Positions 1 to 35,320 of a stretch of 35,320 bases of DNA are shown here, piece after piece. The position numbers were made by a program, and so were the translations under genes. Origin of the DNA: a virus; the IMG/VR virus record IMGVR_UViG_3300025127_000115, positions 1 to 35,320 of that record. One strand, 5' to 3'. Within the stretch, counting starts at the first letter, position 1, and every line of letters starts with the position of its first letter. The notes under the pieces were generated by a model. It searched no databases, was not told where the DNA came from, and saw nothing but the letters and a program-made list of their open reading frames with translations.

Positions 1-160
1 TCGATTGAATCAAATATGTATGCATTATCGGTGGTACAGTTTAATTACTGTATGTTCTTTCCTAGCTGACATCAGTCGAAAATCGATTCCCTCTCTGGTA
101 GCACTTCGGTGCGGAGAAGCTCATTCAATTGCACTTCAGAGTATATGCGACCGACCCGAA
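1..160. repeat. 160-bp direct terminal repeat, left copy
   Basis: These 160 bases recur at 35161-35320, the last 160 bases of the window. I see two adjacent differences only: GG at 33-34 here and AT at 35193-35194 there. Either the contig is circular and the overlap was kept, or this is a physical terminal repeat like that of T7-type phages. The repeat includes the inverted repeat TACAGT-ttaatt-ACTGTA (36-53 region) and a GCAC-UUCG-GUGC hairpin near 101-112. An assembly overlap would normally be identical, so the mismatches hint at real variation or a consensus error. Confidence 0.93.
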
Positions 161-389
161 CAGCAGGTGTTCCTTCTCAGTCCAACCCGATACCTACCTT
201 GGGGTAACACTCCAAGTGGCGATGCCGTGCTAATTAATACGCACCATGAGAGCAGGAAGTGGTAACGCAGGATTCCAATAGGAGACTTAGACGACGTATC
301 AAGGGGGACATAAGATTGTAAAGCGACCACACGAAGTGGCGGTCTCAAGTCCGCATAAACGCTGAGAGCAATCAACAACAACTATTATT
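1..389 (+). other. non-coding leader before the first early gene
   Basis: I see no convincing gene here: the open frames lack plausible ATG starts and leaders. The stretch has several local hairpins: GCAC-UUCG-GUGC (101-112), CTTGG...CCAAG (about 199-215), and GACC/CAC-GAA-GTG/GGTC (about 325-344). It ends in the G-free leader caatcaacaacaactattatt (369-389) before the ATG at 390. It is probably the 5' untranslated region of the early transcript or a structured RNA. No sigma70-type promoter stands out. Confidence 0.5.
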
Positions 390-656
390 ATGGATAAATT
401 ACCTACAGTTAAATCAATCTTGAATACACCATCCATCTTTGATGGCTATACATTTGAGGACATGGTCACATTCGGACGTGTAAATGCCGAACAAGCAACA
501 TCCACCTGCATGATTAATGCTCAGGTAGATTACATGAAAAATCATGGATGGGCGGACATGGAAAACGTAGAGGGGTTCTTAAAAGCATGGTCGAAGCTTG
601 AATCACAGGTTCGCCGTAAATTTAACGAGGCGGAGGAAATCGCATCAATCCTTTAA
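390..656 (+). CDS. hypothetical protein, 88 aa, first early gene
   Basis: I do not recognise the family. The product is soluble, helix-rich and mildly acidic, with no membrane segment or signal peptide. The ATG at 390 follows a 21-base G-free leader and has no Shine-Dalgarno site, the same start context as the next genes. The gene is followed within a few bases by its own intrinsic terminator (662-690), so it is a single-gene transcription unit or one of a series of partially terminated cistrons. Its position directly after the leader suggests very early expression, possibly a host-takeover protein; that role is inference from position only. Confidence 0.75.
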   Translation: MDKLPTVKSILNTPSIFDGYTFEDMVTFGRVNAEQATSTCMINAQVDYMKNHGWADMENVEGFLKAWSKLESQVRRKFNEAEEIASIL

Positions 657-661
657 CGAAC

Positions 662-690
662 AGCTCGCACTTCACAGGTGCGGGCTTTTT
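662..690 (+). terminator. intrinsic terminator after the 88-aa gene
   Basis: A 9-bp stem AGCTCGCAC / GTGCGGGCT (662-670 with 678-686, one G-U pair) is closed by a 7-base loop and followed by TTTTT (686-690). It lies immediately after the stop codon of the gene at 390-656 and directly upstream of the hairpin at 696-710. Confidence 0.8.
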
Positions 691-739
691 GGGTAGAAGC
701 ATACTGCTTCCAATCAACAACAATCAACAATATATTATT
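691..739 (+). promoter_or_regulatory. GGGTA-hairpin plus G-free leader, copy 1
   Basis: GGGTA (691-695) is followed by a hairpin GAAGCA-tac-TGCTTC (696-710) and then 29 bases with no G (711-739), rich in CAA and TTA, up to the ATG at 740. The same arrangement with a different stem sequence lies at 1003-1047, and a larger version at 8586-8670. The compensatory change in the stems suggests the RNA hairpin is functional, for example in transcript 5'-end stability or translation control. Confidence 0.55.
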
Positions 740-967
740 ATGATACTAAATTCATTAGGCACAGCCATGAAAAATCTTCCAGAAACTATCGTGAACATCA
801 ACTCAAAAGATGACAGCCATGATAGCAGACGGGTAAAGTCCGACCTTATCGAATACGCTATTGAAACTCTATTGCAAGAGTACATGAAGACCCTTAAGGA
901 CACCGATGATGGTCGAGAAGCACTAAAGGCAAAGCTCCTTCTGCACAAACTATCCAAGGACTTGTAA
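740..967 (+). CDS. hypothetical protein, 75 aa
   Basis: I do not recognise the family. I chose the ATG at 740 because it directly follows the G-free leader 711-739. An internal ATG ten codons in is a weaker alternative. The product is charged, with a long probable helix through LIEYAIETLLQEYMKTL and a Lys-rich C-terminus, and no membrane segment. It is bracketed by intrinsic terminators (662-690 and 974-1002), so it is a stand-alone cassette. Confidence 0.7.
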   Translation: MILNSLGTAMKNLPETIVNINSKDDSHDSRRVKSDLIEYAIETLLQEYMKTLKDTDDGREALKAKLLLHKLSKDL

Positions 968-973
968 AACCAC

Positions 974-1002
974 AGCTCCCGCTCAAAAGGCGGGGGCTTT
1001 TT
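974..1002 (+). terminator. intrinsic terminator after the 75-aa gene
   Basis: A 9-bp stem AGCTCCCGC / GCGGGGGCT (974-982 with 990-998, one G-U pair), 7-base loop, then TTTTT (998-1002). It starts a few bases after the stop codon at 967. Confidence 0.8.
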
Positions 1003-1047
1003 GGGTAGATGCAGGTCGCATCAAACAACAACAAATAAATACATATT
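1003..1047 (+). promoter_or_regulatory. GGGTA-hairpin plus G-free leader, copy 2
   Basis: GGGTA (1003-1007), then hairpin GATGC-aggtc-GCATC (1008-1022), then a G-free stretch up to the ATG at 1048. It matches copy 1 (691-739) in layout and in the closing G-C and A-T pairs, but the inner stem differs with pairing kept. Confidence 0.55.
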
Positions 1048-1254
1048 ATGAAAAACGAAATCACACTCACCGACAGGTCAGAAATAAACGAGATATTCAA
1101 GAGACATCTTGGCATGAAGGTCAGCTTGACTGATGACCAATGGAAGCAAGTAGAGGACTCCATACATAATGACGATGAATTGTGGGGTTATGTCTATGAT
1201 TCTATAAACAAAGCTGTATCTGATTTAACTGAGCCTCTTATAAAAACATTATAA
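1048..1254 (+). CDS. hypothetical protein, 68 aa
   Basis: I do not recognise the family. It is a small soluble protein with Lys, Asp and Glu spread throughout and a probable helix through SEINEIFKRHLG. The ATG follows a 25-base or longer G-free leader with no Shine-Dalgarno site. The next gene starts 26 bases after its stop, again behind a G-free leader, with no terminator between them, so the two are probably cotranscribed. Confidence 0.7.
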   Translation: MKNEITLTDRSEINEIFKRHLGMKVSLTDDQWKQVEDSIHNDDELWGYVYDSINKAVSDLTEPLIKTL

Positions 1255-1280
1255 ACAACAACAATCAACAATACATTATT

Positions 1281-1559
1281 ATGACATTTGAATACATAAC
1301 ATTCGGAATCATCGACAATCTAGTAATGATTATCGGTGCAATGACAGGCTACGAGGTTGAGAGATACCTTCCTAAGTCCCTTCAGAAGGGGCTAGGAGCT
1401 GTCATAGGGGCAGGGCTAGGCAATGCCACTAGTGACTGGCTTGGAGGCTTCGTAGCAGGCAACCTCAGCATGGCAAACGGCACAGCAGTCGGATGCATCA
1501 TCGGTCTGGGTTTCATCCCAGTAATTCTTCTCATCAGCAACTTACGCAACAACAAATAA
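1281..1559 (+). CDS. small glycine-rich membrane protein, 92 aa
   Basis: The product has a hydrophobic start (ITFGIIDNLVMIIGAMTG), a central Gly/Ala-rich segment (LGAVIGAGLGNATSDWLGG) and a hydrophobic C-terminal helix (CIIGLGFIPVILLISNL) ending in a short basic tail. That pattern suggests two or three membrane segments with glycine-zipper packing. No signal-peptide cleavage site is clear. It has the size and topology of a holin or of a membrane protein acting on the host envelope, but its early position argues against a simple holin. The start is fixed by the G-free leader at 1255-1280. Function is not known to me. Confidence 0.75.
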   Translation: MTFEYITFGIIDNLVMIIGAMTGYEVERYLPKSLQKGLGAVIGAGLGNATSDWLGGFVAGNLSMANGTAVGCIIGLGFIPVILLISNLRNNK

Positions 1560-1568
1560 ATACATACT

Positions 1569-1943
1569 ATGGTACACGAAAAAGTAAAAAATATTAAGTA
1601 CGAAAAATTAGATAGTGGGATTGAATTCGAGACTATCGAGATTCCTCTTCGACATGACATGACCGCAAGGTTACAAGTGTGGTTCGAGGTGTGCGATGGT
1701 AACCACCTTATCGCAAGGTCAGAGGATGCTTGGGTCTTTATTGATTACAAGGATAACACCTATGAATTGACAGAGTATGAAGTCTCAGAGGGCTATCCAT
1801 ACGATGAGGAGTACGATGAAGATACGCCAAACTTGAAGCTACCAAGGCATAGAGATGGATACTACCACAGTTCGTGGTTCAAGAAGCTCGAAGCAAATCT
1901 CGATTACTTAACCAGTAAAGCTAACGAAGTCTACGGCTTCTAG
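1569..1943 (+). CDS. hypothetical acidic protein, 124 aa
   Basis: I do not recognise the family. The N-terminal half looks like alternating beta strands (ARLQVWFEV, HLIARSEDAWVFIDY). A very acidic stretch follows (GYPYDEEYDEDTPN), then a basic and aromatic C-terminus. Such acidic patches occur in DNA mimics and inhibitor proteins, but this is only a resemblance. The ATG follows a G-free stretch that overlaps the end of the preceding gene. The structured RNA at 1957-2065 begins 14 bases after its stop. Confidence 0.72.
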   Translation: MVHEKVKNIKYEKLDSGIEFETIEIPLRHDMTARLQVWFEVCDGNHLIARSEDAWVFIDYKDNTYELTEYEVSEGYPYDEEYDEDTPNLKLPRHRDGYYHSSWFKKLEANLDYLTSKANEVYGF

Positions 1944-1956
1944 AATTTATCACACA

Positions 1957-2074
1957 GCACCACTTAGCTTCGCCTAGAGAGGCTTATCTTCGGATACTCT
2001 AGGTCATACCCTCGAATTGTACTCCCAAGTGATAGGGAGGAGAGGGGAGAGGCTAAGAAAGGTGCAACATTTTT
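1957..2074 (+). ncRNA. candidate structured RNA, three-way junction
   Basis: The intergenic sequence folds well by eye. The closing stem pairs GCACC (1957-1961) with GGTGC (2061-2065), and CTTAGC (1963-1968) with GCTAAG (2052-2057). Arm 1 pairs CCTAGAG (1973-1979) with CTCTAGG (1997-2003) and holds an inner TATC-UUCG-GATA hairpin. Arm 2 pairs CCCTC (2009-2013) with GAGGG (2042-2046) and CTCCC (2022-2026) with GGGAG (2035-2039). A TTTTT run follows at 2070-2074, then a G-free leader to the ATG at 2101. It could be a 5' regulatory element of the next gene, or a free RNA ended by the T run. It is not a tRNA. Confidence 0.6.
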
Positions 2075-2100
2075 ACACACACACTAACCACACAAATAAT

Positions 2101-2307
2101 ATGGCTAAATCATACGATGTATACGGCACTTCCTCGATGAGGAAAGGCGAAACAATAATACTTCTAAGCGAAGGCTACACTTGTCAATCAAGTGCGGAGC
2201 AGGGCATGAGATGGTGCGAGCGACAAGGCTCGAAGCATTGCAAGGTAGTCCCTACCGATAAGCAGTCCGACAATCTTGGGATGTCCTTCGAGGAACTAAT
2301 CAGTTAA
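2101..2307 (+). CDS. hypothetical protein, 68 aa
   Basis: I do not recognise the family. I chose the ATG at 2101 (MAKSYDVYG) because it directly follows a 33-base G-free leader. A longer frame from 2017 would run through the paired arms of the structured RNA and encode an unlikely N-terminus. The product has a short beta-like start and CERQGSKHCKVVPTD near the C-terminus, with three cysteines in all. It resembles small single-domain phage proteins that bind or modify host factors only in a general way. Confidence 0.72.
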   Translation: MAKSYDVYGTSSMRKGETIILLSEGYTCQSSAEQGMRWCERQGSKHCKVVPTDKQSDNLGMSFEELIS

Positions 2308-2314
2308 GGTCGAA

Positions 2315-2363
2315 ACGGGCGATGCCCGTCTAGCAGTTACTCTGCTACTGATGAGACCATCAG
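2315..2363 (+). promoter_or_regulatory. three tandem hairpins before the 104-aa gene
   Basis: Three perfect short hairpins follow one another: ACGGGC-gat-GCCCGT (2315-2329), AGCAG-ttact-CTGCT (2332-2346) and CTGATG-agac-CATCAG (2348-2363). They are followed by a 30-base G-free leader (2364-2393) with CACACACACACACT just before the ATG. None has a T run, so they are unlikely to be classic terminators; a processing, stability or translation element is more likely. Confidence 0.55.
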
Positions 2364-2393
2364 CTAATTACTCAACTATCACACACACACACT

Positions 2394-2708
2394 ATGAATA
2401 TCAAAAACAAAATCAAACAGTTCATCAACACCCTCGAAGACAATGGCTTTAAACTTACTAGTGCCTTCGATGCCGAGCAGGATGAAATCAAGAACCCAAG
2501 TGTAGAGGATGCCTACATTTGGGTATCCTGTTGCGAGTCAGGAATCATAAGGTTCACCTACGATAATCGCTACCGATTCCATGTGTATTTCACGCCTTAC
2601 AATGGCGATGATTTAGGGGATTGCATCCCCGATTACTCATGGTCACGTGGTACACCACAGGATGTGACTGATGCATTCGAGAAGATATTTGACTCATCAA
2701 CCTATTAA
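2394..2708 (+). CDS. hypothetical protein, 104 aa
   Basis: I do not recognise the family. It starts with a basic helix (MNIKNKIKQFINTLEDNGF), followed by a region with Trp, Tyr and Phe in probable beta strands (AYIWVSCCESGIIRFTYDN). No membrane segment is visible. The start is fixed by the G-free CA-repeat leader. It is followed within 16 bases by another gene with the same kind of CA-repeat leader. Confidence 0.72.
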   Translation: MNIKNKIKQFINTLEDNGFKLTSAFDAEQDEIKNPSVEDAYIWVSCCESGIIRFTYDNRYRFHVYFTPYNGDDLGDCIPDYSWSRGTPQDVTDAFEKIFDSSTY

Positions 2709-2723
2709 CCACACACACACGTT

Positions 2724-2930
2724 ATGAAAAACATAAATAAAGAAACAGTATCAGACTTACTATGTGACGCACACGACATCCGAAACGCTTTGCGATTTAC
2801 ACAAGGTAACTTATTGAGCAAACCAAAAGACAACGAAGGCACAGAGACCACAATAGGAGACTGCCTTGATAACATAATCGATACACTTGAAGGAATCGCA
2901 ATAACTAACCACACCACACACCATGAGTGA
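2724..2930 (+). CDS. hypothetical protein, 68 aa
   Basis: I do not recognise the family. It is a small, probably all-helical protein (SDLLCDAHDIRNALRF, then DCLDNIIDTLEGIAI) with a short His/Thr tail. The leader is ttaaccacacacacacgtt, with a single G and no Shine-Dalgarno site. Its stop overlaps the start of the next gene by 8 bases, so the two are translationally coupled. Confidence 0.68.
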   Translation: MKNINKETVSDLLCDAHDIRNALRFTQGNLLSKPKDNEGTETTIGDCLDNIIDTLEGIAITNHTTHHE

Positions 2931-3120
2931 TTACTGCAACATATGCGATACACGCAGACCCGAAGGTGGCACACAGCACCTCGTTCTTAACGGAGGTTCT
3001 CTATGGCTTGAGTACTGCAAGTCATGTGGGGAATCAGAAACCCTAACTAACCCATCAACTGGGGAGGTTAAAACCATAGCGGAGGTAGCCAAGCAAGCCA
3101 GAGAAACATCAACCGCTTAA
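2923..3120 (+). CDS. small zinc-ribbon-like protein, 65 aa
   Basis: Cys5-x2-Cys8 and Cys32-x2-Cys35 form two knuckles of the kind that bind one structural zinc in zinc ribbons. The segment between them reads as two beta strands around a GG turn. The C-terminus is a short helix (IAEVAKQARE). Such small zinc ribbons often bind nucleic acid or proteins; the target here is unknown. The ATG overlaps the end of the upstream gene. Its stop is followed directly by the CTTAAGATGG stem-loop region. Confidence 0.7.
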   Translation: MSDYCNICDTRRPEGGTQHLVLNGGSLWLEYCKSCGESETLTNPSTGEVKTIAEVAKQARETSTA

Positions 3121-3210
3121 CCATCTTAAGGCTATCAATCTTAAGGCTGTCTTTCCCTCCCTTCAAGGGGAGGGGGATGGCTTTCTTAAGATGGGGCTGT
3201 CTTAAGATGG
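3121..3210 (+). promoter_or_regulatory. CTTAAGATGG stem-loop with two competing 3' arms
   Basis: CCATCTTAAG (3121-3130) can pair perfectly with CTTAAGATGG at 3185-3194 or with the identical copy at 3201-3210. Inside lies a second hairpin, CCCTCCC-ttcaag-GGGAGGG (3155-3174). The same 11-mer CTTAAGATGGG occurs in the right-end non-coding region at 34515. The two interchangeable arms would suit an RNA switch or a protein-binding site. No T run follows either arm. Confidence 0.55.
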
Positions 3211-3237
3211 GTCACCTAAAATAACCTGTCAATAACC

Positions 3238-3429
3238 ATGCAAAATATATTCTATTCAAATGCCCTTGACTACAAGGACGAGGATGTCATCAATGAGTTA
3301 CTCACAAGTAACGACAGGCATGACCCCTTTACAGAACAACCCTATCCCGAAGGACTAATCGAGGATACCTATTCAAGAAACCAACCCGCCAATCTATGGC
3401 GACCAACAACAAACAAATACTATGAGTAA
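3238..3429 (+). CDS. hypothetical protein, 63 aa
   Basis: I do not recognise the family. It is a short, acidic, hydrophilic protein with several prolines in its second half and probably little fixed structure. The ATG follows aataacc, without a Shine-Dalgarno site. The gene's end overlaps the start of the next gene by 8 bases. Confidence 0.6.
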   Translation: MQNIFYSNALDYKDEDVINELLTSNDRHDPFTEQPYPEGLIEDTYSRNQPANLWRPTTNKYYE

Positions 3430-3592
3430 GATATCAGAACTAGCAATTGAGTACACCAATCATGTCAACGAGTACCATCGGTGCATAACCGAGAGCAACA
3501 AGGAAGGCATGGAGTACCACGAGCAACAGCTCAAACGAATCAACAAGCTCCTCGGTATTGAGACTGAGGACTACAACAAACAGGAGGACTAA
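3422..3592 (+). CDS. hypothetical protein, 56 aa
   Basis: This small frame starts at the ATG inside the last codons of the preceding gene (leader caacaaacaaatact) and encodes an amphipathic helix-rich protein: MSKISELAIEYTNHV at the start, then SNKEGMEYHEQQLKRINKLL. I do not recognise the family; a short coiled coil is likely. It ends two bases before the next ATG. The overlapping starts on both sides are the best evidence that it is real. Confidence 0.65.
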   Translation: MSKISELAIEYTNHVNEYHRCITESNKEGMEYHEQQLKRINKLLGIETEDYNKQED

Positions 3593-3593
3593 T

Positions 3594-3845
3594 ATGTACG
3601 GAGATATAGAGGACTACACGGACAGAGACAGGGTGATTAACCACTCCGAGAGTGGCATCCCTTTTAAAATTACAATGGACACCTTCCATCACGAGGACGT
3701 ACTGGTTACTGGTACGTTCAGCGTTGATGAGGATGGCGAGTTCTACTGCTTTGATACATTTGAGTGCAAGTACTACCTCGATGAGGATGACATGGTCGCA
3801 CTACTTGAATGGATTAATGATGACAACCAACTACCACTACGATGA
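3594..3845 (+). CDS. hypothetical acidic protein, 83 aa
   Basis: I do not recognise the family. I chose ATG 3594 (MYGDIEDYTD), one base after the previous stop; the upstream GGAGGA lies 4-9 bases before it and may act as a Shine-Dalgarno site. The product is acidic and beta-rich (DVLVTGTFSVDEDGEFYCF) and ends in a helix (DDMVALLEWINDDN). Its end overlaps the start of the lysis gene by four bases. Confidence 0.7.
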   Translation: MYGDIEDYTDRDRVINHSESGIPFKITMDTFHHEDVLVTGTFSVDEDGEFYCFDTFECKYYLDEDDMVALLEWINDDNQLPLR

Positions 3846-4252
3846 AATACTTATTACTTTTACTTCCCCTCCTTGTCACCTCAGCCTTGGCTGACGATGC
3901 CGAGATAGTAGCATCAACACTTATCCTTGAGGCTGGCGGTGAGTACGCTGAGGGGGCGATGCAGGCGGTGCATGAGGTTATCCTTAACCGAGCTGACAAA
4001 CGCAGGCTCACGCCCAAGCAGGTATGCCTACAGCCCAAGCAGTTCAGCTGTTGGAATAGCGGTAAGTACCGCAAGCTAATCGCCAAGGCTAAGGCTCACC
4101 CTCGGTACGCTCACGCACTCAGTATCGTACATGGAAAGCGAACCAATATAACTGGGGGAGCTGACCACTATCACGCCAAGTATGTAAAGCCATACTGGGC
4201 AAAACATTTGGAGTTGACCTGTACTATCGGTCAGCACATATTCTATAAATAA
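3842..4252 (+). CDS. SleB-type cell-wall hydrolase, putative endolysin
   Basis: The product is a 136-aa SleB/Hydrolase_2 family enzyme, a group that cleaves the peptidoglycan glycan strand. Residues 1-17 form a typical signal peptide (Lys2, then a Leu-rich core, cleavage likely after ALA), so it should be exported by Sec. The mature part starts with the catalytic-Glu region ASTLILEAGGE (Glu30), and later has the family's PKQFSCWN, a HPRYAHALSIV helix and GGADHYHAKYVKPYW. The length is close to the minimal catalytic domain with no binding domain. It lies in the early + strand cluster, not with the holin-like genes of the late block. A role in lysis is likely; remodelling of the cell wall earlier in infection is possible. 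Confidence 0.88.
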   Translation: MKYLLLLLPLLVTSALADDAEIVASTLILEAGGEYAEGAMQAVHEVILNRADKRRLTPKQVCLQPKQFSCWNSGKYRKLIAKAKAHPRYAHALSIVHGKRTNITGGADHYHAKYVKPYWAKHLELTCTIGQHIFYK

Positions 4253-4274
4253 ATAACCTATAACTAAATAAACT

Positions 4275-4667
4275 ATGAGCACAATAAAAGTACATACATA
4301 CCCACAAGGGCAACAGCTTTCCAATGGGGAGCATATACAAGTTCAAGTAAAGATAAGCGGAGTTCTTGTTTTCAAGGACGCTTACTTCCATGAGCTACAG
4401 GATGGCGACAAGTACATCATCCCCGAACAAGTCCAGCTACCACTAGCTAGCGACATCGAGATACTGGACTATCTAATTGATAATCAAAAGACCTTGGCGT
4501 TCAGTATTCATGAGCGTACCGATGACACTAGTGAGGTCTACTGCTACGAGAAGGAAACAATCAAGCAGGTAGGCGGTGTAGTTACTGGCAAGCACCCACT
4601 CAAGTCAGAGATTCGTGGAGCATTCCGTGAACTCATGTCACAAGTAATTGCAAACGATAAGTTATAA
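4275..4667 (+). CDS. hypothetical protein, 130 aa
   Basis: I do not recognise the family. The first two thirds look beta-rich (HIQVQVKISGVLVFKDAYF), and the C-terminus is helical and basic (HPLKSEIRGAFRELMSQVI). No signal peptide or membrane segment. The ATG follows aataacctataactaaataaact, a G-free leader. A terminator-like hairpin follows at 4693-4724, so it closes the first early block. Confidence 0.72.
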   Translation: MSTIKVHTYPQGQQLSNGEHIQVQVKISGVLVFKDAYFHELQDGDKYIIPEQVQLPLASDIEILDYLIDNQKTLAFSIHERTDDTSEVYCYEKETIKQVGGVVTGKHPLKSEIRGAFRELMSQVIANDKL

Positions 4668-4692
4668 ATCCTATAGGATTTGACATCAGCAG

Positions 4693-4724
4693 GGTGGGTC
4701 ATCTTAAATGGTGACTCACCTTTT
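4693..4724 (+). terminator. intrinsic terminator between early blocks
   Basis: Stem GGTGGGTCA / TGACTCACC (4693-4701 with 4712-4720, one G-U pair), loop tcttaaatgg, then TTTT (4721-4724). The nuclease ATG at 4735 lies just ten bases after the T run, so that gene needs read-through or a nearby start of transcription. The loop contains a variant of the CTTAAGATGG motif. Confidence 0.65.
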
Positions 4725-4734
4725 ATATATTCCT

Positions 4735-5499
4735 ATGGCACATTTCTACAACTGCAAAGATACTACTGACCCTTCCTTTGAGCCTGACATTGAGACACCA
4801 GCGAAGGCTCGCAAGGTCAACAAGGTTTACCCATCCGTTACTACAGTACTCGGTATAGTAAAGGATGCCTTCCTTGATTCAATTTACAAACCACGTATGA
4901 TGACTGACCTAGCTAGGAAGAATCCCTTCTTACCTTGGCAGGAACTCGAACGTATGACTTACGGATTCCGTAAGCACCCAGCCACCAACGAGGACATACC
5001 ATCCTCGGAGTTCGGCACAGCGGTTCACAAGACAATCGAGGATATGATTGAATCCCTTATATGGGACAGGATGCGTGAGCTACCCGAAGGCAGGGAGTAC
5101 GATGACTGGGCTGAACCATTTTATCAATGGGTACTGGACAATGACGTTAAGCCAATCGCCTGCGAAAGAATCATAGCTGACAATCGTATCAAGATTGCTG
5201 GCTCAGTTGATTTCATAGGACATGATTCCGATGGCAAGGTTTTCCTTGCGGACTACAAGTGCCGTACTAATACCAAGGGTAAGGCTAAGACTTACGACAA
5301 GGACTGCCAGCAGTTAGCTATTGAATCATGGATGCTAATGAAGCAACACAAGCTGGACTACCTGCCCTCATGCATCTCAGTTGTAATTGATTGCGACACA
5401 AAGAAACACCACCATAAAGTTTGGGACTCAGATGAAATGCAAAAGGGAATCAAGGTCGCAAAGAAATGTGCCGAACTTTACTGGCTACTAAGAATGTAA
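4735..5499 (+). CDS. Cas4/RecB-like PD-(D/E)XK nuclease
   Basis: The 254-aa product shows the RecB/Cas4 nuclease layout: an early Ser/Thr motif (YPSVTTVLG, 32-40), His98 in GTAVHKTIEDM, Glu144 in CERII, Asp159 in AGSVDFIG, the D-x-K motif at Asp173-Tyr-Lys175 and the QQLAIESWM helix with Gln192. These residues bind Mg2+ and cut DNA. The enzyme probably trims DNA ends for the ERF annealing protein downstream or degrades host DNA. No four-cysteine Fe-S cluster is evident. I chose ATG 4735 because the upstream frame would run through the terminator hairpin. It opens the DNA-metabolism block. Confidence 0.85.
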   Translation: MAHFYNCKDTTDPSFEPDIETPAKARKVNKVYPSVTTVLGIVKDAFLDSIYKPRMMTDLARKNPFLPWQELERMTYGFRKHPATNEDIPSSEFGTAVHKTIEDMIESLIWDRMRELPEGREYDDWAEPFYQWVLDNDVKPIACERIIADNRIKIAGSVDFIGHDSDGKVFLADYKCRTNTKGKAKTYDKDCQQLAIESWMLMKQHKLDYLPSCISVVIDCDTKKHHHKVWDSDEMQKGIKVAKKCAELYWLLRM

Positions 5500-5501
5500 T
5501 T

Positions 5502-5747
5502 ATGTACGTAAATAACCCAACACTTGATGACTATTTAGAATGGGCTGACCCCGAAGCCATCCGCTTTGACGGACTGGACGATGCGGTAGTCGGCGTTGAC
5601 CACAGGGGCTTCCTGCTTTATGACCACAGCAAAATGATTGAGGTGTTCGAGGAGCAAGGCATGACAGTTGACGAGGCTTATGAGTGGATTGATTTCAATG
5701 TCATCCCAGTCATGGGTGGCGAGGGCTTCACAGTCATATACCAATGA
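5502..5747 (+). CDS. conserved phage protein of unknown function, 81 aa
   Basis: The pattern LDDAVVGVDHRGFLLYDHSKMIEVFEEQGM...EAYEWIDFNVI is one I know from many phages as an uncharacterised family that occurs near replication and nuclease genes. No catalytic motif is known to me. The ATG at 5502 lies two bases after the nuclease stop; the longer upstream frame is inside the nuclease gene. Its last codon overlaps the next ATG (ATGA), so translation is coupled. Confidence 0.78.
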   Translation: MYVNNPTLDDYLEWADPEAIRFDGLDDAVVGVDHRGFLLYDHSKMIEVFEEQGMTVDEAYEWIDFNVIPVMGGEGFTVIYQ

Positions 5748-5941
5748 AGCAGTACTACATAACGTACAGGGTGGATGAGCTACCTGCTGAGAGTAATACC
5801 AGCTGTGCAATCAAGTGGGCACACAACGAGAAGGACGCTGTCCGTCTTTTACTACAGGTCAATCCTGAGAAGGATGGAAGATGCAGATTCAAACGTGGCG
5901 GTACAGGAAAGATTCTGTCCGTTGAAGAACTAAAGGATTAA
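5744..5941 (+). CDS. hypothetical protein, 65 aa
   Basis: I do not recognise the family for certain. It reads as a beta-alpha-beta mini domain: MKQYYITYRVDELPA, then a helix (NEKDAVRLLLQV), then a basic strand region (GRCRFKRGGTGKILSV). Small phage proteins of this shape occur in many genomes without known function. It starts in an ATGA overlap with the previous gene. Its final codons (CTAAAGGATTAA) carry an AAAGGA ribosome-binding site for the next gene. Confidence 0.7.
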   Translation: MKQYYITYRVDELPAESNTSCAIKWAHNEKDAVRLLLQVNPEKDGRCRFKRGGTGKILSVEELKD

Positions 5942-5942
5942 C

Positions 5943-6305
5943 ATGAACTACAACTCTGACTTCCGACATGACCTAGAGGTAGGTCAAGTATCCGAGAAAG
6001 AACTCGGTGATATATTTGAGAACAAAACAGTAGAGGTAAAGCGTGACCTCAAGGCGAGGGTAACTGGCAACCTGTACGTGGAGTTCATGTCACGTGGCAA
6101 GGGTTCGGGTATCGCATCAAGCGAAGCGGACTACTGGGCATTTGATATAGGGGATTTATTTTTAATTATCAAGACGGACAAACTTCGGGACTTGATACGA
6201 CCTTTGCTCGGCACATCAGCCGAACGAAAAGGTGGTGACGATAACACTTCACTTGGGTTACTCGTCCCGCTTTCACTACTAATAAAAAACAATACACAAT
6301 TATGA
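5943..6305 (+). CDS. possible PD-(D/E)XK nuclease-like protein
   Basis: The segment ELGDIFENKTVEVKRD...TGNLYVEFMSRGKGSGI...ADYWAF resembles a phage family with an E-x-K core flanked by a conserved TGN and ADYW, similar to Holliday-junction or VRR-type nucleases. Glu32 and Lys34 in VEVKRD and an upstream acidic residue could form the metal site. The fit is moderate; it may instead be a non-catalytic member. The ATG sits 5 bases after AAAGGA in the preceding gene's end. Its own end overlaps the next gene by four bases. Confidence 0.6.
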   Translation: MNYNSDFRHDLEVGQVSEKELGDIFENKTVEVKRDLKARVTGNLYVEFMSRGKGSGIASSEADYWAFDIGDLFLIIKTDKLRDLIRPLLGTSAERKGGDDNTSLGLLVPLSLLIKNNTQL

Positions 6306-6613
6306 GTTACGCAGAATCAATAAGTAAATTCATGGAATGGGCTGAAGCTAAGATTGCTCAAGCCGTGAAGGATGACGAGGCTTTTGAAAGGGAAGCAGGC
6401 ACAAGGGACTTCGTTCCGAAGAGACGTAAGATGATATGTCCTCATGGGATGACTGACGAAGAGAAAATACAGATGGTACTACAGACACAGCAGTACCGCA
6501 GGCAGGGACACAAAGCACCTTACGCCGCAAAACTCGCTGGTTGCCATCAGAGTACTTATAACAAATGGGCAAGGGATTTTAACTTACCTTACCAAAAGAC
6601 ACCATCACTATGA
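6302..6613 (+). CDS. HTH protein, putative DNA-binding regulator, 103 aa
   Basis: The C-terminal third, APYAAKLAGCHQSTYNKWARD, has the spacing of a helix-turn-helix (helix, small-residue turn, recognition helix ending in KWAR). The middle carries a basic stretch (FVPKRRKMICPHG) and the N-terminus is a charged helix. The fold is like resolvase-type or transposase-type HTH domains seen in many phage regulators. It is a good candidate for a phage transcription factor that acts on the palindromes at 34307-34830; that link is inference. It starts in a 4-base overlap with the previous gene. Confidence 0.65.
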   Translation: MSYAESISKFMEWAEAKIAQAVKDDEAFEREAGTRDFVPKRRKMICPHGMTDEEKIQMVLQTQQYRRQGHKAPYAAKLAGCHQSTYNKWARDFNLPYQKTPSL

Positions 6614-6771
6614 GCCAAGAGATAACAACTGATTCATGTCCAGTAAGTAAACTGGTAAAGGCACTAGAACTTGAGAACGATAAACTCCGTAGGGATGTAA
6701 AACTCTACAGGGGAGAGCTCGTTAAGCTTGTGCAAGCCACGGATAAATTAATAGAAGAGAACGAAAGCTAA
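6610..6771 (+). CDS. small coiled-coil protein, 53 aa
   Basis: The ATG overlaps the stop of the HTH gene (ATGA). The product is almost entirely one charged helix, with heptad-like Leu and Val in SKLVKALELENDKLRRDVKLYRGELVKLV, so a coiled coil is likely. It is similar in style to lambda Rz-like or accessory helices, but has no membrane anchor. Function unknown. It ends six bases before the EndoVII start. Confidence 0.68.
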   Translation: MSQEITTDSCPVSKLVKALELENDKLRRDVKLYRGELVKLVQATDKLIEENES

Positions 6772-6777
6772 TCCAAT

Positions 6778-7224
6778 ATGCCTTACTTAACACAAGCCAA
6801 AGTAAAAGAATACAGGGAGGCTAACTTACCTACCTGCTGTCCCATCCTCAGCATTAAGACTGATGACTGGGTACTTGACCATGACCACCAGACTGGGATG
6901 GTACGTGGCGTAATCTCACGCCAAGCCAACAGTCTACTAGGGAAGGTCGAGAACTTCTACCTTGGTATGTGCAAAGGGGACAAGGACTTCTTGCCTGTTA
7001 CATTGGAGGCTATGGCTTGTTACCTTGAGGACTACAAGACGGATGTCCTGCATCCAGTTGGACTCAAACAACTAACACGAAAGTTCCTATCAAGCTTGAC
7101 AGCTGATGAGCAGAGGTCAGAGTTGGAGGCGTTAGGTGCGAGCAAGGAAATGCTTGAAGCCTGTACAAATCACCATCATCGTGCGGATTTATTCCGTGCA
7201 CTAACGAAAGAAAAATATGAGTAA
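6778..7224 (+). CDS. recombination endonuclease VII-like HNH nuclease
   Basis: The 148-aa product carries the endonuclease VII signature: DHDHQTGMVRGVISRQANSLLG, with Asp34-His35-Asp36-His37 and Asn51. This family resolves Holliday junctions and branched DNA before packaging. In T4 endonuclease VII four cysteines bind zinc; here only Cys20-Cys21 are visible near the site, so the zinc knuckle is reduced. The C-terminal part is helical. It lies directly before and overlaps the ERF gene by 8 bases, so junction resolution and strand annealing are produced together. Confidence 0.85.
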   Translation: MPYLTQAKVKEYREANLPTCCPILSIKTDDWVLDHDHQTGMVRGVISRQANSLLGKVENFYLGMCKGDKDFLPVTLEAMACYLEDYKTDVLHPVGLKQLTRKFLSSLTADEQRSELEALGASKEMLEACTNHHHRADLFRALTKEKYE

Positions 7225-7660
7225 AAACCTACACCAAAAATTACAAGGGATTCAGTCATCCCTCAAAGCTCCGAAGGGGCAGACTAATAAATTCGGGGGG
7301 TACAAGTACCGCTCCTGTGAGGACATCCTTACCGCAGTCAAACCATTACTTGCTGAGAACGAATGCTCACTTATCATTCACGATGAAATCGTTGAGGTAG
7401 GTGGTCGTGTATACGTCAAGGCTACCTGCGAGTTACTTGACTCAAATGATTCAAACGCTGTTGTCAGTTCAACTGGCTTTGCTCGTGAGGCTGAGGTCAA
7501 GAAGGGTATGGACGATGCACAGATTACTGGTTCAGCCAGTAGCTACGCTCGTAAGTACGCATTGAACGGACTGTTCGCTATTGACGATGTCAAGGATGCT
7601 GACGCTACCAATGACCACGGCAAGAAGCAAGCCAAGCCAATCAACCAGGGAGGATTTTAA
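7217..7660 (+). CDS. erf: ERF-family single-strand annealing protein
   Basis: The product matches the ERF superfamily: KFGGYKYRSCEDILTAVKPLL near the N-terminus and ITGSASSYARKYALNGLFAIDD near the end. These proteins coat single-stranded DNA and anneal complementary strands, which circularises or repairs phage DNA in P22-like phages. At 147 aa it is shorter than P22 Erf and has only the core domain plus a short polar tail (HGKKQAKPINQGGF). It sits between EndoVII and the SSB-like gene, a typical recombination cluster. The symbol is used by family similarity. Confidence 0.85.
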   Translation: MSKNLHQKLQGIQSSLKAPKGQTNKFGGYKYRSCEDILTAVKPLLAENECSLIIHDEIVEVGGRVYVKATCELLDSNDSNAVVSSTGFAREAEVKKGMDDAQITGSASSYARKYALNGLFAIDDVKDADATNDHGKKQAKPINQGGF

Positions 7661-7661
7661 T

Positions 7662-7955
7662 ATGTTTTTCCGTAGATTAAGACAACGTGTAGCATCAATC
7701 AAGATGGCGGTTGACCGCCTTGAGTTCGAGTGCGAACAGAACTGGAAGAGACTCAACAAGATTGAGGAACTGATTGATGAAAGGTTCGAACAGATATACA
7801 AGTACACCGATGAAAAGTATCGCAGGGTGGACGAGTGGGATAGCCTACAGCGTGAAAAGATTAACGTCATTACTGACCACCTTGGTATCGAGCTTGACAA
7901 CGGAGTACACGTAATCATTGATTCACTCATTGATTCAGAAACAAATTCTAACTAA
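7662..7955 (+). CDS. coiled-coil protein, 97 aa
   Basis: I chose the ATG at 7662, two bases after the ERF stop; the longer frame from 7581 lies in the ERF gene. The N-terminus is basic (MFFRRLRQRVASIKMAV), then a long charged helix with heptad hydrophobics (RLEFECEQNWKRLNKIEELIDERFEQI) predicts a coiled coil. The C-terminus looks globular. I do not recognise the family. It could be an adapter for the ERF or SSB-like protein, as inferred from position. Confidence 0.7.
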   Translation: MFFRRLRQRVASIKMAVDRLEFECEQNWKRLNKIEELIDERFEQIYKYTDEKYRRVDEWDSLQREKINVITDHLGIELDNGVHVIIDSLIDSETNSN

Positions 7956-7975
7956 CCATAAACCAACATATAAAT

Positions 7976-8233
7976 ATGAGCGAACAATACGATAACACAA
8001 ATCGAGGTACATTCTTTGTGAATGACCGCAAGGAAAAAGAAACACATCCTGATTATACTGGTAAGATTAATGTAGGGGGCGAGGACTTCTACATTAAGGG
8101 CTGGAAGAAGGTCGCCAAGAGCGGACTTAACTTCTTGTCCCTAGCAGTACAGTCAGTCGATGAGGCACAGAAGCCACGTACGGAACAGCCCAAAGCGGCT
8201 ACCGCACCGACAAATGACGACACTCCGTTTTAA
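7976..8233 (+). CDS. minimal SSB-like protein with DDTPF tail
   Basis: The 85-aa product begins with a beta-rich region (NRGTFFVNDRKEKETHPDYTGKINV, then FYIKGWKKVAKSGLNFLSLAV) that resembles DUF736-like proteins, which are OB-fold-like. It ends in an Ala/Thr/Pro linker and DDTPF. That ending copies the acidic, Phe-ended tail with which bacterial SSB recruits replication and repair enzymes. No other SSB is visible in the window, so this probably protects single-stranded DNA and docks host factors. The ATG has a G-free leader. The gene overlaps the next by one base. Confidence 0.72.
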   Translation: MSEQYDNTNRGTFFVNDRKEKETHPDYTGKINVGGEDFYIKGWKKVAKSGLNFLSLAVQSVDEAQKPRTEQPKAATAPTNDDTPF

Positions 8234-8577
8234 TGGAGAGCGAACGTAAGTTCGACAAGGAGTGGTGGGAGGACTTCCGTAATGCGGAGGTCACTTCCAT
8301 CCTTGCCTTGACTGCTGATAAGAACAACGATTACACTGGTGGTCAGACCTGCGATAATCCCTTCGCTAACTTCGACAAGTCAGTTGAGTTCGGTGTTCAT
8401 CCCCTGACTGGTATCTGTGTCAGGATGCAGGATAAATTCCAAAGGGCACGTGCTCTTTGTTCCGATGGCTCCCTCTCAGTTAACACAAAGGGCGACCAAT
8501 CCAAGGACATCTTCCGTGACCTAATTGGTTACTCGTTGATAGCCATTGGGATGCTCGACCGAGAGAGTAAGCCGTAA
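8233..8577 (+). CDS. DUF1599/Nmad1-like protein, 114 aa
   Basis: The stretch NPFANFDKSVEFGVHPLTGICVRMQDKFQRARAL, followed by DIFRDLIGYSLIAIGML, resembles the DUF1599 / nucleotide-modification-associated domain 1, an all-helical group related to MazG-type NTP pyrophosphatases. If the call is right it would act on a nucleotide pool. Key acidic metal ligands are not clear by eye, so activity is uncertain. It starts on the last base of the SSB-like gene (TAATGG), so translation is coupled. Confidence 0.62.
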   Translation: MESERKFDKEWWEDFRNAEVTSILALTADKNNDYTGGQTCDNPFANFDKSVEFGVHPLTGICVRMQDKFQRARALCSDGSLSVNTKGDQSKDIFRDLIGYSLIAIGMLDRESKP

Positions 8578-8585
8578 TCAGTTAT

Positions 8586-8670
8586 GGTAGAATGCTTGTC
8601 CTTTATAATCCTGTAAGGGGCAAGTATTCACTATATGACTAATAATAACAACACAACACACAGCAACGTA
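8586..8670 (+). promoter_or_regulatory. GGTA-hairpin plus CA-rich leader, copy 3
   Basis: GGTA (8586-8589) is followed by a 12-bp stem, GAATGCTTGTCC (8590-8601) with GGGCAAGTATTC (8618-8629), with two G-U pairs and a 16-base loop. A CA-rich, G-poor leader (actatatgactaataataa...cagcaacgta) then leads to ATG 8671. The layout repeats that at 691-739 and 1003-1047. The loop contains TATAAT (8604-8609) but no -35 is evident. Confidence 0.5.
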
Positions 8671-8841
8671 ATGAACAAAACAATCCTTGAAGCAACCGAA
8701 GTCTCCCTCTCAATCTACAATGAGATTGATAGCTACCAGCTACCAGAAGAGACTCGTGTTAAACATAAGGCTTTGGGTCAGGTTCTTCGTTCGTTGGTAG
8801 AAATACTTGACAAACATGAACAATCTAAAGCAACCGCATAG
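8671..8841 (+). CDS. hypothetical protein, 56 aa
   Basis: I do not recognise the family. The first ATG is at 8635, but the 12 residues it would add (MTNNNNTTHSNV) are low-complexity and come from sequence that looks like the CA-rich leaders of this genome. ATG 8671 (MNKTILEATEV) is therefore preferred; the alternative is 68 aa. The product is a helical, charged protein (TRVKHKALGQVLRSLVEILDKHEQ). It overlaps the helicase gene, which starts at 8816. A helicase-loader role is possible from position alone and is only a guess. Confidence 0.55.
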   Translation: MNKTILEATEVSLSIYNEIDSYQLPEETRVKHKALGQVLRSLVEILDKHEQSKATA

Positions 8842-10141
8842 CGAAGAAGCGGAGGACAAACTAATCGCATCGTGTCTCCTTGACGGGGACACTGGGGTTT
8901 ACGACACAGTAAGCCGTACTGTATCCCATGAGGATTTCTATACCCTTCGGGGTAAACTTTTCTTCCATGCTCTTGGCGAACTCGCCTCAGCTGGAGAACC
9001 AATTAACGAGGTGTCAATTGCCGAGCGTCTAAAGATGCTTGGTGGGCTTGATGAGGTCGGGGGCATGGCTGGTATATATGCAGTCATGGACAAGGCTCTA
9101 ACGTCCACACAGGCTGAGTACTACGCAGGTATCGTGGACGAGAAGTCCCGACTTCGTTCCCTTATTCGTTCGTGCCGTGTCGCTATGGATGAATCACAGC
9201 TTGAGACAATGAACTACGACCACATCCGTAGTACACTTGAGGCTGAGATTATAGCTAAGCCATCACGACTGCATGACAAGTCCAGTATCTCTAACTCAGC
9301 TAAAGAAATCATGGCTGAGATTAAAGCAATGCAGGACGGAACGTACGAGGCTGACGTTGTTAAGACGCACCTCGGTCTGCTCGATGACCAGCTTGGTAAT
9401 GGTGGTATCGCCGCTGGCGAAGTACTAACCTTAGCCGCTCCGACATCATGCGGTAAGTCCGCACTAGCTCTGTACATAGCATCACAGTCAGTCGTAAAGG
9501 ATGGTCATGCCTGCGGTATCTTCTCATTGGAGATGCCACAGAAGCAACTTACTAATCGTTTACTACAGACAATATCAGGTGTAAACATGAGGAACATTCG
9601 TGAAGGCACAGCTACTGATGACCAAGTGAATCGAGTCAATCAATCCATTAATGACCTCGACACCAAGTACCCAATCGTTACATCTCACAGCGTACGTAGT
9701 GCTGATGACCTAGTAAGTCAGACCCGACAGTTCGTACGGAACAAGGGAGTAAAGCTAGTCATCATTGACTACCTCCAGTTGATTCCGTTTAACTCAAACA
9801 AGATGAGCAAGAACGAGGGTATCGCTGACATCTCCCACAAGGTCAAGCAGATGGCGCTGGACTTGAACATAGCAGTTATCCTGCTGGCTCAGGTAAACCG
9901 AGAGGGTGCAAAGCGTGGACCGCTTGAACTGTATGACCTCAAGGATTCAGGTGACATCGAGAATGATGCTGACGTTGTGCTCCTTATGTACCCATCCAAG
10001 GGTAGCGTTGAGGATTCCAAGGACCAGGACCACAAGGGTTCCTTTACGTCCCTTAACTACAAGTTAGCTAAGAATCGTGAGGGCGAGCGAGGCATTGGTT
10101 CCTTCTTTAAATTCTACCACTGCGTAGGAAGGTTTGAATAG
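8816..10141 (+). CDS. DnaB-type replicative helicase
   Basis: The 441-aa product has the DnaB layout: an N-terminal helical domain (EDKLIASCLLDGDTGV...EDFYTLRGKLFFHAL), then the RecA-like C-domain with Walker A (APTSCGKSA, about residue 207-215), the Walker B region (LVIIDYLQLI), the sensor (ILLAQVNRE) and DLKDSGDIENDADVVLLMY. As in DnaB it should unwind DNA ahead of the fork as a hexamer. I chose ATG 8816 over the TTG at 8807. No primase domain is fused and no polymerase or loader is recognisable, so host primase and polymerase are required. Confidence 0.93.
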   Translation: MNNLKQPHSEEAEDKLIASCLLDGDTGVYDTVSRTVSHEDFYTLRGKLFFHALGELASAGEPINEVSIAERLKMLGGLDEVGGMAGIYAVMDKALTSTQAEYYAGIVDEKSRLRSLIRSCRVAMDESQLETMNYDHIRSTLEAEIIAKPSRLHDKSSISNSAKEIMAEIKAMQDGTYEADVVKTHLGLLDDQLGNGGIAAGEVLTLAAPTSCGKSALALYIASQSVVKDGHACGIFSLEMPQKQLTNRLLQTISGVNMRNIREGTATDDQVNRVNQSINDLDTKYPIVTSHSVRSADDLVSQTRQFVRNKGVKLVIIDYLQLIPFNSNKMSKNEGIADISHKVKQMALDLNIAVILLAQVNREGAKRGPLELYDLKDSGDIENDADVVLLMYPSKGSVEDSKDQDHKGSFTSLNYKLAKNREGERGIGSFFKFYHCVGRFE

Positions 10142-10150
10142 CTATGACTG

Positions 10151-10183
10151 TTGACATAGTAAATGAAACCATCAGTGTATAAT
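10151..10183 (+). promoter_or_regulatory. sigma70-like promoter before a candidate small RNA
   Basis: TTGACA (10151-10156) and TATAAT (10178-10183) are both perfect consensus hexamers, but the spacer is 21 bp instead of 17, which weakens the call. It lies just after the helicase stop codon and points to the structured stretch 10191-10301. Confidence 0.5.
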
Positions 10184-10187
10184 AATA

Positions 10188-10303
10188 ATACGAGGTAAGC
10201 TACATGAGTAATCAGTAGCGGGGTTAGTATTACTCCCTCATTTAAAGCCTCGATGTGTGATAGGTAGCCTCGTCCCTTGTTGTTGGGGGGCGGGGCTTTT
10301 TAT
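10188..10303 (+). ncRNA. candidate small RNA with terminator at its 3' end
   Basis: After the promoter-like sequence the stretch folds: CGAG (10191-10194) and GCTAC (10199-10203) can pair with GTAGC (10264-10268) and CTCG (10269-10272). An inner arm pairs AGTAAT (10207-10212) with ATTACT (10229-10234). The 3' end is an intrinsic terminator, AGCCTCGTCCC (10266-10276) with GGGGCGGGGCT (10287-10297), then TTTTT. The closing stem and the terminator share 10266-10272, so the two forms exclude each other. No gene lies downstream on this strand, so a free RNA is more likely than a riboswitch. It is antisense to the very 3' end of the late transcript. Confidence 0.55.
10266..10301 (+). terminator. 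intrinsic terminator at the end of the early strand
   Basis: An 11-bp stem AGCCTCGTCCC / GGGGCGGGGCT (two G-U pairs), loop ttgttgttgg, T run 10297-10301. It ends rightward transcription before the convergent late genes. It is not well placed to stop the - strand, as its A-rich side faces the late block. Confidence 0.8.
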
Positions 10304-13300
10304 TTATAGAGAACCAGGAGGTCGGATGAATGGTACATCACCTTCCTTGAGTCGTCTCCTGTACTCCTTCATTTCTTTCTCACGAGTAAATCCGAACAGG
10401 CGATTGATAACGTCAGAGGCTGGAGCTATGCTTACTAGCTTGCTTTCGGTAAGGGCTTTGTCACCACTCATTACACGTTGTAACTCAGCGGTGTAGTCCA
10501 CGCCCTGCTGGACTGTAATAGGAGTAATGAAGTCCAGAAAAGCCTGACCTAGACCTTCACGTTTGATTTGATAAAACTGGTACTTACTGATACCGAAGGA
10601 ACGTACCATACCATTTAATAAATAATCATCTAAGTAACCAAGTCGACCAGCCAAGAAGTCCTTGAGTGCGTCAACAGGTAAACCAACAAGCAACATGAAG
10701 CCCATTAATTTAGTAAGATTAGAGAGAGCTACTGCTCTTTGTTTAGTTGTACTATTACTTCCGAACAGGTCATCGAATATCTCCTGCCTTGTGTAAGCAA
10801 GCTGTGCAATCATAAATGATTTCATTTGATAAACAAAACGTACATTGGGGTTAGCTGACTGAGCGGCTACACTCTGCATCTTACTCATTGGCTGAGTCTT
10901 AAGCAACTGAGCGAACACAAGATTACGTACTAATGCATTGTCCCTGTCGCCCTTCTTTAAGGCGGCGATAGTAGCGTCAACATTCTCAGCACCATTGTAC
11001 TGTTCAATCTCAAGTCTAAATTTCTTGGATGCCTTGGAGTCCCTGTTCTTGTAGTAACCACGAGAAAGTTTTCTTAGCTGTAAATAACTAGCGGCTAGAT
11101 TGCTCTCCTTCATTATCTGGTCCAGCTTTGTAAAGCCAACTGCCTTCAGTCCGAACTTAGCCGCACTATTCAGGAATGACCTTTCGTCAGTGAACTCATC
11201 GGAGACTCGGTCCTTTGCGTAACCGAAGGACTCAAGACTGAAGTCCCTTGTCATGCCTAGACCACGTACTGTATTGATTAATCCATTTCGATACATAACG
11301 AATGGCATATCAAACAGTTGTGATAATGTAGATGTAAACTCAACTAGAGTACTAATGTAACTAGCTTGTCGCATACCACTGAGAAGTGGATTCTCTTTAG
11401 CCGCTGGGTTAAGAATCATACGTGCTATGTTACGTACTGTCTTTACGTCCTCAGCATCTATCTCACCACTTTCCAGTAACTCAGATATTATTGGGGATAA
11501 CGTACCAGGAGTACGTACCTTTTCAAATGTCGGGTCCAATGTGACATCGAGTTCCTCGTATCGTCTACCCATTAGTTCGGTAGTACGAGTAGCAACAATC
11601 ATGTTAGTAATATAACTTTCAAGTGCTGATGGAACATCATCATAAAATTCTAACTGTTCCTTTTGGATTAATTCAAATCTACGTGACAGCTCCTCCCTTG
11701 GAATCTTAATACTTATTCCTCGGTTCTTCAGGAACTGCTCACTGGTTCCAGCTTTGCGGATGTAGTCCTCAATGAATAACGCCTCCTCAGGGGAGTTCTT
11801 TTCTATCTTGGGTATGAGGTTTTCACCTTTTTGTCCTGGCTGAAGCTTTGAGTTACGCTCCATTATTGCGATGTTCTCAGTCTCAATCTCAGCGTTACGC
11901 TGCTCAAGAGCTAAGTTAATATCATCAGCTATGGTTTCACCTAGTGAATCCTTTAGACCCTTGTAATCAATAACCCTACGTGGGAAGAATGACTCAAGGA
12001 ATCCAACATCAATGCCCTGCTCCCTAGCATTAGAACGCAGGCGAGAAAGAACTGGTTGAACCCCGAATATTAAATCATTGTACATATCGTACTTACGAAG
12101 TAATGCATCACGTTCAGCTATTAACTCAGCCTTGGGTTGCTCGTCCTGCTTGAGGGGACTATACATGAGTAACTGCTTTAGTCGGTCCTTGTCAGCCTTA
12201 CTCTTTATTGCATTGTATTTTTGTACAAAAGGAAGTACACGCTTAATAGCATCATTCTTTTCAGCCTCAATAGTATTGAAGTAACTCTGGAATGCCTGAG
12301 CGATTCGTGGATTAATCTTTGAAAGAACACGTGACACAGTATTCACGTACTTATCCATGAAGCTGAGTTTCTCCTTGTTCTTCTTCTTTGATGGAGGTGT
12401 ATTGATTTCAGCGGCTACCCCAGCGGTAATCTCACGCTGACCTGTCTGTATCGCTATGCTCTCCGTAGCCTCCTCTATGACCTTTTGATTGGTAGGTCTA
12501 GCTGATGGGTCAACCTGTGCAAGTAAAGCCGCTGACTGAGCAATCATAACGTCAGCTTGGTACTTCTCGCCCGCTATGGTCTTGAGTAACCGAGCCATGT
12601 AGGACTGAACCTTCTTGAGTAACTTTTGAATCTTACTCATAGCTGGACCATTTCTTGAGAACTGCTCAGTTATCTGTCCGTATGAACCCTGCTGGATTAT
12701 CATGCGATAGAACTCAGCACCGAAGTCGTAGTCCTCTTTTAAATTTGGGTACACATCCGAGACAGCACGGCGTTCCTTGGGGTTCATGTCCCTGCCTACT
12801 TGACCGAAGAACTGCAACCAGCTACCGCCTTGCTTTTTAATTACCTCGTGAGTAACAGCATGAATAATTTCTTCACGCATGGCGGCACGTACGTACTCCT
12901 TGCTTTGACCTATTAGTAAACGTGGATTGAACTGAATAGTGTTGCGTGTAACATTATACGAGGCGGCTAATCCCATTCCCGTATTAATAATTATACGAGC
13001 AAGTCCTAATGCTTTAGCTATTGGACCGAACTCATCCTCTATGGCTTGCTCTAGCTCTCGCTCATTAGCGTAACCTTCGGGGTTTACGTTATTGGTAGGT
13101 TCAATACGTCGCTCCTGGGGGGTCCTCATGCTGTTGTCCACAGGAGGATTCAGCCCTGCGTCAAAGAAATCACCAAGGAAACCACCAGCTACTATTTCTT
13201 CTTGAGTTTGTCCTGTGTTCTGTTCCGATGTGGGTTGAGCCGCACCTACAGATTCGGGTCTACGTCCTGTTGGTGGGGAAGGTTGTTGCGCCGCAGATAC

Positions 13301-16300
13301 GACAGCACCGCTCGGTTGAACATCTCCTCTTCTTCGGACTGCATCGGAGGCTCTATATCTAGTTGAGTCTCGTCCTGTAATCTTTCGGTGGAGGGTGTTT
13401 GCTGCGGAACCATAGTCTGGGGCTTCGTCTTTTTGTCTACTGCCATGTGAATCGTGGATTAGTTTTTCGTAATACCAGAGTAAAGCCTGTGCTTCCGCTG
13501 GTGTAAAGTTTAAATTATTCGCCTTGTTAAAATCCGACAAGGATTGTTCCATAACCCGCCGTATGAATCTACGGTGGCTACCGTTCTTGGGAGCTTCCAA
13601 CATAGCAAGACTATCCCCAACCTTAAACAAACCATTAGTGGCAAGTCGAAGTTCATCTAGGAGGGGTGCGCTTTTTTCAATCTTTACACCCCCGATAAGC
13701 CTATTTTTTTCCTTGGAAAAGAAAATAGATAGTCTCTTTAGGTCTGACGAATTGACTTGGTCCCCTTTGGGGAGAAGGTCACGTACCGTTGTTTCCTTGG
13801 TCTTAAGTATTCTTTGGTCTAATATATCGGCATATTCTGGGTCAGCTAAGATTGAGTTAGTAGCGTTAAGAAACCTCTCGGTTTTTTCTGTATTGTCTTG
13901 ACGTAAGAACTGCTGACCGAGGGTTCGCCCAAACGTACGCATGAACCAACGGTCCATCGTAGTTGTATCAAAGTTCCCATTTAGATTATTATAAAAACTA
14001 CCAAGTTTGGGACCGAGGATTAAAGAAAAGGGGACTGCCTCGCTCACAAGTTCGCCACCTGTGATTTGACTAGCTTCCTTAGATGTGAAGCCAAAAGTAT
14101 TTTGCATTTCTTTGCGGAGGTCTTTAACCGTTCCGCTTTTGTCCATAAAGGTTTTGAGCTTCTTCCATCCGTGTTTCTTGATAATATCGTCAACTAGCTT
14201 AAGATGGTTAAGTAGTGCGCCCTCTCGTGTTCCCTGTGTGCTTGGAACAGCGATTGAGTTATTCTCTTTCCAGTATTGGTATATGCGGTAACTCTCTTCT
14301 GTCTGTGGCGAAACCTCGTTTCCGTTTGAGGTAATAGCCAGAAGAACCTTAACTATGAACTGGTCTTGAGGTTTCTTGAGGTCCGAGTCAAGTTGTTGAA
14401 GAATGTTCATCGCCATCTTAAGGCGACTTGAATACCATTTTGAAAACTTGGGGAACTGCTTGAATGCAAGGTCTAATACCTTTGAGATTCGTTTTGCTGC
14501 AGGTGCAATATTGTTGTTGTCTTTGAAGTCCAGTACTTCGGATTCTGGCAACAAATACATCTTTCCGATTGAGCGAACCTTGCCACCTTCTCCTGGGTCT
14601 GTCTCAACAGAGATGGGTGCATCAATGACTTGGTCGGAGGCATTAATAATTGCATCCGCTGTCAACCGAGCCGCACTCACGGTTGTCTCCTGGCTTACCG
14701 TTGGAGTACTAGCACCAGCTACAATATCTTCCTGGATTGAGTCAAATGGGAGCTCTCCCTTTTCCCTGACTACTTTTTTCATTCTTCTGATTTCCTTAGC
14801 CTTGTCAGAATCAGTAAGGAAGTCCTTGCCTTTTATGCCAATTTTTGAGAGCGATAATTTTTCTCCCTTTACGGTCTTACCGCTCAGGTAATCCAGCATA
14901 TCCTTCTGGGTAAAACGAACTGGTTCCTGTTTTGCGTAATTTAATGTACCTCTTACATAAACCTTAGAGCCGTGGACTGTACCCTCACCCTTAAAGCTTT
15001 CTACTGGTCTGCCTCGGCTATCAACAAAGGATGAGTTCCCAAATGGATTGAATGTTAGTATTTCGTTAGCTTCTAGATTTGGTTCAGTACCAACAATATC
15101 GCCATCTACACTAGCCATAGGGAACTTAGAATTTAATCCGTACCCAATTACAGCACGACCCAATGGACTTACTGATAGCTTGCCATCTTTTACTATATAG
15201 GCTGAACCATAACTATGAGCTTTGCTGTAATTAACCCTGCCTGTACTGCTCATTGGGTGAACAGTCTGTAGCATACCCCTTTGACCATTAGGTAAAGTAA
15301 ATGCAGAATTAAGATTAAGACGAACGCCACCTCTAGGTAATGGTTCATTGCCTAGTTTTTTAATAATTCTTGGGTCGTTTTTCTTGAACTTAGCTTCCCT
15401 TAGTACTTGCTCATTAGTAAATGGAACGGCAGGAGTACTAGCACCAGCTATTATATCCCCTCCTTGTGGGTCATCTTGCTGTAAAAATTCAATGTATGCA
15501 ATCAGGTCAGGGTCAGTTATATCGACAGGTATTCTCTGTGTTGTAGTAGGTGCAGGCTGGGCTTCGGGCTGTGCTTGGTTTCCAAATTCATCATCCGACA
15601 TTATAGTTAATGTGCCGTCTGCCCTTCCTTGTTTTTCTATTATTGCTCTATCTCTTGCACGTTTCGCTCTTTCAAGACGCTGTGGGAGTTCAACCTCCAA
15701 CTTTTTTATCGTCTTTTCCCGTGCATTAGGAAGCCAAGCGTCATTTGCATCTGTTTCTTCGATTATCTCTCTTAGCGTCCTTATTTCATATTCAACGTCC
15801 TCAATTCCTGTGCCGTTAATTATTTTATCTAACTCCTTGTCAGACTTATTACCGTGGAATCTTAATTCTGGTTTACTGCCTCCGCCAGAATCTTTCGGAG
15901 TGGGCTTGTCGGGCTGGGCTTCGGGTTCCTCTATTACTTGCTCTACACGACCCTGTGAGGGCGTTGCACCAGTAACAGTAAAGGTAAGGTCAGGGGACTT
16001 AGTCTCGTAAGCATCAAGTCCTTCCTGTGCTATCTTTATAGCCTCCTCTTCATTAGCTGCTGCCTCGATAGGGATTATAAATTCTCTTCCACTTGCATCA
16101 TCAACAACAACAACATCAAATGAGTTAGCTCCAGTAGGTTTAGTATTTTGATTCTGAACGTCTTGCTCACGTTTAGTAAATAATCCAGTTGCACCAGCAG
16201 TAGTACCACCAACAATACCACCAACAAGGAACTCATTGAATCGGTTAGCTAGTACATTAAATGACATTAACTCACGGTCATCATCATAAGTAGCACGTGA

Positions 16301-17155
16301 CAAAGTATCAAGCAGTTGACCCTGAGCCGCCTCAGTAAAACCTTCAACAGCAAAGCCCTCGCTTATTTCTTTTGAAAGACTTTTTATTTCTTTCGATGTT
16401 AATTTAATTTTACCACGAACAAAGTCAGGTAGCTTTTTTTCTAATCCCTTAAGCAAGGGTGCAGCCTTACGCAGACCAACATACTCCAAAGCTCCACCAA
16501 GTACAGTATAGCCAAGTGCTGACAACGCAGCATCATCCATTTCTTCATTTGAGAACTCACTGTACTTTTTATTTAGTGTACGTTCAGCATCTAAAATAGC
16601 CTCAGTTGTCATCTGCGGAGCAATAACAAGACCACCGCCAGTTAATCCACCTATTGTTGCACCAGCAACAGCACCAGCGGGTCCACCTACAGCAGTACCT
16701 ATAGCAGCACCTGCAACACCACCAGCAATGGATGCGGCAATATTCACTGGCATCTGACCTAATCCACTAAGTACCTGACCTCCAAAACTTTCTGCGAACT
16801 GAGGGTCAATACCCATTCGTTCATCAACACCTGTTGAAATGTCACGCCAGCGTTGAGCAACATCACTCATTATCTGGACTGATTCACCCATGTTCGGGTT
16901 AATACCGTCCATCTCGCCATCAAGAATATCAATACCCATTGCGGTGATTTGAGCACCACCAGCACCTACGTTAATAGCTGCTTCTATTCCGCCTGACAAG
17001 AATGTCTTAGCTGCGTTACCTAATAAGGTACCACGGTCATCCGTAGTCCTGTCAAAGTTTCTTGCTGCATTGAATATATCATCATCCGTTGCACCTTCAA
17101 GGTGGTCAACGTAGATAATATTTCCGCTAGGTGAAGTTACTTCAGTAGTGGGCAT
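10304..17155 (-). CDS. giant polyvalent virion protein, 2283 aa
   Basis: The product is the longest in the genome. N-terminal residues about 120-340 include glycine-zipper membrane-like stretches (AASIAGGVAGAAIGTAVGG, then FLVGGIVGGTTAGATGLF). The middle (about 880-1260) is a helical region with YSSRLKMAMNILQQL and ALLWYYEK, of the kind found in phage 'polyvalent' proteins. At 1426-1438 MREEIIHAVTHEV looks like a zincin motif whose first His is lost. The C-terminal part (about 2050-2283) resembles LPD38-like ends of such proteins. Four [DE]-I-x-A-G motifs (D567, D810, E1320, E1575) mark likely domain boundaries. By analogy it is a virion protein ejected with the DNA. No canonical lysozyme motif is seen. 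Confidence 0.8.
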   Translation of the reverse strand: MPTTEVTSPSGNIIYVDHLEGATDDDIFNAARNFDRTTDDRGTLLGNAAKTFLSGGIEAAINVGAGGAQITAMGIDILDGEMDGINPNMGESVQIMSDVAQRWRDISTGVDERMGIDPQFAESFGGQVLSGLGQMPVNIAASIAGGVAGAAIGTAVGGPAGAVAGATIGGLTGGGLVIAPQMTTEAILDAERTLNKKYSEFSNEEMDDAALSALGYTVLGGALEYVGLRKAAPLLKGLEKKLPDFVRGKIKLTSKEIKSLSKEISEGFAVEGFTEAAQGQLLDTLSRATYDDDRELMSFNVLANRFNEFLVGGIVGGTTAGATGLFTKREQDVQNQNTKPTGANSFDVVVVDDASGREFIIPIEAAANEEEAIKIAQEGLDAYETKSPDLTFTVTGATPSQGRVEQVIEEPEAQPDKPTPKDSGGGSKPELRFHGNKSDKELDKIINGTGIEDVEYEIRTLREIIEETDANDAWLPNAREKTIKKLEVELPQRLERAKRARDRAIIEKQGRADGTLTIMSDDEFGNQAQPEAQPAPTTTQRIPVDITDPDLIAYIEFLQQDDPQGGDIIAGASTPAVPFTNEQVLREAKFKKNDPRIIKKLGNEPLPRGGVRLNLNSAFTLPNGQRGMLQTVHPMSSTGRVNYSKAHSYGSAYIVKDGKLSVSPLGRAVIGYGLNSKFPMASVDGDIVGTEPNLEANEILTFNPFGNSSFVDSRGRPVESFKGEGTVHGSKVYVRGTLNYAKQEPVRFTQKDMLDYLSGKTVKGEKLSLSKIGIKGKDFLTDSDKAKEIRRMKKVVREKGELPFDSIQEDIVAGASTPTVSQETTVSAARLTADAIINASDQVIDAPISVETDPGEGGKVRSIGKMYLLPESEVLDFKDNNNIAPAAKRISKVLDLAFKQFPKFSKWYSSRLKMAMNILQQLDSDLKKPQDQFIVKVLLAITSNGNEVSPQTEESYRIYQYWKENNSIAVPSTQGTREGALLNHLKLVDDIIKKHGWKKLKTFMDKSGTVKDLRKEMQNTFGFTSKEASQITGGELVSEAVPFSLILGPKLGSFYNNLNGNFDTTTMDRWFMRTFGRTLGQQFLRQDNTEKTERFLNATNSILADPEYADILDQRILKTKETTVRDLLPKGDQVNSSDLKRLSIFFSKEKNRLIGGVKIEKSAPLLDELRLATNGLFKVGDSLAMLEAPKNGSHRRFIRRVMEQSLSDFNKANNLNFTPAEAQALLWYYEKLIHDSHGSRQKDEAPDYGSAANTLHRKITGRDSTRYRASDAVRRRGDVQPSGAVVSAAQQPSPPTGRRPESVGAAQPTSEQNTGQTQEEIVAGGFLGDFFDAGLNPPVDNSMRTPQERRIEPTNNVNPEGYANERELEQAIEDEFGPIAKALGLARIIINTGMGLAASYNVTRNTIQFNPRLLIGQSKEYVRAAMREEIIHAVTHEVIKKQGGSWLQFFGQVGRDMNPKERRAVSDVYPNLKEDYDFGAEFYRMIIQQGSYGQITEQFSRNGPAMSKIQKLLKKVQSYMARLLKTIAGEKYQADVMIAQSAALLAQVDPSARPTNQKVIEEATESIAIQTGQREITAGVAAEINTPPSKKKNKEKLSFMDKYVNTVSRVLSKINPRIAQAFQSYFNTIEAEKNDAIKRVLPFVQKYNAIKSKADKDRLKQLLMYSPLKQDEQPKAELIAERDALLRKYDMYNDLIFGVQPVLSRLRSNAREQGIDVGFLESFFPRRVIDYKGLKDSLGETIADDINLALEQRNAEIETENIAIMERNSKLQPGQKGENLIPKIEKNSPEEALFIEDYIRKAGTSEQFLKNRGISIKIPREELSRRFELIQKEQLEFYDDVPSALESYITNMIVATRTTELMGRRYEELDVTLDPTFEKVRTPGTLSPIISELLESGEIDAEDVKTVRNIARMILNPAAKENPLLSGMRQASYISTLVEFTSTLSQLFDMPFVMYRNGLINTVRGLGMTRDFSLESFGYAKDRVSDEFTDERSFLNSAAKFGLKAVGFTKLDQIMKESNLAASYLQLRKLSRGYYKNRDSKASKKFRLEIEQYNGAENVDATIAALKKGDRDNALVRNLVFAQLLKTQPMSKMQSVAAQSANPNVRFVYQMKSFMIAQLAYTRQEIFDDLFGSNSTTKQRAVALSNLTKLMGFMLLVGLPVDALKDFLAGRLGYLDDYLLNGMVRSFGISKYQFYQIKREGLGQAFLDFITPITVQQGVDYTAELQRVMSGDKALTESKLVSIAPASDVINRLFGFTREKEMKEYRRRLKEGDVPFIRPPGSL

Positions 17156-17169
17156 ATTTTAAACTGTTA

Positions 17170-18648
17170 TTACATTGAGTATCCGTCAGAAGTACGTTTT
17201 CCCGATACTCCTGTTATTGTTGATTCCTGAGGCATACCAAATGCCTGCATTATCATTTTATACTGAGGGGAGCCAATCTTATAAATTGTATTAGCACCTA
17301 TGTCCTCAATCTCAACTGAGCCATCAAGATTAAATATTATATCATTTGCGTTAGCAATACCCAAGGCTGTCATTGCCGTCTGTATATTTTTTTGATTAGG
17401 AGATTTATTAGCTATTACTTCTTGTTTTATTTTTTCAAGATTAGCTATCTTTGTTTCAAGTTCAACTCCGCTGGGTTTATCAAGTTCTTCTTGAACAACC
17501 ATTTTATCTATATCAAGAGCTTGCTTCTGTTGGAGTAAGGCTTGATTAGTTGCAGCTGCCCTTCTACGTTTGTCCTCAGCCATCTGAAGGTCAAGCGTTG
17601 CTGAATAAGCCTTCTCTCGGTCACTAGCATTTGGGTTCTTACCCTTCATGTATCTACGCATCTGGGACTGAGATAGTCCACCACCACTGCGTTGATTATC
17701 TGATACTGGTTCCATGAAGGTTGACTCCTGCATAGCACGAGCCTGTCTAGCAGCGGACGCAGCAGCATATTCACCCGATGGACTGCTATCCATACGCTGG
17801 AAGCCGACATCACTACCAGCTAATTTTTGAATAGCTGATTGCTGTGCATTAAAGTCAGCTTGCCTGCGAGCATTGATTGTGTCAGCGAACTGAGCAGCTG
17901 TTGCCTTGTCAGCAAATATTGGTTGCCCTGTGTTGGGGTCAATTGTACGCACCATGCCTTCGGGTGCTGATTGCACAGGAGCGTTAGGGTCAATCCCTCG
18001 TATTTCTTGAAGAGCTGGCATAGGTTCTGGACCCTCAAGAACAGTACCAGTACCAACAGGCACATTAGGGAACATATCAGAAGGGGCTGGTATGCCCAGC
18101 TGTTCCTTCATTGCTTGAGCGGCAGAAGCAGTTTGCGAGTTAGGAAGACCAAGTGGATTGGTATTAGCAGCTTGAAGTCCTTCAACTCGTTTTTTTTCAG
18201 TAAAAGAAAGTGCACCAAGTGCACCCATAGGTAAAACTGACCTCAATTCTTCAAGGGCTGTTACATTTTCGTTGGGTCTAACAATTGAACCCCCGCCAAA
18301 TGGATTGACCTGCATTCCTGACAACTGTTTACTTTCGCTATTGAATGTTCTATCTGCATTATACATTTCGGGTGCAGTATCAGGAACGACTTGGACTCCT
18401 CGTGATGGGCTAGTTACATCAATAATACCTCCTTGTCCTGTCGGGGAATTATCTCCGAAGTTAAATGTATTATTGGCTGGTGCAGATGCTGCTTGAGGTG
18501 CAGATGCTGCTTGATTACCAAACATATACGGAGAAACATTCATGCCCTCCATGCCAGTACTAATGGTTCCAGGTGTAGCCTGTTGTGCATTACCCATAAG
18601 TTGCTGGTTTAAAAGTCTCTGTTGTTCTATCTCTTGTGGTGTAGCCAT
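17170..18648 (-). CDS. Q-rich internal virion or tail protein, 492 aa
   Basis: I do not recognise the family. The N-terminal half is low-complexity and rich in Gln, Asn, Pro and Ala (MATPQEIEQQRLLNQQLMG...). The centre has a Lys/Arg/Gln helix region (DREKAYSATLDLQMAEDKRRRAAATN, interrupted) and long helices follow, so a coiled coil is likely. It sits directly before the giant protein, which is typical of internal-core proteins of podovirus-like phages. The start follows the extended -10 sequence TGaTATAAT at 18664-18656. The gap to the next gene is 14 bases. Confidence 0.7.
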   Translation of the reverse strand: MATPQEIEQQRLLNQQLMGNAQQATPGTISTGMEGMNVSPYMFGNQAASAPQAASAPANNTFNFGDNSPTGQGGIIDVTSPSRGVQVVPDTAPEMYNADRTFNSESKQLSGMQVNPFGGGSIVRPNENVTALEELRSVLPMGALGALSFTEKKRVEGLQAANTNPLGLPNSQTASAAQAMKEQLGIPAPSDMFPNVPVGTGTVLEGPEPMPALQEIRGIDPNAPVQSAPEGMVRTIDPNTGQPIFADKATAAQFADTINARRQADFNAQQSAIQKLAGSDVGFQRMDSSPSGEYAAASAARQARAMQESTFMEPVSDNQRSGGGLSQSQMRRYMKGKNPNASDREKAYSATLDLQMAEDKRRRAAATNQALLQQKQALDIDKMVVQEELDKPSGVELETKIANLEKIKQEVIANKSPNQKNIQTAMTALGIANANDIIFNLDGSVEIEDIGANTIYKIGSPQYKMIMQAFGMPQESTITGVSGKRTSDGYSM

Positions 18649-18655
18649 GTCGTGT

Positions 18656-18664
18656 ATTATATCA
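18656..18664 (-). promoter_or_regulatory. extended -10 promoter, TGaTATAAT
   Basis: Read on the - strand this is TGATATAAT, a perfect extended -10, 7 bases before the ATG of the 492-aa gene. No good -35 is seen, as is usual for extended -10 promoters. An almost identical stretch lies at 24858-24850. A transcription start this close to the ATG would give a very short or leaderless mRNA. Confidence 0.45.
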
Positions 18665-18678
18665 TAAGGGGTTTAAAG

Positions 18679-19500
18679 TTAGTAAGAATAACGTCTTACA
18701 TCTGCTATTTCGCTTCGAGCATTCTTGTTGTTTAAGTCAACTTCAGCATAAAAATCAGTAGCCCTTACATCAAATGTAGCAGCATGGGATGCTTGTGCAT
18801 CAGCAAGGCAAACAATAGGTATTGATATAGGTGGACTTGTTTGAGTTATTGTGACGTACTCAAGCTGAGTCTTTCTAGTAGTTGTATCACTCGGAGTCCC
18901 ATTTAGAAATGAACCTATAAAGACATCCGCACTAATACCTATGTTTGGGCTATCAGCAGAAGATTCTCCGCTTGCAGCAGCACCTCCAATAGCTGAACCA
19001 ATTCCGTAACCTACGAAGTTACTTTCGCTGCTCGTGGCTCCATCGTACATTCTTATTATGTTTGTGTTTATTTTAGCGGTACATATTGAACTAGAAGCTT
19101 GGGGAGCTATATCAGTATCTGTATCAAGTGCATATAACTCGTTATCATAAACTAATAAAGGGTCACCGCCTGTCCCTAATACTCTAGTGTTAGGGAGACC
19201 CGCATTACTGATAGGGAACGTGTCAGTCCCTCCAGGAGAGCCAGCGGAAGCTGAAGTAGTAGGAAAGCTGTCATCGTCCGAAGCGTCACAAAATATAGTA
19301 ACTCCCTGTAAGTTCCAGTATATATTTACTGCATTACTAAGTGATGTTTGTATCTGTGCATCACTAGGGGAACCTCCGTCAGTATCCTTGAAACCACCTA
19401 ATGTTTGCCATTTGTCATAACCTGATACATCCCTTTTGAAAGGAACAAACCCTAGACCGTTTCCCTTGGCGAATGCTGTAAAACTTGTAGCGGTTGGCAT
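18679..19500 (-). CDS. structural protein, probably tail-associated, 273 aa
   Basis: I do not recognise the family. Gly, Ser, Thr and Asp are common, as in beta-rich tail and appendage proteins (GGTDTFPISNAGLPN, TDTDIAPQASSS). No transmembrane segment. It starts in an overlap with the preceding gene (TAATGCC at 19500) and ends 30 bases before the extended -10 promoter for the next gene. The whole set 21874 to 18679 reads like a set of tail appendage proteins. Confidence 0.65.
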   Translation of the reverse strand: MPTATSFTAFAKGNGLGFVPFKRDVSGYDKWQTLGGFKDTDGGSPSDAQIQTSLSNAVNIYWNLQGVTIFCDASDDDSFPTTSASAGSPGGTDTFPISNAGLPNTRVLGTGGDPLLVYDNELYALDTDTDIAPQASSSICTAKINTNIIRMYDGATSSESNFVGYGIGSAIGGAAASGESSADSPNIGISADVFIGSFLNGTPSDTTTRKTQLEYVTITQTSPPISIPIVCLADAQASHAATFDVRATDFYAEVDLNNKNARSEIADVRRYSY

Positions 19501-20618
19501 TACGTTACCTGAATTAATGATGATGTTAATATCATTGTATTGTAAGCTACTCCGTCAATGACTATAGTTACTTGCCTGAACCCAGCTTTTGTATCAACTC
19601 CTGATGGACCACTACCAGTATCGTTACCACTTGATGAATCCAAATTGCCTACTAAATTTTGAGTAATCCTCGCAAAACGCCTATTCCCCCTGCGAGCTAA
19701 CTCAACAGTCCCAACTACAAATGTTTTAACAGCCTGAGTTCTTGCTAAATTATACGTTGTTGTTCCAGTAACAATAGATGAACCACTTGCCCTTGCGTTA
19801 ATACTTAATGCAGCAGTTGCACTTTGTACTGTTTTTTGTGTCCCACTAAGAGTAGCTGTTACAGTTAAAACAATGTCATAAAAAGCGACACCGTCACCTG
19901 TAGTGAAACTTTTATCTTGTGCGACTCCTGTTGCTTGCGATGAAGTTATACCATTCGAAAAAGTATAAGTCCCTGCGTTTACGCTTATTTCTGCCGTGTT
20001 ACCAGTAGGAGGAATTAAGAATCCACCTGCATTAGTATCATATATATCCTCGACCGATATAGCAAAAGGAATAGTAGTAAGTATTACTGGCAGAACATCT
20101 CTTCCGTCTGGGTTTTGACCTCCATTGGGTCCTGCGGCAAAATCTTCAATGCCATCAACTAATGACTCTGGGCTTGAAAAGTTTAAATTAAGACCAACGT
20201 ATGCAGTACCACTGACCGTAAAAGAAATAGTAGCGTTTGTTGCTGCACTATCATCATCCATGATTAGGAACCTAGCTACTAATCGTGTGCCACCATTTAT
20301 CCTCAATGAAACTAAATCACTTTTAGCTGGGATTAAAGATGCAGTAGTATAAACTGACTCAAGTGCAGTAATGAACTCATCAGTAGTTGGATTGCCAGTA
20401 CTGCTTGCTACTGATATAGCTCCCCCAAGCTGACGAAACGGAAGACCACCACCGCCACCACCAGGATTATTTGCGGTTGCAACCTGAAATAAATCTTCTG
20501 AACCAGTTTCTAATGGAGTTGTGTCCACTTGAGCAGCATCAAAGAATAAATCAGCTGTTGCTGGCTGAGTATCCTTGGCTATGTTTGTAGCCGCATTGTA
20601 CTGTGTAGTAGGGTCCAT
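19500..20618 (-). CDS. structural protein, tail-associated, 372 aa
   Basis: I do not recognise the family. It is rich in Thr, Ser, Gly, Asn and Val with many short strands (TISFTVSGTAYVGLNLNF, and AVKTFVVGTVELARRG); such composition is typical of tail or fibre domains. A Gly-rich linker (NNPGGGGGGLP) lies near the N-terminus. It starts with the ATG of TAATGG at the end of the preceding gene and its own stop overlaps the next start, so translation is coupled. Confidence 0.68.
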   Translation of the reverse strand: MDPTTQYNAATNIAKDTQPATADLFFDAAQVDTTPLETGSEDLFQVATANNPGGGGGGLPFRQLGGAISVASSTGNPTTDEFITALESVYTTASLIPAKSDLVSLRINGGTRLVARFLIMDDDSAATNATISFTVSGTAYVGLNLNFSSPESLVDGIEDFAAGPNGGQNPDGRDVLPVILTTIPFAISVEDIYDTNAGGFLIPPTGNTAEISVNAGTYTFSNGITSSQATGVAQDKSFTTGDGVAFYDIVLTVTATLSGTQKTVQSATAALSINARASGSSIVTGTTTYNLARTQAVKTFVVGTVELARRGNRRFARITQNLVGNLDSSSGNDTGSGPSGVDTKAGFRQVTIVIDGVAYNTMILTSSLIQVT

Positions 20619-21874
20619 TAACTAAATGTAGCAACTAAGTCAGCGTTAGCTGTAACAACAAAAGTAAAGGTTGTTCCTGATACTGTTTGAGCTACGCCCC
20701 CAAGTGTTATTGAGTCAGGTGTTTGATTAAAGGTAAAGGTCACTTCAGTATCTTCTGCAAAGTATTGATTGCCTGACGGAGTTATTGTGCCTGTGCCCCC
20801 TGTTGCTGATGCAACAATCCTGTATCCAAATACAGCATCGATTGACTTGTTACCTGATATGTCATTAAAGGTTTTAGAAAAACCATCTGTTGTGTCAGCT
20901 CTGTCTGAATCAGAAATGGTTTCGGCTACACCATCAACCTTTACGCTTACGATGTAGTGACCTGAATCAGGTACTGATTTGTACACTGGGTCATCACCGA
21001 TAGTAAATTCAGAATATCCTTCTGGGAATGTTACTCCTCCAAACGAGCCAGATATTGTTCCGTTCTCGGTAGCACTAGCATTTACAGAAGCACCAGCAAA
21101 AGTTACATTAGTCTTTAAGTAGTACTGAGTTCCGTTATTCTTACGTAGGAATGGAACAACCTTGGAACGATAGACTCCATTTGTATTATAGGCAGTAGCA
21201 CCTGACGCAAAGGAATTAGCAATGGATGAATAACCACCTGTTCCTGATGCAACAGCCGAAGTAGTAGCACCAGCACCAACTAGGTACTTATTAAAAGTTT
21301 TATGCGAAGAGCTAACCGTAGCTGTTTCTGCCGTTGAATTAAAAAAGAAATTATCAAATGCTATCGAACACCAGCTGACTCCATCATCGGAGTAAGCCAC
21401 CTCTGGGTCAGCGTCATTTGATGTCACTAGACTTATCTCTACTAACCCCTCACGCCTGTATGTTTGAGGCTGCCTAACTGCTTTAGGCGTTATTGTAGCA
21501 ACACCGCTATTTGTACCAGATGCCCAACTTCTACGCACGGACATGGTTCCAGGTCTGGTAACAGGGAATAGTTCATAGTACTGACTTACCGGTAACGATG
21601 CACCAACATCTGCATTAACAACGAACTGAGAATACTGAGGTACACCTTTGGCATCATAGCTTTCTACTGGTTCAAAGAATGTAGCATTAGCATCAAGAAC
21701 GGTCTCAGTTCCTGGTTGAAAGATTGGGTCCCTTGCATGGATAACACTAGCTGGCTGACCAGAACTAGTTATCTCGTAGGACTCAACCTGAGTCATTGGA
21801 GTACCTGAACTTGGTCTGATTGAGTTAACCCTACCGAGTTCATTGAAGTTACCTGCTCTTTGTCCGAATCCCAT
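20618..21874 (-). CDS. tail protein with InlB B-repeat-like C-terminal domain
   Basis: The 418-aa product ends in a segment typical of divergent InlB B-repeat or bacterial-repeat domains: YRIVASATGGTGTITPSG, then EDTEVTFTF and VVTANADLVATF. A related unit precedes it (FAGASVNASATENGTISGSFGG). These Ig-like beta modules are common in adhesins and phage fibres that contact the host surface. I chose ATG 21874 (MGFGQRAGN), three bases after the previous stop; the frame from 21889 would overlap the preceding gene by 13 bases. Confidence 0.72.
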   Translation of the reverse strand: MGFGQRAGNFNELGRVNSIRPSSGTPMTQVESYEITSSGQPASVIHARDPIFQPGTETVLDANATFFEPVESYDAKGVPQYSQFVVNADVGASLPVSQYYELFPVTRPGTMSVRRSWASGTNSGVATITPKAVRQPQTYRREGLVEISLVTSNDADPEVAYSDDGVSWCSIAFDNFFFNSTAETATVSSSHKTFNKYLVGAGATTSAVASGTGGYSSIANSFASGATAYNTNGVYRSKVVPFLRKNNGTQYYLKTNVTFAGASVNASATENGTISGSFGGVTFPEGYSEFTIGDDPVYKSVPDSGHYIVSVKVDGVAETISDSDRADTTDGFSKTFNDISGNKSIDAVFGYRIVASATGGTGTITPSGNQYFAEDTEVTFTFNQTPDSITLGGVAQTVSGTTFTFVVTANADLVATFS

Positions 21875-21876
21875 AA

Positions 21877-22122
21877 TTAACAGTCCCAAGCTTTGCGACT
21901 CCAGTAGTTCGCTGATAGTTTATTGTTCTTACCTTTGATGCCACCGCTTCGTGCACAGTAGCTTTTCTTCCGTGCTGGACGGTCCTTCTTTATGCTCATG
22001 TTAGCATCACCAAAACGTACTAGTTTTTCAGTACCTCCTTGGCAAGCCTTAACAACGAACTTTTTACCACCCTGTACTTCACGGCGTGGCACGTTGCATT
22101 TCATTTTTGATTTGTCAGCCAT
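21877..22122 (-). CDS. small basic Cys-containing protein, 81 aa
   Basis: The product has a pattern (KKFVVKACQGGTEKLVRFGDANMSIKKDRP...KLSANYWSRKAWDC) I have seen in several phages and in some larger viruses as an uncharacterised family. Lys and Arg are abundant and there are four or five cysteines spread along the chain. It starts in a TAATGG overlap with the preceding gene. It may bind nucleic acid or be a virion component; neither is shown here. Confidence 0.78.
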   Translation of the reverse strand: MADKSKMKCNVPRREVQGGKKFVVKACQGGTEKLVRFGDANMSIKKDRPARKKSYCARSGGIKGKNNKLSANYWSRKAWDC

Positions 22123-22367
22123 TACTTTTTAGTTCTTACTTTTGCTCTAGGTGTGTTCGATACTACTGTTTTGCCTCTTGCTCCTGCTGATTTCTTTTTT
22201 CTAGCAGTTGCTGCTCTTTCGCTTTTCGACAAGCTGAGAGCCTTTCTTTTAGGCAAGCAACGGTCAGGGTTTTTCTTATCCTTAGACGTTCCGCAAGGTC
22301 CTTTGATTTCACCATCAGTTCCAATCCTTACCCAGTTTTCTTTTAGCCATTGTTTTAGTTGAGCCAT
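22122..22367 (-). CDS. DUF6321-like small basic protein, 81 aa
   Basis: The sequence WVRIGTDGEIKGPCGTSKDK with PDRCLPKRKALSLSKSERA matches a family (I believe DUF6321) found as small stand-alone proteins in phages and algal viruses. The second half is strongly basic (ATARKKKSAGARGKTVV), which suits binding DNA or packaging. Two cysteines frame the core. It is translationally coupled to both neighbours by TAATG overlaps. Confidence 0.78.
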   Translation of the reverse strand: MAQLKQWLKENWVRIGTDGEIKGPCGTSKDKKNPDRCLPKRKALSLSKSERAATARKKKSAGARGKTVVSNTPRAKVRTKK

Positions 22368-22540
22368 TATCGTCCCTTTCTTTTACCGCCCTTTGATTTC
22401 TTGGCGTAGTTGGGGTCCTTGCAGTACTTAGATGCAGCTAGGTTTGCGTACGCAGAAGGATACGTGTCAAAGGTTCTCCTTGCCCACGCCTTACCTTCGG
22501 GGCATATCTTGCCTCCGCTCTTTGCTCTCTTTGCTGGCAT
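22367..22540 (-). CDS. small basic protein, 57 aa
   Basis: The frame begins in TAATGCC at the previous stop and encodes MPAKRAKSGGKICPEGKAWA, then RTFDTYPSAYANLAASKYC, followed by a Lys/Arg-rich tail. I recognise the pattern as a common phage mini-protein of unknown function; cysteines at 13 and 40 could form a pair or metal site. It overlaps both neighbours by the stop-start bases, so it is part of a coupled chain of tiny basic genes. Confidence 0.78.
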   Translation of the reverse strand: MPAKRAKSGGKICPEGKAWARRTFDTYPSAYANLAASKYCKDPNYAKKSKGGKRKGR

Positions 22541-22671
22541 TACTTGCCTTTCGATTTTTTCATCGAGGGCTTAGGTGCTGGAGCAACAGGCATACGTTTA
22601 GCCCTGTTGTCACTGAATCGCATCATAGCTTCTTTAAGAAGTTCCATTGTTTTGTCAGATAAATTAGGCAT
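22540..22671 (-). CDS. small basic protein, 43 aa
   Basis: Starts in TAATGCC at the end of the 28-aa gene and ends in TAATGCC at the next start. The N-terminal half is a helix (MPNLSDKTMELLKEAMMRF), the C-terminal half a Pro/Lys tail (RMPVAPAPKPSMKKSKGK). I do not recognise the family. The perfectly conserved stop-start overlaps on both sides support it as a real gene. Confidence 0.7.
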   Translation of the reverse strand: MPNLSDKTMELLKEAMMRFSDNRAKRMPVAPAPKPSMKKSKGK

Positions 22672-22757
22672 TAGCATTTACCTTTCTTGCCTTTACCTTT
22701 TTTCTTCATTGGTGGACGACCTCGTTTAGTTCCGTATGTACCTTTTCCTTGTGGCAT
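22671..22757 (-). CDS. tiny Lys/Arg/Gly-rich protein, 28 aa
   Basis: The frame encodes MPQGKGTYGTKRGRPPMKKK and then another Lys/Gly stretch ending in Cys. The RGRPP core is like an AT-hook, a motif that binds the minor groove of AT-rich DNA. The ATG follows AAAGGAATAAT, with a good Shine-Dalgarno site five bases upstream of the start. It is the first gene of the coupled chain of small basic proteins. It could serve as a DNA-compaction peptide in the virion. Confidence 0.65.
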   Translation of the reverse strand: MPQGKGTYGTKRGRPPMKKKGKGKKGKC

Positions 22758-22766
22758 ATTATTCCT

Positions 22767-23162
22767 TTATTTAACTTGAGATGAACCAAAGTAGAAACCT
22801 ACAATGGCGAGAGCGGTTTGTCTGACCTCAGGCAGTATAAGATAACCCTGCGTATGTACAAACTTAGAGCCTTTAAATAGCCCTAGAAAGCCTTTTGATT
22901 CTTCTTGAAGGGTAACACCTATGTCAGTAAATGCAAAGACCGCAGGGAGGGCTATAGTAGCCATCAGGACGCTTACTGTAATAAGCCTACGCATCCATAC
23001 TCCTCCACGCCCCGAAGCCTTGTCAGCGGAACTATCTGCAATCTCTTGCTTCTTGAGCATCTGCTCGAACAGTCGAGTCTGGCTCTGAGCCTGTGAAGCT
23101 ACCAGTTTCATAACGAAACCTGATACGCCTCCACCTAGCATTGCTAATAGTTCTGGTGTCAT
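22767..23162 (-). CDS. holin-like membrane protein, 131 aa
   Basis: A Gly-rich hydrophobic start (LLAMLGGGVSGFVMKLV), a charged helical stretch, then a membrane segment at about 60-79 (LITVSVLMATIALPAVFAF) and a last hydrophobic segment at the end (ALAIVGFYFGSS). The layout fits membrane proteins I know from marine phages as three-transmembrane, holin-like. It would permit the endolysin or spanin step of lysis. It overlaps the small 54-aa membrane gene upstream by 4 bases. A role in lysis is inference. Confidence 0.7.
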   Translation of the reverse strand: MTPELLAMLGGGVSGFVMKLVASQAQSQTRLFEQMLKKQEIADSSADKASGRGGVWMRRLITVSVLMATIALPAVFAFTDIGVTLQEESKGFLGLFKGSKFVHTQGYLILPEVRQTALAIVGFYFGSSQVK

Positions 23163-23323
23163 TTCTTCAGTAGTTCTCGTATTACCTTTATTGCTGAGGA
23201 TGTCATGTACACGAACGTAGCTAGACCAACAGCAAAACCAAGTACCTCATTTACAGGTGCAAGCTCAATAGTAGCAAAGAAGCCAAACATTCCGATTAGT
23301 GACCTGTAAATTATATCGTCCAT
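23159..23323 (-). CDS. small membrane protein, 54 aa
   Basis: The product runs MDDIIYRSLIGMFGFFATIE, then LAPVNEVLGFAVGLATFVYM, then a basic tail ending KVIRELLKK. It has two hydrophobic helices with a charged C-terminus, the layout of a class II holin. The start is two bases after the previous gene's stop (TAATAATAATGG) and its end overlaps the holin-like gene by 4 bases. I do not recognise the family, but a partner to the 131-aa membrane protein is likely. Confidence 0.7.
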   Translation of the reverse strand: MDDIIYRSLIGMFGFFATIELAPVNEVLGFAVGLATFVYMTSSAIKVIRELLKK

Positions 23324-23325
23324 TA

Positions 23326-23709
23326 TTATTCAAAGATTACTCCTGCCTCCTCTAGTTCTGCCCTAAGTTCATCAGTAAGTTCTAGCGATGTATTATCTAC
23401 AGACTCAGTAGGTTCTACCCAATCTGAAAAGTCTTGTGGGTTTAACTCAACCTTATCTAGTTCCTGCAAGTCATCAATAATTGAGTCATATAGTTCTAAA
23501 TCAGTAAGCAATGCTACTGGTATTACAATACGCCCATCAATTGTTTCTCTAGGTGCAATTTTAAAATTGTGCAAAAGTGTGTTGTTAAAAGTAGAAACAT
23601 CATCCTGTGTTGTTACCATCCACCACTTTTGTAAAAACTCAGCCTGCTCTTCAGTAAAAGGGTCAGCGTTTATACAACTAGTTAATAAAGATATTTCTGA
23701 TTCGTTCAT
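23326..23709 (-). CDS. hypothetical acidic protein, 127 aa
   Basis: I do not recognise the family. I chose the ATG at 23709 (MNESEISLLTS), which starts just after the preceding gene's stop; a frame from 23736 would overlap that gene. The product is strongly acidic, with Trp-rich EFLQKWWMVTTQDD and a C-terminal helical acid region (LTDELRAELEEAG). It follows the putative receptor-binding protein and may be a chaperone for a tail protein, as many phages place fibre chaperones directly after the fibre gene. Confidence 0.65.
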   Translation of the reverse strand: MNESEISLLTSCINADPFTEEQAEFLQKWWMVTTQDDVSTFNNTLLHNFKIAPRETIDGRIVIPVALLTDLELYDSIIDDLQELDKVELNPQDFSDWVEPTESVDNTSLELTDELRAELEEAGVIFE

Positions 23710-23710
23710 G

Positions 23711-24571
23711 TTATGCAGGAATTGTTGTATCTCCAAATGCAGCTAAAAATGTTCTAACTGCTGTTTTAATATCTGATGGAACAGTTCCATCCAAGAAAGA
23801 CATATGCAATGGAAATTTTGCAGAGTACGAATTTGTTGACCAGTTTAATTTCCAGTCAGCACTTGCGTAGTAATTTGTGCTAAAATAACCACTAGTTGCT
23901 AATGTTGTTCCATTTCGTTTTATTCTAGCTTGACCAAATTCTTTGTTAAATTCTAAGAATCCATCGTTACTATAACTATTATAAACAATACTAGTTGAAG
24001 CATTTTGACCTATATGGTATAGCAATTTATCATAATAAACTTCTGTGCTTATTAATGAAGTGCTTGGTGATGATTGAGCATAGTAAAAACCATAGTTTGG
24101 GTCAGAATATCCTGCTGATGTACATACTGAGATAAGAGTGTAATCCTCTCTTTTGCCATAACTTATAACATCACTTGCGTCTGCAGCATCTATGGTTTGT
24201 GAAATGCTGCTATTAACACTTAAACCTATTGCTGTACTTCCAGTTTTGGCTGCTGTGTAATTGCCACTAGTAAAGTTAGCAGTAGTCATTGCAGCTCCCT
24301 TTGCAGGAATGCTAATGCCTGCCCCAGTCTTTGCACAGTTTATAACAAACTGACCAATCTTAGACCAATGAGAACTTAGGCTAACAAACAAATCGTTATG
24401 TTTTTCTTTTGTATACGCCTCAGTATAGCTTGAGTCAAGAGATGACAAATCAAAAGAACCCCCTGCTGCTTCAACAGCAGTAAAATACGCTTGAGCATTA
24501 GCATCGTACGAAGGAGCAGCGGCAGCACCGTGAAGTGGCTTACCTAGGGCGTTCTTAAGTGATAAGAACAT
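23711..24571 (-). CDS. putative tail fibre/receptor-binding protein, 286 aa
   Basis: The N-terminus includes AQAYFTAVEAAGGSFDLSS, then SLSSHWSKIGQF, a pattern I know from marine phage tail proteins. The rest is rich in Ser, Thr, Tyr and Asn with many short strands, as in a beta-sandwich host-binding domain. No collagen-like repeat or pectate-lyase signature is seen. The position after the adaptor and next to small tail genes supports a tail role. The start is two bases after the previous stop. Confidence 0.65.
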   Translation of the reverse strand: MFLSLKNALGKPLHGAAAAPSYDANAQAYFTAVEAAGGSFDLSSLDSSYTEAYTKEKHNDLFVSLSSHWSKIGQFVINCAKTGAGISIPAKGAAMTTANFTSGNYTAAKTGSTAIGLSVNSSISQTIDAADASDVISYGKREDYTLISVCTSAGYSDPNYGFYYAQSSPSTSLISTEVYYDKLLYHIGQNASTSIVYNSYSNDGFLEFNKEFGQARIKRNGTTLATSGYFSTNYYASADWKLNWSTNSYSAKFPLHMSFLDGTVPSDIKTAVRTFLAAFGDTTIPA

Positions 24572-24572
24572 C

Positions 24573-24842
24573 TTAGACTACGTGACAAGCTACTGAACCG
24601 CTAACAATCCGTACTGCTGTGAACTGACCATAAAGAACAGTGCCAGCAGGAATTGTAACAGGAATTGATGCAAGCAATGATAAGTTTGCAACATTACCTG
24701 CTGCTGTGTCGCTATGCAGAACTGTATCGGTAAGAACTTGGATTGCTCCAACGCTTGTTAGATTGCTTGTTAAGTTTCCAGTAGCCAGTATTTGTGAGCC
24801 AGCTGATGAGAATTCGAGTGTGTTATTTCGTGAACTTGCCAT
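24573..24842 (-). CDS. hypothetical virion protein, 89 aa
   Basis: I do not recognise the family. It is uncharged and rich in Ser, Thr, Ala, Val and Gly, with alternating strands (VTIPAGTVLYGQFTAVRIVSGS), like small head-fibre or decoration proteins. It follows the extended -10 promoter at 24858-24850, only 7 bases upstream of its ATG. The next gene starts one base after its stop, so the two are probably cotranscribed. Confidence 0.65.
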   Translation of the reverse strand: MASSRNNTLEFSSAGSQILATGNLTSNLTSVGAIQVLTDTVLHSDTAAGNVANLSLLASIPVTIPAGTVLYGQFTAVRIVSGSVACHVV

Positions 24843-24849
24843 GTTGGGT

Positions 24850-24858
24850 ATTATATCA
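24850..24858 (-). promoter_or_regulatory. extended -10 promoter, TGaTATAAT
   Basis: On the - strand this reads TGATATAAT and continues ATACCCAACATG, nearly the same as the site at 18664-18656. No clear -35. It would start transcription of the 89-aa gene and tail genes. Confidence 0.45.
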
Positions 24859-24870
24859 CAGGGTTATCGT

Positions 24871-25818
24871 CTATCGGGACTGCCGATTTACGTAAGTTGA
24901 GAATCGTTTGTTTACAGTGTTGTTGTTAGCACGGATGTCTATTTTCTCCAGTTCTAACGCTAAATATGTTTGTGCTACGCCTTCCTCGGCAATAGCCTCT
25001 TGCTGTCTGTTCTGTACACGCAGGAAGTCAGCGTATACTGCATGAGCAATAAAGTTAAAGAACTCAGCAGGGACATCTACTTCAGAATTGTAGTAGTCAG
25101 ATGTAACCGTGAATGGAGTGAACTCCTTCTTGTAAGTTATGAATGCTGAGTTGTCGTTACTGTTTGTGACGTTGAGAATGTTTGCACCCTCTGCATCAAC
25201 ATAAAAATCGTACTCAATAGCTGAGTGATTCAAGAATGCTTGCTTACGATGAATACGATTGAATCCACCTATTGTTGTTTTCCCTGTCTGAGCATAAGGT
25301 ATTAACGAACGTGGAGTAACTTGCAACACATCGCTACCAGCTCTTGGTGTCCATGTTTCAACATCAACTACATTGCTTTTCTTATCAGCATCAGCCTCTG
25401 TAAATTGTGCTGTTCCTGCTGATACAGTATAAGTTCCACTGGCTTGTTTTGCTGCAGAAGCAGAAGTATCAACTCTCCAAGCTGAACCAGTATTGTAAAT
25501 AATAACTGTAGCTGTTGTAACACCCTGGTAAACATTACTTCCACCAGTGGTATTAGAGCCAAGCAACTTGTAGTTTTGATTTACAGAAGTTGATGTGCTT
25601 GCAGTTGCACCTGATAGTGTCAACGCAAGAATATCACGCTGCTCTGAAGTAACTAAATAACGCTCCCAGACTGGACTCTCGTCAAAGATTTGTTGAAACC
25701 TTCGATTAATAAAGTTACGAATGATTTCATCTTCATTACCACTAGCAGGCAATTCTCCACCGTGACCGATAAGAGAAGTTATAAGTGAAAATAAATCCTT
25801 GTACTTTCTGTTCTGCAT
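24871..25818 (-). CDS. head-tail adaptor or tail-tube-like protein, 315 aa
   Basis: The N-terminus (KDLFSLITSLIG...EIIRNFINRRFQQIFDESPVWERYL) and C-terminus (AVYADFLRVQNRQQEAIAEEG...TYLALELEK) look like the helical bundle of podovirus adaptor proteins such as T7 gp11 or P22 gp4-like proteins. A beta-rich Ser/Thr insertion lies between. The role would be to link portal to tail. The start overlaps the stop of the previous gene by one base. Confidence 0.7.
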   Translation of the reverse strand: MQNRKYKDLFSLITSLIGHGGELPASGNEDEIIRNFINRRFQQIFDESPVWERYLVTSEQRDILALTLSGATASTSTSVNQNYKLLGSNTTGGSNVYQGVTTATVIIYNTGSAWRVDTSASAAKQASGTYTVSAGTAQFTEADADKKSNVVDVETWTPRAGSDVLQVTPRSLIPYAQTGKTTIGGFNRIHRKQAFLNHSAIEYDFYVDAEGANILNVTNSNDNSAFITYKKEFTPFTVTSDYYNSEVDVPAEFFNFIAHAVYADFLRVQNRQQEAIAEEGVAQTYLALELEKIDIRANNNTVNKRFSTYVNRQSR

Positions 25819-26126
25819 TAGATTTTGTTAGGGCTGAGTTGTGGAAACTTTCTTTGGTAGTACTTTAAAAATTCTTTAGAATGCACAGTCTCTTGACCGT
25901 ACTTCTGTACAAGTCGGAAGTATTCACGTGGCGGAATAGTTGCGACTGGTTTACCGAGCGTAGGGTGAGTAGTCCCCTTTAGTTCGGTAGCTTCTTTAGC
26001 GGCTTGGTCAACACGTGATTGCTCACTCTTCCGCTCCATCTTGAATCCGTTTTTGATTTCCTGCATGAATGCACGGTCAATCTCGCCATCGGAGTAGCGT
26101 TTAATATTGGGAACAATTATATCCAT
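25818..26126 (-). CDS. hypothetical head-associated protein, 102 aa
   Basis: I do not recognise the family. I chose the ATG at 26126 (MDIIVPNIKRYSDG) since the frame from 26162 runs through the terminator hairpin. The ATG lies four bases after that terminator's T run, so expression depends on read-through. The product is basic and helical (DRAFMQEIKNGFKMERKSEQ) and ends in a Lys/Arg/Tyr-rich region. It lies between the capsid genes and adaptor, typical of a head completion factor. Confidence 0.65.
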   Translation of the reverse strand: MDIIVPNIKRYSDGEIDRAFMQEIKNGFKMERKSEQSRVDQAAKEATELKGTTHPTLGKPVATIPPREYFRLVQKYGQETVHSKEFLKYYQRKFPQLSPNKI

Positions 26127-26130
26127 AGAT

Positions 26131-26159
26131 AAAAAAAGGCAGGGGGTCCGAAGACCCCC
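26131..26159 (-). terminator. strong intrinsic terminator after the capsid genes
   Basis: On the - strand: GGGGGTC-UUCG-GACCCCC stem-loop (26159-26142), then TGCC and a seven-T run (26137-26131). The stem is perfect and has a stable UUCG tetraloop. It follows the major capsid and decoration genes, so it should make their mRNA abundant and distal genes less so. Confidence 0.88.
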
Positions 26160-26173
26160 CAACCAGAATTTAA

Positions 26174-26635
26174 TTAAACAAATGAACCTAAGTCAATTAT
26201 GCGTAATGCGATAACAATGTTACCAGCAGTCAAGCTAGCAGTTGTACCATTGATTTCAGCAAGAACTGAAGTTTCAGCTTGGTATCCAACAGCCTGTGAT
26301 TGATTGCCTGTGAATGACTCACCACCATTGAAGTGAGGAGCAGACAGTGCATCTACATCAAGTGCATCAATGAACTCATCTGGGTCACCAGCAGTTGTGC
26401 CAACATCAAGAGTAATGTCAGTAGCACCAGCAAGTGCAGTTGATTCAAAAACGCCAGCCAACTCAACAGCACCACCAGCAGGGATGGTTGCAATTGGAAG
26501 TTGTCCAGCTGTGCCTAGTGTTTCTCCATTGAATGGATTAGTACCTAGTTTGATTTTTGCTAAGTCATCAAATGATAGTGAGATGACGTGAGTGTAGCCA
26601 GATGTTCCAGCTTCATTTACGGTTAAACGTGCCAT
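26174..26635 (-). CDS. putative capsid decoration protein, 153 aa
   Basis: The product lacks Cys and has few charges, with a Gly/Thr/Ala/Val-rich beta composition (LPIATIPAGGAVELAGVFES...ATDITLDVGTTAGDP). It directly follows the major capsid protein and precedes a strong terminator, the usual place for an abundant head decoration or stabilising protein. I do not recognise a named family. A weak Shine-Dalgarno-like AAAGGA lies 11 bases before the ATG. Confidence 0.65.
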   Translation of the reverse strand: MARLTVNEAGTSGYTHVISLSFDDLAKIKLGTNPFNGETLGTAGQLPIATIPAGGAVELAGVFESTALAGATDITLDVGTTAGDPDEFIDALDVDALSAPHFNGGESFTGNQSQAVGYQAETSVLAEINGTTASLTAGNIVIALRIIDLGSFV

Positions 26636-26660
26636 ATTATTATATTTCCTTTGTTAGGTG

Positions 26661-27677
26661 TTAAGCAGTTGCGACAATCTTGCCGTGAGCACCAGGGTTG
26701 TATACACCGAGTGTCAATGCACAGTCAACGAATCCACGCTCACCGCCACCAAGATTTGGAAGGCGAGTGCTTCCCATTGGGATAAGCTCGTGAACACCGT
26801 AGTATTCTGGGTTTACTAAGTAACCAGACATTCCTGCTTGACCAGCTTGTGTTGGCATACAGTCAGGATTTCCGTTTACAATAGAAACGATACCGTGGTC
26901 GCTTTGATATAGGTCAACGCTAAGTTTGATTGAACCGCTGTTGCCGTCATAGTTAACTGAACGAATGTTTTCGTTAGCAACTCCAGAAACACGTGCGAAG
27001 TCACTGATGTCGCTACGAAGAGCAGTATCAGCAATAAGCATTAGGTTGTCAGTAGAACCAGTAACGGTGAAGATGGATGTAATAAGAGCGTTAAGCTCTG
27101 ATTCAGCAAACACATCATCAGTTACGTCAGCAATACTTCCAGCAGGTGTGCGGAAGCCAGCAGGAACATCAGCAGGAGCACCAGCACCACCAGTGTTGGC
27201 AGTGGACTCAAGCCATTTTCCAAGACCACGAAGGGCATTAGCTGTACCAGCACCATCTTCAATAGCACTGTCTTGTGCACCAGCAAGTGTAGCTTCGATG
27301 TCACGTTTTAGTTCACGGATAGCCTTAGCTTCTGCTTGAGCAATCTTAGCAGGACCAACGGAATCAACAGCCTCTTGGAGGTCGGATACCATGTAGTCAC
27401 GGCGGAATTTTTGAACACGATTACCAAGGCGAGCACGACCAGCGAATTGGTCAGTGAATGCAGTTACGTCAGCACCTTCAGAGATACCAGCAGTACTTGG
27501 AGCACTTAGAGAATCAACAGTCCACTCTACGTTAGTAGCAGTAGCACGTTGTTTGTTAGCCGAAGAGAGAATAGGAGTCTCTTCAGGAGCAAGGATAGTC
27601 AAGACATCAGTCAAGTCTTCCCGATTGGAAACACCAGAACCAGTATTGGTGGTGTCGAATGTATTTGAGAATGACAT
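26661..27677 (-). CDS. major capsid protein, SU10 / DUF5309 type
   Basis: The 338-aa product has the N-terminal NREDLTDVLTILAPEETPIL with ANKQRATATNVEWTVDSL, the mark of the SU10-type major capsid family (DUF5309), an HK97-fold. Then come a basic linker (FRRDYMVSDLQEAV), a long helix (IREL...EATLAG) and a Gly-rich domain. There is no long N-terminal delta domain; assembly is guided by the separate scaffold gene. It has no Shine-Dalgarno site, only an A/T-rich leader (aataataacttata). It lies between the scaffold and decoration genes. Confidence 0.9.
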   Translation of the reverse strand: MSFSNTFDTTNTGSGVSNREDLTDVLTILAPEETPILSSANKQRATATNVEWTVDSLSAPSTAGISEGADVTAFTDQFAGRARLGNRVQKFRRDYMVSDLQEAVDSVGPAKIAQAEAKAIRELKRDIEATLAGAQDSAIEDGAGTANALRGLGKWLESTANTGGAGAPADVPAGFRTPAGSIADVTDDVFAESELNALITSIFTVTGSTDNLMLIADTALRSDISDFARVSGVANENIRSVNYDGNSGSIKLSVDLYQSDHGIVSIVNGNPDCMPTQAGQAGMSGYLVNPEYYGVHELIPMGSTRLPNLGGGERGFVDCALTLGVYNPGAHGKIVATA

Positions 27678-27704
27678 TATAAGTTATTATTAATGAGTTA
27701 TTGT

Positions 27705-28772
27705 TTAGCGGCGGTTAGCCATTTTAAGTTTTCTAAGGGCGGCGAAATCGTTTGCACTACCAGTCTTTTTAAAACGAGCTTCCAGTTCCTTTAGTGCTTT
27801 AGCATTTCTGCCTTGGCTCTGTTCGGATTGTGCAGCGGATGGAGTTCCTGTACGTGGAGGATTAAGTGCGGGTGTCTTACCACTAGCTACAGCCTTACGA
27901 CCGTAGATACTGTTAGTAGCATGAGCGAACCAGTAATCAAGTTGAGCAGCTACATCAGGTGCTTCACGTTTGAAGATGTCTTTAATCTTCTTCATTCGTT
28001 CATCACCTATAGTTGATTCGTATTGTTTTCGGATACTGCTGTCCTCGTCACCCATCCAATTAAGTTCTTTCTTAGCACGTTTAGAAAAAGCCTCAGTTAA
28101 TTTAGCTCCCTCTTCTTGTGCCTTTACTCGATTTAATTGGTCAGGTAAAAATGTCTTCTGTGATTTACGAGCGTTAATTAACGCCTTCCTCACATCGGAC
28201 TTAGTCCAATCGTTTCCTTCTACTTCCGTAACAACATCATCAGCTGCGTAATCATCACTTTCAAAAAGAAGATTCTCAGCCCATTCAACAATTCCATCAA
28301 TCTCCTCAGCCTTTGTTTGTAATTCGTCAATACTATTGAGATTACTAAAAGGATTGTTTTCGACTGGTTTCTTTGCTTTAAGCGGATTATCACCCTCTTG
28401 TAGCTTTGCTTCTAACTGTTTGATTTGTGCTTCGGCAGCTTTACGTTTAGCAGTCAATTCACCGAATCGAGCTACTGCACGGCTACCTAGCTTATCAGAT
28501 AGTTCACGCAAATCCTCCTCGGACATTTCGTCCAGGTCCAACTGTGAAAGAACATCTTCGGATTCAGTTTCCTCAGTTTCAGTAACCTCATCGGTTTCTT
28601 CTACCTCAGTCTCTGGCTCTGCTTCATCTCCCTGGGATTCTTCCTGACGCTCTTCAGCTTCTGGTTTCATCTCACCGAGTCTCCGCATTGCGAAATCCGT
28701 GACGGATATATTAGTATTTTCCGCTGTGTTTTCTACTGGTTCAGCGTCTCCAGTTTCAATTTCGTCTGTCAT
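27705..28772 (-). CDS. capsid scaffolding protein, 355 aa
   Basis: The N-terminus is very acidic (ESQGDEAEPETEVEETDEVT), then a coiled-coil helix region (AKRKAAEAQIKQLEAKLQEG), further helices and a basic C-terminal end (ALKELEARFKKTGSANDF, then KMANRR). The basic helical C-terminus is typical of scaffolds that bind capsid proteins. The length and the position directly upstream of the capsid gene fit. It has its own extended -10 promoter 42 bases upstream (28822-28814). Confidence 0.85.
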   Translation of the reverse strand: MTDEIETGDAEPVENTAENTNISVTDFAMRRLGEMKPEAEERQEESQGDEAEPETEVEETDEVTETEETESEDVLSQLDLDEMSEEDLRELSDKLGSRAVARFGELTAKRKAAEAQIKQLEAKLQEGDNPLKAKKPVENNPFSNLNSIDELQTKAEEIDGIVEWAENLLFESDDYAADDVVTEVEGNDWTKSDVRKALINARKSQKTFLPDQLNRVKAQEEGAKLTEAFSKRAKKELNWMGDEDSSIRKQYESTIGDERMKKIKDIFKREAPDVAAQLDYWFAHATNSIYGRKAVASGKTPALNPPRTGTPSAAQSEQSQGRNAKALKELEARFKKTGSANDFAALRKLKMANRR

Positions 28773-28813
28773 AATTTATCCACTCATTAACGGCGAGCGA
28801 TGCCGATAAGCGG

Positions 28814-28822
28814 ATTATAACA
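28814..28822 (-). promoter_or_regulatory. extended -10 promoter, TGtTATAAT
   Basis: On the - strand this reads TGTTATAAT, a perfect extended -10, in the 57-bp gap before the scaffold gene. No clear -35. It is followed by a short CGGC-atcgctc-GCCG hairpin. It would drive the scaffold, capsid and decoration genes up to the terminator at 26131. Confidence 0.5.
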
Positions 28823-28829
28823 TAGGGTG

Positions 28830-29048
28830 TTACATATAATCGGAGTAAACCTTTTTTAACTTATCGAAACCAGCCATCTGTATGATTTGGTCATACGTAA
28901 TGATACGTCCTGATACTTGTTGTATCTGTTCAGTAGGGGACTCATGCAATTCCTGTATGGTCTCCTCACGTAGTTCGTGAATCATTTTGATGAAGCGAGC
29001 GAATGACTCGTAGTCATGTAGCTTTTCTATATCGTCTTGGATGTTCAT
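28830..29048 (-). CDS. hypothetical protein, 72 aa
   Basis: The product is a charged helical protein (DDIEKLHDYESFARFIKMI, then ELREETIQELHE) with a second helix at the end (QMAGFDKLKKVYSDYM). The same type of short protein follows the portal gene in several marine phages, where it is uncharacterised. It overlaps the portal stop by one base (ATG on the TATAATG end). I cannot assign a role. Confidence 0.7.
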   Translation of the reverse strand: MNIQDDIEKLHDYESFARFIKMIHELREETIQELHESPTEQIQQVSGRIITYDQIIQMAGFDKLKKVYSDYM

Positions 29049-31132
29049 TATAGTCCTTGGGTTTGTACATTACCCATAGATGCGGGTGCTGTACCTACTC
29101 TACCAATCTGAGCGTTCTGTGCTTGTTGCATCTGGAATGTGTACTGCCCCATGTACTTCTCAATACGTGCAGCGAATGCTTGGTCCTGCTGTGCACGAGC
29201 ACTAACATCGGGTTGCTGTAAGTACTCCTGAATAACTTGCATTGCAATCTGTGCTCCTGAAGGACGAGCTGGCATTTCAATACCAGCAAAGATTTTAGCT
29301 AGGTCATCAGTCACATCCTTAACAATCTGTTGCTGTGCATCCTCAACAGGCTGGAGAATTGCATCAGCCATAACAGGGTCAATAGACGCAGCGGCAACGT
29401 CCAGAAGAGCGTCAACATTAAGTCTACCATTTGCATTGAGTTGGTTAAGTTGTACGAACTGTTGTAGTTTCTTTTCAACAGTATCTGGGTCGCTGTTCTG
29501 AACATCGAAGTTAATCATAATATCGAAGTTCTCATCTGGGTTCCCCTTGTTTAGTACTTGCGGGTCAGGGATTCCAGTTACACGGAAGAATACTTCATCA
29601 GGTCCGAAACGCTGGAAGCATTTGAATGCCATGCGAATAACCTCAGCAGTATGACTAAGGAACTTATCAACAAGGAACTGCTTGCGTGTCTGGCTAATCT
29701 GTGAGGATTCATCAAGACCAACAAGGCGGTCAGCTAATTCCAGTAATGTTTTCTCCATTTCTACTGAACCACTAGGTGCAGGAGGTGCAGGAGCAAAGTC
29801 CAAGTCACCCTTACGGCGATACGGAATCATACGACCTGGACCCCAGTCCGTTGGTGCTTGACCAACTGGATGAAGAATCGGGGGTAAAGTAGCTAGGCTG
29901 TTGCGGTCAACACGTGAATCACGCTCAACCTTTACTTGATTCTGAATACCACGAAGTACTGAGGGAATAGTCATGGTGTCGTAAAGACGCTTGCTATCCT
30001 CTGATAACTTAGTTACAACAACAGGATAATCCTCGTATCCGTTTAGTAATTCAAACTTGGCGTAGCCAGGTGCTAGTTCGTTACCATCGAAGTCCCTGTG
30101 GAATACTGTGCAGTAAATACCTTCAGCACCATCCTCTTGGTCAATAAGACGTTGGTATCCATAACAGATTTCAATTAGCTCCTCAGCTTCGTAAGCACTG
30201 TCAGTAAGGCTTATGCTACGGCGACCCTCCTGCTCTCGTTCTATACCATCAATATTAACTCCACGGAATTTTTCAATTACGTAATTAACGAAGTCCTCGT
30301 CCCATCCATCGGTGACGACTTTGTTCTCTAGTTCTTGCGGTGTATAGTACGTTCGCCAAAAGCAGTAAGGTGCTCTCTGAGGGTCGGTAACATAAGGGGG
30401 GAAGAAGAAGTCACCATCAGGTGCTAGTGTCTTGACATCGGGTGCGTTGACCTGACGGCGTACAACTGGTAGTTCAGCGAATGCTCCCTTCCGTAAATCC
30501 TTGAGTGCTTTCTTTGCTCTCTTTTCAGTAACACCTTCAAAGGTATTTTGAAGTAAAAGTACTAGCTCTTCATCAGCCAGCTCAGAATTAATAGCATCAA
30601 ATATCTCTGGGCTTATCTGTGCAATCTGATTTAAATCCAGTTCCTGTAGGAATCGGCGGTCCTCACGTTGCCATCCAACGTAAGTAATAATAATACCACG
30701 CTCCAGCATATAGTTAGCTGCTAGTTCCATCTCACGGTAAAAACGAGGAATATAGCCTGATGTTACCATCCACTTAAGGAATCCTGATACAATACGACTA
30801 CGTGCTACGTCACTTGCCTCAACTGGGAATGCCTTGACGTTGGCTCGCTTAAGCGATGCCATGAACAATGATACTAGTCTAGTAATGCGTTCATCAATAA
30901 CATGGCACTCCATGTCGCTTGCTCCATCCCAAGGGAATGCGTCAGCACCGTGCTTGCGGTGGTCACGGCTTTTGCCAGCCCACCAGTTACGGCGGTCATC
31001 ATAGGATGTTCGGCATAAGTCAAAATAAGAATCAAGCTCAGTGACCGTTGAGTCATAAGCATAACGGAGAGTCTTGATGTCGGGTTCGTCCTGAAGGTAA
31101 GTCAAGGACTCAGAAATTGAATCATTCAGCAT
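29048..31132 (-). CDS. portal protein, 694 aa
   Basis: The N-terminal part has NWWAGKSRDHRKHGADAFPWDGASDMECHVIDER (split here by interest), a pattern common to large portal proteins of P22/T7-like podoviruses. The middle includes a wing-like domain, and a long helix (EKTLLELADRLVGLDESSQ) precedes a long hydrophobic-helical C-terminus ending in Gln-rich sequence (QFQMQQAQNAQ-like). A dodecameric ring at one vertex would act as the DNA gate. It lies right after the terminase group. Its start overlaps the upstream gene by 11 bases and has no Shine-Dalgarno site. Confidence 0.88.
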   Translation of the reverse strand: MLNDSISESLTYLQDEPDIKTLRYAYDSTVTELDSYFDLCRTSYDDRRNWWAGKSRDHRKHGADAFPWDGASDMECHVIDERITRLVSLFMASLKRANVKAFPVEASDVARSRIVSGFLKWMVTSGYIPRFYREMELAANYMLERGIIITYVGWQREDRRFLQELDLNQIAQISPEIFDAINSELADEELVLLLQNTFEGVTEKRAKKALKDLRKGAFAELPVVRRQVNAPDVKTLAPDGDFFFPPYVTDPQRAPYCFWRTYYTPQELENKVVTDGWDEDFVNYVIEKFRGVNIDGIEREQEGRRSISLTDSAYEAEELIEICYGYQRLIDQEDGAEGIYCTVFHRDFDGNELAPGYAKFELLNGYEDYPVVVTKLSEDSKRLYDTMTIPSVLRGIQNQVKVERDSRVDRNSLATLPPILHPVGQAPTDWGPGRMIPYRRKGDLDFAPAPPAPSGSVEMEKTLLELADRLVGLDESSQISQTRKQFLVDKFLSHTAEVIRMAFKCFQRFGPDEVFFRVTGIPDPQVLNKGNPDENFDIMINFDVQNSDPDTVEKKLQQFVQLNQLNANGRLNVDALLDVAAASIDPVMADAILQPVEDAQQQIVKDVTDDLAKIFAGIEMPARPSGAQIAMQVIQEYLQQPDVSARAQQDQAFAARIEKYMGQYTFQMQQAQNAQIGRVGTAPASMGNVQTQGL

Positions 31133-31340
31133 TGTCAGTATCTAGTCGTTTTTGTATTGATTTGAGTAATCGGATAGGATAACTCGATGATACGCCGATT
31201 ATATCACATAGCTCACCATTTGTCATGGGTAATGTAGTCTCATGCATTACAGTACGTCTAAGTATCTCCCATGCTGCGAATCTATTAGTCTGTTCCTTGC
31301 ACCAGTTACGGTCCAGTGTGAGCTTATCGCTTTCCGACAT
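31122..31340 (-). CDS. small HTH-like protein, 72 aa
   Basis: The second half, TNGELCDIIGVSSSYPIRLLKSIQKRL, looks like a winged-helix or HTH motif. I chose the ATG at 31340 (MSESDKLTLDR); starts at 31358 or 31379 also fit. All overlap the upstream gene, which ends at 31324. It could regulate late transcription or act in packaging. It overlaps the portal start by 11 bases. Confidence 0.55.
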   Translation of the reverse strand: MSESDKLTLDRNWCKEQTNRFAAWEILRRTVMHETTLPMTNGELCDIIGVSSSYPIRLLKSIQKRLDTDNAE

Positions 31341-31701
31341 ATCTGTAACTTGCTCCATTGATGTCCTCGATGGCTTCATAAGTAATTTCTTTTTTGTTTA
31401 GTTTTCCCTGCCACTTGCGAGGAACTAATACATTAATACGTTTCTTTGTTTCTTGGTGAACAACGCTTACGTACTTTGGGTTCGGGCATTCATTCAGTAC
31501 TCTACCTTTGTAGTGCTTAGGAATGATTTCAGTAATCATAAATGAATCCTCAAGTATCTTGGTTCCTTCTTCGGTTACCCAAGTATTCTTCCCCTTACCT
31601 GTTGTGCTACCCTTCGGTAGCTTTTCAGTTGCAATAGTCATTGCTTCTTCAAAGGTAACTTCCTGTTCTTTTGCTATTATTGATAGTTTTTTCTTAGGCA
31701 T
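31324..31701 (-). CDS. hypothetical protein, 125 aa
   Basis: I do not recognise the family. The product is basic at both ends (MPKKKLSIIAKEQEV, then GKLNKKEITYEAIEDI) with a central stretch of probable beta strands (YVSVVHQETKKRINVLV). A strong Shine-Dalgarno site, AAAGGAGG, lies 7 bases before the ATG inside the end of the large terminase gene. It sits between large terminase and portal, a place where small packaging helpers are often found. Confidence 0.7.
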   Translation of the reverse strand: MPKKKLSIIAKEQEVTFEEAMTIATEKLPKGSTTGKGKNTWVTEEGTKILEDSFMITEIIPKHYKGRVLNECPNPKYVSVVHQETKKRINVLVPRKWQGKLNKKEITYEAIEDINGASYRYVGKR

Positions 31702-33344
31702 TAGTATCCTCCTTTTGAGCGAGTAGTAACACCCATCTCGTTTGATGCGAAGTAATCAGGACCCATTCCTCCATTGGACATACGCAGGTAACGCAGTATA
31801 TCAAAGAAGTCCTTGAGTGCCTCATCGGATTTCCCCGCTGAGTTATAGTTAATGATGCTATCAATCAGGTTCTCGCAGTCCTTGTGGACGTAGCAGCGAG
31901 GGCGATTGGCTTCATCAATATCATAGTTAGGATTGTAATTGAACCACTCATCCAGAGCAGTACAACCAATCTGTTCTTGCTGACCATCGGACGGAACAAA
32001 GTTCATACCGTAGTCATAAAATCTAGTGAACAAATCAACATTGTTCTCATTCTCCTTGGCAAAGAAACGTGAATCCCCGATTCGTTCCATTACATCAATA
32101 CCTAGGTCCTCCTCAATATCCTTGAAGAGTTCGCAGTAAGCCTCAACATCCAGTCCTAGTTTCTTAGCTGCTGGTCCGTATCTCCATTTGGGGTCACCGA
32201 ATAAAGCCCATTCCCCATAAGTAGCCCTATCAGGGAACTCTTTTCTAATATATACCTCATCATTCTCCGTGACACCAGCCCACAATGCTACATAATTACG
32301 TGCGAATGCGGGGTCAACTACCTGATACCAAGTCATACTATCCTTATCAGGGAATAAGATACCGTGCTTATTTGGCTTATCACTTACAACATTTATCTCA
32401 GGTGAGAAGTTCGGGAGCAATGATGTCATTGATTTAGTAGGTAGCCCATAGGCACGTACCATTATCTTGTCATCGCTTTCGTTCTTTAGGTCCTTGGCTA
32501 TACGTTCATAACCACCGAAGGGGTTCTCATCGGAATGCAGGTACACAACTCCTGCGTCCCTCTCAGGGCTGTACTGCACAACTGGGACTTCCTTGCCTAG
32601 AAGCTTGGCGTGTCGTGTCTCCAGTGTCTCTGAACCTTTGAGGTACTCCGAGACGAACGGAGTGTACCCGTCAATAGGCGTGAAGCCCAGAATCATCTTG
32701 GAGTTGCGTGTAGCCAAACGAAATCTAAGCGTATTTACAAGTGCCGCATCACCGAGGTATTCGTCAAGCCAACTCCCTATATTTAAACTACTAGGGTTTT
32801 TAAAGCCGAATTCAAAACCTTCCAGGATTGTCTGGTTATTACTGAACTGCGTATAAGTCTTGAAGTCCACACGTGTCCGAGTATCAGGGAAGATAAAGCT
32901 ACTACCAGTAAAACCATTCTGCATTGAGAAGTTAATATAACCATCAATACTCTTGGTCTTCTTTCTGAACTCCTTGGGCATCATCTCCCAGATTGCAGCT
33001 TGCTGTACCTTTACTGATGTGTCCGCATTCTGACTGAAGCATACTACGTGACCGTCATTGTTGCTGGTTACAGCTTCCATGACCATCTTTGCACATCCTG
33101 TAGTCTTACCTGAACGGTTACCCCCGAAGGTAATAACTTCATCGTATTTATCCAGAGCGTCCCGCATACGGCTCCAGCCAGGCAGGTCAAAGCCGTACTT
33201 AAGTGGGTCCTCCTCAGCAGCCTCTATACGTCCCTCGTGAGCCTTGTGTAGCTCAGCTAGTAGCCCTGGGTCAATATCACCTAGTGCTACTATCTCCTCG
33301 TCCGTAGGGGGCTTGAGGATTGGGTGCTTAGTAAATTCAATCAT
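31701..33344 (-). CDS. terL: terminase large subunit
   Basis: The 547-aa motor protein has Walker A GGNRSGKT (74-81), Walker B with catalytic Glu SWLDE (191-195) and the RNase-H-like nuclease acidic residues Asp344 (VVDPAF), Asp424 (RIGDSRFF) and Asp512/Asp515 (KDFFDIL). It pumps DNA into the procapsid and makes the packaging cuts. The Gly-Asn-Arg-Ser P-loop is the type of the Terminase_6 group. It starts in TAATG at the end of the 45-aa gene. The neighbours (small terminase upstream, portal downstream) confirm the assignment. Confidence 0.95.
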   Translation of the reverse strand: MIEFTKHPILKPPTDEEIVALGDIDPGLLAELHKAHEGRIEAAEEDPLKYGFDLPGWSRMRDALDKYDEVITFGGNRSGKTTGCAKMVMEAVTSNNDGHVVCFSQNADTSVKVQQAAIWEMMPKEFRKKTKSIDGYINFSMQNGFTGSSFIFPDTRTRVDFKTYTQFSNNQTILEGFEFGFKNPSSLNIGSWLDEYLGDAALVNTLRFRLATRNSKMILGFTPIDGYTPFVSEYLKGSETLETRHAKLLGKEVPVVQYSPERDAGVVYLHSDENPFGGYERIAKDLKNESDDKIMVRAYGLPTKSMTSLLPNFSPEINVVSDKPNKHGILFPDKDSMTWYQVVDPAFARNYVALWAGVTENDEVYIRKEFPDRATYGEWALFGDPKWRYGPAAKKLGLDVEAYCELFKDIEEDLGIDVMERIGDSRFFAKENENNVDLFTRFYDYGMNFVPSDGQQEQIGCTALDEWFNYNPNYDIDEANRPRCYVHKDCENLIDSIINYNSAGKSDEALKDFFDILRYLRMSNGGMGPDYFASNEMGVTTRSKGGY

Positions 33345-33481
33345 TAATCCTTTACACGCTTGCCATTGACTCGGACTATTATCTTTCTGTCCCTGAGCTT
33401 CTTGCTCCAGTCAATCTCATCGTGGTTCTTACTCTGCTTCTCAGCATTGTGTCCTGGTCGTGGTGAGCATCCTTTTCCCAT
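33344..33481 (-). CDS. small conserved phage protein, 45 aa
   Basis: I chose the ATG at 33481, giving MGKGCSPRPGHNAEKQSKNH and then a basic tail (KKLRDRKIIVRVNGKRVKD). The MGKG-x-x-PR opening is a pattern of a common uncharacterised phage mini-protein. The longer frame from 33550 lies inside the preceding gene. The last codons (GTAAAGGATTAA) carry AAAGGA just before the terL start. It begins one base after the 85-aa gene's end. Confidence 0.75.
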   Translation of the reverse strand: MGKGCSPRPGHNAEKQSKNHDEIDWSKKLRDRKIIVRVNGKRVKD

Positions 33482-33482
33482 A

Positions 33483-33740
33483 TTAGTCCTCGTATAGTGA
33501 GTCATCGTCTGATACGTCCTCCGCATCATAGTCCCAGACCCAGTCATCATCTAGACCACCGCTTTCCATGTCCTCCTTCATTTCACTGATAAGCATCTTA
33601 CCGATGGGAGCATTGGTGTAGTCATAATAAAAATCACCTGAGTCATCCATTACTATGAAACAGAAGTTCGGGAAGTGCTCGCCAAGTATCGCTCGAACGT
33701 CCGCATATATGTTTTCGTGTTCTTCGTCTATCATAAACAT
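33483..33740 (-). CDS. hypothetical acidic protein, 85 aa
   Basis: I do not recognise the family. The first half looks beta-rich with an aromatic core (FPNFCFIVMDDSGDFYYDY), the second half is very acidic (SEMKEDMESGGLDDDW, then DAEDVSDDDSLYED). It starts five bases after AAAGGATTA in the small terminase gene's end. Its place between the two terminase genes is suggestive of a packaging factor. Confidence 0.7.
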   Translation of the reverse strand: MFMIDEEHENIYADVRAILGEHFPNFCFIVMDDSGDFYYDYTNAPIGKMLISEMKEDMESGGLDDDWVWDYDAEDVSDDDSLYED

Positions 33741-33741
33741 T

Positions 33742-34296
33742 TTAATCCTTTACATCTATTATCTCGGCATCTACCTTCTTCGCATCGGCGATTCTCTTTT
33801 TGGCGGCTTCGATTGTTTTTTCGTAATCATCTTGAGTATACACCTTGCGTTCCTCAGTTATGTTCGTTGCCTCACCACGAGCCGTAAGAGCTTCACGAGC
33901 CGCATTAGCCTTTGCTATTGATAGCTCCTTTAAGTCCCTGAATGTGACCTCCATCTCTGGGTCATTCTCCATTCTGTCCCGAACCTTGTCAACTAGGTCC
34001 TCCTCCAGGCTGGACAGGTTCAGGTAGTTCTTGGCTGCTAGCTTGCCGCTTAGGTCCTTGAACTTACCCAGATGGTCAGCGTAATCAGTTACTACACTTA
34101 TTACCGTAGCCCTGTCAAAGCCGTACTTCTTTACTAAGCGGGTCTGGCTATTGCCTGTGCTGAACAAGTACAGAATCTCAGCTACCTTCTCTGGCTTGTA
34201 CCGACTTAGGCTCTTCATCTGAAAGGTCTCCTTCTTCTCAGCTACCTGTTTGATAGCCTCGGATATCTCCTTTATTAATTGTTCCTTGTCCTCCAT
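33742..34296 (-). CDS. terS: terminase small subunit
   Basis: The 184-aa product has an HTH in its first half (KPEKVAEILYLFSTGNSQTRLVKKYGFDRATVISV), fitting the DNA-recognition domain of small terminases, then a helical oligomerisation region (LVDKVRDRMENDPEMEVTFRD) and a Lys/Asp-rich tail that may contact the large subunit. It is the first gene of the late block, directly ahead of terL-linked genes. The late operon promoter lies in the 34297-34440 region, where the TGAGAC-GTCTCA palindromes cluster. Confidence 0.82.
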   Translation of the reverse strand: MEDKEQLIKEISEAIKQVAEKKETFQMKSLSRYKPEKVAEILYLFSTGNSQTRLVKKYGFDRATVISVVTDYADHLGKFKDLSGKLAAKNYLNLSSLEEDLVDKVRDRMENDPEMEVTFRDLKELSIAKANAAREALTARGEATNITEERKVYTQDDYEKTIEAAKKRIADAKKVDAEIIDVKD

Positions 34297-34380
34297 GATT
34301 CGTACTGTTGTGACTCAGTCTCATTAAGTCAATACTTATATTATTATTATTGAGACTCCGTCTCATTAAGGAATAAATAA

Positions 34381-34419
34381 TACCATGGGACTTGACGAGT
34401 GAAACCCATGTGGTACAAT
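34381..34419 (+). promoter_or_regulatory. sigma70-like promoter inside a hairpin
   Basis: TTGACG (34392-34397), 16-bp spacer, TACAAT (34414-34419). The -35 is in the loop of an inverted repeat TACCATGGG (34382 region) / CCCATGTGGTA. Transcription would run rightward into the non-coding region, toward the circle join and the early genes. Confidence 0.45.
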
Positions 34420-34514
34420 ATGTACATCTTAAGATAGCCAAGCCATAAGGGACTAATAAGTTAGCGTAGCGAAATAAAAGGAATCCTAAGATTGACCACG
34501 GTTGGACTGACAGC

Positions 34515-34524
34515 CTTAAGATGG
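34515..34524. repeat. CTTAAGATGG motif, right-end copy
   Basis: The same 10-mer as at 3185-3194 and 3201-3210, here flanked by GACAGC and GCTGAG. It also pairs in part with the ATCTTAAGAT palindrome at 34426-34435. The motif occurs only in the non-coding stretches I checked. Confidence 0.6.
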
Positions 34525-34680
34525 GCTGAGCCCAATAGCCCCTTGAGTGAGGTATTTTTTTAAGGGGTGGTATATGAAACAGGGAAACTGCAAAGTTACG
34601 GACTTTCGACCGCCCCCACCCGTCTGTTGCGGTTGGCTCTATTGCGACTGAGTCTCATCTTAGGGGAAACCCTTAGCTTG

Positions 34681-34712
34681 TAAGGTTAACAGGTAATGAC
34701 CTTATTTTATTT
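34681..34712 (+). terminator. terminator-like hairpin in the right-end region
   Basis: TAAGGT (34681-34686) and ACCTTA (34699-34704) form a 6-bp stem with a 12-base loop, followed by TTTTATTT. The stem is short and A/T-rich, so the call is weak. Confidence 0.4.
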
Positions 34713-34831
34713 CCTCTGAAGGGAAGATGGGTTATTCACCCCACATTATTATATATCACCTCACGTGAGTACTATTGAGACATGTGTCTCATTAAGGGGG
34801 GATTTAGGGTTGAGACTGGGGCTGAGTTGGT

Positions 34832-34997
34832 GCTATGCAATTTTAATGCAACTTGCTATGCAATTTAATGCAACTAAAAATGGCGAAATTGGCTGTATGC
34901 TCCTTGAATGATTCGCGAGGGGGAGAGGTCGCCTCGAATCAAAGACGGCTTCTAGGGGCATTTATGGCTCACTACGGGCTATGCAATTTAATGCAAC
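34832..34997. repeat. three iterons GCTATGCAATTTAATGCAAC
   Basis: Copies: 34832-34852 (with one extra T in the T run), 34855-34874 and 34978-34997. Each has two ATGCAA units in direct repeat. Downstream, the shorter TGCATTGAA or GTGCAT units recur (about 35030-35078). Between copies 2 and 3 lies the hairpin GATTCGCGAGG / CCTCGAATC (34910-34920 with 34932-34940). The dense array of related sites looks like an origin bound by an initiator or repressor. Confidence 0.65.
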
Positions 34998-35160
34998 CGT
35001 ACTGATAATCAACGACTTACGTAACTAAATAGTGCATAGGTGTGCATTGAAATGAGGTGTGTGCATTGAATGTGCATGAAAATTAAGCAAATGAAGGTAG
35101 TTTCATTATTTTGTTTTTCTATCGGAAAATCACTAGTTTTGAATGTGGGTCATTTTTTGC

Positions 35161-35320
35161 TCGATTGAATCAAATATGTATGCATTATCGGTATTACAGT
35201 TTAATTACTGTATGTTCTTTCCTAGCTGACATCAGTCGAAAATCGATTCCCTCTCTGGTAGCACTTCGGTGCGGAGAAGCTCATTCAATTGCACTTCAGA
35301 GTATATGCGACCGACCCGAA
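35161..35320. repeat. 160-bp direct terminal repeat, right copy
   Basis: Identical to 1-160 apart from AT at 35193-35194 (GG at 33-34 in the left copy). The repeat ends exactly at the end of the window. Confidence 0.93.

Follow-up and report, generated by a model that had tools for sequence, protein, structure and literature searches.

A repeated stem-loop, hairpin and leader module as a putative boundary between small gene cassettes in a group of uncultured phages

We describe a repeated RNA module that lies between consecutive small genes in the early region of an uncultured marine phage and its relatives, and we propose that it is a boundary between gene cassettes. From the stop codon of one gene to the AUG of the next, the module consists of a spacer (mostly 5-12 nt), a variable terminator-like stem-loop, UUUYU, GGGU, a variable short hairpin and a leader. 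Taken as a whole, including the RNA-end and exchange steps that we infer, this reading is the best explanation of our observations, and we put its probability at roughly 0.58.

Results

The window, by which we mean the whole stretch of DNA that was analysed, is a virus record of 35,320 nt with an end repeat of ~160 nt in nearly identical copies. Its early block, with genes running rightward from position 390, encodes a cell-wall hydrolase, an exonuclease, an endonuclease VII, an Erf-like annealing protein and a DnaB helicase; the structural genes run leftward, and the late block encodes a tail tape measure-like protein, the major head protein and the large terminase. No near-identical DNA was found for the window among named phages, and no module was found in C75C1, the closest named phage by capsid. 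Both modules of the window sit among the first small genes, in the A/B and B/C gaps (numbers with L are our handles for sequences compared with the window):

174..311, + strand: RAGATH-24-like structured RNA at the array head (Rfam RF03049, 40.4 bits, E 2.7e-5; cut-off 45.3)
315..372, + strand: putative twister-P1-like ribozyme abutting the gene A leader (Rfam RF03160, 51.5 bits, E 8e-9; cut-off 67.2)
373..389, + strand: gene A leader, G-free by sequence
390..656, + strand: gene A (88 aa), first cassette, no known family; its relatives in L195 and L092 sit behind a module
662..690, + strand: module 1 terminator-like stem-loop (662-686) and U5 tract to 690
691..695, + strand: module 1 GGGTA linker
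696..710, + strand: module 1 5' hairpin, GAAGCA-TAC-TGCTTC
711..739, + strand: module 1 leader, G-free and without Shine-Dalgarno; ATG at 740
740..967, + strand: gene B (75 aa), cassette gene
974..1002, + strand: module 2 terminator-like stem-loop (974-998) and U5 tract to 1002
1003..1007, + strand: module 2 GGGTA linker
1008..1022, + strand: module 2 5' hairpin, GATGC-AGGTC-GCATC
1023..1047, + strand: module 2 leader, G-free; ATG at 1048
1048..1254, + strand: gene C (68 aa), cassette gene
1255..1280, + strand: leader alone, without terminator or hairpin, 5' of gene D
1281..1559, + strand: gene D (92 aa), membrane protein, weakly TMEM65-like; a full module lies 5' of it in L004, L087, L097, L107 and L191
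1569..1943, + strand: gene E; L004 has an extra cassette gene between D and E, at the leader
8586..8630, + strand: long hairpin (CTTG..CAAG), conserved in many marine phages, 5' of the small gene that precedes dnaB; not a module copy

The earlier note on this DNA had described the order terminator, GGGTA, hairpin, G-free leader and ATG at 662-740 and 974-1048, which is indeed present, and the same element was found in many other phage contigs. Against shuffled sequence, RNA folding gave z = -6.1 for module 1 and z = -5.8 for module 2. Rfam at curated thresholds returned no match in the whole window, and at 659-740 and 971-1048 no family covered the module even in the sensitive mode. Elsewhere in the window, repeated CATCTTAAG/CTTAAG palindromes surround terminator-like stems at 3121-3200, 4700-4722 and 34425-34530 and are possible regulator sites; operator-like inverted repeats TGAGAC-N-GTCTCATTAAG recur near the start of the leftward genes (34310-34800); and three ATGCAATTTAATGCAAC-like repeats, possible origin iterons, lie in a region without genes (34840-35000).

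A third copy had been proposed at 8586-8671 as a variant lacking the terminator. The sequence exists, but it is a separate conserved hairpin (8590-8629) that has an 18-bp stem of -24 kcal/mol, lacks a terminator and shows covariation of its own (98.5% of its cells are paired and 5 pairs altered on both sides). The 'GGTA' at this site is not conserved, and the hairpin is kept in dnaB relatives at 64-72% identity, including relatives in which no module was found. In the flanks of 79 further dnaB relatives, most of which stop short of the array region, no module match rose above noise.

Copies in related phages

A pattern made from the two window copies led to 24 contigs, ~20 of them with the full module and several with more than one; a covariance model built on 21 copies added many more within those contigs and, once three further pattern scans had been run, in dozens of others. 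The search required the left side and the core but, apart from the first scan, left the right arm of the hairpin unconstrained; the invariance of GGC-UUU-GGGT is therefore partly ascertainment, since the core was part of the search patterns and of the scoring rule. An independent rule, a terminator stem adjoining GC-UUU..GGGT, puts the number of distinct copies at 222, made up of 206 standard ones and 16 of an end type that has UUUUUUGGUAGACAAGGCUACG. The 206 lie mostly in fragments of related uncultured phages and include a handful of chance or distant matches; for later counts we kept the 175 that are also flanked on either side by a recognisable gene. The array contigs belong to the phage group of the window (identity up to 88% for the terminase, 81% for the portal-like protein, 75% for the exonuclease and 79% for Erf), and many loci carry three to eight consecutive copies, ~300 nt apart, with one small ORF per module (median of array genes, 75 codons).

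A scan of genome contigs with the core gave 26 matches, all in a context unlike the module and attributed to chance, as were many viral-contig matches to the 14-base core. At the last boundary of some arrays we observed a special sequence, CTTTTTTGGTAGACAAGGCTACGTTTTTTNGTAGC, with a double terminator-like or switching structure (L086 2429, L094 rc 2609, L106 rc 2552, L195 rc 2185, L287 rc 6337, L303 rc 2505 and L324 5284), after which several carry AACGAGACTGCGC repeats.

Pairing and leader

Every scored module has a GC-rich stem-loop with a U tract, terminator-like by sequence; among the 175, the tract is UUUUU in 115 and the interrupted UUUCU in 52, about a third. Across both stems of the module, all 14 pairs are kept in 293 of 293 cells and seven are altered on both sides. 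In 25 copies without selection on the right arm, 120 of 125 cells are paired, and two pairs swap type. A second hairpin of at least 5 bp stands at the expected place in 174 of the 206 modules (mean in shuffles, 20), and the exceptions include many longer hairpins with interruptions. Loop and stem sequences vary freely while pairing is kept; a comparison of G-U with A-C asymmetry in the hairpin gave no informative signal. There are two main classes, GGGUA-GANGS..SCNUC, in which all four Watson-Crick pairs are seen at position 3, and GGGU-GUAAGC..GCUUAC. The GA..TC closing pairs that had been taken as a common feature are thus typical of one class, whereas the larger class closes with GTAAGC/GCTTAC. 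Covariation had also been claimed for the hairpin stems; both stems do covary across copies, although the original argument leaned partly on the unrelated third hairpin.

The leader is 25-30 nt long, A/C-rich and without a Shine-Dalgarno sequence: its G content is 0.3 per 20 nt, an SD-like 4-mer occurs in one of 130 leaders and A stands at -3 in 139 of 140. Most start codons lie 39-55 nt downstream of GGGU. Leaders also stand alone directly after a stop codon between closely spaced genes, in polycistrons (e.g. window 1255-1280). Some leaders in L089, L097, L116, L294, L298, L308, L309 and L333 hold a second hairpin, TGCGCC..GGCGCG, directly 5' of AACCAATACAAATATG.

Other RNAs in the same position

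The array of the window is headed by the RAGATH-24-like and twister-P1-like RNAs, both found in the sensitive mode of Rfam. At the same place in relatives the RAGATH-24 match reaches 85.6 bits, and the position and fold of the twister-P1-like RNA at 315-372 are conserved in relatives: in 20 of the 25 records with arrays there is exactly one twister-P1 match, in every case below the curated cut-off. One or both RNAs were matched at the array head in 17 of 20 loci scanned; in the remaining three, no more than a few hundred bases separate the start of the array from the end of the available sequence.

Within arrays the position of the hairpin can be taken by other RNAs. The slot between stop codon and leader is filled in L092 by a type II hammerhead that scores above its cut-off; judged from the usual hammerhead cleavage position, its product would start with a hairpin, followed by the leader. 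In L191 a 67-nt tmRNA-acceptor-like RNA (rc 3085-3151) follows the terminator and replaces the hairpin, and in L094, L106, L172, L258 and L324 such an RNA is placed after the last boundary. Most of these RNAs have a G3:U70 pair and an encoded CCA, with the leader immediately 3'. Twister, type II hammerhead and tmRNA-TLS RNAs thus all abut the same type of leader as the module hairpin.

The 67-nt RNAs comprise the tmRNA acceptor (tRNA-like) domain only, without the mRNA part, yet score above the Rfam tmRNA cut-off (also at L172 1550-1616, L106 6951-7017(-), L094 2559-2625(-), L258 9182-9248, L324 5403-5469 and L095 10052-10119), and they are possible mini-tmRNA mimics. A further structured RNA of ~120 nt, GACGGACAGGG...GAGTCCGTCC, lies between terminator and leader in L172 (from ~515), L106 (rc from ~615) and L333; its fold z is -4.8, and no Rfam family matched it.

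Shuffling of the cassettes

Genes adjoining the module fall into 118 families, and 180 junctions give 166 distinct neighbour pairs. Where the same upstream gene is followed by different downstream genes, 14.6% of comparisons have identical terminators (baseline 1.4%) and 0.8% have identical hairpins (baseline 0.5%). For junctions that share the downstream gene, the corresponding values are 4.5% for terminators and 3.7% for hairpins, over baselines of 1.4% and 0.5%; kinship of the phages inflates the permutation results. The first of these figures indicates that a terminator moves together with its upstream gene; hairpin and downstream gene are less tightly linked. Between the window and L004, the flanks of which are 96-98% identical, gene order changes from A-B-C-D-E to A-X-D-Y-E, and the insertions and replacements start at leaders. 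With hundreds of copies, covariation in both stems and genes shuffled within the array, the suggestion of a repeated RNA module in an early gene cassette system is borne out.

In the 25 array-bearing records, many of them fragments, neither a tyrosine recombinase (PF00589, 0 matches; controls positive 14/14) nor a resolvase (controls positive) was found. Since an exonuclease and Erf are present and no integrase or resolvase was detected, homologous recombination over the short shared cores would be the simplest route of cassette exchange.

Discussion

The main reason for reading the module as an RNA boundary is positional: RNAs able to make ends by different means share the place of the hairpin. 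We propose that transcription of the array starts at its head and partly reads through weak terminators, and that new RNA ends would arise in or beside the UUUYU-GGGU linker. The upstream mRNA would thereby receive a protective 3' stem-loop, and the downstream mRNA would begin with the hairpin, followed by an unstructured leader on which ribosomes could load without Shine-Dalgarno pairing. A twister, a hammerhead or a tmRNA-acceptor-like RNA in the same slot could each create an RNA end directly. The core GGGC-UUUYU-GGGU would offer a short homology over which the phage exonuclease and the Erf-type annealing protein could exchange cassettes. Counted against the cassette-boundary reading are the twister matches of the window and its relatives, which lie below the Rfam cut-off, the UUUCU tract of about a third of modules, the partial ascertainment of the core, the weak tie between hairpin and downstream gene, and the inflation of the permutation results by kinship.

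The earlier note had offered two functions, protection of the 5' end of processed mRNA and the marking of start sites. The former is probably the best reading, on positional evidence, because ribozymes and tRNA-like RNAs take up this position ahead of leaders of the same kind; that one slot is shared across RNA kinds suggests a shared way to obtain separate messages from one transcript. A bolder version, which we hold tentatively and consider somewhat doubtful, is that the slot is a general site of RNA punctuation, with an interchangeable end-forming element (twister, hammerhead, mini-tmRNA acceptor or the UUUYU-GGGU hairpin) ahead of every cassette gene, and that the GGGU hairpin is a new cleavage or nuclease-recruiting motif that would cut the array transcript into monocistronic, end-protected mRNAs.

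The marking of transcription start sites is unsupported, since no promoter signal was found around the module. In 161 modules, sigma-70-like promoter scores were no better than in shuffles (at least 9/12 matches: 1 vs 9) and the Bacteroidetes-type promoter TTTG/TAnnTTTG occurred in none. This bears on the view that the transcript stops at the stem-loop and that a promoter in the module restarts the mRNA at GGGU or just 5' of the gene, in the manner of the promoter-early stem-loops (PeSLs) of T4-like phages, whose terminator-then-gene order and cassette shuffling it matches; GGG is, moreover, a usual start for some polymerases. Upstream of GGGU, however, only the terminator-stem block GGGC-UUUYU is strongly conserved, lone leaders follow stop codons directly in polycistrons, and a search for a T7-like polymerase, the positive control of which gave no match either, found none; we judge such a restart unlikely. 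With a terminator in every gap of a collinear array, the distal genes would otherwise be cut off, and a hairpin of 5 bp with a 5-nt loop lies directly 5' of each gene, which would suit a regulatory RNA site, that is, a nut/put-like antitermination signal or an attenuator letting polymerase past the next terminator. Yet loops and stems vary freely, no boxA-like conserved block exists apart from GGGU, the boxA and boxB with conserved loop of a lambda-type nut site were not found, and no alternative pairing between the two stem-loops was seen, so that we regard this account as rather improbable.

The extremely shuffled gene order, with joints at the module, would also be expected of a DNA recombination site, integron-like or of another site-specific system, with RNA structure secondary. 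We consider this very unlikely: the tyrosine recombinase acting on attC that defines integron gene cassettes was missing, like resolvases, from the 25 partly fragmentary records, and the distances of stop codon, leader and start codon are fixed, which a pure DNA site would not need. Ordinary terminators with chance hairpins might be entertained for the window, which holds only two copies, but the hundreds of copies elsewhere with pairing kept, the fully paired cells and the excess of hairpins over shuffles refute chance, and its probability is negligible.

The closest known system is the PeSL, reportedly a small intergenic cassette of a terminator stem-loop and a strong sigma-70-like promoter. 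PeSLs are repeated between non-essential small genes and are linked to modular shuffling. By comparison, the module likewise has a terminator-like stem-loop between genes and is repeated among shuffled small genes; it acts like a PeSL in shuffling and terminator, yet is separate. It is not a PeSL because the promoter is missing, and it has a second hairpin and an SD-less leader, in arrays headed by ribozyme-type RNA. In mitochondrial tRNA punctuation, structured RNA between genes sets the mRNA ends, whereas here several kinds of RNA would share the putative role, with processing as the proposed step.

Hammerhead ribozymes flank phage-type genes, for example around ardA in Agrobacterium (PMC3088659), and there too self-cleaving RNAs lie between small accessory genes of phage origin; only ribozymes are found there, while here the usual occupant of the slot is a non-catalytic-looking hairpin module. 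The SAS and ESAS of Cluster K mycobacteriophages are repeats that lie just 5' of the start codon in many small genes, inverted repeats being present in about half; the SAS is a 13-bp repeat that carries the Shine-Dalgarno core AGGAG where the ribosome binds, and RNA pairing is not supported by the ESAS repeats (PMC3203893). The module resembles them as a repeated element upstream of small phage gene starts. In contrast to them, it lacks the Shine-Dalgarno sequence and keeps its pairing by covariation, and whereas an ESAS stays with its gene family, the module arrays have shuffled gene order. Initiation regions in Bacteroidetes and Flavobacterium are SD-independent and Kozak-like, A-rich with A at -3 and no SD (PMC6847099); the module leaders share the A at -3, the richness in A and the lack of SD.

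If the cassette-boundary reading is true, it would provide a concrete rule for plugging new small genes into a phage array, such that each is expressed whatever its neighbours and without a promoter per gene. It would also give a testable role, the making and protecting of mRNA ends, to the many ribozymes and tRNA-like RNAs near phage genes, the purpose of which has so far been open. Furthermore, searching metagenomes for the boundary could bring to light arrays of unknown early phage genes.
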